Source: Comamonadaceae bacterium (GTDB lineage: Bacteria; Pseudomonadota; Gammaproteobacteria; Burkholderiales; Rhodocyclaceae). From it: a stretch of DNA of 64,000 nucleotides. A program made the position numbers and the translations under genes. Within the stretch, counting starts at the first letter, position 1, and each line of letters starts with the position of its first letter. The DNA lies in NCBI GenBank assembly GCA_029255645.1, contig JANLJE010000012.1, positions 27,338-91,337 of the forward strand. Reading direction: 5' to 3'. Under the pieces are notes generated by a model. The model saw only the letters and a list, made by a program, of their open reading frames with translations, was not told the origin of the DNA and did no database searches. This document shows positions 1 to 64,000 of the stretch, one piece after another.

Positions 1-756
1 TTGATCCATGGTTATCTGAATAGACGTTTTGGCATGCACCGCCAACCTGCCTCAAGTTGGGGTTATGTCATCTTTTCGCTCATCGAACCTTGGCGGCTCA
101 AGCTGGACTACTACGGCAGGCATCTGACGCGTGGCCGCATCGGTGAGCCTGGGCGTTTGCTGGACATTGGCTGCGGCAACGGAGCCTTTCTGGCCCGCGC
201 AGCAAACATGGGCTGGCAGGTGCAGGGCTGCGAGATAGACCCCAAGGCCGTTACCGCTTGCCGCAACATTGGCATTGATGTCATCGAAGGCGATGCCTTT
301 GCGCCCCAATTGACAGGGCAAACTTTTGACGTCATCACCATGAGCCATGTGATCGAGCATGTGCATGATCAGCCCGCCCTGCTGCAGCGCGCTTATGAAC
401 TGCTACGCCCAGGTGGATGGTTCTGGCTGGCCTGCCCCAACCCGCACAGCGTCGGTCTGAGTCTGTCGGGCACAGCTTGGCTTGCCTTGCACCCGCCCTA
501 CCATCTATGCATTCCAAGCCAGACTATCTTGATAAGCTGGCTCGAGAAAAAAGGGTTCTTCGACATACGTCCCTTACGACGCGGATCGCATGTTCGCAAT
601 GTGTGGCGCATTTCGCAATCTATTGCCCAGCGTGAATCAATCCCCTTGCCATCACCTGGCCACTTGCTCTTCTGGCGCTTGATCGCCGATGGTTTGGCAA
701 CCATCACCTCTGACAGAGCTGAAGAAACGGTGCTGCTTGCACGGAAACCGGAGTGA
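1..756 (+). CDS. class I SAM-dependent methyltransferase (5' end may lie outside the window)
   Basis: Motif I LLDIGCGNGAFLARAANMGWQVQGCEID, then HVIEHVHDQPALLQRAYELLRPGG typical of Methyltransf_11/23. The TTG start at base 1 is uncertain. Confidence 0.85.
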   Translation: MIHGYLNRRFGMHRQPASSWGYVIFSLIEPWRLKLDYYGRHLTRGRIGEPGRLLDIGCGNGAFLARAANMGWQVQGCEIDPKAVTACRNIGIDVIEGDAFAPQLTGQTFDVITMSHVIEHVHDQPALLQRAYELLRPGGWFWLACPNPHSVGLSLSGTAWLALHPPYHLCIPSQTILISWLEKKGFFDIRPLRRGSHVRNVWRISQSIAQRESIPLPSPGHLLFWRLIADGLATITSDRAEETVLLARKPE

Positions 757-759
757 TTC

Positions 760-1662
760 ATGGAGACAGACACCACGCCGATTACCGGCCTTGTACTCCA
801 CTTTCGCACACCAGAAAAGACGCTAGCCTGTTTGAATTCCTTGCAACGGGAAGGCGTTTGTAAAGCTGTCGTCGTTGACAACTCGGAAGACGGGGGGCGA
901 TCCATCGCCGCCATGCGGGATGAACTAGGAGCGCTGCGCAATGCTGGGCTCGATGTCGAAGTTTTGAATCCGGGACGCAACCTGGGCTTTGCAGCGGGCG
1001 TCAATACGGGCTTGGCACACCTCGCCGCGGCGCAGTTCTGCCATGTTCTCCTGATCAATTCAGACGCTCGCTTGGCGCCTGGTGCGCTCGACCAGATGTG
1101 CCTTACGCTACAAACTGCGCCTGTCGTTGCACCACGCATTGCTCAGGGTAATCAATCACCCACATCGCCATTTGCCTATTACGACCGCTTGCTGGGGCTG
1201 ATCACGAACTCGCCTGCGGTGATGCCATTGCGCCATGCCAGCGGCTGCTGTCTCTTGATTCATGCCAATCAAGCACGTCTGCCATTGTTCGATCAGGATT
1301 TTTTCTTTTATGGCGAGGACGTAATGCTTGGTTTCACCACCGAACAGAATCACCTTGCCGAACGAGAATGTCCACAGGCCATTGCAATTCACGCCACTTC
1401 GTCGAGCGCCCAAAATGGCTCGATATTCTACGAGTACCATATAAACCGATCCCACTGGCTGCTAGTACGAAAGCTGGCGCGCAATCCGCTGGAGCAATTC
1501 ATGTTCGTCGCGGCCAGGTGCATCACGCTGCCTCTGCGAGCCCTGGTACGCAGCCTGCGTTTTCGCTCCCTCGTGGCTTGGCGGGGGTTGTTTGAGGCAA
1601 CGACAGATGTTCTGCGCGGTCGCTGCAGGAGTTTTACCCCACCATCATCGACGGCTTCATAG
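760..1662 (+). CDS. GT2 family glycosyltransferase (rhamnosyltransferase-like)
   Basis: VVDNSEDGG, NPGRNLGFAAGVNTGL and LLINSDARL motifs of GT2 family; follows the methyltransferase by 3 bp. Confidence 0.85.
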   Translation: METDTTPITGLVLHFRTPEKTLACLNSLQREGVCKAVVVDNSEDGGRSIAAMRDELGALRNAGLDVEVLNPGRNLGFAAGVNTGLAHLAAAQFCHVLLINSDARLAPGALDQMCLTLQTAPVVAPRIAQGNQSPTSPFAYYDRLLGLITNSPAVMPLRHASGCCLLIHANQARLPLFDQDFFFYGEDVMLGFTTEQNHLAERECPQAIAIHATSSSAQNGSIFYEYHINRSHWLLVRKLARNPLEQFMFVAARCITLPLRALVRSLRFRSLVAWRGLFEATTDVLRGRCRSFTPPSSTAS

Positions 1663-1676
1663 CTTGAAGCGATGTT

Positions 1677-2933
1677 TCATCTGTCAGGGCGAAGCATCCT
1701 CACTGTTTTGCTGCAACGCACAACCAAAATGCCCCCCCAAGCCGCCATCGTCCATTCCGCACATGCCAGCGCCAAGGGCATGCCGTATGTGCCGTAACGC
1801 ACTGTCAGTAAGCCAGATGCAGCAACCAGCACGACCAGCCCGCCTAGTTCGAAACCCGCACGCATCCAGGGTTGGCCCAGTGCCATGAGCGCACTGCCTG
1901 CAGCAATGCGCAGCGCCATCCCAGGCACGGCAATGCACAGCCAGCGGACTACCTCGTCCACCCCCCCATATTTGTCACCAAGCAGCCAGACAAACAGCGG
2001 CGAGCACCACCACAAAGCCGCCGCCAGCACCATGCTGTAGAGGGTGGTAGCGGCAAAAATCCAGCGCAGCAAGAGCGCCGTGCGCTGCGGGTGGTTTTGC
2101 CCCTCGCGGAACAAGCGGGGCATTGCCGACAGCATCAGCGCGATCACTGGCAGCGTAACCGCGCCCACGATGCGCGCACCGGCGGCATACAAGCCTGCAG
2201 CCGTCAGTGGCAGGAGTCTTACAGCCAGGGTCTTGTCCAGTTCCGCCGGGCCTATGGCCGTAATGTTGAGTACTGCAAAGCTGGCCGATTCGTGTAACTC
2301 TCTTCTGGTCGGCAAGCGCCACTGCCGAGGGGGTGGCCAGGCTCGGGGCATATACCTTACGACAACCATCAACGCAATTACCGTAGCGATGCAGTATCCA
2401 TAACCGTACATGGATAATGCATCGGGCGGCTGCAGCACAAACACTGAACCCGCGGCGACCAGGCGCAAGAAAAGCGGCAGCGTTTGCAACAACTGTGATC
2501 GCGCCGTGCGCCCCAGCGCCAGCAGTTGTGCTGCTGCCAAGGCCAGTAGCGGCTGCAGCAACATTTCAGCCACGCCAATGGCGAGCAGCACGCGCCAGCC
2601 AATACCGCTGCCCTGCAGGGCCAAGGCATGAATCAAGAAAAACACGGCGAGCAGAACCCCACCACACACCAGGGTGGTCGGCATGGCATACGGCAGCACC
2701 TGCGCCCGTCGTACAGGGTCTTTGGACATTTCGCCCAACAACACCAAATGCGTGCCGAACGTAGCCAAAGTGCCCAGCATCACCGCCAGCGCCGCCACCC
2801 CTGTAAAAGCACCAAACTGCTGCGGCTCGAGCAAGCGCGCCACCAGCAGCAAGCCGCCCGCCTGCACTGCCAGCCGCAGGCCTAGCACCACGCTGGTGCG
2901 GATGGTTGATTGAGCAATAGCCCCCTGGAGCAT
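1677..2933 (-). CDS. polysaccharide biosynthesis / oligosaccharide flippase family membrane protein (Wzx-like)
   Basis: Many hydrophobic segments; N-terminal TSVVLGLRLAVQAGGLLLVARLLEPQQFGAFTGVAAL is typical of the MATE/MOP flippase family. Confidence 0.8.
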   Translation of the reverse strand: MLQGAIAQSTIRTSVVLGLRLAVQAGGLLLVARLLEPQQFGAFTGVAALAVMLGTLATFGTHLVLLGEMSKDPVRRAQVLPYAMPTTLVCGGVLLAVFFLIHALALQGSGIGWRVLLAIGVAEMLLQPLLALAAAQLLALGRTARSQLLQTLPLFLRLVAAGSVFVLQPPDALSMYGYGYCIATVIALMVVVRYMPRAWPPPRQWRLPTRRELHESASFAVLNITAIGPAELDKTLAVRLLPLTAAGLYAAGARIVGAVTLPVIALMLSAMPRLFREGQNHPQRTALLLRWIFAATTLYSMVLAAALWWCSPLFVWLLGDKYGGVDEVVRWLCIAVPGMALRIAAGSALMALGQPWMRAGFELGGLVVLVAASGLLTVRYGTYGMPLALACAEWTMAAWGGILVVRCSKTVRMLRPDR

Positions 2934-3083
2934 GGGCTTGCCCTAATTAAAGGCGAGAAGGTGATTCACCCCCTCATCGCCATCGACAAGCAGGCCCGAC
3001 GGCCTTGCCGAAAACGGAAACCTCATCCACTGCCCACCGGGTTCCCGCTGCCCTTGCGGCACAGGGGGGCCGTTTTGCGGGCC

Positions 3084-4232
3084 TTAGTCCTGGTAGCGTT
3101 GGGCGATTTCATGGAATACATCGAGTATTTCCAGCAGGGCGTCCACCATGTCCGGATCAAAATGCTGGCCGCGCCCTTCGCGGATGATGGCGACGGCCAC
3201 CTCCATGGGCAGGGCTTCCTTGTAGTGGCGTCGGGAAGTGATGGCGTCGAACACATCGGCAACGGCCATGAGCCGTGCCGGCACGGGAATGGCTTCTCCC
3301 GCCAGACCCAGGGGGTAACCGGAGCCGTCCCATTTCTCATGGTGGCTGCGGGCAATCTGGCAGGCGATTTCGAGAAAGGCCAGCGGCGACTCGCCCTGTT
3401 GCTGCAGCGTGGCGAGGGCCTGGCCGGCCACCTTGTGGATGGCATCCTCGATGGCTTCGGCGCCAATCTGGGCGTGGACCTTCATGATCTCGAACTCTGC
3501 CGGGGTGAGACGGCCGGGTTTGAGCAGGATGGCGTCGGGAACACCCACCTTGCCGATGTCGTGTAGCGGCGCCGCCTTGGCGATCAGTTCCTGCTGGCGA
3601 GGGACCAGGTAGCCGCAGAAGCGGGGATGGGTTTCCAGATGCTGCATCAGGGCGCGGATATAGGCCTGGGTGCGGTACAGATGGTTGCCGGTCTCGTTAT
3701 CCCGCTTTTCCGTCAGCATGGCCAGGGCGTGCAGGCTGACATCCTTGATCAGCTCGATCTCGCGAGTGCGGCGGCTGATCTGGCTTTCCAGGTAACCATT
3801 TTGATCCTTGAGCCAGTCCCGGGCCTCCTTGAGTTCCAGATGGGTCCGCACCCGGGCGAGCAGGATGGCGGGGCGGATGGGCTTGGTGACGTAATCCACG
3901 GCGCCCAGGGCCAGGCCATGTTCCTCGTCCGCATCCGTATCCATGGCGGTGACGAAGATCACGGGAATGTCCCGGGTGGAAGGCTCCGCCCGCAGGGCGC
4001 GCAGCACCGCGTAGCCATCCATCCCGGGCATCATCACGTCGAGCAGGATCAGGGCGGGGCGGGGTTCGCTCTGCGCTACTTTCAAAGCCCGCAAGCCGGA
4101 GTTGGCGACCCGGACCCGGTAGAAGGGCTGCAACAGCTCGCCAATGATGGTCAGGTTTTCCCGGGTGTCGTCAACTACCAGGATGGTCCGCGGGGCGGTG
4201 CCATCGGCTGCGACAGTGAGGGGTTCCGACAT
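3084..4232 (-). CDS. response regulator with HD-GYP phosphodiesterase domain
   Basis: REC domain [18 protein letters not shown]...[53 protein letters not shown]. Start chosen at [11 protein letters not shown]; the ORF track extends upstream to 4460. Confidence 0.92.
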
Positions 4233-4485
4233 GGCGACAGGCTCCGGGGAAAAACGGGAGCTCGATTTTACGGCGGTTCGGAGGGTTTTGTGTTCGAGGT
4301 GTGCTCGTACCGGACGCAGCACAAGCCATACTTGAGCGTCTATGGCAAGGAGGGCGGCATGAGAACAGTAGGTCAGCGCCAAGAGCGCCCGATTGGTCTT
4401 GCGTCGGGCGCCCTCCTGGCTGAAGGCGCTCGATTCAATGATGAGATGAAGGGGATTCAAGCGGGCCGGATCGGCCCTTCCTGCC

Positions 4486-5361
4486 TCATTCGACGCCGCT
4501 TCGGCGTGCCATCAGGCGCCAGATGATGGGGGTGAGGATGAGCTGCATGGCCAGGTCCTGCCGGTCGCCGGGGATGACGATGGTGTTGGCCCGGGTCATG
4601 AAGGCATCCTTGACCATCGAGAGCAGGTAGGGGAAATCCACGCCCCGGGGATCGGCAAAGCGGATCACCACCATGGTCTCGCTGGCGATGGGAATGTCCC
4701 GGGCGATGAAGGGGTTGGAGGTGTCCACCACCGGCACCCGCTGGAAGTTGATGTGGGTGAGTTCGAACTGGGGCACGATGTAATGCACATAGTCCGGCAT
4801 GCGCGAGAGGATGGTGCGCATCACCGCCTCGCGCGAATAGCCGCGCAGATTGGTGTCGCGGTGGATCTTCTGGATCCACTCCAGGTTGATCACCGGCACC
4901 ACGCCGATCAGCAGGTCCGGGTAGCGGGCCACATTCACCTGGGCGGTACGCACCGCCCCATGCAGCCCTTCATAAAAGAGCAGGTCGGTATCTTCCGGCA
5001 GCGGCTCCCAGGGGGTGAAAGTACCGGGCTCCTGCCCGACCGCCTGGGCATCTTCCTTTTCATGCAGATAACGGCGGCGGTGCCCCGTGCCCGTTTCGCT
5101 GTAGCTGCAAAACAGGCTTTCCAGCTCCGGCAGCAGGTTGGTGTCCGGCCCGAACAGGGACAGACGACCTTCGCCTTGCGCCTCCCGTGCATCGTTCAAG
5201 GCCTTGAGTCCGGCCCGGTCGTAGCGGTGAAAGCTGTCGCCCTCGACGATGGCGGCGCGCACCCCCTCGCGCCGGAAAATCCCCTCGAACACCTTGCGGA
5301 CATGGCTGGTGCCGGCTCCCGAGGAACCCGTGACGGCGATGATGGGATGCCGGGCGGACAT
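4486..5361 (-). CDS. prk: phosphoribulokinase (proteobacterial type)
   Basis: [24 protein letters not shown]-loop, [19 protein letters not shown]; stop 3 bp after... adjacent to fbp with only a 3 bp gap. Confidence 0.92.
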
Positions 5362-5364
5362 GAT

Positions 5365-6381
5365 TCAGGCGGAACGGTGGTAGGCGGCGACCCGCTCCAC
5401 TTCGTTTTTCGAGCCCAAAATCACCGGCACGCGCTGGTGCAGTTTTTCCGGGGTGATGGCAAGGATGCGCTCGCGCCCGGTGCTCGCCACGCCGCCGGCC
5501 TGCTCCACCAGCCAGGCCATGGGATTGGCCTCGTACATCAGGCGCAGCTTGCCGCCCTGGGCGCGGGTCCTGGCATCCAGGGGATAGAGGAAGATGCCGC
5601 CGCGGACCAGGATGCGATGCACGTCGGCCACCATCGAAGCCACCCAGCGCATGTTGAAATCCCGGCCGCGCGGCCCCTCCCGGCCCTGCAGCAGCTCCGC
5701 CACGTAGCGCTGCACCGGCGGCTCCCAGTGGCGCTGGTTGGCCATGTTGATGGCAAATTCCCCGGTATCTTCGGGAATGCGGAGGTTTTCCTGGGTGAGG
5801 ACGAAGGAGCCGATCTCCCGGTCCAGGGTAAAGGCCGCCACCCCGTCCCCCACGGTCAGCACCAGCAGGGTGGTGGGGCCATACACGGCATAGCCGGCGG
5901 CGACCTGGCGCGCACCGGGCTGGAGAAAGGCCGCTTCGGCGGCGGCCTCGGAGGACAGGTCGGCCCCCTCGGGACACTTCAGCACCGAAAAGATAGTGCC
6001 GACGGAGACATTCACGTCGATGTTGGAGGAGCCATCGAGCGGATCGAACATCAGCAGATATTCGCCGTGCGGATAGCGGTTGGGGATCAGCCGGGGCAGA
6101 TCCATTTCCTCGGAAGCCATGGCCGCCAGGTGGCCGCCCCATTCGTTGGCATCGAGCAGGATGTCGTTGGAGATCACGTCGAGCTTCTTCTGCGCCTCGC
6201 CCTGGACGTTCTCGCTGCCGGCTTCGCCCAGAGCCTCACCCAGGCCGCCCTTGCCGATGGTGACGGCGATATGCTTGCAGGCCCGCGCCACCACCTCGAT
6301 CAGCAGCCGCAGGTCGGCGGGCAGCAGGTTCTTTTCGCGCTGTTTTTCGATCAGGTAGCGGGAGAGGGTGATACGACTCAT
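5365..6381 (-). CDS. fbp: class 1 fructose-1,6-bisphosphatase
   Basis: [22 protein letters not shown] signature. Start placed at [14 protein letters not shown]. Confidence 0.95.
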
Positions 6382-6518
6382 GAGGACTCCGGAAAGACCA
6401 GGATGGGGAAGGGAATCGAAGCCGCATTTTAACCCCAAGCCTGACCCCAGGCCGCGGGAGAAAATTTATTCCCCTGCATTCCCTTGTTCCGGCAGCCCCG
6501 GGGTGTAAGAATCGAGCC

Positions 6519-7046
6519 ATGCGATTCCTCATTCCCTTTCCCCGCCTGTCCCTCATCGGGCTCACCCTGCTGCTTTCAGCCTGCGCCGGACTGCCGGACC
6601 GGGCCACGGAAGGCGAGCTGCAGCAACGCCTCGGCACGCCGGCCATGCACTGGGAGGCAGCCGATGGCCGGCTCCAGCTGGCCTACCCCACCGGCCCCAT
6701 GGGCTTCGCCACCTGGATGGTCTGGCTCGGCCCCGACCGGCGGCTGGAAAAACTGGAGAATGTCCTCGACACCGCCCACTTCGCCCGCATCCAGCCGGGC
6801 CAGAGCCAGGCCGAGGTGCTCAGCATCCTGGGTCCGCCGATCCCCAGCCGGACCGTGTATTACGAAGCCCGGGACGAGCTGGTGTGGGAGTGGCGCTACT
6901 GCGACGACTGGGCCGAACCGGCCCGCTTCCACGTCCTGTTCGATGGCAGGACGAAGACCGTGCGCAGCACCCTTTCCCTCACCGAAAGCCAATCCCAGCT
7001 CTTCATCCAGTTCCGCGAATACTGCAGCCGCCCCCGGCGGCCCTGA
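6519..7046 (+). CDS. BamE/SmpA-like lipoprotein
   Basis: Lipobox LLLSACAG; IQPGQSQAEVLSILGPP resembles the BamE/OmlA fold motif. Confidence 0.7.
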   Translation: MRFLIPFPRLSLIGLTLLLSACAGLPDRATEGELQQRLGTPAMHWEAADGRLQLAYPTGPMGFATWMVWLGPDRRLEKLENVLDTAHFARIQPGQSQAEVLSILGPPIPSRTVYYEARDELVWEWRYCDDWAEPARFHVLFDGRTKTVRSTLSLTESQSQLFIQFREYCSRPRRP

Positions 7047-7052
7047 TTCCCC

Positions 7053-7730
7053 ATGGCCGACACCGCCCACCGCTACCCGGAAGAACAGATTGCCGCCGTC
7101 TACCGCGCCATTTTCGAGCGCCGCGACGTGCGTCATTTCAAGCCCGGGCCCCTGCCCCCCCGAGTCCTGGACCGGCTGCTGGACGCCGCCCATGCCGGCC
7201 CCTCGGTGGGCTACATGCAGCCCTGGCGCTTTTTGCACATCACCGACCCGGCCCTGCGCCAGGAAATACACGCCCTGGTGGAGGCGGAACGGCTGAACAC
7301 GGCGGAACACCTGCCCAGCCGCCAGCAGGAATTCCTCGAGTTGAAGGTGGAAGGGGTGCGGGAATGTGCGGAAATCCTGGTGGTGGCCCTGATGGATGGC
7401 TGCGCGGCCCACATCTTCGGGCGCCGCACCCTGCCGGAAATGGACCTGGCCTCCGCCGCCTGCGCCATCCAGAACCTCTGGCTGGCGGCCCGGGCCGAAG
7501 GCATCGGCGTGGGTTGGGTGTCCTTCTTCGATCCCCTGGCCCTGATCCGGCTGCTGGCCATGCCCGTCGACGCCCGGCCGATTGCCATCCTCTGCCTGGG
7601 CCAGGCGGAATCCTTCCCGGAGCAGCCCCTGCTCGAACAACTGGGCTGGGGCCAGCGTCTGCCGCGGGAGCAATGGCTGTTTGAAAACCGCTGGCCGGAA
7701 GACGCCAGGCCCACACCGGTGGCCTGCTAG
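7053..7730 (+). CDS. bluB: 5,6-dimethylbenzimidazole synthase BluB
   Basis: Nitroreductase-fold sequence FERRDVRHFKPGPLPPRVLDRLLDAAHAGPSVGYMQPWRF; GVGWVSFFDP characteristic of BluB. Confidence 0.92.
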   Translation: MADTAHRYPEEQIAAVYRAIFERRDVRHFKPGPLPPRVLDRLLDAAHAGPSVGYMQPWRFLHITDPALRQEIHALVEAERLNTAEHLPSRQQEFLELKVEGVRECAEILVVALMDGCAAHIFGRRTLPEMDLASAACAIQNLWLAARAEGIGVGWVSFFDPLALIRLLAMPVDARPIAILCLGQAESFPEQPLLEQLGWGQRLPREQWLFENRWPEDARPTPVAC

Positions 7731-7798
7731 GCGAAACCGTTCGACAAGCATAAAATCACGAGCTTTGGCCGATACCCGATCCGGATCGGCCCAAACTC

Positions 7799-10700
7799 AT
7801 GTCTGGAAAGCACCAAGCGGTGGATGCACCCTCCATGGCCGACTCCATGGCCGACTCCATGGCCGACGACGTCAAGGCTTGTCCCTCCAATCTGCGCATT
7901 CTGACGGTGGCCGTGTTGCTGGGGGCCAACCTGTTTGTCCTCGTCCTTGCGGCGGTCAGTCTTTACCAGAGCCGGCAACAGTACGAATTGCGCGCCCAGC
8001 TCGTCACCCGGGACATGGTCCGGAGCGTCGATCAGAGGATAAGCGGCAGCATCGGCCACATCGATCTGGCCCTGCAGGCCGTGGCCGATGAGCTTGAAAG
8101 GCAACTCCAGGGAGGGGGGCTGGACGCTAAAGCCGTCAGCGGCCTGCTGGAGCGCTACCAGCAACGCCTGCCTGAAGTGGAGGCGTTCCGGATCGCCGAT
8201 GCCGGGGGGAGGGTGATTTTTGGCAAGGGGCTCAATCCCCAGGAGCACCCCAGTTGGGCCGACCGGGATTACTTCATCCTCCTGCGCGACCATCCGGAAG
8301 CCGGGCTGCAGATTTCCAGGCCTCGCCAGGGCCGCGTCGCCAAGCAATACATCATCGGTTTTGCGCGGCGTTACAACCATCCGGACGGCCGTTTTGCCGG
8401 AGTGATTTCAGCCCCGGTCGCCCTGGAATACTTTCAGCAACTGCTGGACCAGTTCCAGCTAGGCCCCAAGGGCGCGATCATCCTGCGGGATCAGGAACTG
8501 GGTCTGATCGCCCGTAGTCCGCAGGTGGAAAGCGGCCCCCTGGCCATGGTCGGCAACCGGGTGGTGTCGCGGGAATTGACGGAACTGGCAGCCTCCGGCG
8601 TCAGCGAATCCACCTACCACACCACCCGGGCAGCCGATGAGCTGGAGCGCATTGCCTCTTTTCGTCGCATCGAAGGGGCCCCGATGCTGGTGGTGGCCAG
8701 CATGGCCAGCGAGGATTTTCTCGCCGGCTGGAACGCCGATGTTTACAAAACGGCCGCCTGGATCATCGGCTTCGCCCTGCTCTCCATCGGGTCCGGCCTG
8801 TTTGCCCTGCAACTGCAAAAACAGATTACCCGCGCCAGTCTCCGTAATCAGCTCTATCTGCGCCACGCCAGTGATGGCGTCCACATCCTCGACACCCAGG
8901 GCCAGGTCGTCGAGGCCAGCGACAGCTTCTGTTCCATGCTGGGTTATCGCCGTGCCGAGATCATCGGCATGAATGTCCGCCAGTGGGATGCCCGCTGGAG
9001 CGCCCGGGAACTGCTTGAAACCGTGCTCCCCCGGAGTTTGGCCGCCAATAGCCTGAAGACCTTTGAAACCCGGTTCCGCAAGAAGGATGGCGAGGTGATC
9101 GAGGTGGAAATCAACAGCATCTGCTTCGTCATGGAGGGTCGGCGCTACCTGTTTGCCTCGGCTCGCGATATCGGCGAGCGCAAGCGACAGCAGGACGCCC
9201 TCGAGGCCATCGCCCTGCGCCTGCAGCAAAGCGAGGAGCGTTACCGGCTGCTGTTGAAAAATTCCCCGGTGGGCATCCTCCACTACGACCCGAATCTCCG
9301 GGTCACCTACGCCAATGACCGGTTCGAAGCCATCATGCAGGTTCCTCCGGGTTACATGCTGGGCTTCGATTGCCACAATTTGCGGAGCCAGTCGCTTCTC
9401 GCCACCCTGCAGCAGACCCTGCAAGGGGAAACGACCCATTACGACGGCCCCTACGTCACGACCTACAGTCAGCGTGAATTGTGGATTTCCATGGCCGGTT
9501 CCCCCCTGGTCAATGAATCGGGAGAAATCCTCGGCGGCATCGCGATTTTCGAAGACATCACCGAAGCCAAACGCATCGAAGTCTCCGAACGCCGGCAACG
9601 GGAAAGCCTGATCCGGCTCAATGAAATCGCCGCCGCTTCCCACCTGCCCCTCGACGAACAACTGCGCCAGGCCCTGGACATCGGCCTGAAGCAACTGGGC
9701 CTGGAGTTCGGCATCGTCAGCCAGGTAGCGGATGGCATCTATACGATCCACACCCAGGTCTCGCCGCCGGAGACCCTCCACGACGGCCAGTGTTTTCCCG
9801 TCGCGCAAACCTGTTGCGCCATCACTCTCGATGAAAACCGGGTCGTGGCCATCAGCGAGATGGGCAAGTCGCCCTACCAGGGCCATCCCTGCTATCAGGC
9901 CTTCAAGCTGGAAGCCTATATCGGCGCGCCGCTGCTGGTCGAAGGCCGGATATTTGGCACCGTCAGTTTCAGTTCGCCCCGGCCTTATCACCGCGGTTTC
10001 GACGAGGGCGACCAGGAATTCGTCAGCCTGCTGGCCCGCTGGATCAGCTCGGATCTGGAGCGGGACCTGGCCCGGAGAAAGATCGTGAACAATGAGGCCT
10101 ATCTGAGAACCATCATCGAAAACGAGCCCGAATGTGTCACGGTCATCAGCCAGGACGGCATCCTGCTGCAGATGAACCGGGCCGGAATGGCAATGATCGA
10201 GGTGGACAGCGTCGAGGAAGTCAATGCCCTGGGCCTGTTCAACTGGATTTCCCCGGAATACCGGCAAGCCTTCAAGGACCTGAATCAGCGTGTCTTTGAA
10301 GGCGAAAGCGGCATCCTGGAATTCAGGGTGAATGGCAAGCGTGGTGCAGACCGCTGGCTGGAGTCCCACGCCGCCCCCCTGCGGGATGCCACGGGCAGCA
10401 TCATTGCCCAGCTGGCCGTGATCCGCGATGTCACCCAGCTCAAGCAGCATCACGCCCAACTCGAATATCTGGCCCACTACGATCCCTTGACCCGGCTCCC
10501 CAACCGAACCCTGCTCTCGGACCGGATGCACCAGGCGCTGGCCCAGGCCGGGCGCACCGGCACCTACGTGATCGTGGGCTACCTGGACCTGGATGGGTTC
10601 AAGGCGATCAACGACAGCTTCGGTCATCAGGCCGGCGATGAGCTGTTGATCGAGATGGCCCGCCGCCTCAACGCCACCGTGCGCCAGGGCGACACCGTGG

Positions 10701-10987
10701 CCCGCCTGGGCGGCGATGAATTCGTGCTGTTGCTGGTGGGCATCAAGGACGCTGCAGAATGGCAAGCCGCCGCCGAACGGGTGCTGCAGGCCCTGGCGGC
10801 CCCGGTGCTGGTGCAGGGCCAGGCCCAGCAGATTTCCGGCAGCCTGGGCATCACTTTGTTCCCGGAGGATGACACCGACCCGGACACCCTGCTGCGCCAC
10901 GCGGACCAGGCCATGTACCACGCCAAGCAGGCGGGCAAGAACCGCTATCAACGCTTTGATCAGCGCCTTGCCCAGGAGAAGTGCTGA
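7799..10987 (+). CDS. multi-sensor diguanylate cyclase (periplasmic sensor, PAS repeats, GAF, GGDEF)
   Basis: Two TM segments flank an extracytoplasmic region; several PAS-like stretches, GAF-like region, C-terminal RQGDTVARLGGDEF with intact I-site RxxD and GGDEF. Confidence 0.93.
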   Translation: MSGKHQAVDAPSMADSMADSMADDVKACPSNLRILTVAVLLGANLFVLVLAAVSLYQSRQQYELRAQLVTRDMVRSVDQRISGSIGHIDLALQAVADELERQLQGGGLDAKAVSGLLERYQQRLPEVEAFRIADAGGRVIFGKGLNPQEHPSWADRDYFILLRDHPEAGLQISRPRQGRVAKQYIIGFARRYNHPDGRFAGVISAPVALEYFQQLLDQFQLGPKGAIILRDQELGLIARSPQVESGPLAMVGNRVVSRELTELAASGVSESTYHTTRAADELERIASFRRIEGAPMLVVASMASEDFLAGWNADVYKTAAWIIGFALLSIGSGLFALQLQKQITRASLRNQLYLRHASDGVHILDTQGQVVEASDSFCSMLGYRRAEIIGMNVRQWDARWSARELLETVLPRSLAANSLKTFETRFRKKDGEVIEVEINSICFVMEGRRYLFASARDIGERKRQQDALEAIALRLQQSEERYRLLLKNSPVGILHYDPNLRVTYANDRFEAIMQVPPGYMLGFDCHNLRSQSLLATLQQTLQGETTHYDGPYVTTYSQRELWISMAGSPLVNESGEILGGIAIFEDITEAKRIEVSERRQRESLIRLNEIAAASHLPLDEQLRQALDIGLKQLGLEFGIVSQVADGIYTIHTQVSPPETLHDGQCFPVAQTCCAITLDENRVVAISEMGKSPYQGHPCYQAFKLEAYIGAPLLVEGRIFGTVSFSSPRPYHRGFDEGDQEFVSLLARWISSDLERDLARRKIVNNEAYLRTIIENEPECVTVISQDGILLQMNRAGMAMIEVDSVEEVNALGLFNWISPEYRQAFKDLNQRVFEGESGILEFRVNGKRGADRWLESHAAPLRDATGSIIAQLAVIRDVTQLKQHHAQLEYLAHYDPLTRLPNRTLLSDRMHQALAQAGRTGTYVIVGYLDLDGFKAINDSFGHQAGDELLIEMARRLNATVRQGDTVARLGGDEFVLLLVGIKDAAEWQAAAERVLQALAAPVLVQGQAQQISGSLGITLFPEDDTDPDTLLRHADQAMYHAKQAGKNRYQRFDQRLAQEKC
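7832..7867 (+). repeat. 3 x 12 bp tandem repeat TCCATGGCCGAC at the 5' end of the GGDEF gene
   Basis: Direct reading: three identical 12-mers encoding SMAD SMAD SMAD, each with an ATG. Confidence 0.95.
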
Positions 10988-11087
10988 TCGCTGCCGTCCG
11001 CCCTGGGCATCCTTCCCGGCCTCTTTTTCCCGGCCATCGCCCGGCCCGGCGGCAAGGCGTCGAGCCAACCGAGGGGCCGGCCTGGTC

Positions 11088-12206
11088 TTACCTCCTGCCG
11101 GCCTGGTGGCGACGGAAATCTTCCATGAACTCCACCAGCCGCTGCACCGCCGCGAGGCTAAGGCCATTGTAGAGCGAGGCGCGTAAGCCGCCGATGCTGC
11201 GATGCCCTTGCAGGCCGGATAGGCCCGCCGCCTTGGCCGCGGCGAGAAAGCGGGCCTCGAGAGCGGGGCTGGGCAGGCGAAAGGCGACGTTCATCCAGGA
11301 GCGATCGGGGACGGCGGCGTGGCCGCGGTAAAAGCCCTCGCTACCGTCCAGGCAGGCATAGAGCCGTTCGGCCTTCTGCCGGTTGATCGCCTCCATTTGC
11401 GCCAGGCCGCCGATCTCCCGCAGCAGCCAGCGGGTGACCAGCAACACGACATAGATGGCAAATACCGGCGGCGTGTTGTAGATCGAGCGCGCGGCGATCT
11501 GGGCGCGGTAATCGAGAAAGCCGGGCAGGTCGTCCGGCGCATCCCGCAGCAGATCCTCGCGCAGCACCACCACCGTGACCCCGGCCGGGCCGAGGTTTTT
11601 CTGGGCGTGGGCGTAGATCATGGCAAAGCGGCCGTAATCGCCGCTTCGGGAAAGAAAGTCGGAGGACATGTCGCAGATGCGCGGCACCTCATCGCGGCCC
11701 GGCACGCGGTGAAACTGCAGGCCCTCCACGGTTTCGTTGGAAACATAGTGGAAATAGGGCGCATCGTTGGCAAATTGCAGTTCTTCATCGCGCGGCAGGC
11801 GGCAAAAACCCTCGCGCTCGCCGCTCCAGACCACCCGCACCGGCCCCTGGCGCCGGGCTTCCGGCAGGGCCTTGCCGCTCCAGTAGCCGGTGAGGAGGTA
11901 ATCGGCCGGCGTCGGGCTGCCGGCAAGGAGGCTCATCGGCAACATCGAAAACTGCTGGGTGGCGCCGCCTTGCAAAAACAGCACCTGGTAATCGTCAGGC
12001 AGACCCAGCAGGGTGCGGATGTTGGCCTGCAGCTCGGCGATGACGCCGGCGAACCAGTCCGAGCGATGACTGATGCCGAGAATGGAAAGCCCCACCCCGG
12101 GCACGGCCTCGATGGCTTCCTTGACTTCGGCCAGAACCGCCTCGGGCAGGGCGCCGGGGCCGCCGGAGAAATTGAGCTGATTGGCCGTCAGGGCCGCGCT
12201 GGGCAT
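11088..12206 (-). CDS. serC: phosphoserine aminotransferase
   Basis: NQLNFSGGPGALPEAVL, MYAHAQKNLGPAGVTVV-like IYAHAQKNLGPAGVTVVVLRED, GLQGHRSIGGLRASLYN. Confidence 0.95.
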   Translation of the reverse strand: MPSAALTANQLNFSGGPGALPEAVLAEVKEAIEAVPGVGLSILGISHRSDWFAGVIAELQANIRTLLGLPDDYQVLFLQGGATQQFSMLPMSLLAGSPTPADYLLTGYWSGKALPEARRQGPVRVVWSGEREGFCRLPRDEELQFANDAPYFHYVSNETVEGLQFHRVPGRDEVPRICDMSSDFLSRSGDYGRFAMIYAHAQKNLGPAGVTVVVLREDLLRDAPDDLPGFLDYRAQIAARSIYNTPPVFAIYVVLLVTRWLLREIGGLAQMEAINRQKAERLYACLDGSEGFYRGHAAVPDRSWMNVAFRLPSPALEARFLAAAKAAGLSGLQGHRSIGGLRASLYNGLSLAAVQRLVEFMEDFRRHQAGRR

Positions 12207-12220
12207 GTGCCGTCCCGGTT

Positions 12221-13540
12221 TCAGGAAATCGCGCCCGGCAGGCGCCGGCCGCTTGTCAGGGTATCGAGAAAGTCTTCGAACGCCGTGCGGATCTGCCGCA
12301 TCGGTTCCACCTTGTAGGGAAACAGCGCCACCGGGTCCATGGCGTGCACCACCATGATGTGGTCGATCTCGAAAATCAGCAGCTCGCCGCTTTGGGTTTC
12401 GGCGCAGTCGATGCAGACGTAATCGAGGCCGATGCGTTCATGAATGGCGGCGAGGGCGCCTTGGTGCCGGGCGGCAAAGGTGGGAAAGGCGGCCATGAAG
12501 CGGGCTTCTTCCTCGCGTTTGGCCGCGTCCTCGTACATCCCGGCATTGAGGTAATGGATCATCCAGTGCGCGGAAATGCCAAGGTGGCAGACAAAGGGCC
12601 GGCCCTGGATCAGGACGAGGCGGATCTTGCGAAAAAGGCCATCCGCGCCGCGATAATCGACGAAGCGGGAGAGAAAAAACTCATCTTCCTGCACCCCTTC
12701 GAGGTAGGGGAGGATCGCCTCCGGCGCGTCGATGCGCGCCAGGTCGCGCCCGGCCTGGGAGCTTTGCGGCCGCACGATGATGGGGTAGGCGCAGTCGGCA
12801 AAGCGCGCCGCAAGCGGGGTCTTGCCTTCGGCCAAATCCTGCAGCTGCGACCGGGTGAGCGCATGGGTGAGCGGCATCTGTAAGCCGTTAATGCCTTGCA
12901 GGCAGCGGCTGGCGCGCTCGCGCTCGGTGTTGGGGATGTGGCGGGGGCGGTTGATCACCGGCCAGGGCCAGTCGTTGAGCCGGGTTTCCAGCTCGGCGAG
13001 GATGGGCCGATTGGCGGGCTTCTCGCTCATCGCCACGAACACGGCGTCATGAACGGGCAGGGGGTCGGGCAGGGGGGCGCCCGGCTCGGCGTAATAAAGG
13101 AGGAGATCCACCGCGCCGTTTTCGAGCAGGCAGTCGAGCGGCGTGTTGTCGGCAAGATCGCCCGCGGCCATCAGCAGCAAGAGGCGAAAGCGCGCCGGCT
13201 GTTGTACGGCGTCGATCCGATACAGCCTTTGCTGCGCCAGGGCCTGGGCCTGGATCGCCAGCCCCATGTCGCGCTGGCCGAGCGCGAAAAAGGCGGTGGA
13301 GAGGTCGAGCCAGAGGCCGGGGTTCTCCTCGCCGTTTTGCGCCCGCTGCAACAATTCCCCGGCCAGCTGGCGCAGATCCTCGCCGGCGATGCTCTTGCGC
13401 AAAAACGGCGCCAGGCCAAGGCAGGGGGAGGCCGCGGCGCGGCAGTCGCTGGCGGGCGTCCCGTCAGGCGCAGGGTTGGAAGAGGCGGAGAAAGAGGCGG
13501 AGAAAAAAGCGGCGTGACTCATCGGCGGTACGAAATCCAT
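12221..13540 (-). CDS. TPR-like N-terminus plus ATP-grasp-like C-terminal protein, function unknown
   Basis: N-terminal helical repeat-like region; C-terminal NRPRHIPNTERERA...PIIVRPQSSQAGRDLARID...LDYVCIDCAETQSGELLIFEIDH resembles ATP-grasp ligases. Confidence 0.65.
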   Translation of the reverse strand: MDFVPPMSHAAFFSASFSASSNPAPDGTPASDCRAAASPCLGLAPFLRKSIAGEDLRQLAGELLQRAQNGEENPGLWLDLSTAFFALGQRDMGLAIQAQALAQQRLYRIDAVQQPARFRLLLLMAAGDLADNTPLDCLLENGAVDLLLYYAEPGAPLPDPLPVHDAVFVAMSEKPANRPILAELETRLNDWPWPVINRPRHIPNTERERASRCLQGINGLQMPLTHALTRSQLQDLAEGKTPLAARFADCAYPIIVRPQSSQAGRDLARIDAPEAILPYLEGVQEDEFFLSRFVDYRGADGLFRKIRLVLIQGRPFVCHLGISAHWMIHYLNAGMYEDAAKREEEARFMAAFPTFAARHQGALAAIHERIGLDYVCIDCAETQSGELLIFEIDHIMVVHAMDPVALFPYKVEPMRQIRTAFEDFLDTLTSGRRLPGAIS

Positions 13541-13682
13541 GGGATGGAAGGCTGCGCTTTGGCGTCGGCGCGAAAAACCGGGCCGGGCCGCAAGGGGGAG
13601 CAGAAGCCCCGGTTTTATAACAGAGCCGCGCCCGAAGCGCTATAGCATCGAGGCCGCGCCAGCGAGGCTTGCCGAGGGCCGG

Positions 13683-13779
13683 CCAGGGTTCAGCCAGGGT
13701 TCAGCCAGGGTTCAGCCAGGGTTCAGCCAGGGTTCAGCCAGGGTCCAGCCAGGGTTCAGCCAGGGTCCAGCCAGGCCAG
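13683..13779. repeat. about 8 copies of an 11 bp tandem repeat CCAGGGTTCAG (two copies with T to C), plus a partial copy
   Basis: Direct reading; units at 13683, 13694, 13705, 13716, 13727, 13738, 13749, 13760. Confidence 0.97.
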
Positions 13780-13819
13780 AGGCAACACCCCGCCCGTAGC
13801 CAGTCCGCAGCCGTCCGGA

Positions 13820-14548
13820 CTAAGGGGCCGGCCAGATGCCCAGGTCCGCCAATTGCTGCGTCGCCAGCGCCGCCCAGCCGCGATTGGCCGCCGGACTCGC
13901 CGGGCTGGGGTGCAGGATGCGCCCGCAGCGCAGCGGCAGCCCCGCCAGGGCGAATCTCGCGCGCTGTTCCGCCCAGGCCCCGACGCCGATCACCCAGTCC
14001 GGCTGCAGCGCCTCGGCCATCGCCCTGAGATGGGCATCGCAGGCGGCGAGCAAAGGTTTGGCCTCCTCTGCTGGCAGCTTGTCCGGCGTCAGGTTGCGGC
14101 CTGCGGCAAAGAACAGGAGCGGGCAGTAATTGGCGACGAAGTGCTCGGCAAAAAACGCTTCCGGCGCCTCGAAACGCGCCCGGAACAGGCCCCATAGACG
14201 CTCGCCGCTCACTTCCCGGCGCCGGCAGGCAAAGCCTTCCACCGGCCGTTTGGGATGTTCCCGCGCCGGCTTGCCCACCGGCCCCGTCAGCCCCAGCCAG
14301 TCTTGCACCGCGCTGATCTCGCCAAAGGGCACCCCGGTCTGGGCCATGCCGAAAGGGCCGGGATTCATGCCCAGGAACAGCACCCGCCTGGTGCCGCACC
14401 CGTAACGCTCGAGATAGCGGCGGTGCACCTCCCAGGCGTAGTCGAGGGGGTTATAGACGTGGCTGACCGGGGCGGAAAAAGGAAGGGCATCGACTTCGTC
14501 CGACAACTTGCGGGCGGCGTCGATGAGGCGGGCGGCAGTGGATGACAT
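13820..14548 (-). CDS. SMUG1-like uracil-DNA glycosylase family protein
   Basis: FLGMNPGPFGMAQTGVPFGEISAVQDWLGL and ILHPSPASPAANRGW are SMUG1-type motifs. Confidence 0.88.
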   Translation of the reverse strand: MSSTAARLIDAARKLSDEVDALPFSAPVSHVYNPLDYAWEVHRRYLERYGCGTRRVLFLGMNPGPFGMAQTGVPFGEISAVQDWLGLTGPVGKPAREHPKRPVEGFACRRREVSGERLWGLFRARFEAPEAFFAEHFVANYCPLLFFAAGRNLTPDKLPAEEAKPLLAACDAHLRAMAEALQPDWVIGVGAWAEQRARFALAGLPLRCGRILHPSPASPAANRGWAALATQQLADLGIWPAP

Positions 14549-14617
14549 GGGGAAGCAGTGGCTTGAAGAAGGGGGCGATGATCCCGGATCGGCCCCTTGC
14601 GGATCCGGTGCCGGAGT

Positions 14618-14655
14618 TTGGGTTAGCTGGGCAAAGTTGGGTTAGCTGGGCAAAG
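14618..14655. repeat. 2 x 19 bp tandem duplication spanning the stop codon of the SNF2 gene
   Basis: TTGGGTTAGCTGGGCAAAG twice in perfect tandem; the minus-strand stop TAA (14642-14644) is inside one copy. Confidence 0.95.
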
Positions 14656-17600
14656 GCTCGAACAGGGCGGCCAGGTCGGCCTCGCCGAATTTGATGTCGG
14701 TCTGGTGCTGTTCCGAAAGCATGCCTGCTGCCAGTTCCGCCTTTTTTGCCTGCAGGGCGAGAATTTTTTCCTCGATGCTGCCCGCCGCAATCAGCTTGTA
14801 GACGAATACCGGCTTGTCCTGGCCCAGGCGGTGGGCCCGGTCCGTGGCCTGATTTTCGACGGCGGGATTCCACCATGGATCGTAGTGGATCACGGTATCG
14901 GCCGCCGTCAGGTTGAGGCCCACGCCGCCGGCCTTGAGGCTGATCAGGAAGATCGGCGCGGCGCCGGCCTGGAAGGCCTTGATCGGGGTTTCCCGGTCCT
15001 GGGTTTCGCCGGTCAGGCGCACAAAGCCGAGTTTGGCGGCCTCCAGTTCGGCCTGGATCAGATCAAGCATGGAGGTGAATTGGGAGAACACCAGAATGCG
15101 CCGGCCCTCGTCCACCAGCTCCGGCAGCATGTCGATCAGCAGGTCGAGCTTGGCCCGCTCCTTGACCTTCCTGGCCACAGCCGATTTCACCAGGCGCGGA
15201 TCGCAGCACACCTGGCGCAGCTTCAGCAAGGCATCGAGGATGACGATCTGGCTGCGCCGAAAGCCCCGGCTGGCGATTTCGGAGCGCACCTTCTCGTCCA
15301 TGGCGGCGCGCACGGTTTCATACAGGTCGCGCTGCCCCCCGCTCAGTTCCACGGTGCGGATGATGATGGTCTTGGGCGGCAGTTCGGTGGCGACATCGTC
15401 TTTCCTGCGGCGCAGGATGAAGGGTCTGAGGCGGCGGGCCAGCAGGTCGCGGCGCATCATGTCGCCCTGCTTTTCGATGGGGTTGCGCCACAGGCGGGTG
15501 AAGCTCTTGCTGTCGCCCAGGAAGCCGGGCAGCAGGAAGTCGAACTGGGCCCAGAGCTCGCCCAGGTGGTTTTCCAGGGGGGTGCCGGTCAGGCAGAGCC
15601 GGTGCCGGGCCTTGATCTGGCGCACCACGCCGGCGCTCTTGCTGCGGGAATTCTTCACGGTCTGGGCTTCGTCCAGAATCAGCAGGTGGTATTCATGCTG
15701 CTGCAGGGTTTCGGCATCGCGCCACAACAGCGGATAGGTGGTGAGCACCACGTCGTATCCGGGAATCTGGTCAAAGAACTGTTTGCGCTCCAGGCCGTGC
15801 AGGCTCAGCACCTTCAAGTCCGGGGCAAAGCGGCTGGCTTCGTTTTTCCAGTTGAAGATCAGCGAGGTGGGCAGCACCACGAGGGAAGGACGATCCATGC
15901 GGCCCGACTCTTTTTCGAGCAACAGGTGGGCCAGGGCCTGGGCGGTTTTGCCCAGGCCCATGTCGTCGGCCAGGATGCCGGCCAGACCGTGTTCGCGCAG
16001 ATACTGCAGCCAGGCCAGGCCGGCGCGTTGATAGTCGCGCAGTTCCAGCTTGAAGCCCACGGGGGGCTCGATATCCTGCACCCCCATGCTGGCTTTGAGG
16101 CGCTCGGCCATGGCGTGTACCGCCTCGGCGCCCCGGAACTGCCAGCGGCTGCGGTCCTGCAATTCTTCCAGGCGCGGCGCGTCGAGGCGGGAGAGGCGCA
16201 GCGGGCCTTCCTTGTAGCCGTCGAACAGGTCGATCAAAAGCCGGGCCAGGGGCTTCAGCCGCTCGGCGGGGACCCGGATGCGGCGTTCGTCCTCGGTTTG
16301 CAGTTCAATGGATTCGTCCGGAGAGATGTCGGCCAGGGAAATGGCGTCGAGCCAGCGGGCGTCGCGGCGGAACAGGTCCGCCAGCAGGGGCGCCAGGGGC
16401 AGGCGCTGGCCTTCGACCACGACGCCCATATCCAGGTCCAGCCAGCCGCCGCTGCCTTCGTTGATGTCCGCCTCCCAGGCGTCCACTTCCAGATAATGAT
16501 GGCGGAAGGTCTGGGCATGGCTGACCCGCCAGCCCGCCTGCTCCAGGGCTTCGGTGCCCTGCTCCATGAAGGCCGGCCAGTCCGCCTCGGCAGCCAGGCC
16601 ATAGAGCTTGGCCGGACGCTTGCCGAAGCAGTACAGGGCCTGGCTGGGCACCGGCTCCAGCCCGACCTTGGCAAGTTGCTGCAGCAATTTCGCCTCGGCC
16701 TCGGGCTGGCGCTTCAGGCGCAGCATCTCGCCGCCGGGCAAGGTCACGTATTCCCGGGGGTCGTCGAAAGCCAGACGCACTTCGCCATAGCACAGGCTGG
16801 CCTCGGCGTAGTCGAAGGCATGGGCATTGAAGTTGTTGTCATAGCCGCGCCAGGCCCGGATGCCGTGCACCTCCAGGGTATCGAGGCGCAACTCGCCCCG
16901 GGGCGGTTCGTCCACCAGGCGGCAACGGGCCGCCAGATCATGGGCCGGAACCGGCACGCCAGGCGCCACTTCGGCCAGGGCATCGGCCACCAGGGCGGCC
17001 TCCCTGGGCGACAGGGGCGGCAAGGTCAGGAGTTTCTGGGCGAGGTCGGGCGAGAGTTCCAGCAACAGGGGGCCGGCCCAGCCTTCTTCCATGTCCAGAT
17101 ACCAGGGCGGGACGGTGGGAATGATCAAGGTGGCTTCCGGCTGGGCCAGGAGCCGGGGCTGTTGCAGGCCCATGCCCTCGGCCTGCCAGATGATCTGGCC
17201 GGGCCGGGCCGGGCCCTCGGCCAGGGTGATGGGCGGCTGACCGGCAATCGAGCGGCCTGAACTCAGCAGTTTGTGCAATGCTTCGGCCCCCTTCTGGGGC
17301 GTCAGGGCAAAGCCATCCTGGAAGAAATAGGGATTCCGCCCGGCCCAGAGCAGGCGCAGGATGGGCAGATCGTCGTCTTCCACGAACTGGGGCGGCTGTA
17401 CCAGCGCCTTCTCGGTGAGGGTCCAGGGCTTGGCGGTATCGGGACGCAGGCCCTTCATGGGCCGGACCCGGACCTCGCCGGAGTGCCAGTTGAAGTGATA
17501 GAACAGCCGCGCCTTGCTCGCTGTTGCGGACCGGCCCCGGCTCTTCTTTTCCACCGCCTGGCTCAGATGGCGCAGATCGGTGATCCAGGACAGCACCCCG

Positions 17601-17914
17601 GGGGAAACCCGGTCGGGATCGTCCCGTTCCTGCAGGGCATGCAGCAGCACCGCCGCCGCATGTTTGCACTGATGCCGTACCGGGCAGGTGCAGCCGGATA
17701 TGATGCCGTGCTCCGGCTTGTCGCCGAGAAAATGGATCAGCACCAGATAAGGCTGGGCGGCGGAGCCCTGCACCTGGCCCACGATGCGCTGGGCCTTCAC
17801 ATCCAGCCCCTCCACCGCATCCACATAGGCTTCGGCTTTTTTCAGTGTGTGCTCGCCCAGCCACTGCTCGACATGGGCGCGTGTGAAACTTTCGGAGGCG
17901 GGTATCTTGCTCAT
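14642..17914 (-). CDS. SNF2-family DEAD/DEAH helicase with SWIM-type zinc finger
   Basis: GILADDMGLGKTAQALAHLL, LILDEAQTVKN, LTGTPLENHLGELW, DPWWNPAVENQATDRAHRLGQ; N-terminal CTCPVRHQCKHAAAVL SWIM motif. Confidence 0.95.
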   Translation of the reverse strand: MSKIPASESFTRAHVEQWLGEHTLKKAEAYVDAVEGLDVKAQRIVGQVQGSAAQPYLVLIHFLGDKPEHGIISGCTCPVRHQCKHAAAVLLHALQERDDPDRVSPGVLSWITDLRHLSQAVEKKSRGRSATASKARLFYHFNWHSGEVRVRPMKGLRPDTAKPWTLTEKALVQPPQFVEDDDLPILRLLWAGRNPYFFQDGFALTPQKGAEALHKLLSSGRSIAGQPPITLAEGPARPGQIIWQAEGMGLQQPRLLAQPEATLIIPTVPPWYLDMEEGWAGPLLLELSPDLAQKLLTLPPLSPREAALVADALAEVAPGVPVPAHDLAARCRLVDEPPRGELRLDTLEVHGIRAWRGYDNNFNAHAFDYAEASLCYGEVRLAFDDPREYVTLPGGEMLRLKRQPEAEAKLLQQLAKVGLEPVPSQALYCFGKRPAKLYGLAAEADWPAFMEQGTEALEQAGWRVSHAQTFRHHYLEVDAWEADINEGSGGWLDLDMGVVVEGQRLPLAPLLADLFRRDARWLDAISLADISPDESIELQTEDERRIRVPAERLKPLARLLIDLFDGYKEGPLRLSRLDAPRLEELQDRSRWQFRGAEAVHAMAERLKASMGVQDIEPPVGFKLELRDYQRAGLAWLQYLREHGLAGILADDMGLGKTAQALAHLLLEKESGRMDRPSLVVLPTSLIFNWKNEASRFAPDLKVLSLHGLERKQFFDQIPGYDVVLTTYPLLWRDAETLQQHEYHLLILDEAQTVKNSRSKSAGVVRQIKARHRLCLTGTPLENHLGELWAQFDFLLPGFLGDSKSFTRLWRNPIEKQGDMMRRDLLARRLRPFILRRRKDDVATELPPKTIIIRTVELSGGQRDLYETVRAAMDEKVRSEIASRGFRRSQIVILDALLKLRQVCCDPRLVKSAVARKVKERAKLDLLIDMLPELVDEGRRILVFSQFTSMLDLIQAELEAAKLGFVRLTGETQDRETPIKAFQAGAAPIFLISLKAGGVGLNLTAADTVIHYDPWWNPAVENQATDRAHRLGQDKPVFVYKLIAAGSIEEKILALQAKKAELAAGMLSEQHQTDIKFGEADLAALFEPLPS

Positions 17915-17935
17915 GACAACCTGGACAATGAAAAC

Positions 17936-19447
17936 CTAGACAAACTGGGCGGCCCCGATGATGGCCAGGAGCAGGGCGATCACCAGCAGCCAGCGGTTTT
18001 GCTGATCCTGGGCGGCGATCAGACGTTCGAGCTGGGGCGCCAGATCGGCGCGGGGCGGCCGGGCCAGGGCCTGGTACACGAGGCGCGGCAGCTGCGGCAG
18101 GCTACGCGCCCACTGGGGCGCCTCCTGTCGCACGCCCTTCAAGGCGCCGCGCCAGCCGATCTGTTCGCTCATCCAGCGTTCCAGAAAAGGCTTGGCGGTT
18201 TTCCACAGATCCAGGTCCGGGTTCAGCTGCCGGCCCAGGCCCTCGATGTTGAGCAAGGTCTTTTGCAGCATCACCAGCTGCGGCTGGATTTCCACATTGA
18301 AACGGCGGCTGGTCTGGAACAGGCGCAACAGGATTTTGCCGAAGGAAATATCCTTCAGGGGACGGTCGAAGATGGGTTCGCAGACGGCGCGGATGGCGGC
18401 CTCGAATTCATCCACCCGGGTGTTCTCCGGAGCCCAGCCCGATTCGATATGAACCTCCGCCACCCGCTTGTAGTCGCGGCGGAAGAAGGCGATGAAATTC
18501 TGCGCCAGGTAGTTCTTGTCGGAATCGGTGAGGGTGCCGACGATGCCGAAATCGAGGGCGATGTAGCGCCCGTCCGCATGGACGAAGATGTTGCCAGGGT
18601 GCATGTCGGCGTGGAAGAAACCGTCCCGTAACACCTGGGTGAAGAAAATTTCCACCCCGGCCATGGACAGCTGCTCCAGATCGATGCCCTGGGCGCGCAA
18701 CTCCTCGATCCGGGAAATGGGCGTGCCGTGCATGCGTTCCATCACCATCACCGTGGGGCCGCACCAGTCCCAGAACACTTCCGGGACCATCAACAGGGGC
18801 GAGCCCTCGAAATTGCGGCGCAGCTGCGAACAGTTGGCGGCCTCGCGCATCAGGTCGAGCTCGTCGCGCAGGTATTTGGCGAATTCCGCCACCACCTCCC
18901 GGGGCTTCAAGCGCTTGCCGTCGGCCCAGATTTTTTCCAGCAGCATCGCCGCCGCGTCCATCAGGGCCAGATCATGCTCGATGACGCCGTGCATGTTGGG
19001 GCGCAGGATCTTCACCGCCACCTCCTTGCCATCGGGCAGGCGGGCGAAATGGACCTGGGCGATCGAGGCCGAGGCCACCGGCACCGGGTCGAATTCGGTA
19101 AACACCTCGGAGGCGGGTTTGCCGTAGGCCTTTTCGATCTCTTTCAAGGCCAGTGCGGAGGAAAAGGGTGGCACCTGGTCCTGCAGCCGGGCCAGCTCGT
19201 CGGCGATGTCCTGGGGCAGCAGGTCGCGCCGGGTAGAGAGCATCTGGCCGAACTTGACGAAGATGGGCCCCAGATTTTCCAGGGCCTGGCGCAGGCGCAC
19301 GCCCCTGGGGAGGGCAAGATCGCGCCAGAACTGCAGGGCGTTGGCGAGCCGCGCCAGCCGCCCGGAGGGCTCTAGTTCGAGCACCATCGAATCCAGCCCG
19401 TATTGGCTGGCGACGGCGAGAATCTTGATGAGACGGAAAAGGCGCAT
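17936..19447 (-). CDS. ubiB: ubiquinone biosynthesis regulatory protein kinase UbiB (ABC1/AarF family)
   Basis: [59 protein letters not shown], two C-terminal-type hydrophobic segments. Confidence 0.93.
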
Positions 19448-19581
19448 GGCAGGGCTAAAAAATCAAGCGGTCAAGTTTAGCCTGAAAAGTGAGGCAAGTC
19501 GCGGATTTCAGGGACAGGATTGCCTGGCGAGACCCGAACCCCCCACCCCGCGCCCTTGGCCCCTTGGCTCCAGTGACCCGC

Positions 19582-19611
19582 AAAAAAAAGCCTGGCGGAT
19601 GAGCGCCAGGC
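19582..19611 (-). terminator. intrinsic terminator downstream of the zinc-dependent dehydrogenase gene
   Basis: Minus strand: GCCTGGCG-CTCATC-CGCCAGGC followed by eight T. Confidence 0.85.
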
Positions 19612-19632
19612 GGGTGCGAAACGAAGGGTGGC

Positions 19633-20736
19633 TCAGGGCTTGATGGCGATCTTCAGGACGCCGTCGCGCTGATGGGCAAACAGATCATAGGCAGCCACGA
19701 TGTCATCGAGAGCGTACTTGTGGGTCACCAGCACGCCCAGGTCGAGCCGCTCCGCTGCCAGCACATTCATCAAGCGGCGCATGCGCTCCTTGCCGCCCGG
19801 GCAGAGCGCGGTATTGATGCGGTAATCCCCCAGGCCGGCGGCAAAGGCGCCCAGGGGAATGCTCAGGTCGCTCGAATACACCCCGAGGCTGGACAGGGTG
19901 CCGCCCGGCTTCAGGACCTTCAGGGCGGATTCAAACGTGGATTGCGTCCCCAGGGCTTCGATGGAGGAATCGGCGCCGCGCCCGCCGGTCAGCTTCATGA
20001 CTTCATCGACCACGTCGCAGTTGCGGAAATTGAGGGTCACGTCGGCGCCCAGCACCTTGGCGATGCCGAGGCGATGGTCGTTGCCATCGACGGCGATGAT
20101 CGTGGTCGCCCCCAGCAGCCGGGCGCCGGCGGTGGCGCACAGCCCGATCGGGCCCTGGGCGAACACCACCACGGTATCGCCGAGTTTGATGTTGGCATTT
20201 TCGGCGCCCTTGAAGCCGGTGGACATGATGTCCGGACACATCAGCACCTGCTCGTCGGTGAGGCCGTCGGGGATCGGCGCCAGGTTGCCCTGGGCATCGG
20301 GCACCAGCACGTATTCCGCCTGGGTGCCGTCGATCATGTTGCCGAAACGCCAGCCGGCGGTGGCCTTGTAGCCGTGACAGCCGCACTTGCCGGATTCGAT
20401 CAGATAGCTGCCATCCTGGGAAGGAACACCGTCCTGGGCGGCATAGGAATTGAAGTTGGGGCAGATCGCCCCGGCCAACACCCGCTGGCCTTCGTGGTAA
20501 CCGCGCACGGCGCTGCCCAGCTTCTCGATCACCCCGACCGGCTCGTGCCCCACGGTAAGGCCCTTGGCCACCGGATATTCGCCCTTGAGAATGTGGATAT
20601 CGGTGCCGCAGATGGTCGTGGTCGTGATGCGGACCAGGGCCTCGTTGGGGCCGACATCGGGAATCGGCTTCTCGGCCAGTTCGATGCGTCCGGGTGCGAC
20701 AAAAACTGCGGCTCTCATCATGCTTGCCATGGTCAT
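19633..20736 (-). CDS. zinc-dependent alcohol dehydrogenase family protein
   Basis: CGTDIHILKGEYPVAKGLTVGHEPVGVIEKLGSAVRGYHEGQRVL; GPIGLCATAGARLLGATTIIAVD. Start placed at MTMASMMRAAVF. Confidence 0.9.
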   Translation of the reverse strand: MTMASMMRAAVFVAPGRIELAEKPIPDVGPNEALVRITTTTICGTDIHILKGEYPVAKGLTVGHEPVGVIEKLGSAVRGYHEGQRVLAGAICPNFNSYAAQDGVPSQDGSYLIESGKCGCHGYKATAGWRFGNMIDGTQAEYVLVPDAQGNLAPIPDGLTDEQVLMCPDIMSTGFKGAENANIKLGDTVVVFAQGPIGLCATAGARLLGATTIIAVDGNDHRLGIAKVLGADVTLNFRNCDVVDEVMKLTGGRGADSSIEALGTQSTFESALKVLKPGGTLSSLGVYSSDLSIPLGAFAAGLGDYRINTALCPGGKERMRRLMNVLAAERLDLGVLVTHKYALDDIVAAYDLFAHQRDGVLKIAIKP

Positions 20737-20875
20737 TCTCCTGTCATTGGGGTGGCTGGGGCATCCAGTGTAGGCGCAAACCACGGCAGCAACAACGCTG
20801 CCTTGCGGCATCGTTGCCAGTGGCAATCCGGTCTGTCTGGGTATAATTCCCCCCTTTGCCTTCGCCAAAAATTCA

Positions 20876-22642
20876 ATGGCCCACGATTCCAAGACTCAAT
20901 TGACCGCCCTGCTGCAGCAGGCCCTGGCCAGCGTCGCCCCCGCTGCGGCGGACACTCCGATCCAGCTGGAGCGCCCCCGGGACCCGGGCCACGGCGACTT
21001 TGCCACCAACCTGGCGATGCAGCTGGCCCGGGCCCTGAAGAAGAATCCGCGCGAGATCGCCCAGCGCCTCCTTGCCGAACTGCCTGTTTCCAGCCTGGTG
21101 GTCAAGGCCGAGGTGGCCGGGGCCGGCTTCATCAATTTCACCCTCGATTCCGGCAGCAAGACCCGCGCGGTCAAGACCGTGCTGGAAGCCGGCGAGGCAT
21201 TTGGCCGCTCCCGCCTGGGCGGCGGCCAGAAGGTGCAGGTGGAATTCGTCTCCGCCAATCCCACCGGGCCGCTCCATGTCGGCCATGGCCGCGGCGCCGC
21301 CTACGGGGCCAGCCTCTCCAGCCTGCTGGCCTATGCCGGCTGGGACGTGACCCGGGAGTATTACGTCAATGACGCGGGCCGGCAGATGGACATCCTGGCC
21401 CTCTCCACCTGGCTGCGCTACCTCGAACTGCATGGCATCTGCAGCATCGACTTTCCTCCCAACGGCTACCAGGGCGACTATGTGCGCAGCATGGCCGAAC
21501 AGCTGAAAACCGCCAGGGCCGACCGCTATGTGCGCCCCGCCGAAGCCGTGCTGGCCGCTACCCCGGGCATCCCCGACCCCGCCCGGGACGACCCGGAAGC
21601 CAAGGCCCAGCGGGAGAGCCACCTGGATGCCCTGATCGCCAACGCCAAGGCCCTGCTGGGCGAGGACTGGCACGCGGTGCACCAGCACGCCCTGACGCAG
21701 CAGCTCTCCGACGGGCGCAGCGACCTGGAGGAATTCGGCGTTCATTTCGATGTCTGGTTCTCCGAAAAGTCCCTGTTCGATACCGGCCTCGTGGCCCGCT
21801 GTGTCGAGAAACTGGAAAACGCCGGCTACCTCTACGTCCAGGACGGCGCCAAGTGGTTCAAATCCACCGCCTTCGGCGACGAGAAGGACCGGGTGGTGCA
21901 GCGCGAGAACGGCATCTACACCTATTTCGCCTCCGACATCGCCTACCACCTCAACAAGTACGAGCGCGGTTTCGACAGGATCATCGACATCTGGGGCGCC
22001 GACCACCACGGCTACATTGCCCGGGTCAAGGGCGCCATTCAAGCCTTGGGACTCGATCCGGAAAAATTGCAGGTGGTGCTGGTCCAGTTCGCCGTGCTCT
22101 ACCGCAACGGCCAGAAGGCCTCCATGTCCACCCGCTCCGGCGAGTTCGTCACCCTCAGGGAGCTGCGCGACGAGGTGGGCAACGACGCCTGCCGCTTCTT
22201 CTATGTGCTCAGGAAGGCCGACCAGCATCTCGACTTCGACCTCGACCTGGCCAAGAGCCAGAGCAACGAAAACCCGGTCTACTACATCCAGTACGCCCAC
22301 GCCCGGATCTGTTCGGTGATGAACCAGTGGGGCGGTGACGCCGCCAGTCTGACCGACGCCAGGCTGGCCCGGCTCGACAACCCCCGGGAACTGGCGCTGT
22401 CCTCCCGGCTCGCCGAGTTTCCCGAAGTCATCGAAGCCGCCGCCCGCGACCTGGCCCCTCATCAGGTGGCCTTCTACCTGAAGGACCTGGCCGCCGAGTT
22501 CCACGCCTGGTACAACGCCGAGCGGATGCTGGTGGAAGATCAAGAATTGAAGCTGGCCCGGGTGGCCCTGGCCGCCGCCGTGCGCCAGGTCATCCGCAAC
22601 GGCATGGGCATGCTGGGTGTATCCTGCCCGGCCAGCATGTAA
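20876..22642 (+). CDS. argS: arginyl-tRNA synthetase
   Basis: VSANPTGPLHVGHGRGAAYG (HIGH-type), YVNDAGRQMDIL, KASMSTRSGEFVTL (KMSKS-type). Confidence 0.97.
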   Translation: MAHDSKTQLTALLQQALASVAPAAADTPIQLERPRDPGHGDFATNLAMQLARALKKNPREIAQRLLAELPVSSLVVKAEVAGAGFINFTLDSGSKTRAVKTVLEAGEAFGRSRLGGGQKVQVEFVSANPTGPLHVGHGRGAAYGASLSSLLAYAGWDVTREYYVNDAGRQMDILALSTWLRYLELHGICSIDFPPNGYQGDYVRSMAEQLKTARADRYVRPAEAVLAATPGIPDPARDDPEAKAQRESHLDALIANAKALLGEDWHAVHQHALTQQLSDGRSDLEEFGVHFDVWFSEKSLFDTGLVARCVEKLENAGYLYVQDGAKWFKSTAFGDEKDRVVQRENGIYTYFASDIAYHLNKYERGFDRIIDIWGADHHGYIARVKGAIQALGLDPEKLQVVLVQFAVLYRNGQKASMSTRSGEFVTLRELRDEVGNDACRFFYVLRKADQHLDFDLDLAKSQSNENPVYYIQYAHARICSVMNQWGGDAASLTDARLARLDNPRELALSSRLAEFPEVIEAAARDLAPHQVAFYLKDLAAEFHAWYNAERMLVEDQELKLARVALAAAVRQVIRNGMGMLGVSCPASM

Positions 22643-22651
22643 GGAGTTGCC

Positions 22652-23284
22652 ATGAGTCGCGATGTGAAATCCAGAAAACCCGCCCCCCGCAAGAAATCCG
22701 CTGGCGGCACCCTGATCGGCATGTTCATCGGCCTGGTGCTGGGGGTGGTGCTTGCCGCCGGGGTGGTCTGGTACATGAACAAATCCCCGACCCCCTTTGT
22801 CAACAAGGTCCAGCAGGCCCCCAGCAGCAGCACCAAGCCAGACCAGCCGCCCGTGGCCCTGCCCGGCAAGCCCGGCGACCCGGTGCCGGAAAAGCGCTTC
22901 CAGTTCTACGACATTCTGCCCGGCAAGGCCGAAGCGCTGCCTGGCAAGGCCGAAGCCGTAGCCGGCAAGGAATTACCCAGGACGGCGGAGGTCAAACCAG
23001 CCGACGCCAAGGACCCCGGAGAGGAGCCCAAAGCGGCCGCCGAGAAGCCCGGCAAGCCCCACTACCTGCAGGCCGGTTCCTTCAGCCGGGCCGAAGATGC
23101 CGACAACCTCAAGGCCAACCTGGCCATGATGGGTCTGGAAGCCTCGGTGCAGCAGGTGATGGTGCAGGACAAGACCTACTTCCGCCTGCGCCTGGGGCCC
23201 TATACCAAACTCGAGGACGCCAACAAGGTCCGGTCTGAACTGGCCAAGGCTGGCGTCGATACCGCCCTCATCCCGAAGGAGTGA
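22652..23284 (+). CDS. SPOR domain protein (FtsN-like)
   Basis: Single N-terminal TM; C-terminal YLQAGSFSRAEDADNLKANLAMMGLEASVQ...YFRLRLGPYTKLEDANKVRSEL SPOR domain. Confidence 0.88.
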   Translation: MSRDVKSRKPAPRKKSAGGTLIGMFIGLVLGVVLAAGVVWYMNKSPTPFVNKVQQAPSSSTKPDQPPVALPGKPGDPVPEKRFQFYDILPGKAEALPGKAEAVAGKELPRTAEVKPADAKDPGEEPKAAAEKPGKPHYLQAGSFSRAEDADNLKANLAMMGLEASVQQVMVQDKTYFRLRLGPYTKLEDANKVRSELAKAGVDTALIPKE

Positions 23285-23286
23285 AT

Positions 23287-23931
23287 ATGCACGCGAGCCG
23301 CCGCCGTTTCCTGTCCGCCACCGCCCTGCTGGCCATTGGCGCCATTCCCCTGGCGACCGCTGCCCAGAGCAATCCGCAGAGCAATCCAGTATCCGGTCAG
23401 GATTACATCCTGCTGACCAGCCCCCAGATCAAGGAAGACCCGAAGAAGATCGAGGTGATCGAATTCTTCTCCTACGGCTGCGGCCACTGCAACGAATTTC
23501 ACCCCATGATCAAGGCCTGGGCCGCAAAGCAGCCCGCCGAGGTGGCTTTTCGCCGCGTGCCCGTGCTCTGGAATGCCGCCTGGGGCAACCTGGCCCGCCT
23601 CTACTACACCCTGGAGGCGACCGGCGACCTGGCGAAAATGGACGACGCCGTCTTTGCCGCCCTGCACGGCCAGCGCCTGCGTCTCTATGACGAAAAGAGC
23701 ATGAGTGAGTGGTATGTGCGCCAGGGCGGCGAGGCCAGGAAATTCTCCGACGCCTTCAATTCCTTTGGCGTCATGAGCAAGCTGAAGCGCGCCGAACAAC
23801 TCGGCAAGGCCATGGGCATCGACAGCGTTCCCACCCTCGTGGTGGAAGGCAAGTACCGCGTGCAGGGCAATGGCTTTGAACAACTGCTGGCCAACACCGA
23901 TGCCCTGATTGCCATGTCCCGCAAGAAGTGA
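23287..23931 (+). CDS. dsbA: thiol:disulfide interchange protein DsbA/DsbL
   Basis: Signal peptide; EFFSYGCGHCNEFHPMIKAW CxxC motif; ...IDSVPTLVVEGKYRV. Confidence 0.92.
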   Translation: MHASRRRFLSATALLAIGAIPLATAAQSNPQSNPVSGQDYILLTSPQIKEDPKKIEVIEFFSYGCGHCNEFHPMIKAWAAKQPAEVAFRRVPVLWNAAWGNLARLYYTLEATGDLAKMDDAVFAALHGQRLRLYDEKSMSEWYVRQGGEARKFSDAFNSFGVMSKLKRAEQLGKAMGIDSVPTLVVEGKYRVQGNGFEQLLANTDALIAMSRKK

Positions 23932-24011
23932 TCCCGCAGTAATCCCGCAGTAATCCCGCGGTGATCCGCAGTGATCCCGCAGTGATCCGCAGTGATCCGC
24001 AGTGATCCCGC
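23927..24011. repeat. 8 copies of a 10-11 bp tandem repeat AGT(G/A)ATCC(C)GC beginning on the dsbA stop codon
   Basis: Direct reading from AGTGATCCCGC at 23927; the TGA of dsbA (23929-23931) lies in the first copy. Confidence 0.95.
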
Positions 24012-24066
24012 TCACGGCTGGCAGGGCGTTCAGCACCGGCGCCTCGTCCGCCGCCAGGCCCGGGGC

Positions 24067-24096
24067 GGCGCTTCAAGGCGCTTCAAGGCGCTTCAA
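24067..24096. repeat. 3 x 10 bp tandem repeat GGCGCTTCAA spanning the stop codon of the NlpC/P60 gene
   Basis: Perfect tandem units at 24067, 24077, 24087; minus-strand stop TGA (24093-24095) in the last unit. Confidence 0.95.
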
Positions 24097-24638
24097 TCGA
24101 AGTAGGTCCGGGCCTCCTCGAAGCGGCTGGCAAAGTAGCCGCTATCCAGCCGTTCGATCCTGACCTGGCCGTTCCTGGAAGGCGCATGCACGAAGCGCCG
24201 GTCGCCGATGTAGATGCCGACATGGGAGCGGGGCCGGTTGAGCGTGTTGAAAAAGACCAGGTCGCCGGGGCGCAGGCTCTGGTGCGTGACCGGGCGGCCC
24301 TTTTGCGCGAGGTCGGCGGCACTGCCGCTCAGCTGCACCGAAGCGGCCTGGGTGTAGATGTAGCTCACCATGCCCGAGCAATCGAGGCCCGCTTCCGGAT
24401 TCTTGCCGCCGAAACGGTAGCCGGTGCCGATCAGGCTCAAGGCATACATCACCACTTCCTTGCCCTGAGGCGTCGGCTCCAGGGCGCGGCGGGAGACGGC
24501 CGAACCCGTGTTGCTGCCGGTATTGCCGCCCGTATCGCCACCCCAGCTGCCGAAACTACCCAGGCCGCCGCAGCCGGCCAGCCCGAGCGCGGCGAGGAGG
24601 GCGCATAATAAGCCGCGCTGCCCAATCCACCTGCCCAT
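24093..24638 (-). CDS. C40 (NlpC/P60) family peptidase lipoprotein
   Basis: LGLAGCGG lipobox; GYRFGGKNPEAGLDCSGMVSYIY; LRPGDLVFFNTLNRPRSHVGIYIGDRRFVHAP. Confidence 0.92.
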   Translation of the reverse strand: MGRWIGQRGLLCALLAALGLAGCGGLGSFGSWGGDTGGNTGSNTGSAVSRRALEPTPQGKEVVMYALSLIGTGYRFGGKNPEAGLDCSGMVSYIYTQAASVQLSGSAADLAQKGRPVTHQSLRPGDLVFFNTLNRPRSHVGIYIGDRRFVHAPSRNGQVRIERLDSGYFASRFEEARTYFD

Positions 24639-24700
24639 ACCTGAGTGCCTTTCGAGAAAAACAGTCTCAAGTATGTATTTTTTCTGGAGATTTTCAAGCC

Positions 24701-26152
24701 ATGAAACTTCAATCACCGGAACTGCTCGTTACCCGCTGCCTGATCGGCGGCGCCTGGATCGAAGCCGATAGCGGCGCCACCCTGGCCGTCACCAACCCCG
24801 CCACCGGCGAGGAAATCGCCCGGGTGCCCGCCTGTGGCGCCACGGAAACCGGGCGGGCCATCGCCGCCGCCGCCGCCGCCCTGCCCGCCTGGCGGGAGCG
24901 CACCGCCAAAGCCCGGGCCCAGGTGCTGCTGCAATGGCTGCGGCTGATCCAGCAGCACACGGAAGACCTGGCCGCCCTGATCACCGCCGAAGGCGGCAAG
25001 CCCCTGGCGGAAGCCCGGGGCGAGGTGGCCTACGGCGCCAGCTTCGTGGAATGGTTTGCCGAAGAAGGCAAGCGGGCCTACGGGGAAACCGTGCCCAGCC
25101 CGGCAGCGGACAAGCGCCTCCTGGTGATCAAGCAGCCGGTCGGGGTCTGCGCCGCGATCACGCCCTGGAATTTTCCCCTCGCCATGATCACCCGCAAGGT
25201 GGCGCCGGCCCTCGCCGCCGGCTGCACGGTGGTGGTCAAGCCCGCCGGACAGACGCCGCTCACCGCCCTGGCCCTGGCGCGGCTGGCCGAGGCGGCGGGC
25301 TTTCCCGCCGGGGTGTTCAACCTCGTCACCGGCGACCCGGCCGCCATCGGCGGCGCCCTCACCGCCAGCCCGGTGGTGAGAAAGCTCTCCTTCACCGGCT
25401 CTACCGAAGTCGGGCGGCTGCTCATGGCCCAGAGCGCCCCGACCCTGAAGAAACTCTCCCTGGAACTAGGCGGCAACGCCCCCTTCATCGTCTTCGACGA
25501 TGCCGACCTGGATCAGGCCGTGGCCGGGGCCCTCGCCGCCAAGTACCGCAACTCCGGCCAGACCTGCGTCTGCGCCAACCGCTTTTTGGTCCAGGCCGGC
25601 ATCCACGACGCCTTCGCCGCCCGGCTGGCGGAACAGGTGGCGGCGCTCGTGGTGGGCGACGGTAGCGAACCCGGCACCCAGCAAGGGCCGCTCATCGACG
25701 CCAATGCCCTGGCCAAGGTCGAGGCCCATGTCGCCGACGCCCTGGAAAAAGGCGCCCGGCTGCTCACCGGCGGCCATCCCCACCCCCGCGGCGGCAACTT
25801 CTTCGAACCCACGGTGCTGGCCGGCGTCACCCCGGCCATGCGGGTGGCGCAGGAGGAAACCTTCGGCCCCGTGGCCCCCCTGTTCCGCTTCGAGACCGAG
25901 GCAGAAGCGATCCAGATGGCGAACGCCACCGAATACGGCCTGGCCGCCTACTTCTACAGCCGCGATGTCGCGCGCTGTTTCCGGGTCGGCGAGGCCCTGG
26001 AATATGGCATGGTGGGGATCAACACCGGCCTGATCTCCAACGAGGTCGCGCCCTTCGGCGGCATCAAGCAATCCGGCCTGGGCCGGGAAGGCTCCCGCCA
26101 CGGCCTGGACGAGTATCTGGAACTGAAATATCTCTGTTTCGACCTGAACTGA
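24701..26152 (+). CDS. gabD: NAD(P)-dependent succinate-semialdehyde dehydrogenase
   Basis: GVCAAITPWNFPLAMITRKVAPALAAGCTVVVKPA, LELGGNAPFIVF, NSGQTCVCANRF. Confidence 0.93.
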   Translation: MKLQSPELLVTRCLIGGAWIEADSGATLAVTNPATGEEIARVPACGATETGRAIAAAAAALPAWRERTAKARAQVLLQWLRLIQQHTEDLAALITAEGGKPLAEARGEVAYGASFVEWFAEEGKRAYGETVPSPAADKRLLVIKQPVGVCAAITPWNFPLAMITRKVAPALAAGCTVVVKPAGQTPLTALALARLAEAAGFPAGVFNLVTGDPAAIGGALTASPVVRKLSFTGSTEVGRLLMAQSAPTLKKLSLELGGNAPFIVFDDADLDQAVAGALAAKYRNSGQTCVCANRFLVQAGIHDAFAARLAEQVAALVVGDGSEPGTQQGPLIDANALAKVEAHVADALEKGARLLTGGHPHPRGGNFFEPTVLAGVTPAMRVAQEETFGPVAPLFRFETEAEAIQMANATEYGLAAYFYSRDVARCFRVGEALEYGMVGINTGLISNEVAPFGGIKQSGLGREGSRHGLDEYLELKYLCFDLN

Positions 26153-26156
26153 TGCC

Positions 26157-26759
26157 ATGAACGACACCGCCAACTCCGGCCAGGGGGGCTGCGCCTGCAG
26201 CAGCACCGCCGCTGGGCTCGAAGCCCATACCCTGAAGTGGCTTCTGACCATCAACGCCCTGATGTTCGGGGTGGAAATCCTGGCGGGCTGGTGGGCCCAG
26301 TCCGCCGGGCTGCTGGCCGACGCCCTGGATATGCTCGCCGACGCGGCGGTGTACGGCCTTGCCCTTTACGCCGTGGGCCACGCTCCGGCCCTGCAACGCC
26401 GGGCCGCGCGGATGTCCGGCGGGCTGCAACTCATCCTGGCCCTGGGCATGCTGGCGGAGGTGGGGCGGCGCTTCTGCTTTGGCGCCGCGCCCCTGGGGGA
26501 GGCGATGATGGGGGTGGCCGTGCTGGCCCTGCTCGCCAATGTGGCCTGCCTGCTGCTCATCAGCCGGCACCGGCACGGGGGCGCCCACATGCAGGCCAGC
26601 TTCATCTTTTCCGCCAACGACGTGATCGCCAACCTCGGGGTGATCCTGGCCGGGGCCCTGGTGCTCTGGCTCGGCAATCCCTGGCCGGACTGGATCATCG
26701 GCACCCTGATCGGGCTGATCGTGCTGCATGGGGCCTGGCGCATCCTGAAGCTGCGTTGA
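26157..26759 (+). CDS. short cation diffusion facilitator-like transporter lacking a C-terminal domain
   Basis: WWAQSAGLLADALDMLADAAVYGLALYAVG and SFIFSANDVIANLGVILAGALV TM motifs; only 200 aa. Confidence 0.75.
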   Translation: MNDTANSGQGGCACSSTAAGLEAHTLKWLLTINALMFGVEILAGWWAQSAGLLADALDMLADAAVYGLALYAVGHAPALQRRAARMSGGLQLILALGMLAEVGRRFCFGAAPLGEAMMGVAVLALLANVACLLLISRHRHGGAHMQASFIFSANDVIANLGVILAGALVLWLGNPWPDWIIGTLIGLIVLHGAWRILKLR

Positions 26760-26778
26760 CCGGCACCCGGATGGGGCT

Positions 26779-26826
26779 GGAAAACAGGCCGGAAAACGGC
26801 CTGGAAAACGGCCTGGAAAACAACGG
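26779..26826. repeat. 4 x 12 bp tandem repeat GGAAAACGGCCT (end copies degenerate)
   Basis: Units at 26779, 26791, 26803, 26815 by direct reading. Confidence 0.9.
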
Positions 26827-26906
26827 CCACGCAAGCCGCAATGTCTTTATAATCCGCCGTTTTCGGGCTGATTTTTCAGGCTTTTCCGGGTGGGGAAAAA
26901 GGCACC

Positions 26907-28409
26907 ATGCTGATCTGGTTCGTCGTCATTTACCTGATGTTCTCGGTGGGGATCGGCCTTTATGCCGCCACCCGCGTCCATACCGCCAAGGATTTCGCCG
27001 TCGCCGGGCGGCACCTGCCCCTGCCGGTGGTGATGGCCACCGTGTTCGCCACCTGGTTCGGGGCCGAGGCGGTGTTCGGGGTTTCCGCCACCTTCGTCAA
27101 TGAGGGCCTGCGCGGCGTCGTCGCCGATCCCTTTGGCTCCAGCCTGTGCCTGATGATCGCCGGCATCTTCTTCGCCACCCAGCTCTACCGGCTCAACATC
27201 CTCACCCTGGGCGACTTCTACCGCCTGCGCTACAACCGCACCGTCGAAGTGCTGGCGACCCTTTGCATCGTGGTCTCCTACCTGGGCTGGGTGGCCGCCC
27301 AGATCAAGGCCCTCGGCCTCTTGTTCCACATCGTCACCGACGGCGCCGTGAGCGAGGCAACCGGCATGATGCTCGGCACCGCCATCGTGCTCACCTACAC
27401 CACCTTTGGCGGCATGTTGTCGGTGGCGATCCTGGACTTCGTGCAGATGGGCGTCATCATGGGCGGGCTGCTGTTCATCGCCTATCTGGTCAGCGGCCGG
27501 ACCGGCGGCGTCATGCCCGTCATCGAACATGCCCGCGCCGCCGGCAAGCTGGATTTCTTTCCCGAGGCCAACCTCGCCCAGTGGCTCTCTTTCATCGGCG
27601 CCGGCCTGACGATGATGCTCGGCTCCATTCCCCAGCAGGACGTATTCCAGCGCATCACCTCCGCCAGGAGCGCCCGCATCGCCATCTGGGGTTCGATTCT
27701 GGGCGCCTCCTTGTACTTCTGCTTTACTTTCGTGCCCATGTTCATCGCCTATTCCGCCACCCTGATCGACCCGGCCCAGTTCGGCGCGCTGATCGCCGAG
27801 GACTCCCAGAAGGTGCTGCCCACCCTGGTGATGCAGCAGATGCCGGTGTTTGCCCAGGCGATTTTCTTCGGCTCGGTGCTGGCCGCCATCATGAGCTGCT
27901 CCTCCGCCACCCTGCTCGCCCCCTCGGTTTCCTTTGCCGAGAACATCGTGCGCGGCTTGTTGCCGCAATTGAACGACCGCCAGTTCCTCGCGGTGATGCG
28001 GCTTTGCATCGTCGGCTTTGCCGCCCTGGTGCTCACCTACGCCCTCAACTCGGGGCTCTCCATCTTCCGCATGGTGGAATCGGCCTACAAGATCACCCTG
28101 GCCGGCGCCTTCGTGCCGCTGTTCTTTGGCGCCTTCTGGAAAAAAGCCACCACCCAGGGCGCCCTGGCCGCGATCTTTGGCGGCATCCTGTCCTGGCTGC
28201 TGGTGGAAATGCTGATCGGTGAGAACAGCATCGTGCCCGCCCAGCTGCTTGGCCTGCTGGTCTCCGCCGTCGGCATGGTGCTGGGCTCCCTCTTGCCCCA
28301 GTGGGTGGGCCGTCCCACCCCCCGCGAGGACATCCACGAGGCCCTGCACCACGCCGCCGCCGCCCAGACTTACCATGTGACGGATCACGGCCATCACCAC
28401 GCCCCCTGA
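26907..28409 (+). CDS. sodium:solute symporter family protein
   Basis: 12+ hydrophobic segments; ATRVHTAKDFAVAGRHLPLPVVMATVFATWFGAEAVFG and GSIPQQDVFQRITSARSA are SSS family motifs. Confidence 0.9.
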   Translation: MLIWFVVIYLMFSVGIGLYAATRVHTAKDFAVAGRHLPLPVVMATVFATWFGAEAVFGVSATFVNEGLRGVVADPFGSSLCLMIAGIFFATQLYRLNILTLGDFYRLRYNRTVEVLATLCIVVSYLGWVAAQIKALGLLFHIVTDGAVSEATGMMLGTAIVLTYTTFGGMLSVAILDFVQMGVIMGGLLFIAYLVSGRTGGVMPVIEHARAAGKLDFFPEANLAQWLSFIGAGLTMMLGSIPQQDVFQRITSARSARIAIWGSILGASLYFCFTFVPMFIAYSATLIDPAQFGALIAEDSQKVLPTLVMQQMPVFAQAIFFGSVLAAIMSCSSATLLAPSVSFAENIVRGLLPQLNDRQFLAVMRLCIVGFAALVLTYALNSGLSIFRMVESAYKITLAGAFVPLFFGAFWKKATTQGALAAIFGGILSWLLVEMLIGENSIVPAQLLGLLVSAVGMVLGSLLPQWVGRPTPREDIHEALHHAAAAQTYHVTDHGHHHAP

Positions 28410-28413
28410 ACCC

Positions 28414-29481
28414 ATGCTCGGCAGCCAGCAGGGCCGCCCCGCCCCGGATCTGCTACCGCGCTATCTGGCCGCGGCCTGGGCGGTCCTGACCCTCTATGGC
28501 AGCCTCTACCCCTTTGCCGGCTGGCAGACCGTGGGCATCGACCCCTTTGCCTTCCTGACCCTGCCCTGGCCCCGTTACTGGACTGCCTTCGACTTGATCG
28601 CCAATGTGGTGATCTATCTGCCCCTCGGCTTTTTCGCCACGCTCTCCCTGCTGCGCCTGCCGGGCCGCTGGACGGCGCCCCTCCTGGGCACCCTGCTGGC
28701 CGCCCTGCTCAGTTTCAGCATGGAAAGCCTGCAGGCCTGGCTGCCGGCGCGCATTTCATCGAATGTGGACCTGGGGTGCAACAGCCTCGGGGGCCTGCTG
28801 GGCAGCTTGCTGGCCGCCTGGATCGGCCCCCAGCTGCAGCCCTTCTGGAAAAGCTGGCGGCCCCGGCTGATCGCCCCTCTGCCCCATGTGGACCTGGGGC
28901 TGACCCTGCTGGGTCTGTGGCTCCTGACCCTGCTGTCCCCGGAAAACCTGCTGTTCGGCACCGGCGACCTGCGCCTCCTGCTGGGCGGCCTGCCGACCCT
29001 GAGCTACGCCCCGGAAACCTACCGTTTCGCCGAAACCGCCGTGGTGGCCAGCAACTTCCTGGCCCTGGGCCTGTTTGCCGGGGCCATGACCCAGGGCCGC
29101 TGGCTGGCCTATCTGCTGGTGCCGCTGTTCTTCCTCGTGGCCGCCCTGGTACGGAGTCTGGAATCTGCCCTGCTGGCGGGGCCTGGCCGTTTCCTCGACT
29201 GGCTCACGCCGGGGGTGGAGCAGGGCTTGCAACTGGGCGCCGTGGCCCTGGGCATCCTGCTCCTGCTGCCGCCGCTGGGCCGCCTGATGCTGGCCGCGCT
29301 GGCGCTCCTGGCCGGCGTCATCCTGGTGAACCTGGCCCCCCTCGATCCCTATTCCCCCACCGCCCTGACCCTCTGGCACCGGGGACATTTCCTCAACTTC
29401 AGCGGTTTGATCCGCTGGGTTGCCACGATCTGGCCTTTCCTGACCCTGCCCTACCTGGTCCTGGTCAGCCGCCGCATCTGA
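28414..29481 (+). CDS. VanZ family membrane protein
   Basis: LYGSLYPFAGW, DLIANVVIYLPLGFFATLSLL, SMESLQAWLPARISSNVDLGCNSLGGLLG. Confidence 0.87.
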   Translation: MLGSQQGRPAPDLLPRYLAAAWAVLTLYGSLYPFAGWQTVGIDPFAFLTLPWPRYWTAFDLIANVVIYLPLGFFATLSLLRLPGRWTAPLLGTLLAALLSFSMESLQAWLPARISSNVDLGCNSLGGLLGSLLAAWIGPQLQPFWKSWRPRLIAPLPHVDLGLTLLGLWLLTLLSPENLLFGTGDLRLLLGGLPTLSYAPETYRFAETAVVASNFLALGLFAGAMTQGRWLAYLLVPLFFLVAALVRSLESALLAGPGRFLDWLTPGVEQGLQLGAVALGILLLLPPLGRLMLAALALLAGVILVNLAPLDPYSPTALTLWHRGHFLNFSGLIRWVATIWPFLTLPYLVLVSRRI

Positions 29482-29517
29482 ACGGCGCCGCGCAAATCCT
29501 GGGCGCCATCCTCGATC

Positions 29518-30387
29518 TCAAACCTTGTCCTTGTACATCAAGGCCGTGATCTGCTCCGAAATCAGGCCCATCATGAAGGTGATCACGCCGCCCGTATAAA
29601 GCAGCGCGCTCATGTTGGTGAAGCGGCCGTCCTCCAGCAGCGTGTGGCCGTACCAGAGCGTGGCGAGGGTAAAAAGCAGCAAGGCCACGGGCCCGAACAG
29701 TTTCAAGGGGGAATACAAGGTGCCGATCTTGAAGATGATCAACAGAAACCGCACCCCATCCTTGAACAAGTGGATATGGCTCTTGCCGATCCGTCTGGCC
29801 GCCTGGATGGGTACATAAGCCACCCCGTAACCCGCCCGGAAGAATGCCATGGTGCTGGTGGTGGGGTAGGAAAAACCGTTGGGCAGCAGGTAGAGGAATT
29901 CGCGGAACCGATCGGCGCGCACGGCACGCAAGCCGGAAGTGAGGTCTTGCACCAGATGGCCCGTCATGTAACTGGCCAGGCGGTTGTAAAAGGCATTGGC
30001 AAAGCGGCGCCCCAGGCTGGCCTGGGAGGCGCGATCCCGGGCGCCCACCACCATGTCGTAGCCTTCATCGAGTTTGGCCAGCAGGCGCGGAATATCGGCG
30101 GGGTTGTGCTGGCCATCGGCATCCATGAACACCATCACCGCCCCCTTTGCCGCGCGGGCCCCGGTCTTGATGGCGGCACCATTGCCCTTGCTGCAGGGGT
30201 GCGTCACCACCCTGGCGCCGGCGGCCTCGGCGACCTGGCCGGTGGCATCGCTGGAGCCGTCATCGACCACGATCACTTCGGCCTCAGGGTAAAGGCGCCG
30301 GATCGCCGCGACCGTCGTACCGACGGCGGCCGCTTCGTTTCGGGCGGGGAGGACGACACTTAAACTGATGGCATCGCTCATGATCAA
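29518..30387 (-). CDS. GT2 family glycosyltransferase, polyprenol-phosphate-sugar synthase-like
   Basis: SVVLPARNEAAAVGTTVAAIRRLYPEAEVIVVDDGSSDATG, VFMDADGQHNPADIPRLL; C-terminal TM segments. Confidence 0.88.
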   Translation of the reverse strand: MIMSDAISLSVVLPARNEAAAVGTTVAAIRRLYPEAEVIVVDDGSSDATGQVAEAAGARVVTHPCSKGNGAAIKTGARAAKGAVMVFMDADGQHNPADIPRLLAKLDEGYDMVVGARDRASQASLGRRFANAFYNRLASYMTGHLVQDLTSGLRAVRADRFREFLYLLPNGFSYPTTSTMAFFRAGYGVAYVPIQAARRIGKSHIHLFKDGVRFLLIIFKIGTLYSPLKLFGPVALLLFTLATLWYGHTLLEDGRFTNMSALLYTGGVITFMMGLISEQITALMYKDKV

Positions 30388-30411
30388 CCTTCATTGAAAG
30401 ACGTTTTTGAA

Positions 30412-32352
30412 TCAGGGCCGATGGATTTCAAAATCCATCTTGATACTTTTGGCAAGTTGATATTTGACGATCTGCTGATCAATGGATTGCCTCCATTTTT
30501 CTGCCGATATTCCTTGATTTGGCGGTGAATTCCTCCATGCTTGCAAAAGCTCGATAGCCGCATCTGCACCTTCTTCTTCATACAGCAAGGTTGCCAGGTC
30601 ATTCAAAGTGGTTTCGATCGGGTAATACGAAAGCCCCTTTTGTAGTGAACGAATAGCCTCTTTTCTATTTCCCATATCAAATAGCGCTCGTGCTTTTATT
30701 TGGGCAAGAGCCGCCATTCCCAGTGTGTTTTTGCCAAATCGATCGTTTTTCTCGATATTACCGATGATGAGCATGACATCCTCGGTAGAAATATCATCAC
30801 ACTCTTTTTTGATCACAAACCCTAGAATCTTGTCCAGCGTATCGATTGCTGCATTACTGTAGGGTGCCGAAGGGATTGCTTTCAAGACGCCATTCAATGC
30901 TTCTTGCGTCTTTCCTTTCTCATGTTCAAGACAAGCAAATTGCAAATACCCCATATTCACGCCCAGGTTTTCCGGGTTGTCACGCGCGCCTTGTTCGAGG
31001 ATTTTGTAAGCGCTGTGCCTTTCGCCAATCAAAACCTGGCGCTGCGCTGCGTACAGGATGGCTCTTTCCGAGTGAGGATGCCGATCCAGCCAGAGCGTCG
31101 ACGCAAGCAGAGGATTACCCCACAAAGTGGTCGTGCTCCAGAGAACGAAACCGCTAATCCCGAGATACGCCGTTACTCCCATGGCCGCCAGCCTGATTCG
31201 TTTTTGATCCTGCAAGGAGGCCAGCACTGCCGCGAACGCAAATACAGGTCCCAAGGCCGACAAGTAATTGCGATGATAAAAAAACAACTCCAGGGGAATG
31301 ACGCTGCTTTCGAGCAGATGACCTGCAAGAAACCACATCAATCCAAAAAATGGCCAGGGCGTGTAACGCCGCGACCAGAAACTGAATGATGAAAGCGCAA
31401 TCCAGAACAGTAGGGAAATGGCGGTGGAAAAAGGTGTAAACCAACCTTTTGAAATCGGATAATCATCTGCGAAAGGAGAAAAATCGATGGCTCGCGGCAG
31501 TACCAGATCATGGACATAGCGAGCCAGAATCCTTGATTCAGTCATCAATCGTTCACTCAGGCTGAAGTTCCGCGACGCGTATGCAGCATCCGCTTGCCAT
31601 GCGGTCCATGCCAGATAGGAAAGAAAAAACAGCAATGGCAATACCAGCAACAAGTCCAGGAATTGCTTGAAGCGGCCCGGCGGGCAAGCGCAAACCTGGC
31701 GTAGCCAGCAAAACTCGATGACGAGGCAGAAAAGAGGAACCAACGCGCCGTTTTCCTTGGTCAGCATGGCCAGCAAGCCAAAAAATGGCATGACGAAAAA
31801 AATCAAGGCAGCGGCCAGCCCCTTTCTTTGCAAACCGTATCCGCGGCCCACCACGAAGGCGAGCAGGGCGAGCAACTGAAAAGAGGCGCAAAGGGTGGTC
31901 ATCCGCTGAATCAAGGTCAAGGTTGCCGAGACATGAATGGGGGCCAAACCCCAGATCGAGGCGACGCCTGCGGCAATCCACACGGCACGATTTCGCAGCA
32001 TGGGATGCAGCCTGGCCATGGCATGAGCCAGGCAACCCACCAGAAAGGTATTTGCCGCATGGATCAGCACATTGACCCACAACAGGTTTTGAAGATTGTT
32101 ATTCCACTCATGCGCCTGGGCGGCAAAAGAGGCCAGGGCGAGACTTCTCCCAAAAAGATTCCAGCCTCCCAAGGAAAAATGCAGGGCACTTTCCCAATCG
32201 CTTACCTTGTCGAGACCACGTAAATTCACCTCGTCATCAAAGTGCAGCGAACCTTGCAAGCCCGGGAGATAAAGCCAGTACACCAGCAGTGATACCGCCA
32301 GGAGCAAACCCATCACCCAGACGCGCGGCATTTTTTCTTTGCTTATCGACAA
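30412..32352 (-). CDS. GT-C-like multi-pass membrane protein with TPR-like C-terminal region; candidate pilin glycosyltransferase
   Basis: About 10 hydrophobic segments; first loop LHFDDEVNL (acidic GT-C-type motif); C-terminal helical repeat region. Lies directly downstream of pilA. Confidence 0.65.
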   Translation of the reverse strand: MSISKEKMPRVWVMGLLLAVSLLVYWLYLPGLQGSLHFDDEVNLRGLDKVSDWESALHFSLGGWNLFGRSLALASFAAQAHEWNNNLQNLLWVNVLIHAANTFLVGCLAHAMARLHPMLRNRAVWIAAGVASIWGLAPIHVSATLTLIQRMTTLCASFQLLALLAFVVGRGYGLQRKGLAAALIFFVMPFFGLLAMLTKENGALVPLFCLVIEFCWLRQVCACPPGRFKQFLDLLLVLPLLFFLSYLAWTAWQADAAYASRNFSLSERLMTESRILARYVHDLVLPRAIDFSPFADDYPISKGWFTPFSTAISLLFWIALSSFSFWSRRYTPWPFFGLMWFLAGHLLESSVIPLELFFYHRNYLSALGPVFAFAAVLASLQDQKRIRLAAMGVTAYLGISGFVLWSTTTLWGNPLLASTLWLDRHPHSERAILYAAQRQVLIGERHSAYKILEQGARDNPENLGVNMGYLQFACLEHEKGKTQEALNGVLKAIPSAPYSNAAIDTLDKILGFVIKKECDDISTEDVMLIIGNIEKNDRFGKNTLGMAALAQIKARALFDMGNRKEAIRSLQKGLSYYPIETTLNDLATLLYEEEGADAAIELLQAWRNSPPNQGISAEKWRQSIDQQIVKYQLAKSIKMDFEIHRP

Positions 32353-32371
32353 AATTCCCTGCCCTTGCTGA

Positions 32372-32402
32372 AAATATAAAAAAACCCCGCCAGAGCGGGG
32401 TT
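32372..32402 (-). terminator. intrinsic terminator downstream of pilA
   Basis: Minus strand: AACCCCGC-TCTG-GCGGGGTT followed by a T-rich tract. Confidence 0.85.
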
Positions 32403-32420
32403 GTTCTTGACCACCGAGAA

Positions 32421-32840
32421 TTACGGACGGCAGGAAGCGGGCACCTGGTTGCTAGTCAAAGTAGCGCAAGTACATTTCCAGGAGATAGCCCCCCCTTCAT
32501 TCGTGGGGGTCAGGGTGCAGGTGCCGCTCTTGGCTTTAGCGTTATAAGCGATTGCAATTGCTCCTTTCGCACCAACCGTGACGCTATCAACGGCATTGCC
32601 TTTGATACTCGTAGCAGCTGGCAGACCAGCCGATGCGTTCGTAGTAGGGAAATTGCCATTCGTCGCATAGGCATCCGCTACGGCATTCTTGGCAGCAGCG
32701 GCCAGATTCAGGCCCTCGGAAACATGAGCGCGCACGGTGTAGTCCTGATACGCCGGCAGGGCCACGGCGGCGAGGATGCCGATGATGGCGACGACGATCA
32801 TCAGTTCGATGAGGGTGAAACCTTGTTGTACCTTTTTCAT
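32421..32840 (-). CDS. pilA: type IV major pilin
   Basis: [44 protein letters not shown]: class III leader peptide plus N-terminal helix; C-terminal cysteines. Confidence 0.95.
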
Positions 32841-32888
32841 TTCAAATCTCCTTAGTGGAAAACAGCGAAAACCGCTGATTCCCACAAG

Positions 32889-32903
32889 GCAGACTTTGTG
32901 CCA
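32889..32903 (-). promoter_or_regulatory. candidate sigma-54 (-24/-12) promoter of pilA
   Basis: Minus strand TGGCAC-AAAGT-CTGC; consensus TGGCAC-N5-TTGC with correct GG/GC spacing, about 49 bp upstream of the pilA start. Confidence 0.8.
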
Positions 32904-33132
32904 GGTCCGGAAATCCCGTTTTGCATAGGAAAAAGCCGGTTGGGCCCGGGCTGGAGTGACATTTTTCGTCAGTCGACTGCCGCGCCACGTCGCTTTGCGG
33001 GCCGATCGGGGCTGCCATCCGCCGCTTGCCATGGCCCCTGGCCGCCGGTCTGCTTGGTCTCTCTGGCGCAAGCCTGGATCGGCTCGTTGCCGGGCTGATC
33101 CGCCTCGGCGTTTTCCTGTCATTCAACCAGGC

Positions 33133-33504
33133 ATGAAGCTTTGCATCGAGCGGGCCGATGCCATGTTTTACCCGGATGTGTTTGTGACCTGCGACCCGCG
33201 TGACCGGGCGGCGGGGAGCGAGTTGTTCTAGCAGCATCCCCGCCTGGCGGTGGAAATCCTGTCACCTTCCACCGCGGCCTTCGACCGGGGCCGCAAGTTC
33301 GAGCTGTATCAGCAGATCGACAGCCTGCAGGAATACCTGCTGATCGAGCAGGACCGCCGCCATGCGGACCTGTTCAGAAAGAATGGCGAGGGCTTGTGGG
33401 TGCGGTAACCGGCGGCCGAGGGCAGCGTGATCCAGCTGGAAAGCCTGGGCGTAAGCCTGACGCTTGCCAGTCTTTATGAAGATGTGCTGGACCAGCCCGG
33501 TTGA
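33133..33504 (+). pseudogene. Uma2 (DUF820)-family nuclease-fold remnant with two in-frame stops and missing N-terminus
   Basis: In one frame: MKLCIERADAMFYPDVFVTCDPRDRAAGSELF*QHPRLAVEILSPSTAAFDRGRKFELYQQIDSLQEYLLIEQDRRHADLFRKNGEGLWVR*PAAEGSVIQLESLGVSLTLASLYEDVLDQPG*. Stops at 33229-33231 (TAG) and 33406-33408 (TAA). Confidence 0.85.
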
Positions 33505-33644
33505 TGATGATGACTTGCCAATGATGACTTGCGGGGCGATGAGGTGGTTTTTCGGGGCTTCGGCGGCCCGGTCCTGGGGGCTGCAGGCGTGCGCCGTGAG
33601 GTGACGGCGACTGGCTGATCCAATGGGCGCGGACTAGGCCGCCG

Positions 33645-34973
33645 TCAGAACAGCCGCGCCAGGTAGGCGCCTTCGGCCTCGGCCGGCAGGGGCAGCCAGA
33701 CCCGGTGGCCGCTGCCGGGGGCGGCCTCCACGGGCTGGCCTGCGGCGTTTTCCATCCGTTCCACCTGCACGAAGCGGTTGCCGGCAGGATGCACGATTTC
33801 CAGCCGGTCGCCGGTCTCGAAGCGGTTTTTCACGGTCACTTCCATCAGCCCCCGTTCCGGGTCGAAGCGGCAGGCGTCGCCCACGTACTGGCTGCGGCTG
33901 GATTCGGAGTAGCCCTTCAGGTAGTTCTGGTATTCGGCGTCGTGGTGGCGCTGGTAGAAGCCGTCGGTGTAGCCCCGGTTGGCCAGGTTTTCGAGTCCGG
34001 TGAGGAGAGCCGGGTCGAAGGGGCGCCCGGCGATGGCGTCGTCCATGGCGGCGCGGTAGCTCTGGCAGGTGCGGGCGACGTAGTAGGCGCTCTTGGTGCG
34101 GCCTTCGATCTTCAAGGAGTCGATGCCCATTTCCACCAGCTTCGACACATGCTCGATGGCGCGCAGGTCGCGGGAATTCATGATGTAGGTGCCGTGCTCG
34201 TCCTCTTCGATCGGCATCAGCTCGCCGGGGCGGTGTTTTTCTTCCAGCAGCCAGACTTTCTGCTCGGGCTTGGGCTTGAACAGGCCGGTAACGGCGTTTT
34301 CCGAGGGCGCGAGCGTGGGCCGGGCGACGCCGGCGGCGTCTTCCTGGGCCTCGCTCACCTGGTAGTCCCAGCGGCAGGAGTTGGTGCAGCTGCCCTGGTT
34401 CGGGTCGCGGTGGTTGAAGTAGCCAGAGAGCAGGCAGCGGCCGGAGTAGGCGATGCAGAGCGCGCCATGCACGAATACTTCAAGCTCCATGTCCGGGCAT
34501 TGCTGGCGGATTTCCGCCACTTCATCGAGGGAGAGTTCCCGGGACAGGATCACCCGGGCCAGGCCCAGCTTCTTCCAGAATTTGACCGCCGCCCAGTTCA
34601 CCGTGTTGGCCTGCACCGAGAGGTGGATGGGCATTTCCGGCCAGGCTTCGCGCACCATGTCGATCAGGCCCGGGTCGGCCATGATCAGGGCGTCGGGCTG
34701 CAGGGCCACGACTTCGGCCATGTCCTTCAGGTAGGTGTGCAGCTTGGCGTTGTGGGGAAAGATGTTGCTCACCACGTAGAACTGCCGGCCGGCGGCGTGG
34801 GCTTCCTGGATGCCCTGGGCCAGGTTTTCCATGTGGCCGAATTCGTTGTTGCGCACCCTGAGGGAGTAGCGCGGCTGGCCGGCATACACTGCATCGGCGC
34901 CGAAGGCGAAGGCGGTGCGCATCATGGCGAGCGAGCCGGCCGGAGCGAGGAGTTCGGGGGTGTGGGAGGGCAT
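33645..34973 (-). CDS. U32 peptidase-family protein, YegQ/TrhP-like tRNA hydroxylation factor
   Basis: ELLAPAGSLAMMRTAFAFGADAVYAG; VFVHGALCIAYSGRCLLSGYFNHRDPNQGSCTNSCRW Cys motif. Start placed at MPSHTPELL. Confidence 0.9.
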   Translation of the reverse strand: MPSHTPELLAPAGSLAMMRTAFAFGADAVYAGQPRYSLRVRNNEFGHMENLAQGIQEAHAAGRQFYVVSNIFPHNAKLHTYLKDMAEVVALQPDALIMADPGLIDMVREAWPEMPIHLSVQANTVNWAAVKFWKKLGLARVILSRELSLDEVAEIRQQCPDMELEVFVHGALCIAYSGRCLLSGYFNHRDPNQGSCTNSCRWDYQVSEAQEDAAGVARPTLAPSENAVTGLFKPKPEQKVWLLEEKHRPGELMPIEEDEHGTYIMNSRDLRAIEHVSKLVEMGIDSLKIEGRTKSAYYVARTCQSYRAAMDDAIAGRPFDPALLTGLENLANRGYTDGFYQRHHDAEYQNYLKGYSESSRSQYVGDACRFDPERGLMEVTVKNRFETGDRLEIVHPAGNRFVQVERMENAAGQPVEAAPGSGHRVWLPLPAEAEGAYLARLF

Positions 34974-35027
34974 CGGGTAGAATCTTGAAAAAACGAGCAT
35001 TTTACTCGTCCCCAGTCAGGAGGCCGT

Positions 35028-35234
35028 ATGGGAACGCAAGAGATCATCGAGCAGGCTTTGAAGCTCAAGGCAACAGAAAGGTTCGAAATCGTGGAGCAGA
35101 TTCTGCAGAGTCTCGATAAGCCGGACCAGGAGATTGAACGAATTTGGGCTGACGAAGCCGGGCGACGGCTCCAGATTCATGATGCGGGGCAGGTCCAGGG
35201 CATTCCTCTGGATGAGGCATTGAAGGGCCTCTGA
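35028..35234 (+). CDS. addiction-module antitoxin component (TIGR02574-type)
   Basis: Small 68 aa protein; LKLKATERFEIVEQILQSLDKPDQEIERIWADEAGRRL is typical; stop overlaps toxin start by 1 bp. Confidence 0.85.
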   Translation: MGTQEIIEQALKLKATERFEIVEQILQSLDKPDQEIERIWADEAGRRLQIHDAGQVQGIPLDEALKGL

Positions 35235-35545
35235 TGCAGCTCATGTTGCTCCCGCTGGCCCGCCTTGAACTGCAGGAGGGCCGGCAGTATTACGATCTGC
35301 AGCAGCCTGGCCTGGGGCAGCGTTGTATTCAGGACTTCAAGGCGGCGGCAAGGCGGATCGTACGTTGGCCCCTTGCATGTCCCCTGGAGCGTGGCGAAAT
35401 ACGCAAATGCTTGCTGGAACGTTTTCCCTACAAACTGCTGTATGCGTTGCGGGATGAGAATATCCTGATTCTGGCCGTGGCCCACCAGCACCGCCAGCCT
35501 GACGACTGGGCTGAGCGCCAGCCCCAGCCCCAGCCCCAGCCTTAA
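35234..35545 (+). CDS. RelE/ParE-family toxin
   Basis: ARLELQEGRQYYDLQQPGLGQRCIQDFKAAARRI...IRKCLLERFPYKLLYALRDENILILAVAHQHRQPDDW. Confidence 0.9.
   Translation: MQLMLLPLARLELQEGRQYYDLQQPGLGQRCIQDFKAAARRIVRWPLACPLERGEIRKCLLERFPYKLLYALRDENILILAVAHQHRQPDDWAERQPQPQPQP
35519..35542 (+). repeat. 4 x 6 bp repeat CAGCCC at the toxin 3' end
   Basis: CAGCCCCAGCCCCAGCCCCAGCCT directly before TAA; encodes QPQPQPQP. Confidence 0.95.
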
Positions 35546-35581
35546 AGCGGTTCATACCCAGAAATCATTCAAAGTCTTTTC

Positions 35582-37051
35582 ATGTCCGAAGAAATCCTCA
35601 TCAATTTCACGCCCCAGGAAACCCGGGTGGCCGTCATGGCTCAGGGAGTGGTCCAGGAACTGCATATCGAACGCACCGGCAGCCGGGGGCTGGTGGGCAA
35701 TATCTACCTGGGCAAGGTCAGCCGCATCCTGCCCGGCATGCAGTCCGCCTTCATCGAGGTGGGCCTGGAGCGCACTGCCTTCTTGCATGTGGCCGACATC
35801 TGGCAGCCCCGGGACCCGCAGGCCGAGCATGGCCGGGAGGCGCACAAGCCGATCGAGAAAATCCTTTCGGAAGGCCAGAGCCTGCTGGTGCAGGTGATCA
35901 AGGACCCGATGGGGACCAAGGGCGCCCGCCTGTCCACCCAGATTTCCCTGGCCGGGCGGATGCTGGTGTATCTGCCCCAGGAAAAGCATATCGGCATTTC
36001 CCAGCGCATCGAGGACGAGGCGGAGCGGGAATCCCTGCGGACCCGCCTTGCCACCCTGGTGCCCGAGGACGAGCCCGGCGGCTTCATCGTGCGCACCATG
36101 GCCGAAACCGCCAGCGACGCGGAACTGGTGAACGACATTGCCTACCTGAGAAAGTTGTGGCGGGACATCCGCGACAAGGCCCGGGTTTCCGGTGCGCCCA
36201 GCCTCCTCTACCACGAACTGCAGCTGGCCCAGCGGGTGCTGCGGGATTTCGTGAACCCTGAAACCGAGAAGATCATCATCGACTCGCGGGAGAACTTCCT
36301 GAAGCTGGAGACCTTCGCGGCGGAATACACTCCGGCGGTGAGCCCGCTGCTGGAGCACTACACGGGCCAGCGGCCGCTCTTTGATCTGTACGGGGTGGAA
36401 GATGAAATCGAAAAGGCCCTGGCCCGGCGGGTGGAGCTCAAGTCCGGCGGCTACCTGATCATCGACCAGACCGAGGCCATGACCACGGTGGATGTGAACA
36501 CCGGCGGTTTCGTGGGGCTGCGCAACTTCGACGACACCATCTTCAAGACCAATCTGGAGGCCACCCAGACCATCGCCCGGCAATTGCGGCTCCGCAATCT
36601 GGGCGGCATCATCATCGTGGATTTCATCGACATGGAGAACCCGGTCCACCGTCAAGCCGTGCTGGCCGAGTTCAACAAGGCCCTGGCCCGCGACCACACC
36701 CGCCTGACGGTGAATGGCTTTACCGCGCTGGGCCTGGTGGAAATGACCCGGAAACGCACCCGGGAATCCCTCGCCCATGTGCTGTGCGAGCCCTGCCCCA
36801 CCTGCGGCGGCCGGGGCGAGGTGAAGACGGCGCGCACGGTTTGTTATGAGATCCTGCGCGAACTGTTGCGCGAGGCGCGCCAGTTCGATGCCAGGGAATA
36901 CCGGGTGCTCGCCAGCCCCCAGGTGATCGACCTGTTCCTGGATGAAGAATCCCAGTCCCTGGCCCAGCTTTCCGACTTCATCGGCAAACCCGTTTCCCTG
37001 CAGGCCGAAGCCAGCTACGCCCAGGAGCAGTACGACATCGTGCTGATGTGA
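35582..37051 (+). CDS. rng: ribonuclease G
   Basis: EEILINFTPQETRVAVMAQGVVQELHIERTGSRGLVGNIYLGKVSRILPGMQSAFIEVGLERTAFLH; DVNTGGFVG; CPTCGGRG. Confidence 0.96.
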   Translation: MSEEILINFTPQETRVAVMAQGVVQELHIERTGSRGLVGNIYLGKVSRILPGMQSAFIEVGLERTAFLHVADIWQPRDPQAEHGREAHKPIEKILSEGQSLLVQVIKDPMGTKGARLSTQISLAGRMLVYLPQEKHIGISQRIEDEAERESLRTRLATLVPEDEPGGFIVRTMAETASDAELVNDIAYLRKLWRDIRDKARVSGAPSLLYHELQLAQRVLRDFVNPETEKIIIDSRENFLKLETFAAEYTPAVSPLLEHYTGQRPLFDLYGVEDEIEKALARRVELKSGGYLIIDQTEAMTTVDVNTGGFVGLRNFDDTIFKTNLEATQTIARQLRLRNLGGIIIVDFIDMENPVHRQAVLAEFNKALARDHTRLTVNGFTALGLVEMTRKRTRESLAHVLCEPCPTCGGRGEVKTARTVCYEILRELLREARQFDAREYRVLASPQVIDLFLDEESQSLAQLSDFIGKPVSLQAEASYAQEQYDIVLM

Positions 37052-37082
37052 GGTTTCACCGCATCCCGCCGCGTCTCGCTTG

Positions 37083-37112
37083 CCACCCACCCAAGCCACC
37101 CAAGCCACCCAA
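37083..37112. repeat. about 3 copies of a 9 bp repeat CCACCCAAG
   Basis: Direct reading between rng and the Lon-like gene. Confidence 0.85.
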
Positions 37113-37157
37113 CCCCGGGGAACGGAACCTCCGCCCCCTTTTTCACCCCTGTAAGCC

Positions 37158-39605
37158 ATGACCACCACCACTGCCCTGACTCCCCCCCAACTCCGCCTGT
37201 GCTGCGACCCCGCCTGCCTGGGTTTTTCAAGTACGGACGAGCTGGCCGACCTGCAGGGCGGCCTGGGCCAGGCCCGGGCCGAGGCCGCCCTGCAGGTCGG
37301 GCTCTCGATGCCGCACCAGGGCTACCATGTGTTCGTGCTGGGCGAGCCGGGGACCGGCCGCCACGCCACGGTGTTCCGCCTGCTGCAGGAACAGGCCGCA
37401 CGGGCCCCGACCCCGCCGGACCTGTGCTACATCCACAATTTCGAGGACCCGCGCACCCCGCGCCTGCTGCGCCTGCCGGCCGGGCGCGGCATCAAGCTGC
37501 GCAATGCCCTGCAGCAGTTCGTGCGGGAGCTGACCCCGGCCATCGATGCGGCCCTGGATGCAGATACCCATGTGGATCGGGTGCAGGCGCTCCAGGATGG
37601 CCAGAAGAAGCGCGAGGAGGAAGCCATTGCCGCGCTGGGCCAGGCGTGCGCGGCGGACGGCCTGTGTCTCTTGACCACCCCGGAGGGCTTTGTCTTTGCT
37701 CCTACCCAGGATGACAAGCCGATGACCCCGGAGGCCTTCGAGGCCCTCTCGGAGGCCGAACACCAGGCCATTGAGCGCCGTGTGGAAAGCTGGAGCCTGA
37801 AGCTGGCCGACCTGCTGGCCGACTTTCCCGGCTGGCGTCAGGAGTTGCAAAAATCCATCGAGCGGGCCGAGCGCCAGGCCCTGACCCCGGTGCTGGCCCA
37901 CCTCACCCGGGGCCTGCGCCGCCACCATGCGGATCTGCCCGAAGTGCTGGCCTTCATCGATGCCATCAGCGCCGACGTGATTACCTGTGTGGCGCGCGGC
38001 AGCGTGCCCGGTGAAGACGAAGAAAACCCGGACAGCGAGCTCGAACAGGGCAAGTTCAGCTTCCACCGTTACCAGGTGAACCTGCTGGTGGATCACAGCC
38101 AGACCCGGGGGGCGCCGGTGATCCGGGAGGACAACCCGGGCTTTGGCAACCTGATCGGCAGCATCGAGCACCTGCCCATGCCCGGCGGCCATGCCACCCA
38201 TTTCAACCTGATCCGCGCCGGGGCCCTGCACCGGGCCAGCGGCGGCTATCTGGTCGTGGACGCCGGCCGCCTGCTTACCCAGCCCTATGCCTGGGACGGC
38301 CTGAAACGGGCGCTGCGCAGCAGCCGCATCGCCATCGAGCCCCCCGCCGAGGCTCAGGGCTGGAGCAGCCAGGCCACCCTGAACCCGGAGCCGGCGCCCT
38401 GCCAGGTCAAGGTGGTGCTGGTGGGGGAGCGGGAGCTGTTCTACCTGCTCACCGAGAACGATCCGGATTTCGTGGAGTTGTTCAAGGTGGCCGCGGATTT
38501 TGACGACGAGTTGCTGCGAACGCAGGAAAACGAAAACCACTATGCCCGCCTCCTGGCCACCCTGGCGCGCCGGGGCGGGTTGTTGCCCTTCAGCGCCGAG
38601 GCGGTGGCCCTGCTGATCGAGGCGGCGGCCCGCCATGCCGAACACGCCCTGCGCCTTTCCCTGCACACCCGCCATCTTTCCGACCTGATGCGGGAGGCGG
38701 ATTACCATGCCAGGGCCGAAAATGGCGATGCCAGCCGGGTGGAAGCCCAAGCCATCAGCGCCGCCCTGGCGGCCCGGGCCCGGCGGGCCGACCGCTATCC
38801 GCGCCATGTGCTGGAGTCCACCCTGGAGGGCTGCACCCTGATTTCCACGGACGGGGAGCGGGCCGGTCAGGCCAATGCCCTGGTGGTGGTGGAACTGGCG
38901 GGCGAGCGCTACGGCCATCCGGTGCGGGTCACGGCCACGGCCCGGGTGGGGGACGGGGACGTCGTGGATATCGAGCGGGAAACCGAGCTGGGCGGCGCCA
39001 TCCACTCAAAAGGAGTGCTCATCCTCACCGCCTTCCTGGCCGCCCGCTTCGCCCGGCATCAGCCCCTTTCCCTGGCGGCGAGCCTGGTGTTCGAGCAGTC
39101 CTACGGCCAGGTGGAGGGGGATTCCGCCTCCCTGGCCGAACTTTGCGCCCTGCTCTCGGCCCTGGCCCAGGCCCCGATCCGCCAGAGCCTGGCCCTGACC
39201 GGCTCGGTCAATCAGTTTGGCGAGGTGCAGGTGATCGGCGGCGTCAATGAAAAGATCGAAGGCTTCTACGACCTGTGCAAGGCCCGGGGCCTGACGGGGA
39301 CGCAAGGGGTGCTGATCCCGGCCGCCAGCGTCGCCCACCTGATGCTGCGTCCGGATGTGGTGGAGGCGGCCGAGCGCGGCCAGTTCCACGTCTGGCCCGT
39401 GGCGACGGTGGATGAAGCCATGGAGCTGCTGACCGGCCTGCCCGCCGGCACACCCGACAGTCGCGGCCATCTGCCCCGGGGCAGCCTCAACGAGCGGGTG
39501 GCCCGGGCCCTGGCGGAAATGACGGCGGCCCTGCATCCGGCCCACCCGGAAGAGCGGCCCGTCTGGCGCAAGCCGGTGCGTCACAACCGCTTCAGCGCTA
39601 GTTGA
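37158..39605 (+). CDS. Lon-like ATP-dependent protease / AAA family protein (LonB/YcbZ type)
   Basis: GEPGTGRHATVFRLLQEQA; ALHRASGGYLVVDAGRLL; C-terminal EGDSASLAELCALLSALAQAPIRQSLALTGSVNQFGEVQVIGGVNEKIEGFYDLC Lon protease domain. Confidence 0.92.
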   Translation: MTTTTALTPPQLRLCCDPACLGFSSTDELADLQGGLGQARAEAALQVGLSMPHQGYHVFVLGEPGTGRHATVFRLLQEQAARAPTPPDLCYIHNFEDPRTPRLLRLPAGRGIKLRNALQQFVRELTPAIDAALDADTHVDRVQALQDGQKKREEEAIAALGQACAADGLCLLTTPEGFVFAPTQDDKPMTPEAFEALSEAEHQAIERRVESWSLKLADLLADFPGWRQELQKSIERAERQALTPVLAHLTRGLRRHHADLPEVLAFIDAISADVITCVARGSVPGEDEENPDSELEQGKFSFHRYQVNLLVDHSQTRGAPVIREDNPGFGNLIGSIEHLPMPGGHATHFNLIRAGALHRASGGYLVVDAGRLLTQPYAWDGLKRALRSSRIAIEPPAEAQGWSSQATLNPEPAPCQVKVVLVGERELFYLLTENDPDFVELFKVAADFDDELLRTQENENHYARLLATLARRGGLLPFSAEAVALLIEAAARHAEHALRLSLHTRHLSDLMREADYHARAENGDASRVEAQAISAALAARARRADRYPRHVLESTLEGCTLISTDGERAGQANALVVVELAGERYGHPVRVTATARVGDGDVVDIERETELGGAIHSKGVLILTAFLAARFARHQPLSLAASLVFEQSYGQVEGDSASLAELCALLSALAQAPIRQSLALTGSVNQFGEVQVIGGVNEKIEGFYDLCKARGLTGTQGVLIPAASVAHLMLRPDVVEAAERGQFHVWPVATVDEAMELLTGLPAGTPDSRGHLPRGSLNERVARALAEMTAALHPAHPEERPVWRKPVRHNRFSAS

Positions 39606-39689
39606 ACGGATGGCATCGACGCCAGGTGCCGGGCCTTGTTTTGCCGCTGCGGTGCGCCTTCCGCCCTGGCGATGCGCTTTCAAAAAAGG

Positions 39690-39722
39690 CCGGGCCTACC
39701 GGGCCTACCGGGCCTACCGGGC
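39690..39722. repeat. 3+ copies of a 9 bp repeat CCGGGCCTA
   Basis: Direct reading, units at 39690, 39699, 39708, partial at 39717. Confidence 0.92.
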
Positions 39723-39780
39723 GGGCCGCTGCGGGGCTATCATGCCGTTCCCTCTTTCCCACCTCAGGAAGGCATCTCCC

Positions 39781-40674
39781 ATGACAAGCAAACATTCCGA
39801 ATTCGATAGCCTGGTCCCGGGGCGCCCCCTGGATCGCCCCTTCAGCCGCCGGGATTTCATCACCACCGCCGCCGGGGTGGGTTTTGCCCTGGCGACCCAG
39901 CCGGTCATGGCCCAGACCGCCATCCACACCGACAGCGCCGGCTTGCTGGCGGGCCGGGTCAAGCTCGCTTCGCCCCTGGGCGAGGTGGAAGCCTACCAGG
40001 CCCGGCCCGCCGGCCAGGAGCACTTGCCGGTGATTCTGGTGGTGTCGGAAATTTTCGGCGTCCATGAATACATCGCCGATATCTGCCGCCGCCTCGCCAA
40101 ACTCGGCTACCTGGCCATCGCCCCCGAGCTGTTTGCCCGCCAGGGCGACCCGCGCCAGATCGAGAGCGTGCCGGAAATCCTGGAGAAGATCACGGCCAGG
40201 ACCCCGGATGCCGAGGTGTTCTCCGACCTCGACGCCTGCGCCGCCTGGGCCTTCCAGAACGGCGGCGATCCGGCCCGGCTGGGCATCACCGGCTTTTGCT
40301 ACGGCGGCCGCATCACCTGGCTCTATTGCGCCTACCGAGCTTTTCTCAAGGCCGGGGTGGCCTGGTATGGCCGTCTCGAAGGCGAGGTGACGCCCCAGAC
40401 CCCGCGCCATCCCCTGGATGAGGTCGAGGCGCTGAAGGCCCCGGTACTGGGGCTCTACGGCGGCGAGGATAGCGGCATCCCCCTGGCCTCCGTGGAACGG
40501 ATGAAGAAGGCCCTCGCAAGCGCCGCGGCCCCCGCCGCCCGGGCATCGCAGATCATCCTCTACGATCAGGCGCCGCACGCCTTTCATGCCGATTACCGCC
40601 CCAGCTACCGCAAGGCAGCGGCCGAGGATGGCTGGCGGCGGATGCTGGCCTGGTTCCAGCAACACGGCCTGTAA
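39781..40674 (+). CDS. dienelactone hydrolase family protein with Tat-type signal
   Basis: SRRDFITTAAGVGFALA; LPVILVVSEIFGVHEYIADICRRLAKLGYLAIAPELFARQGD; GITGFCYGGRITWLYCA; YDQAPHAFHADYRPSYRKAAAEDGWRRMLAWFQQHG. Confidence 0.92.
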   Translation: MTSKHSEFDSLVPGRPLDRPFSRRDFITTAAGVGFALATQPVMAQTAIHTDSAGLLAGRVKLASPLGEVEAYQARPAGQEHLPVILVVSEIFGVHEYIADICRRLAKLGYLAIAPELFARQGDPRQIESVPEILEKITARTPDAEVFSDLDACAAWAFQNGGDPARLGITGFCYGGRITWLYCAYRAFLKAGVAWYGRLEGEVTPQTPRHPLDEVEALKAPVLGLYGGEDSGIPLASVERMKKALASAAAPAARASQIILYDQAPHAFHADYRPSYRKAAAEDGWRRMLAWFQQHGL

Positions 40675-40708
40675 GCCGCCGGCCTTGCATCCGCTCCGGA
40701 AGCGCATA

Positions 40709-40728
40709 TACTGTACGCCCATACAGTA
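40709..40728. promoter_or_regulatory. LexA-binding SOS box upstream of recA
   Basis: TACTGTACGCCCATACAGTA: CTGT-N8-ACAG consensus, 78 bp upstream of the recA start. Confidence 0.92.
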
Positions 40729-40805
40729 CATGGGCTTCCGGCAAAATTTATTCCACATCCGGGGCTTGTGCCATAATTCCCCGCTGAACATTCAAGGTAA
40801 CTTCC

Positions 40806-41843
40806 ATGGACGACAACAAAGCAAAGGCCCTGGCCGCTGCCCTGGCCCAGATCGAGAAACAGTTCGGCAAGGGTTCCATCATGAAGATGGGCGAGGCCGA
40901 GATTGACGAGGCCATCCAGGTGGTGTCGACCGGCTCCCTCGGGCTGGATCTGGCCTTGGGCGTCGGCGGCCTGCCCCGGGGCCGGGTGGTGGAAATCTAC
41001 GGTCCCGAGTCTTCCGGCAAGACCACCCTCTGCCTGCAGGTGGTGGCCGAGATGCAAAAACTGGGCGGGACCGCCGCCTTCATCGATGCAGAACACGCCC
41101 TCGATCCCCAGTATGCCCAGAAGCTGGGCGTCAATGTGGGCGAGCTGCTGATCTCCCAGCCCGATACCGGCGAACAGGCCCTGGAGATTGCCGACATGCT
41201 GGTGCGTTCCGGCTCGGTGGACGTGATCGTCATCGACTCGGTCGCCGCCTTGACCCCCAAGGCCGAAATCGAAGGCGAAATGGGCGACTCCATGATGGGG
41301 CTGCATGCCCGCCTGATGAGCCAGGCCCTGAGGAAACTCACCGCCAACATCAAGAAGACCAATACCCTGGTGATCTTCATCAACCAGATCCGGATGAAGA
41401 TCGGCGTCATGTTCGGTTCTCCCGAAACCACCACCGGTGGCAATGCCCTCAAGTTCTATGCTTCCGTGCGCCTCGACATCCGCCGCATCGGCGGCATCAA
41501 GAAGGGGGACGAGGTGATCGGCAACGAAACCAAGGTCAAGGTCGTCAAGAACAAGGTGGCGCCGCCGTTCCGGGAAGCCATCTTCGACATCCTCTACGGC
41601 GAGGGCATCTCCCGCGAGGGCGAGGTCATCGAACTGGGCGTGATCCACAAGATCATCGACAAATCCGGGGCCTGGTACGCCTACAAGGGCGACAAGATCG
41701 GCCAGGGCAAGGACAATGTGCGCGAATTCCTCAAGGCCCATCCGGACCTGGCCAGGGAAATCGAAGCCCGCATCCGCGAGATCGTCAATCCCGCCAGGAC
41801 GGCTCCCGTTTCGGCTCCCGCTCCGGCTCTGGCCGATGCCTGA
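40806..41843 (+). CDS. recA: recombinase A
   Basis: [51 protein letters not shown]; full length. Confidence 0.99.
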
Positions 41844-42285
41844 AAGCCTGGAGGCCAGGGCACTGGCCTTGCTGGCCCGGCGCGAATACAGCCGGGCCGA
41901 ACTGCAACGCAAGCTGGCGCCCCACGCCGGATCTGCTGAAGCTCTGACGCAACTGCTCGATGAACTGGTCCGGTGCAGCAAGCTGAGCGATGACCGCTAC
42001 GCGGAAATGCGGGTCAATGTGCGGGGCCGCCGCTATGGCAATGCCCGTCTGGTCCAGGAACTGCGCCAGTCCGGCGTGGAGCCCGAGGCCATTGCCGCCG
42101 CCCTGGCCCAAAGTGAGGATGAACACGGTCGCTGCCGGTCCGTCTGGCAGAAAAAATTTGCCACCCTGCCCGACTCGCCGGCCGAACGGGCGCGGCAACA
42201 ACGATTCCTCCAGTACCGGGGCTTCTCCCAGGAAGCCATCCGCCGGGTGCTGCAGGGCCTGAATGAAGATGGCTGCCATGAATGA
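41836..42285 (+). CDS. recX: recombination regulator RecX
   Basis: [54 protein letters not shown]; overlaps recA by 8 bp. Confidence 0.93.
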
Positions 42286-43015
42286 TGAACCGCGCAGTTG
42301 CCTGAGCGCCCACCATCTCAAAAAACGCTACAAGGCCCGGGATGTGGTGGCCGATGTCTCCTTCGCCGTCAAAAGCGGCGAAGTGGTAGGCCTGCTCGGT
42401 CCCAACGGGGCCGGCAAGACCACCTGCTTTTATATGATCGTCGGTCTGGTGGCAGTCGACGGGGGGGACATTTTCATCGATGACACCAGGCTGACCCACC
42501 TGCCCATTCACCTGCGCGCCCGGCGGGGGCTTTCCTATCTCCCCCAGGAGGCCTCCGTGTTCCGCAAGCTGAACGTCGCGGAAAACATCCAGGCCGTGCT
42601 GGAACTGCAGAATCTCCCGCCCCAGGAAATCAAGGAGCGGCTGGAAAACCTGCTCGAAGAGTTGCACATCACCCACATCCGCCACACCCAGGCGGCGGCC
42701 CTCTCGGGCGGCGAGCGGCGCCGGGTCGAAATCGCCCGGGCCCTGGCGACCCAGCCCCGTTTCATCCTGCTGGACGAGCCTTTCGCCGGGGTGGACCCGA
42801 TTGCCGTGCTCGACATCCAGAAGATCATCCGCTTCCTCAAAGAGCGCAATATCGGCGTGCTGATCACCGACCACAACGTGCGGGAAACCCTGGGCATCTG
42901 CGATCACGCCTGGATCATCAACGAAGGCCATGTCCTTGCGTCTGGTTCTCCGAGCGAGATCGTCTATAATGAAGACGTAAGAAAAGTTTATCTGGGCGAG
43001 CATTTCCGCCTTTAA
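42278..43015 (+). CDS. lptB: LPS export ABC transporter ATP-binding protein
   Basis: [81 protein letters not shown]. Start may alternatively be 42263. Confidence 0.96.
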
Positions 43016-43051
43016 GCTGCGGTTTTGTAAAAGCTCACCTCTCTCCCGCCG

Positions 43052-44497
43052 ATGAAACCTTCCCTCCAGCTCAAGATTTCCCAGCAATTGGCGCTGACGC
43101 CCCAGTTGCAGCAGGCGATCAAGCTTTTGCAACTTTCGACCCTGGAAATGAACCAGGAAATCGAACGTTATCTGCAGGAAAACCCGCTGCTGGAGCGTGA
43201 GGACGAGCCGGAGCGGGAAAACACCTACAATACCAGCAGCAGCAACGAGCGGGGCCAGGAGGAGCCGGTCCCGGCCCGGGAAGAAAGCAGCGAGGAGCGC
43301 GCCGAACTCAGCCGCAGCGAGGTGGAGGAAGATCGCTGGTCCCAGGACAGTGGCAGCTATGGCAGCCCCGCCCGGGACCGGGATGATGACGAAGGCGATA
43401 GCCAGGACCTCCAGGCCGCCACCACATCCTTGCGTGAACACCTGACCTGGCAACTGGGCATGACCCAGTTTTCCGACCAGGACCGCGCCCTGATCCGTTT
43501 CCTGATCGAAGGGCTGGATGATGACGGTTATCTCTCGGCCAGCCTGGAAGAATTGCTGGAAACCATTCCGCCCGAATATGAAGTGGAACTGGACGACCTC
43601 GAAATCGCCCTGCGCCAGCTGCAAAGCCTGGACCCCACCGGCGTCGCGGCCCGTTCCCCCCAGGAATGCCTGGCGCTGCAACTGAAGGCCCTGCCTCAGG
43701 ATCAAACCCGGGACCTGGCGCTGGCCGTGGTGGAACGGCACCTGGACCTGCTGGCCGCCCGGGATTTCAACAAGATCAAGAAATCATGCGCTTGCGATGA
43801 TGACGCGCTCAAAGCCGCCCATGCGCTGATCGTCGGCCTCGATCCCCGGCCCGGCGCCCGCTTTGCGGCCATCGATACGCGCTACATCATTCCCGATGTC
43901 ATCGTGAAGAAGCTGCGCGGCAAATGGACCGCCCAGATCAATCCCGATGCCTACCCCAAGCTCAGGATCAACCGGCTTTATGCAGAAATCCTGTCCCAGC
44001 AGCGCCGCGGGGAGGGCGGCCTGTCGAATCAGCTGCAGGAAGCCCGCTGGCTGATCAAGAACGTCCAGCAGCGCTTCGATACCATCGCCCGGGTCTCCCA
44101 GGCCATCGTCGATCGCCAGCGCCAGTTCTTCGAGCACGGCGAAGTCGCCATGCGCCCGCTGGTGCTGCGCGAGATTGCCGACACCATCGGCCTGCATGAA
44201 TCCACCGTCTCCCGGGTGACGAGCCAGAAGTACATGGCCACTCCCCGGGGTATCTTTGAATTGAAGTACTTCTTTGGCAGCCATGTCTCCACCGATACCG
44301 GCGGGGCGTGTTCTGCCACGGCTATCCGGGCTTTGATCAAGCATTTGATCAGTGCTGAAGATGGCAAGAAGCCCTTGTCGGATAGTCAAATATCCGAAAT
44401 ACTAGGCCAGCAGGGAATCGTTGTGGCCCGGCGCACCGTGGCGAAATACCGCGAAGCGCTCAACATCCCGCCGGTCAATTTACGCAAGACCCTGTAA
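43052..44497 (+). CDS. rpoN: RNA polymerase sigma-54 factor
   Basis: [34 protein letters not shown]-terminal RpoN box [16 protein letters not shown]. Confidence 0.98.
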
Positions 44498-44511
44498 GAG
44501 AGGAGAAAAAA

Positions 44512-44835
44512 ATGAATCTACAGATCAGCGGCCACCATATCGAAGTCACGCCTGCCCTCCGCGAGTATGTGGAAGCCAAGCTGGAACCCGTCATCAACCA
44601 CTTTGACCGGGTCACCGGCGTGAATGTCATCCTGTCGGTGGAAAAACTGAAGCAGAAGGCCGAAGTCACGGTACATGTGCCGGGCAAGGACATTTTTGTC
44701 GAAAGCAGCGAAGATGATCTTTATGCTGCCATCGACAGCATGTTCGACAAGCTGGACCGTCAGGTTCTGAGGCACAAGCAGAAGCTTCAGGACCATCACC
44801 GCGGCGACAAGGTTGCCGATCATCTCGAGGATTGA
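44512..44835 (+). CDS. hpf: ribosome hibernation promoting factor
   Basis: [44 protein letters not shown]. Confidence 0.95.
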
Positions 44836-44886
44836 TGTCTGCGGCCGCAACCCCCGGTTGCGGCCCGGTCCTCTCCGGTTCCCATC

Positions 44887-45333
44887 ATGAAATTGATTGC
44901 TCAACTCCTGCCCGCATCCCATGTCCTGCTGGGCATGGATGCCGGCAGCAAAAAACGGGTATTCGAGCAGGCCGCCCAGATGTTCGAAAGCGCGGATGGC
45001 ATTGCTGCGGCGCAGGTCTTCGATAGCCTGTTCGCCCGGGAAAAACTCGGCTCCACCGGCCTGGGCCAGGGGATTGCCATCCCCCATGGCCGCATCAAGG
45101 GCCTCAAGCAGGCCACCGGCGCCTTCATCCGTCTGGCCGAGCCGATTCCCTTCGATGCCCCGGATGGCCGCCCCGTGTCCCAGCTTTTCATCCTCCTGGT
45201 GCCGGAACAGGCCACGGAAGAACACCTGCAGATCCTGTCCGAACTCGCCACCTGCTTCGCCGACCGGCAGTTTCGGGAGCAGCTTGCCGCAGCCACCGAC
45301 GCCGCCCGTGTCATCACCCTGTTCTCTGCCTGA
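44887..45333 (+). CDS. ptsN: PTS IIA-like nitrogen regulatory protein
   Basis: REKLGSTGLGQGIAIPHGRIKGLKQATGAFIRL. Confidence 0.93.
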   Translation: MKLIAQLLPASHVLLGMDAGSKKRVFEQAAQMFESADGIAAAQVFDSLFAREKLGSTGLGQGIAIPHGRIKGLKQATGAFIRLAEPIPFDAPDGRPVSQLFILLVPEQATEEHLQILSELATCFADRQFREQLAAATDAARVITLFSA

Positions 45334-45345
45334 TCCGGCCCCTGC

Positions 45346-46284
45346 ATGCAGGAAATCAGCCTAGTCCAGCTCTTCGAGGATCACCGGGACAAGCTCGAAC
45401 TGTCCTGGGAAGTGGCCGTCGGCACCAACCGCCGCATCAGCCTGAAGGAATCCGGCAACTACGGCGCGGACGTGGTGGGGCACATGAACCTGATCCACCC
45501 GGAACGCCTGCAGGTGATCGGCACCGCCGAAATCGCCTGGCTCCGGCGTGTCTCCGAAGCCCAGTTTGGCAGCCAGGTCGGCGCCCTCCTGGCGGCACAG
45601 CCGCCGGCCCTGATCGTTGCCGACGGATTGCCGGTTCCCGATGCCTTGCGGACCATTTGCGAAAGCACCCGGACGCCGCTGCTGACGGCGGCCAAACCCT
45701 GCGCCGCGGTGATCGACCTGCTCCGCATTTATCTATCGCGTCGCCTGGCGGACATCACCTCCGTCCACGGGGTCTTCATGGACGTGCTGGGCATGGGCGT
45801 ACTGATTACCGGCGATTCCGGCGTGGGCAAATCGGAACTCGCCCTGGAACTGATCTCCCGCGGCCACGGACTGGTCGCTGATGACGTGGTGGAACTGGCC
45901 CGCATCGCCCCCACCACCCTGGAGGGGCGCTGCCCGGGCATGCTGCAGGATTACCTGGAAGTCCGCGGCCTGGGGCTTCTCAACATCCGTACCATCTTTG
46001 GCGAAACGGCGTCCCGCCGCAGGATGAAGCTGAAGTTGATCGTCTACCTGCAAAAAACCGTGTCCGGTGTCGATGCCCCGCGCCTGCCCCTCGATGCCCA
46101 GACCCAGAATGTTCTCGGCGTGCCCATCCGCAAGGTGGTGATTCCCGTGGCGGCAGGGCGCAACCTGGCTGTCCTGCTGGAGGCCGCCGTGCGCAATACC
46201 ATCTTGCAACTGCGCGGCATCGACAGCATGCAGGAATTCATTTCCCGCCAGCAAAAAGCGCTGGTGCTGGACGAGGAACTCTAA
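45346..46284 (+). CDS. hprK: HPr kinase/phosphorylase
   Basis: GVFMDVLGMGVLITGDSGVGKSELALELISRGHGLVADD; EVRGLGLLNIRTIFGE. Confidence 0.97.
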   Translation: MQEISLVQLFEDHRDKLELSWEVAVGTNRRISLKESGNYGADVVGHMNLIHPERLQVIGTAEIAWLRRVSEAQFGSQVGALLAAQPPALIVADGLPVPDALRTICESTRTPLLTAAKPCAAVIDLLRIYLSRRLADITSVHGVFMDVLGMGVLITGDSGVGKSELALELISRGHGLVADDVVELARIAPTTLEGRCPGMLQDYLEVRGLGLLNIRTIFGETASRRRMKLKLIVYLQKTVSGVDAPRLPLDAQTQNVLGVPIRKVVIPVAAGRNLAVLLEAAVRNTILQLRGIDSMQEFISRQQKALVLDEEL

Positions 46285-46325
46285 GACAATTCAGCTTGCA
46301 TTTTTTCAAGCCAAAGGAGAAGTCC

Positions 46326-46649
46326 ATGAAGCAAGTGATCTGCACCCTCGCCATTGCCTTTACCCTGGGGCTCGGTACGGCCTATGCGGAAGATGCGCCC
46401 GCCAGGAAGGCCCCGAGTCCGGCGCAGCAGGCTCAGCAGGAAAAAATGAGGGGCTGTAACCAGGAAGCCAAGGCCAAGGAACTCAAGGGCGACGAGCGCA
46501 AAGCCTTCATGAAGGAATGCCTGTCCACCAAGACCGCTTCCGGGGCCAGCCAGCGCGACAAGATGAAGGCCTGCAACCAGCAAGCCGGCGACAAGGCCCT
46601 GAAAGGTGATGAACGCAAAGCCTTCATGAGCGAGTGCCTGAAGAGCTGA
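46326..46649 (+). CDS. PsiF-repeat periplasmic protein
   Basis: Signal peptide then two copies of KM+.CNQ.A..K.LKGDERKAFM.ECL. Confidence 0.88.
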   Translation: MKQVICTLAIAFTLGLGTAYAEDAPARKAPSPAQQAQQEKMRGCNQEAKAKELKGDERKAFMKECLSTKTASGASQRDKMKACNQQAGDKALKGDERKAFMSECLKS

Positions 46650-46663
46650 GGCAAGGCCGCCTT

Positions 46664-46705
46664 GCCCAAAAAAAAATCCCGGCGCGCCGGGATTTTTTTT
46701 TGGGC
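46664..46705. terminator. 42 bp perfect palindrome, likely bidirectional terminator
   Basis: GCCC-A9-TCCCGGCGCGCCGGGA-T9-GGGC, exactly self-complementary, between convergent psiF-like and rdgC genes. Confidence 0.93.
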
Positions 46706-46853
46706 TCACTTGCCTTTTCGCGCAAGATTGCCGGGGCCTCGATTTCGCGGGGCGGTGGAATCCATCCTCGTCCGGCTGGGTCTGGCGGCTTCGAACCGCT
46801 TGCCGGAAGAGGCGGGCCGGAAACCTGCGCGGCGGGGAGGTGGCGGGCCGGGT

Positions 46854-47783
46854 TCAGAAGGGCGGTTCGTCCTGGCTGGCAGCTTCCGGCGCGGCCTGTT
46901 CGCCGCCCAGCGCTTCGAGCAGGGCCGGGATGAAGCGGGCGAATTCCCCCGCCATCAGGGCAAATTCCGCATCGAAGATTTCCTCGGCGTTCCCGGCGTC
47001 CTGCCCGGCGTTTTCCTTGATGACATCCAGGAAGGCCAGGCGTTTGATCTCGCCTTTTTCGGTCAGCACGAAACTGATCCGGTCGTCCCAGGTCAGGGCC
47101 AGGCGGGTGGGCAGCTTGCCGGCCGTGAGGTGGGCCTTGATTTCATCGCCTTCCAGGGGGTGGCGCACATAACGCACGGCGGCTTTTTCCTCGTCCGTCG
47201 ACTTCAGCTCGCAATCCCGGTCCACCGTGAACCCCGCCGGGGCGTCCCCCGCTGCCAGCCAGCCGGACATGGCGGCCGCGGGAGAATGCTGCGTTTTCAC
47301 CAGGGCCAGGGGCAGATCGTCCAGGCACTGGCGCAGGTGTTCCAACACTTCTTCGGCCTTCATCAGGCTCGGGGCGTCCACCCCCAGCCAGCCATGGACC
47401 GGATCGATCCAGACCGGCGTCTTGCGCCGGCGCAGGAAAGCCCGGGGCAGCAGTTCTGTGGTGACCTGGTCCTTCAGATCGCGCAGGGCCTTGCGGCCGG
47501 GCGGGTAGCCCTGTTCGGCGGCCATTTTCCCGGCCCGTTCCTTGACCTCGTCATTGACGACGGAGGACGGCAGCAGGCGCTGTTCCACGGCCAGGGAGAG
47601 CAGCCACTGGCCACCGACAAAATGGACCAGCTCGCCGCCCCGGGGGGGCACCCAGCCCCGGCTCAGCGGGTCCTGGCTGCCACAGGGCACGAAGCGGCCC
47701 CGGGCCAGTTGTTCCACCAGGGCGGACAGTTCCAGCTTCCAGGGGGCGGGTAGGCGATACAGTTGCAGGTTGCGAAACCACAT
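46854..47783 (-). CDS. rdgC: recombination-associated protein RdgC
   Basis: MWFRNLQLYRLPAPWKLELSALVEQLARGRFVPCGSQDPLSRGWVPP; full-length family features. Confidence 0.95.
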   Translation of the reverse strand: MWFRNLQLYRLPAPWKLELSALVEQLARGRFVPCGSQDPLSRGWVPPRGGELVHFVGGQWLLSLAVEQRLLPSSVVNDEVKERAGKMAAEQGYPPGRKALRDLKDQVTTELLPRAFLRRRKTPVWIDPVHGWLGVDAPSLMKAEEVLEHLRQCLDDLPLALVKTQHSPAAAMSGWLAAGDAPAGFTVDRDCELKSTDEEKAAVRYVRHPLEGDEIKAHLTAGKLPTRLALTWDDRISFVLTEKGEIKRLAFLDVIKENAGQDAGNAEEIFDAEFALMAGEFARFIPALLEALGGEQAAPEAASQDEPPF

Positions 47784-47922
47784 GTTGACTTCCTGTGACG
47801 TTTCAAGGGCCAGGGCGGCAAGGCCCTGGCAAAAAGCAGCCGCCTGCTGGCGCAGGCCGGCCATCCATCATGGAGCGGCGTGAGCCGCTGGCGCTCGCCC
47901 TGGAGCAGGAACGAGGGCGCGA

Positions 47923-48717
47923 TCAGGTCCGACGCTTGAACACCAGATCCCAGACGCCGTGACCCAGGCGCAGGCCACGGTTCTCGAACTTGGTCAGGGG
48001 GCGGTAGGCGGGCCTGGGGGCGAAGCCGGGCAGGTTGGCGGTGGAATCGGCTTCCAGGGCGGCGGCCAGGGCCGCGGGGGTGGGGCTGGCGACACTGTTT
48101 TCCAGATCCGGCGCCTGGCTCAGCACTTCTAGCATCTGCAGGGCGTAGTTTTCCCAGTCGGTGGCGCAGTGGAGGTAGCCGCCGGGTTTGAGGCGGCGGG
48201 TGAGCAGGGCCACGAAGGGCGGCTGGATCAGGCGGCGCTTCTTGTGCCGGGTCTTGTGCCAGGGGTCGGGGAAGAAGATGTGGATGCCGTCAAGGCTGGC
48301 CTCGGGCAGCATGTCGCGCACCACTTCCATGGCGTCATGGTTGCCGATGCGCAGGTTGCTGAGCCCCTTTTCGGCAATCAGCTTGCACAGGGCGCCGACG
48401 CCGGGCACATGCACTTCCAGGCCGAAATAATCGTTTTCCGGGTGGGCCTCGGCGATCCGGGCGGTGGTTTCCCCCATGCCGCAGCCGATTTCGAGAATCT
48501 TCGGCGCCTGGCGGCCGAACAGGGCCGCCAGGTCGATCGGGGTGGCCTGGTAGGGCACGCCCAGCCGGGGCAGCAGGGTGTCGTAGTAGCGCTGCTGGGC
48601 GGCCGACATGCGCCCGGCCCGGCGCACGAAGCTGCGGATGTGGCCGTGTGAATCGGGCTCCGGACCGGCGCGGCCTCCGGCCCCGGCGCCTTCTTGCGGC
48701 GCTGTCATGGCGTTCAT
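47923..48717 (-). CDS. trmB: tRNA (guanine-N7-)-methyltransferase
   Basis: [55 protein letters not shown]. Confidence 0.95.
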
Positions 48718-49502
48718 GCTCGGGAACCGATCAGGCCGGAGGTGGGAGAAGAGGGATCGGCGCTGTAGTGCTTCTTCGGCATGCGCCCGGCCAGGAAGGC
48801 GGTGCGTCCGGCCTCGACCGCCTTGCGCATGGCCGAGGCCATCAGCACCGGGTTTCTGGCGTGGGCGATGGCGCTGTTCATCAGCACCCCGTCGCAGCCC
48901 AGTTCCATGGCGATGGCGGCATCGGAGGCGGTGCCGACGCCCGCATCCACGATCACCGGCACCTTGGCGTTGTCGATGATCAGGCGCAGGTTCCAGGGAT
49001 TGAGGATGCCCATGCCGGAGCCGATCAGGGAGGCCAGGGGCATGATGGCGGCGCAGCCCAGCGCTTCGAGCATCCTGGCCTGGACCGGATCGTCGGTGCA
49101 GTACACCATCACCTGGAAGCCGTCCTTCACCAGCACTTCGGCGGCCTTCAGGGTTTCCGGCATGTTGGGGAACAAGGTGGTGGAATCGCCCAGCACTTCG
49201 AGCTTCACCAGGGCGTGGCCGTCCAGCAGTTCCCGGGCCAGGCGCAGGGTGCGCACCGCCTCTTCGGCGCTGTAGCAGCCGGCGGTGTTGGGCAGGATCG
49301 TGTATCGGGAAGGGGGAATGGCATCGAGCAGATTGGGCTGCCCGGGGTCCTGGCCGATGTTGGTGCGGCGGATGGCGACGGTGACAATCTCGGCGCCGGA
49401 GGCCTCGATGGCCATCCGGGTTTCATCGAAATCCCGGTATTTGCCGGTGCCGACGAGAAGGCGGGAGCCATAGGCCCGGCCTGCGATGCGCAATTGATCC
49501 AT
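48714..49502 (-). CDS. thiG: thiazole synthase
   Basis: [69 protein letters not shown]. Confidence 0.96.
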
Positions 49503-49523
49503 GAAATTGATCCTGAAAAAAGC

Positions 49524-49742
49524 TTAGCCGCCGCCTACGGCAACGACGATTTCGAGTTGGTCGCCATTGGCCAGCAAGATGTTGCCATACTGGCTCCTGG
49601 GGACGATTTCCCCGTTGTGCTCCACGGCGATGCGCTTGCCGGTATAGCCCAGCTGCTCGATCAGCGCGGCGAGGGTGAGGGAGGTTCCGGAAAAGCGGCG
49701 GCTTGTGCCGTTGAGCGTCAGTTCGAGCATGGCTGCGGTCAT
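49524..49742 (-). CDS. thiS: sulfur carrier protein ThiS
   Basis: Small beta-grasp protein; VEHNGEIVPRSQYGNILLANGDQLEIVVAVGGG with terminal GG. Start may be internal at MLELTLNG. Confidence 0.93.
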   Translation of the reverse strand: MTAAMLELTLNGTSRRFSGTSLTLAALIEQLGYTGKRIAVEHNGEIVPRSQYGNILLANGDQLEIVVAVGGG

Positions 49743-49829
49743 GGGCGGCCTTTGCCAGGAAGGTCGCGAAAATGAAGTGGGGCGAAGTTTACTACTGAAC
49801 CTGCGGCTTGGGTTTCATGTCCCGTTCCC

Positions 49830-50453
49830 TTAGAACGGATAAGCAAACATCTTGAGGAGCTGGCCGGTTTCGCACAGGGGCAAGCCCATGATGCCGGTGT
49901 AGCTGCCGCTGATGTGTTCGACAAACAGGCCGGCGCGGCTCTGGATGCCATAGGCGCCGGCCTTGTCCATGGGTTCGCCGCTTGCCACATAGCGCTGGAT
50001 TTCGGCCTCTTCCAGGGCCCGGAAGCGCACCTCGGATATGCTCAGGGCGGTTTCCATCCGGTCTTCAAACCCCACGGCCACACCGGTCAATACCCGGTGG
50101 CTGCGGTCCGAAAGGCGACGCAGGATGGCGGCGGCATCCGTGGCATCGACCGGCTTGCCGATGATGAGACCATCCACATCCAGCGTGGTGTCGGCGGCCA
50201 GGACAGGTTGGGCGATCAGATGGCGCCACTCGATCAAGCGCTGCCCATGCCGGGCCTTGGCCCGGGCCAGACGCACCACATAATCCTCGGCCGCCTCGCC
50301 AGGGACGGGGGTTTCGTCGGTTTCCGGATCGGCCCGGTCGCCGGTGCGAAAGATCAGGGTATCGAAATGGACGCCTATCTGCGTCAGCAACTCCCGCCGC
50401 CGGGGACTGCGGGAGGCCAGGTAGATGCGCTGAAAGCCTGAGGTGAGGTTCAT
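49830..50453 (-). CDS. Maf-family nucleotide pyrophosphatase
   Basis: IYLASRSPRRRELLTQIGVHFDTL; AADTTLDVDGLIIGKP; GAYGIQSRAGLFVEHISGSYTGIMGLPL. Confidence 0.94.
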   Translation of the reverse strand: MNLTSGFQRIYLASRSPRRRELLTQIGVHFDTLIFRTGDRADPETDETPVPGEAAEDYVVRLARAKARHGQRLIEWRHLIAQPVLAADTTLDVDGLIIGKPVDATDAAAILRRLSDRSHRVLTGVAVGFEDRMETALSISEVRFRALEEAEIQRYVASGEPMDKAGAYGIQSRAGLFVEHISGSYTGIMGLPLCETGQLLKMFAYPF

Positions 50454-50459
50454 GCCGGG

Positions 50460-50927
50460 TCATTCACGGTGGTAGGGGTGGTTCTTCAGGAGGCTGACCG
50501 CCCGGTACAACTGTTCGCAGAGCAGCAGGCGGGCCATGCCGTGGGGCAGGGTCAGGCTGGAAAGGCGGATCATCTCGTCGGCCTGCTGTTTCAGTCCGGC
50601 ATCCAGGCCGTCGGCCCCGCCGATCAGGAGCGCCGTGTCGCGGCCATCCTGCATCCAGGCTTCCAGCCGTTCGGCCAGTTTCCTGGTGCTCAGGTCGCAG
50701 CCCTTTTCATCCAGGGCCACCAGCCGGACGCTGTCGCCAGCGGCATGAAGGATGCGTCCCTTCTCGGCCGCCTGCAGCTGTTCCCGGATCCTGGCGCCAC
50801 GGGGTTCGGGTTTGACTTCGATGACCTGAGTGGGCAACTCCCGGGGCATGCGTTTCAGGTATTCCTGACACCCGGCCACCACCCAGTCCGGCTGTTTGTG
50901 GCCCACGGCCACAATGGACAGCTTCAT
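50460..50927 (-). CDS. rlmH: 23S rRNA pseudouridine1915 N3-methyltransferase
   Basis: MKLSIVAVGHKQPDWVVAGCQEYLKRMPRELPTQVIEVKPE; IGGADGLDAGL; LPHGMARLLLCEQLYRAVSLLKNHPYHRE. Confidence 0.96.
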   Translation of the reverse strand: MKLSIVAVGHKQPDWVVAGCQEYLKRMPRELPTQVIEVKPEPRGARIREQLQAAEKGRILHAAGDSVRLVALDEKGCDLSTRKLAERLEAWMQDGRDTALLIGGADGLDAGLKQQADEMIRLSSLTLPHGMARLLLCEQLYRAVSLLKNHPYHRE

Positions 50928-51292
50928 GCGCTGCTGTGCTCGCCTTCCAGGGCCTTCTGGCGCCGGACCGGCGTGGTCTGCCACAGTTCTTCCAGGTTGT
51001 AATAGGCACGCACGGCCGGCTGCATCACATGCACCACGATGTCACCGAGGTCTACCAGCACCCATTCGCCGGTTTCCTCGCCCTCGATGGAGACCACTTC
51101 TCCCCCGGCTTCCTTCACCTTGTCCTGCACATTGCGGGCCAGGGCCTTGACCTGCCGGTTGGAATCACCGCAGGCGATGATGATGCGATCGAACAAGGAG
51201 GTGAGCTGGGTGGTGTTGATGACTTCGATGTCCTTGCCCTTGATGTCTTCCAGGGCTTCGACGACGACTTTTTGTAGTTTGCGCAGTTCCAT
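50924..51292 (-). CDS. rsfS: ribosomal silencing factor RsfS
   Basis: EALEDIKGKDIEVINTTQLTSLFDRIIIACGDSNRQVKALA; GEWVLVDLGDIVVHVMQPAVRAYYNLEELW. Confidence 0.95.
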   Translation of the reverse strand: MELRKLQKVVVEALEDIKGKDIEVINTTQLTSLFDRIIIACGDSNRQVKALARNVQDKVKEAGGEVVSIEGEETGEWVLVDLGDIVVHVMQPAVRAYYNLEELWQTTPVRRQKALEGEHSSA

Positions 51293-51966
51293 CAGGGATT
51301 TGGTTGATTTCTATAAAGTTGGTGCCGCCGAATATAGTCGAGAACCTCGTCGGGCAGCAAATAACGGGGACTCGCACCCCGGGACAGCAGGGAGCGGATG
51401 TGGGTGGCGGAAATGTCGAGCTGGGTCATGGGCAGCGGCAGGATGGCGCCCGCCGGGGCCAGGGCCAGGTCTGCGGGCCCGGCACACCGACGTTGGACGA
51501 ATTCCCGCGCCAGGGGTTCCGGCAGGCGTTCCTCCAGCAGCGGGTAGCCCGGCCGGTGCAGCACGGCCAGATGCGCCAGACCGAAAATTTCCTGCCAGCA
51601 GTACCAACTCGCCAGGCCGGTAAAAGCATCGGCGCCCATCAGCAGCACCAGGGGCTGGCGGGGCCCCTGTTCCCGGCGCAGACGCGAGAGCGTGGTCACC
51701 GTGTAGCTGGGCTCCGCCCTCTCCATCTCGCACGCGGCCACCCGGAAATGGGGATTGCCGGCCACCGCCAGGCGCACCATGGCGAGCCGGTGCCGGGGGG
51801 CGATGCGGGGGCTGGCCCGGTGCGGCGGTTGCCCCGCCGGGACCCAGCAAATGGCCGTCAGACCCAGGGCCTCGTGCGCCTCTTCGGCCAGGCGCAGGTG
51901 GCCGAAATGCACCGGATCGAAGGTGCCGCCAAAAATGCCCAGGGGCCGGGTGGCCGTGTCAGGCAT
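51292..51966 (-). CDS. nadD: nicotinate-nucleotide adenylyltransferase
   Basis: GIFGGTFDPVHFGHLRLAEEAHEALGL; LLMGADAFTGLASWYCWQEIFGLAHLAVLHRPGY; ISATHIRSLLSRGASPRYLLPDEVLDYI. Confidence 0.95.
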   Translation of the reverse strand: MPDTATRPLGIFGGTFDPVHFGHLRLAEEAHEALGLTAICWVPAGQPPHRASPRIAPRHRLAMVRLAVAGNPHFRVAACEMERAEPSYTVTTLSRLRREQGPRQPLVLLMGADAFTGLASWYCWQEIFGLAHLAVLHRPGYPLLEERLPEPLAREFVQRRCAGPADLALAPAGAILPLPMTQLDISATHIRSLLSRGASPRYLLPDEVLDYIRRHQLYRNQPNP

Positions 51967-52747
51967 GTTCGGAAACAGGCTCCCGGGGTACGAACACATC
52001 CCGGTAGCTGATATAGAAACTGGCGAACAGCGTGGGGGCCAGCACCATCAGCAGGGGCAAGGTCAGCAGCGAAGTGATGAAGCCGGCCGCACTGGGGAAC
52101 AGGCTGCCCAAAAGGCCGATGACGATCCCCGGCAGAATGGCCCCCACGGCCACCAGGCCCAGGCCATAGACGAGAAAGGCGCGCCAGTTGCGCAGGCAGG
52201 CGATGAAACTGAAGAACAGGGCCTTGCTGACGGAGAGCTGGTGCCAGGCCACCAGGGCCGGTGCATACCAGTAGGCCATCAGTACCGGGGTCATGAGCAG
52301 CAAGATGAGCTGGGCCGCCAGGATGACATTGCCGTTCTCCAGGCCCGCCTCGTCCAGGCCGCCCCTGCCGGCCGCGGCTTGCAGCAGGGCGCCGTCATCC
52401 ACCACGGCGGCCAGGGCCAGCACCGCCAGGGTGCAGACCAGGTAGATTCCCCCCAGCCATATCAGCGGGCGTGGGTGTTCCTTGAGGGGCAAGAAGAACA
52501 GGGCCGGGGTAACGGGCAGGCCCTGATCGACATTGCGGCAGGCGGTCATGACGCCAACCGAGAGTCCGGGCATCACCAGCGAGGCCGCCAGGGGACCGAT
52601 GAAGGGCAGGAGGTTGCAGATCAGCACGCTCATCCAGTACGCCATCGTCAGCAGGCCGATCATGGCGGGCTGGCGGCGGAACAGGGCGTAGCCCTGGGCC
52701 AGCCACTGCCAGCCGCCCAGGGCGGGGAGGGTCAGGGCCTGCATCAC
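51959..52747 (-). CDS. BPSS1780-type membrane protein
   Basis: WQWLAQGYALFRRQPAMIGLL...MTACRNVDQGLPVTPALFFLPLK...ASFYISYRDVF. Confidence 0.8.
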   Translation of the reverse strand: MMQALTLPALGGWQWLAQGYALFRRQPAMIGLLTMAYWMSVLICNLLPFIGPLAASLVMPGLSVGVMTACRNVDQGLPVTPALFFLPLKEHPRPLIWLGGIYLVCTLAVLALAAVVDDGALLQAAAGRGGLDEAGLENGNVILAAQLILLLMTPVLMAYWYAPALVAWHQLSVSKALFFSFIACLRNWRAFLVYGLGLVAVGAILPGIVIGLLGSLFPSAAGFITSLLTLPLLMVLAPTLFASFYISYRDVFVPREPVSEHA

Positions 52748-52780
52748 CAGGCTCCCGCAAGCATCGAGTGGAACTGCATC

Positions 52781-53548
52781 CTAGACACCTAAGAAAATAT
52801 CCCGATAAGAGGCGTAGAGGGCGCCGGACAGTACGGGAATCAAAATCAGAAAACCCAGGCCCAGAGGCAGGGCGGCAAAAAAAGACAGGAGGGACAACAA
52901 CAGTCCGAAGACCAGAAAAGCCAGCCAGTTCTTCAGGCAGGCACTGACGCTGGCCTTGATGGCCGGCACCGGTGCCATGCCCTGCAACAGCACCAGGGCC
53001 GGCGCGAACCAGAGGGCCATGGCGAGCGGCAGAAAGAGTATCACGGCCAGCAGGCCACTCAACAGCAATCCGCCCAGCAGGGGGCCCATGCCACCCATGC
53101 CACCCATGCCACCCATGCCACCCATCCCTTCGATGCCCGGGCCATTGCCCGCCTGCCCGGTGTGATTGAGGAGGAACAGCAGCAGGACGATGCCCAATGT
53201 ACCCAGCATGTTCAGTAGCCCCAGCCCCATCACGCCGCCGCCCCTGGCGACAAAGCCGGCCAGCAGGTCGCCCGGTCGCGGCGCACCCTCCTGGATGCTG
53301 CGCCGACAAGCAGACAACATGCCCGCGGCCAGCGGCGGCAGCAGGAAACTGCTGAGCAGCAGCCCCGGCAGGGAGACACCGGCCGGCACCAGCAAACCCA
53401 GCAGGAAGGACAGACTCAGCCCCAGCCAGCGTCCCGGCGTTGCCCTGAACATGATCCAACCCTGACGCAGCCAGTCGAAACCGGCGCCTGGATCGGTAAC
53501 CCGGCTGCGGCCTTTGAAGGGGATGGGGTCGAGCGGAAAACGGATCAT
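52781..53548 (-). CDS. BPSS1780-type membrane protein (tandem paralogue)
   Basis: FDWLRQGWIMFRATPGRWLGLSL...LSACRRSIQEGAPRPGDLLAGF...ALYASYRDIFLGV parallels the neighbour. Start placed at MIRFPLDPIPF. Confidence 0.8.
   Translation of the reverse strand: MIRFPLDPIPFKGRSRVTDPGAGFDWLRQGWIMFRATPGRWLGLSLSFLLGLLVPAGVSLPGLLLSSFLLPPLAAGMLSACRRSIQEGAPRPGDLLAGFVARGGGVMGLGLLNMLGTLGIVLLLFLLNHTGQAGNGPGIEGMGGMGGMGGMGGMGPLLGGLLLSGLLAVILFLPLAMALWFAPALVLLQGMAPVPAIKASVSACLKNWLAFLVFGLLLSLLSFFAALPLGLGFLILIPVLSGALYASYRDIFLGV
53085..53129. repeat. 4+ copies of a 9 bp in-frame repeat CCCATGCCA
   Basis: Encodes (GGM)n in the BPSS1780-type gene on the minus strand. Confidence 0.95.
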
Positions 53549-53616
53549 GGTCCGGCGGGGTCGGGTTGCACGGGTCGTCATGCTCCGGAAAAGCCGCGCA
53601 TCAGGAAGGCCGGGGA

Positions 53617-56600
53617 TCAAGCCCCGTTCCCGTCCGGCGCTGGGGGGCGCCGCAGTATCTGCAGCGCCTCGTCGAAATCAAAAGACTCGATCGCGCGCCC
53701 CAGCGCCACCAGATCCAGCAGGGCCAGCCGCTGGGCAAATTCTCCTTCATGTGCGGCAAAAAACTGCAGCGCTTCCAGGTCATCCGTCATCAGCAGGCTT
53801 TCCAGTTTGTCGAACAGGGCCTGCAGTTGCTCGGGCGTCAGCTTGGGTGCGCTTGTTGCAGGGGCCGCGCCACTTTCTTCGGTACGGGAGGCCAGCGCCA
53901 GACGCAATTGGCTCACCAGGGCGGGAAGGTGTCGAGCCAGTTGCGAAACTTGCGACCGGGCATCGTCCAGGCTGGCCGCATCGCCCTGGCGCAGGCTGCG
54001 TTCCAGATTTGTCGTCAGGGCCTGGATGTCCTGCAGGCCAAGATTGCCGGCCACTCCCTTCAAGGCATGCACGGCCTGCAACGCCGCTCCGGTCTGGCCG
54101 GTGGCCAGGAGATTCTGGATCCGTTCGCCATCCTGGGCGTGGCTCTCCAGGAACATGCCCAGCAAGCGACGGTACTTGGGCAGTTTGCCGCCGACCAGAC
54201 GCAAGCCAGCAGCCAGGTCGAGCCCCGGCACGCCGGCCAGCGGCTGCAGCAGGGCGTCCTCGCCGGGCGTGGCGGGTGTGCCGGCACCGGCCATGCCCGG
54301 CGGCTCCGCCGGTGCTGCCGGGCGTGGCAGCCAGTGCAGCAGCACCGTAAACAGCTGCTCAGGGTCCACCGGTTTTGCAATATGGTCGTTCATCCCGGCC
54401 GCCAGGCAGGCGGCACGATCTTCCTCGAAGGCATTGGCGGTCATGGCCAGAATCGGGACGGCCGTGCGATCCGGCAGATGCCGGATTGCCCGGGTCGCTT
54501 CCAGGCCATCCATGTGCGGCATCTGCACATCCATCAGGATCAGGTCATAGGGATGGGCGGCGGCCTTGTCCAGCGCCTCGCGACCGTCATTGGCCACGTC
54601 CACCTCGAGCCCCACCTCCTTTAGCAGCGCCAGCGCCACCTCCTGATTGATCGGATTGTCTTCTGCCAGCAGCAAGCGCCGGCCGCGCAGGGGGGCAGGA
54701 TCGAGTTCGGGCGCCTGAGGGCGGGGGGCAATCCGATGCACCCCCTCGCCTGGCTTGTCCGCACAGACATCGACGAGGGTGTCGTGCAGCATGGAAGGGG
54801 TCACCGGCTTGTTGAGCTGGCGGATGATGCCCGCTTCCTGCAGCAATCCGGGCGCCCAGTTGCGGCTGTTGCCGGTGACCAGGATGATCCTGGGCGGCGG
54901 TTCCTGGCCCAGCATCCTGATGCGACGGCTGGTTTCGATGCCGTCCATACCGGGCATGGCCCAGTCCATCAGGATCAGATCAAAGGGCTTGCCCTCCGCC
55001 ATTGCCGCTTTAACGCTGGCCAGGGCGGCTTCGCCCGAGTCGACGCTCCGGGCCTGCACGGCAAAGCTCTGCAGCATGTCCGTCAGCGCCTCCCGGGCAT
55101 CCGCGACATCATCGACCACCAGGGCCCGCATGTTTTTGGGCAAGGCCTGGAGCTGCCGATGCACTTCGCCCGGATTGGCTGCCATCGGCAACTCCAGTTC
55201 GCACCAGAAGGTGCTGCCCTGCCCAAGGTGGCTCTCAACCCCGACCTGCCCCCCCATCAATTCCACCAGACGTTTGCTGATGGCCAGGCCCAGGCCGGTA
55301 CCGCCAAACTTGCGCGTCGTCGAGACATCTGCCTGTTCAAAGGGTTGAAACAGCCGCTCCCGCTGCTCCTCACTGAGGCCAATGCCGGTATCGCTGACCT
55401 CGAAGCGCAGCCGGACCCCTGTCGCCGTTTCTTCGAGGCGGCGGGCGCGGAAGATGATGCTGCCGGTTTCGGTGAATTTGACCGCATTACTGGCGAAATT
55501 GAGGAGTACCTGCTCCAGGCGCATGCGGTCTCCGTGCAGCATCAGGGGAATGTCCGGGTCAATGCGATTGACGACTTCCAGCCCCTTGTCGCAGGCCTTG
55601 TCGGCGATCATGTCATTGAGATTGCGGAATACCTCGTCCAGCTCGAAATCCCTGGCCTCGATGTTGAATTTGCCGGCTTCGATCTTGGAGAAGTCGAGAA
55701 TGTCGTTGATGATGCCCAGCAAGTGCTGCGCCGCCTGGGCAATCTTGTCGAGCTGCTCCAGCTGGTGCGCATCAGTGGTGTTGCGCCGGAGCAGATGGGT
55801 GAGGCCGATGATGGCATTCATCGGGGTGCGGATTTCATGGCTCATGTTGGCCAGGAAGGAACTCTTGAAGCGGTTGGCCGCCTCGGCCGACTGCTTGGCC
55901 TGCTCCAGTTCGCGGGTACGGGATGCCACCAGGCCTTCGAGGTGCATCTGGATTTCGAGCAAATCCCGGGTGCGCTGATCAAAGCGCACGGCCAGGTCTT
56001 CCAGTTCGTCGCCGGTGCCCAGCGGCGCGCAATGCGTTTCCGGGTTGCCATCGGCCTGGGCCACCCGTTGCTGCAGCAGCAGGATCGGCCGGGAAATGGA
56101 AAGGCCGAGACGATAGGCAATGAAAATGGCCGCCAGGGTCAGCGCCATGCCCAGTACGCTCACATCCCGGACAGCGTTGAAGGCGGGCTGGAGATAATGT
56201 TGACGCGGCGCCATCACCTCGATCTGCAAATCGAGGTCGGAAAGAAAGCCTTGCCCTGGCTGGACCACGTTCTGACGCGCCCGCACCAGATCCGTGCCGA
56301 CCCCTTCCGGATGATGCTCGTAGAGCACCCGCTCCCCGGACAGCAGGCGGTAGCTGAACAAGGGGTCGATGCGCAGCACCCGGTGCGCCACCTCGCCCAG
56401 ATTGAACGCCACCACCAGTACGCCCTGGGTGGTGCTGTAGTAATTGACCGGCACGAATACGACCCATTGCCCCCGTTCCGGGTCCACCAGATAGTTGCTG
56501 GCGCCATTGGCAAGGACACTGCGCAGCACGGGAGAATCCGCGTAAGTCGGCAGGGATTCGAGGCTCGAATAAACGGGTTTGCCGTCGTAGCCGAGCAAGG

Positions 56601-56943
56601 CCACCGCGTGCACATCGCGGCCTTCGCGGAAATTCTTCACCAGTTTAGGCAGATAGGTCTGGCGGCCCTGGGCGTCGTTGAGGCCATTGATCACCAGCGG
56701 GTTCTTCACCAGCACGGTAGCGCTTTCGAGCAGGTAATCGAGGCGCTGCATGAGCAGCACCCCGTTCTGCTGGGCGCGGGCTTCCAGTTCGTGATGGAGG
56801 TTGCGGGTGATGATGCTGTACAACTGGAGCGCCACGATCATCGCAACCGTGATCATGGCCAGGGCCACGAACAGCCCGAAGGTCCAGGTGATGCGGCGCT
56901 CCAGGCGGCGCGTGAAATAATCTGGAAAGTGCAGGCTCATCAT
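53617..56943 (-). CDS. hybrid sensor histidine kinase (Cache-like sensor, HAMP, HisKA, HATPase, 2 REC, Hpt)
   Basis: [48 protein letters not shown]; two REC domains ([26 protein letters not shown]); [13 protein letters not shown] Hpt. Confidence 0.95.
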
Positions 56944-59108
56944 TGCACCGCGACGATATTTCCCGCTGCGTCATACCGGGCGAGGCGCAGGAAACGCCGG
57001 TCCAGGGCATCGTGATCGTCAGGGGAGAAGGGGCGTTTGTAATCCTGCATCACGCCGGCATGGTGGGGGATCTGTTCGAGTTCGCGCCGGATGGCTTCCC
57101 GGTCCTGCGACCTGGCCTGCGTCACCGCCCGGGCCAGCAGATGCACCAGATCGTAAGCATGGACGGAACCCATCAGGGCCGGCACTGGCGCCTCCTGACC
57201 GTAACGTTTCCGGTAACGCTCGAGGAAGGCGTTCAGGGCCGGCCGGCGATGCGCATCGTCGACCACCACGGTCTGCACGAAGCGCAAATCGACGCGCTGC
57301 AGATCGTGCTGGGCGGCGGCAAAGAAATTGCCGCCGGTCATCCCCCAGTGGGAAAAAACCGGTACCGGTTCGTCCTGCTGGGCGACGGCCTTCACCGCCG
57401 CCTGGGTTTCATGGGCTTGGAGCACCAGCACCAGGCTGCGGACCCCGCGCTGTAGCAAGGCTTCGGTCTGGAGGCCGATGTCGGGGTCGCCCGGATTGAC
57501 CCATTGAATGTTCACCCGCCCCGCGGGCAGTCTGGCGAGCATGGCGGCGATCGCCTGGGCGTTGCTGCGGCCCCAGGCCGAACGCTCCAGCAGCATGCCG
57601 ACCGTACCGCCCTGGCCCAGGGCGTGCCCGAGCAGAACAGGCGCCACATCCTGATCGTCGAGCGAAGCCCGGAACAGGTAGCTGGGCGAATGCCCATGCT
57701 GCATGACGTCGTGGTTGGCCGCCCAGGGCACGAGATAAGGCAGCTGCAGGCGGTGAATATCTTCCATTTCAGCGAGGATGACCGCCGAATGCTGCCCTCC
57801 CATCACCGCCAGCATCCGGGGCAGGCGGGCGAACCATGCCAGGTTCTGCCGCCCCACGGAAGGATTGCCGCCGTGATCCCGGGCAAGAATTTGCAAGGGG
57901 CGTCCGAGCAGGCCGCCCTTCTGGTTGATTTCTTCTTGCGCCAGCTGCATGCCCCGGTAAATCGCCCCGCCGGCCAGGACGCCATTGTTCGACAGGTCGG
58001 CATCCAGACCGATGATCAAGGGTTCCTTGCCTGCCGCCGGCATCTGCCGCAGGTAGCGCAACTCCCCGGTCTTGCCGAGCAGGTCATAACCCACTTCAAA
58101 GCCGAAATGATCGGCCAGCGGCGCCATGACGGCGCTGAAACGCTGGCGTTGCCCGGGCGTCAGGGTATGGATCTCGACCCCGGCCGCGCGGATCGTCTCG
58201 ATCAGGCCCGCTTCCAGGCGCGCGGTTTCTTCGCGCTCCCACTGCGTCAGTTCCCGGGCGGTATCCTGAATCACCTCGCGCAACCCGGGCGACAGGGTTT
58301 CAAACACCGGCTTGCTGGCCGCAAACACATAGCCCAGGTAGGCATGATGGGAAAGCGTCAGATGCTTTTGCACCTCATGAATGCCCATCGCCACGATCGC
58401 CACCAGCGGATTTTCCTGCCCATCTACCGCCTGCTCGGCCAATGCCTGGCGCACCCTGTGGAAGTCGATCGGGATGGGCTGGGCGCCCAGGGCCGCAAAC
58501 TGCTCGGCAATCAGCCGGCTCTTCATGGTGCGGATGCGCAGTCCGGCAAAATCCTCGGGAGAGTGAATGGGGCGGTTGGCGGTGAACTGCTTGAAACCGT
58601 TTTCCCAGAAGGTCAGTCCCACCAGGCCTAGCTGATGCAGTTTGGCGAGCAGCATCTGGCCCGGCTCGCCATCGAGCATGGCGTACAACTCCTCGCGGCT
58701 GGAAAAATAAAAGGGCAGGTCGGCATACTGCATCGCAGGAATGGCAGAACTGAGCTTGGCCGAGGGAATCAGCAAAAAGTCCAGTTGCCCGTTGCGCGCC
58801 ATTTCCAGCATCTGATCGTCGTTGCCTAGTTGCTGATCGGGAAAGACCTGGACCTGCAGCCGTCCCTTGCTACGTTCTCCCACCTGTTCGGCAAAACGCA
58901 GGGCCGCTTTGTGCAGGGCACTGCCGGCCGCGATATTGAGTCCCAGGCGCAGGGTGCGCGGCGGGCCTGGCCGAGCCGCCTCGGCCGGGAGCGGGATATG
59001 GGCGGGGGCGCGCAGCCAGATCGCCCAAAACAGCAGCGCTCCGGCCAGCAGGGCGGTCAGGATCAATATCAGACGCGGGTTCGGGATCGGGATCTTCATG
59101 GACGCCAC
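56940..59108 (-). CDS. fused TRAP DctP-like / ABC peripla_BP_6-like dual substrate-binding protein with N-terminal membrane anchor
   Basis: N-half [60 protein letters not shown] (DctP); C-half [57 protein letters not shown] (branched-chain amino acid type SBP); N-terminal [22 protein letters not shown]. Confidence 0.88.
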
Positions 59109-59214
59109 TCGAATGGATCAAGCCAACGATCAGGCCAATAACAAGGAAGCGGGCCCGCCATTGTAATGCCGGATCGGGCCGGCCACCGGGAGTTCTCCCG
59201 CACCGGCCCGCGAC

Positions 59215-60696
59215 TCAAGCCCGTCCTGCGGCGCCGCCACGGGGCAGGGCCGCCGCCAGCCGCTCCCAGTCCAGGGCCGCTTCCACCGCATCGGCCAGGC
59301 GGGTGAGGTCCGCCTCGCGCCGGGCGGCGAAATCCACGGGCGCCGCATCCGCCGCCCCGGCCCAGGCCAGCAGGGCCGTGAGCGCCGCCGGGTGATCAAA
59401 GAGGCCGTGGCAGTAGCTGCCCAGCACCTGGCCGTCGCCGGAGCGGGCCCCCTCGCGGCGATCCGGGTCGAGTAGCAGTAGCGGGCTTTCCAGAGCCGGC
59501 CCGTGGGTGACGCCCAGATGAATTTCATAGCCGCTCATCGCCGGGCGGCCTTCCAGGAGGAGGTGGCCCTGCACATTCTGCAACTGCTTTTCCGGCGCCA
59601 GGGTGGTTTCGCAATCCAGCCAGCCCAGGCCGGGCGAGCTGCCCGGCGGCCCTTCCAGCCCGTGCGGATCATCAATGGCCCGGCCCAGCATCTGGTAGCC
59701 GCCGCATAGGCCGATCACCTTGCCGCCGTAGCGTAGATGCCGTGCAAGATAAGGCGCCCAGCCCTGCTGGCGCAGCCAGTCGAGGTCGGCCCGCACCGCC
59801 TTGGAGCCGGGCAGCACCACGAGATCGGCCGGGGGCGGTGGCTGACCCGGGCCGATCCACTGGAAATCCACCTCGGGGTGCAGGCGCAGGGGATCGAGGT
59901 CGTTGTGGTTGGCCGTGCGCGGGTAGGCCGGGGCGATCACCCTGAGACGGGCCGCGGATTTATCCGCCTGGCCCGTGGCGATGGCATCTTCTGCATCCAG
60001 AAAGAGGCCGTGCAGGTAGGGCAGCACCCCCAGCACCGGCTTGCCGGTGCGCCGTTCCAGCCAGTCCAGGCCGGGGGCAAGAAGGGCCCTGTCGCCCCGA
60101 AAGCGGTTGATGACGAAACCCACGACCCGGTTCTGTTCGGATGCGGAGAGTAGCGCCAGCGTCCCCACCAGATGGGCGAACACGCCGCCCCGGTCGATGT
60201 CGGCGATCAGGATCACCGGGCAATCCACCGCCTCGGCAAACCCCATGTTGGCGATGTCCCTGGCGCGCAGGTTGATTTCCGCCGGGCTGCCGGCGCCTTC
60301 CACCAGCACGGTTTCGTAGCGCTCGCTCAGGCGGCGCCAGGAGGCGAGCACCGCCGCCATCGCCCGAGGCTTGTAGGCGTGGTAGGCCTTGGCATCCAGA
60401 TCGGCGACCACCCGGCCGTGCAGGATCACCTGGGCCTCCTTGTCGGTGCTGGGCTTCAGGAGCACCGGATTGAAATCGGTATGGGGCAAGAGCCCCGCCG
60501 CCTGGGCCTGCAGCGCCTGGGCCCGGCCAATTTCACCCCCGTCTGCGGTGACGGCGGAATTCAAGGCCATGTTCTGCGGCTTGAAGGGCGCCACCCGCAC
60601 GCCGCGGCGTTTGAGGATGCGGCACAGGGCCGCCACCAGGGTGGATTTGCCGGCATCCGAAGTACAGCCCTGGATCATCAGGGAGGGAAAAGTCAT
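59215..60696 (-). CDS. cobQ: cobyric acid synthase
   Basis: [63 protein letters not shown]. The ORF track extends upstream; start placed at MTFPSLM. Confidence 0.96.
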
Positions 60697-60795
60697 TCGT
60701 TTTCTGCCGCAAAAAACCCCGGCCAACCCAGGGCTTTGGTTATAAAATCGCGCCTCTTTGCAACACGGTGCCCCAACCTTGCGCCGGATTATCCC

Positions 60796-61737
60796 ATGGA
60801 CTTGCTGGCTGAGCTGTTTGCTGCACATCCCTCCTTGCATCTGCCCCTGGCCGCGCTGGCCGCGGTGCTGCTCGACCAGATCCTGGGCGAACCCCGCCGC
60901 TTTCATCCCCTCACGGGGTTCGGCCGGCTCGTCGCCTGGCTCGAAGCGGCCCTGAACCGTGCCGGCGGCCGCGGCCATGGCCTCCTGGCCTGGTGCCTGG
61001 CCGTCCTGCCGCTGCTGGGCCTGGCCTTCTGGCTGCGGCAGCGGCCCGGCTGGGGCTGGTATCTGGATGTGCTCCTCGGTTATTTCTCCCTGGGCGCGAA
61101 GAGCCTCGCCCAGCACGGCGAGGCCGTGCGCCGGCCCTTGGCCGCCCAGAACCTGCCCGAGGCCCGCCGCCGCGTGAGTTGGCTGGTCTCGCGCGACACC
61201 GGCCAGCTTTGCGCCACGGGCGTCGCCCGGGCCGGGGTCGAGTCGGTGCTCGAAAACGGGAACGACGCAGTGTTCGGCACCCTGTTCTGGTTTGCCATCC
61301 TGGGCGGCCCCGGCGCCTTGCTGCACCGCCTGGCAAACACCCTGGATGCGATGTGGGGCTACAAGAACGAGCGTTTCCTCGAATTCGGCTGGGCCGCCGC
61401 CCGCATCGATGACCTGCTCAACTGGATTCCGGCCCGGCTCACCGCCCTCACCTACGCCCTGCTCGGCTCCCCCCGCGAGGCCCTCGCCTGCTGGAAAAGC
61501 CAGGCCCCGGCCTGGGCCAGCCCCAATGCTGGCCCGGTGATGGCCGCCGGGGCCGGCAGCCTGGGCGTGCGCCTGGGCGGCAGCGCCCGCTATGCCGGCA
61601 CCGAAGAACAGCGCCCGGCCCTGGGCTGCGGCGAGCTACCGGATCACCACCACCTCGGCGCGGCCATCCGGCTGGTGCAGCGCGGCCTGGGGCTGTGGCT
61701 CGGCCTGTTCTTCATCATCGGCCTGCTGCATGCTTGA
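60796..61737 (+). CDS. cbiB: adenosylcobinamide-phosphate synthase CbiB/CobD
   Basis: [78 protein letters not shown]. Confidence 0.95.
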
Positions 61738-62761
61738 ACACGGCGGCAGATTGCGGCAGGCGGCGCGCGCGAGCGGGATTCCCCTGGCCGACTGGGTGGA
61801 CCTCTCCACCGGCATCAATCCCCTCGGCTGGCCCGTGCCGCCCCTGCCCCCGGAAGTCTGGCAGCGCTTGCCCGAGGCCGAGGACGACCTGAAAGCCGCT
61901 GCCAGCGCCTATTACGGCAACCCGCGGCTTCTCCCCCTGCCCGGCTCCCAGGCCGCGATCCAGGCCCTGCCCCTGCTTTTTCCGCGGGCCAGCATCGCCT
62001 GCCTCAGCCCCCTCTACGCCGAACATCCGGCCGCCTGGCAGGGGGCCGGCCACCGGCTGCGGCAACTGCCCGCCGGCCATCTCGAACGCGCCCTCGCCGC
62101 CGCCACGCCGCACCTTTTGCTCTGTAACCCCAACAATCCCACCGCCCATCGCCTGGAGCGGGAAGAAGTGCTGGCCGCCGCCGCCCAACTGCGCCGCCGC
62201 GGCGGCTGGCTGTTTGTCGACGAGGCCTTCATGGACGCCAGCCCGGAACAGTCGGTGGCCGATCAGGCCGGTAGCGAGGCTTATCCGAATCTGGTGGTGC
62301 TGCGCTCCCTGGGCAAATTTTTCGGCCTGGCCGGGGCGCGCGTCGGCTTTCTCCTCGGCGCGGAGGAACTGCTGCAGGCCCTGGCGGAAAAGCTCGGGCC
62401 CTGGCCCGTCAGCCATCCGGCCCGCTGGGTCGCAAGCCGCGCCCTGGCGGACCGGGACTGGCAGGCCGGCGCCCGGCAGCAACTGGCCGCCGCCAGCGCC
62501 CGCCTAAAAGCCCTGCTCGCCCCCTTGGCCGAGGCCGCCCCGCCGGCCGCCTGCCCCCTCTTCGTCAGCCTCGCCCTGGCCCACCCCCAGCCCCTGTTCG
62601 ACTTCCTGAAGGCGCGCGGCATCCTGGTGCGGTGCTTTGCCGAGGCCGGCCTGCTGCGCTTTGGCCTGCCGGGCAGCGAGACCGAGTGGGAAAGGCTCGC
62701 CGCGGCCCGGGATACCTGGAAGCAGCGAGGCAACCCCACGAGCCGTGCTGCGGCGCCGTGA
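61730..62761 (+). CDS. cobD: threonine-phosphate decarboxylase (CobD/CobC, PLP aminotransferase fold)
   Basis: [69 protein letters not shown]; overlaps cbiB by 8 bp. Confidence 0.93.
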   Translation: MLEHGGRLRQAARASGIPLADWVDLSTGINPLGWPVPPLPPEVWQRLPEAEDDLKAAASAYYGNPRLLPLPGSQAAIQALPLLFPRASIACLSPLYAEHPAAWQGAGHRLRQLPAGHLERALAAATPHLLLCNPNNPTAHRLEREEVLAAAAQLRRRGGWLFVDEAFMDASPEQSVADQAGSEAYPNLVVLRSLGKFFGLAGARVGFLLGAEELLQALAEKLGPWPVSHPARWVASRALADRDWQAGARQQLAAASARLKALLAPLAEAAPPAACPLFVSLALAHPQPLFDFLKARGILVRCFAEAGLLRFGLPGSETEWERLAAARDTWKQRGNPTSRAAAP

Positions 62762-62793
62762 TCTCTCCCGGATGCGACTCTGAAGTGATCTCG

Positions 62794-63795
62794 ATGCGAC
62801 CCCTGAAGATCGCCCTGCCGGCGCGGCGGCTCGGTTTACTGCTGCCCATGCTGCTCGCCCTGGCCGCCAGCCTGCCGCTCCAGGCCGACCCCTTGGCCGC
62901 CCCGAACGCCACCCCGAACGTCACCCCGAACGTCACCCCGAACGTCACCCCGAACGTCACCCCGAACGTCACCCCGATCGCGCTCCGGGACGATACGGGC
63001 CGGGAAATCCGCCTCGCCGCCCCGGCCCGGCGCATCGTCAGCCTCGCCCCGCACGTCACGGAAAACCTCTACGCCGCCGGCGCCGGCCCGGCCCTGGTGG
63101 GCGCCGTGGATTACAGCGACTACCCCCCGGCCGCAAAGCGCTTACCCCGGGTGGGGGGCTACAACCGCCTCGACCTCGAAGCCATCCTGAAACTCGCGCC
63201 CGACCTGGTGATCGCCTGGGAGAGCGGCAATGCCCCGGCCCAGGTGGACAAGCTGCGCGCCCTCGGCGTCCCCGTCTTCGTCACCCAGCCCAACACCATG
63301 GACGACGTGGCCCGGCAACTAGAGCAGTTCGGCCGCCTGGCCGGCAGCGAAACAACGGCCCGGGCCGCGGCTGCCGCCTTGCGCCAGCGCCTCACCCGGC
63401 TCAAGGCCGACTACCAGCAGCGTCCCAAGGTGAAAGTCTTCTACCAGATCTGGAAGGAACCCCTGATGACCGTGGGCAGGCCCCAGATCATCAGCCGCGC
63501 CATCGACCTTTGCGGCGGCGAGAACATCTTTGGCCACCTCGACCAGATGGCCCCCACGGTGAGCCTGGAGGCGGTGCTGGCCGCCAACCCGGAAGCCATC
63601 GTCGCCACCGGCATGGGCGAGGCCCGGCCGGAATGGCTGGACGACTGGAAACGCTGGCCCCGGCTTTTGGCCGTGCAGCGCGGCAACCTGTTCCACATCG
63701 CCCCGGACATCATGCAGCGCCACACGCCGCGCCTCCTCGATGGCACCGAAGCCCTCTGCCGGGCCCTGGAAACCGCCCGAAAGCACCGCCCCTGA
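62794..63795 (+). CDS. BtuF-like cobalamin ABC transporter substrate-binding protein
   Basis: Signal peptide; ARRIVSLAPHVTENLYAAGAGPALVGAVDYSDYPPAAKRLPRVGGYNRLDLEAILKLAPDLVIAW. Confidence 0.9.
   Translation: MRPLKIALPARRLGLLLPMLLALAASLPLQADPLAAPNATPNVTPNVTPNVTPNVTPNVTPIALRDDTGREIRLAAPARRIVSLAPHVTENLYAAGAGPALVGAVDYSDYPPAAKRLPRVGGYNRLDLEAILKLAPDLVIAWESGNAPAQVDKLRALGVPVFVTQPNTMDDVARQLEQFGRLAGSETTARAAAAALRQRLTRLKADYQQRPKVKVFYQIWKEPLMTVGRPQIISRAIDLCGGENIFGHLDQMAPTVSLEAVLAANPEAIVATGMGEARPEWLDDWKRWPRLLAVQRGNLFHIAPDIMQRHTPRLLDGTEALCRALETARKHRP
62899..62982 (+). repeat. 5 exact copies of 12 bp ACCCCGAACGTC plus degenerate flanking copies, in frame
   Basis: Encodes APNA(TPNV)5TPIA after the signal peptide of the BtuF-like protein. 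Confidence 0.96.
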
Positions 63796-63930
63796 AGGCG
63801 GATCGCCGGGCTTGCAGACTTGCAAAAGAAATTCCTGAGCGATCCGGGCGAAGGGGGCGGAGCCAGCCAGACGGTGCGGCTGGCAGCCCGGCCCAGTTCG
63901 TACCTGCCCGGCTTGCGCGGGGCTTGGCCA

Positions 63931-64000
63931 GGATCAGCCCAGGATTCAGCCCAGGATTCAGCCCAGGATTCAGCCCAGGATTCAGCCCAGGATTCAGCCC
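63931..64000. repeat. 5 exact copies of 12 bp AGGATTCAGCCC plus one degenerate copy; array runs off the window end
   Basis: Exact units 63941-63952, 63953-63964, 63965-63976, 63977-63988, 63989-64000. Confidence 0.97.

Follow-up and report, generated by a model that had tools for sequence, protein, structure and literature searches.

We report a two-domain solute-binding protein (SBP) that very probably forms, together with the histidine kinase encoded immediately after it, a co-receptor pair used for signalling only. Both genes lie on the reverse strand of a 64 kb window, i.e. the whole stretch of DNA that was analysed. The two SBP domains most likely report on chemicals outside the cell rather than import them, because their gene is invariably followed directly by one for a membrane sensor. 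The first-pass annotation had proposed a protein dedicated to signalling rather than uptake, and this view is supported by the wider comparison, in which the sensor gene is the sole conserved partner and permeases are not. The pair of a DctP+Peripla_BP_6 (BP_6) fusion and its sensor is widespread and, apparently, undescribed.

The fused gene (56940..59108) has a GTG start and encodes 722 aa in a single ORF, and its stop overlaps the start of the kinase gene by the four letters ATGA (56940..56943); the same overlap, or a gap of less than 25 nt, is found in most homologues. The AlphaFold model of the protein (mean pLDDT 91, pTM 0.88) comprises a helix (residues 11-32), a disordered linker (33-45), a DctP domain (51-354) and a BP_6 domain (364-720). 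Residues 355-363 form the inter-domain linker in the model and the alignment (58020..58046), so that the junction proposed earlier, near plus 58030, was correctly placed. Pfam identified both domains far above the cut-offs, and the protein thus has two real SBP domains, one of the TRAP type followed by one of the ABC type.

The DctP domain (58047..58958) belongs to the TRAP SBPs by both sequence family and fold (PF03480, residues 59-334, E 5e-87, 292 bits against a cut-off of 23.4; TM 0.91 to PDB 4p47). Residue R193, located in strand 191-194 of the model, is invariant in 31/31 aligned fusions and aligns with the carboxylate-binding arginine in strand 6 of TRAP SBPs, where a conserved arginine binds the carboxylate of the ligand (PMC5812351). 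The ligand of this half is therefore probably a carboxylate. The second half (56949..58019) matches Peripla_BP_6, the family of branched-chain amino acid ABC-type SBPs (PF13458, residues 366-700, E 5e-31, 109 bits against 31.7), as well as PDB 3hut (E 5e-14).

The predicted N-terminal transmembrane helix (59013..59078), already suggested from the single sequence, recurs in nearly all homologues. On inspection of the sequences, it consists of an uncharged core of 17-22 aa followed by a charged P/A-rich linker, with no evident signal-peptide cleavage site after this transmembrane-length segment, and the protein thus departs from the soluble form with a cleaved signal peptide that is typical of Gram-negative TRAP SBPs. 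Variants include a lipobox in the basal L115 and a cysteine right after the core in L113. The fused SBP hence appears to be anchored in the membrane by an uncleaved-looking helix and not free.

The partner gene (53617..56943) encodes a hybrid histidine kinase of 1108 aa. Pfam and AlphaFold agreed with the domain content first read from its sequence: an extracytoplasmic sensor between TM1 and TM2 (about residues 44-248, 56200..56814), HisKA and HATPase_c (residues 360-586, 55186..55866), two receiver domains (about residues 606-867, 54343..55128; PF00072 in two stretches, the best at 758-867) and an Hpt domain (residues 926-1011, 53911..54168). The sensor is predicted to adopt a dCache fold. 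Its model (pLDDT 87) matched KinD, DctB, PctA and LuxQ in Foldseek with E values of 1e-6 to 1e-4, and the Pfam dCache_1 match was weak (30.7 bits, under the 45-bit cut-off). Such a domain could bind a ligand by itself, a point against the co-receptor reading.

A search for homologues with the same domain order and kinase adjacency recovered 66 distinct fusions from isolates and metagenome-assembled genomes (MAGs), distributed over beta-, gamma- and other Pseudomonadota, Magnetococcales, SAR324, Campylobacterota and Thermodesulfobacteriota. Pairing was assessed in three sets, namely a discovery set, a sensor-led class search and a phylum set. At 66/66 fusions (loci with sequence room), the gene that comes next encodes, at its beginning, a relative of the window kinase's sensor domain; the phylum set accounted for 31/31, of which 23 were new beyond the discovery set. 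Beyond this pair, no other gene recurred around the fusions. The notion that the fusion is confined to the genus of the window was rejected, as other genera and phyla carry it; the three congeners in the sample gave no match at E <= 1e-40. Plasmid records gave no match.

The output that follows the sensor varies among relatives, from histidine kinases with one or two receivers, with or without Hpt, PAS or GAF domains, to GGDEF-EAL in Sulfuricurvum. Genes for GGDEF, EAL or HD-GYP proteins occur within 5 kb downstream at 18/34 loci and upstream at 3/34, a count that takes in related loci, and neighbouring genes of this kind suggest that the pair often acts on c-di-GMP turnover. In the genome of the window itself, neither a c-di-GMP gene nor a response regulator adjoins the pair.

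Several other explanations of the locus were weighed. Apart from the unusual architecture, nothing favours an assembly or frameshift error that joined two genes, and we consider its probability negligible: dozens of independent genomes, both isolates and MAGs, carry the same fusion, and the protein yields a single confident two-domain model. A TRAP or ABC uptake operon at the locus was likewise rejected. No homologue of DctQ, DctM or LivHM was detected anywhere in the 64 kb window, where positive controls were found, and this extends to the full window the earlier observation that permease genes are missing nearby. Conserved permease partners in homologues would have spoken for transport, but across 716 kb around 46 fused loci no TRAP or ABC permease was present, the sole exception being a Liv fragment 8 kb away, at the contig edge in L043. 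The fusions therefore have neither the DctQ/DctM partnership of a TRAP SBP nor the LivH/M partnership of an ABC SBP. It is also conceivable, though quite improbable, that the protein serves two uses as BctC does, feeding TRAP and/or ABC permeases encoded elsewhere while informing the kinase. DctP and BP_6 are indeed transport SBP families, and most fusion-bearing genomes have some DctM elsewhere. Against such dual use, a permease is never adjacent to the fusion, the fused protein is tethered to the membrane, pairing of TRAP SBPs with their QM permeases is specific (PMC5812351), and 6/32 fusion-bearing genomes lack DctM altogether, some of them incomplete MAGs but one an isolate, Methylomonas methanica R-45363. 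In the genome of the window, the single DctM is accompanied by an SBP of its own and sits on a contig other than that of the fusion; LivHM are on contig C38.

A further question is what each half contributes to a signalling pair. Sixteen relatives possess a BP_6 domain only, and 13 of these directly precede a sensor homologue (L088, L089, L091, L114, L116, L117, L119-L123, L125 and L126), which indicates that a pair resembling LuxPQ and NspS-MbaA occurs both in a form that includes DctP and in one that lacks it. Their BP_6 domains are 30-40% identical to that of the fusion and share W462, R480, D485, W512, R514, H587 and Q612 with it, whereas the DctP half is absent and the sensors are more diverged (40-130 bits). 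DctP is accordingly not required for pairing and, given also its position before BP_6 and adjoining the anchor, could lack a sensing role and act as a rigid spacer or a platform for dimerisation, placing BP_6, the sole receptor, on the sensor. We regard this as unlikely, since DctP shows higher conservation than BP_6 (0.61 against 0.40 in mean pairwise identity), retains the ligand-binding R193, and diverges in closer step with the sensor than BP_6 does (partial r 0.60 against 0.38). The trees favoured neither gain nor loss of DctP. In the DctP tree, the fusions clustered together with 74% bootstrap support, closest to L015, a TRAP SBP with DctQM; in that of the BP_6 domains, the relatives without DctP formed one clade beside two basal fusions, the single outgroup being too long to root the tree. 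It is plausible that the fusion binds two ligands, both pockets having kept conserved residues. A bolder reading, to which we give somewhat less than even odds, is a two-input (AND or ratio) detector, in which each half has a ligand of its own and the sensor responds to both at once. It would have arisen when a TRAP-derived DctP was added to a BP_6/dCache co-receptor that already existed, and would afterwards have reached several phyla while its kinase or c-di-GMP outputs were exchanged.

In the proposed mechanism, the N-terminal helix would hold the DctP+BP_6 protein at the periplasmic face of the inner membrane, where it would touch the dCache sensor of the kinase; such contact is expected from gene pairing and precedent. 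Ligand binding would close one or both flytrap domains and change the dCache dimer, which in turn would set autokinase or phosphatase activity. Phosphate would then be relayed, via the receivers and the Hpt domain, to a response regulator encoded away from the locus. We infer this direction of signalling, and the logic would be that of LuxP-LuxQ or NspS-MbaA with a second, unrelated flytrap domain added.

The NCBIfam models TIGR00787 and NF037995, which serve automatic annotation, label the fused protein as a TRAP transporter subunit, and a family of sensors is therefore likely to be misfiled as transporters. With strict pairing, a tethering anchor and exchangeable output, the pair is well suited to studying the integration of two extracellular ligands by a single transducer, as well as the conversion of transport proteins into receptors. 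For freshwater betaproteobacteria, methanotrophs and magnetotactic bacteria, the signal may matter ecologically.

In the open-access literature, we found no description of a DctP-Peripla_BP_6 fusion or of BP_6-only SBPs paired with dCache transducers. As to precedents, the first-pass annotation had noted that SBPs acting as co-sensors are known singly, but TakP, which it cited, is a poorer precedent than LuxP-LuxQ, NspS-MbaA, B. subtilis DctB-DctS or BctC-BctE. An SBP gene paired with a gene for a dCache transducer, as seen at the 66 distinct loci and from the sensor fold, is the LuxPQ-type arrangement. By this analogy the pair appears to work like LuxPQ, yet the fused SBP is no member of the LuxP family, its Pfam matches being DctP and Peripla_BP_6. 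In the Vibrio AI-2 receptor, likewise, the partner of a dCache (double-PDC) hybrid kinase is a type I periplasmic binding protein, and LuxQ is itself among the structural matches of the window sensor. LuxP differs in that it has just one domain, belongs to another SBP family and is not known to be membrane-tethered, whereas the window protein adds DctP; AI-2 is not implied as a ligand. LuxQ senses AI-2 via LuxP (PMC8534201). In the polyamine sensor NspS-MbaA of Vibrio cholerae, the genes for the SBP and the membrane transducer overlap as well, and the output depends on SBP occupancy (PMC8967002). NspS has a single polyamine-binding domain instead of DctP+BP_6, and the transducer in the window is a hybrid kinase; the Sulfuricurvum fusions, too, precede GGDEF-EAL transducers. 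The SBP domain of B. subtilis DctB is DctP-like, but this Gram-positive protein has one SBP domain and works together with the transporter DctA. In the DctB-DctS-DctA system, the membrane-bound C4-dicarboxylate-binding co-receptor is needed by the kinase (PMC6978683). BctC-BctDE of Bordetella, with the orphan TctC/Bug proteins, shows a secondary-transporter SBP signalling to a two-component kinase (PMC5812351); BctC is of the TctC family, also transports and is not fused. In BvgS and EvgS, two tandem flytrap domains feed a hybrid REC-Hpt kinase (PMC8534201), but these are of the same family and within the kinase polypeptide, whereas the window system places two unrelated SBP classes in a separate, anchored protein beside a dCache kinase.

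The window encodes, on the minus strand, a fused SBP of 722 aa with a GTG start (56940-59108) and a hybrid kinase of 1108 aa with an ATG start (53617-56943), both by ORF reading, the stop of the first overlapping the start codon of the second in an ATGA. Pfam placed DctP at residues 59-334 (5e-87) and Peripla_BP_6 at residues 366-700 (5e-31) of the fusion, and recovered HisKA, HATPase_c, two receivers and an Hpt in the kinase, the N-terminus of which gave only a sub-threshold match to dCache_1. The AlphaFold model of the fusion, computed from an alignment of 31 homologues, was confident (pLDDT 91, pTM 0.88) and comprised a helix (residues 11-32) followed by a disordered linker, a DctP domain (51-354) that superposes on solved TRAP SBPs (TM 0.91 to 4p47) and a BP_6 domain (364-720). 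The fused ORF and its coordinates, the ATGA overlap and the kinase domains were thus as the first-pass annotation had read them. The sensor, the input domain of the kinase, was modelled as a dCache fold (pLDDT 87) matching KinD, DctB, PctA and LuxQ.

The DctP-BP_6 fusion is a family and no accident. Four sources (a protein search of the window organism's own family, GTDB species genomes scanned by pattern, a search across the class starting from the sensor and one across the phylum with a fusion profile) yielded 66 distinct fused proteins after copy removal, or 61 groups at 90% identity, with the sensor behind each that had sequence there; these 66 proteins rule out an assembly or frameshift error joining two ORFs in the window. 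Carriers include Rhodocyclales and relatives (Dechloromonas, Zoogloea), Rhodoferax, Methylomonas, Methylobacter, Magnetococcales, SAR324, Sulfuricurvum (Campylobacterota) and Desulfobulbaceae. Among the 399 genomes sampled from the phylum, with the window's own counted in, 27 had a junction-spanning match and a further six a BP_6-only relative. Six genomes (G585, G563, G660, G566, G593 and G557; loci L166-L171) hold, in addition to a copy scoring over 990 bits, a second fused SBP that is diverged (370-470 bits), and behind it a sensor that is likewise diverged (88-125 bits). At L052 (7941-10179, a MAG) a frameshift, possibly a sequencing error, splits the fused gene near query residue 580, and the kinase gene is still present behind it.

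The only constant partner of the fusion is the sensor. At all fused loci with sequence behind, the next same-strand gene opens with a homologue of the first 350 residues of the window kinase, usually with a 4-base overlap or a gap of <25 bases; this held in 31 of 31 loci of the non-discovery set, 23 of them previously unseen, and no third neighbour gene recurred across fused loci. In the reverse search with a sensor profile, every strong match (over 200 bits) followed a fused SBP, and so did a partial match (102 bits) where a contig ends; three weak matches (68-132 bits) followed a BP_6-only SBP, and L118 had no SBP. On its short contig, the L118 protein (359-2524) matches the sensor/HAMP region in part (60 bits), and no SBP gene was detected nearby.

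DctQ, DctM and LivH/M, queries for which retrieved their own operons, were found neither in the window nor in the 716 kb of sequence surrounding 46 fused loci, bar a Liv fragment that lies 8 kb away from the fusion, right at the end of L043; the early remark that no TRAP or ABC permease lies near the locus is borne out. DctM was absent altogether from 6 of the 32 fusion-bearing genomes, among them the isolate Methylomonas methanica R-45363 and some others that are incomplete MAGs, and the single DctM of the window's genome lies on a different contig, accompanied by an SBP of its own. The missing neighbours and the DctM-less genomes rule out a transport locus.

The output behind the sensor is exchangeable: hybrid kinases that have one or two receivers and in some cases also Hpt, PAS or GAF, kinases without a receiver at Desulfobulbaceae-type loci, and a GGDEF-EAL module in place of the kinase at both Sulfuricurvum loci. 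Constancy of the SBP-sensor pair under changing outputs is the pattern expected of a receptor subunit. Genes of c-di-GMP turnover (GGDEF, EAL, HD-GYP) occur within 5 kb downstream at 18 of 34 loci and upstream at 3 of 34, and include REC-HD-GYP and REC-GAF-GGDEF regulators near the sensor gene; such neighbours hint at a c-di-GMP output in several lineages. Behind the window kinase lie two hydrophobic membrane proteins (52781-53620 and 51959-52747, minus strand) without Pfam matches, and no c-di-GMP gene adjoins it; neither protein recurs at other fused loci, and in the former there is a repeated Met-Gly-Gly stretch (GMGGMGGMGGMGGMG). In a Zoogloea-like genome (L040, 13143-15946), the region downstream of the fused pair encodes an SBP_bac_8 protein and, after it, a sensor-HAMP-GGDEF protein, possibly another SBP/transducer pair; at the corresponding position three Zoogloea-like loci (L041, L045, L081) have a GGDEF gene.

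As to origin, L087, a genuine TRAP SBP with DctQ and DctM behind it, is the closest DctP-only relative, and 13 of the 16 nearest BP_6-only relatives have a distantly related sensor directly behind them, their dCache-type transducers likewise having kinase or GGDEF-EAL outputs (L088, L089, L091, L114, L116, L117, L119-L123, L125 and L126). Common to BP_6 domains of both kinds, fused and solo, are W462, R480, D485, W512, R514, H587, Q612 and D653. The simplest story is that a BP_6/dCache co-receptor gained the DctP domain; the trees leave the root unfixed, and DctP may instead have been lost in the solo clade. We found no description of the BP_6-only pair in the open-access literature, though it is common. 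In the window's own genome, a BP_6 SBP of 513 aa overlaps a HAMP-PAS-GGDEF-EAL protein by 4 bases (L094, contig C28, 3403-7361), the two making a second SBP signalling pair.

Inspection of nearly all fusions revealed an N-terminal uncharged stretch of 17-22 residues, then charged residues and a linker rich in Pro and Ala; no signal peptidase site was evident by eye. In the basal L115 there is a lipobox, and in L113 a Cys directly after the hydrophobic core. Either form would hold the fusion at the membrane. In LuxP-LuxQ the kinase senses its ligand via a periplasmic binding protein (PMC8534201), and in NspS-MbaA the SBP gene overlaps the transducer gene, as in the fused pair, and ligand occupancy of the SBP sets the activity of the membrane transducer (PMC8967002). 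By analogy, the anchored double SBP would most likely sit on the dCache sensor, its ligand state setting kinase activity. In TRAP SBPs a conserved Arg binds the ligand carboxylate (PMC5812351); because this residue is kept (R193) and the DctP half is the more conserved (mean identity 0.61 vs 0.40 for the BP_6 half), the DctP half is expected to bind a carboxylate. Contact with the sensor, ligands and signalling logic are what we infer from such comparisons.

Known precedents are single SBPs that serve kinases as co-receptors (LuxP, TorT, BctC, B. subtilis DctB) and tandem flytraps inside one kinase (BvgS, EvgS). The open-access literature yielded no account of a DctP-Peripla_BP_6 fusion or its sensor pair, in agreement with the first-pass annotation, which knew of no fusion of these two SBP classes. 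Within that literature, the SBP co-receptor principle is already known and the DctP-BP_6 double SBP appears to be new; whereas BvgS and EvgS carry their tandem flytraps within the kinase itself, the fused pair consists of a separate SBP protein and a sensor.
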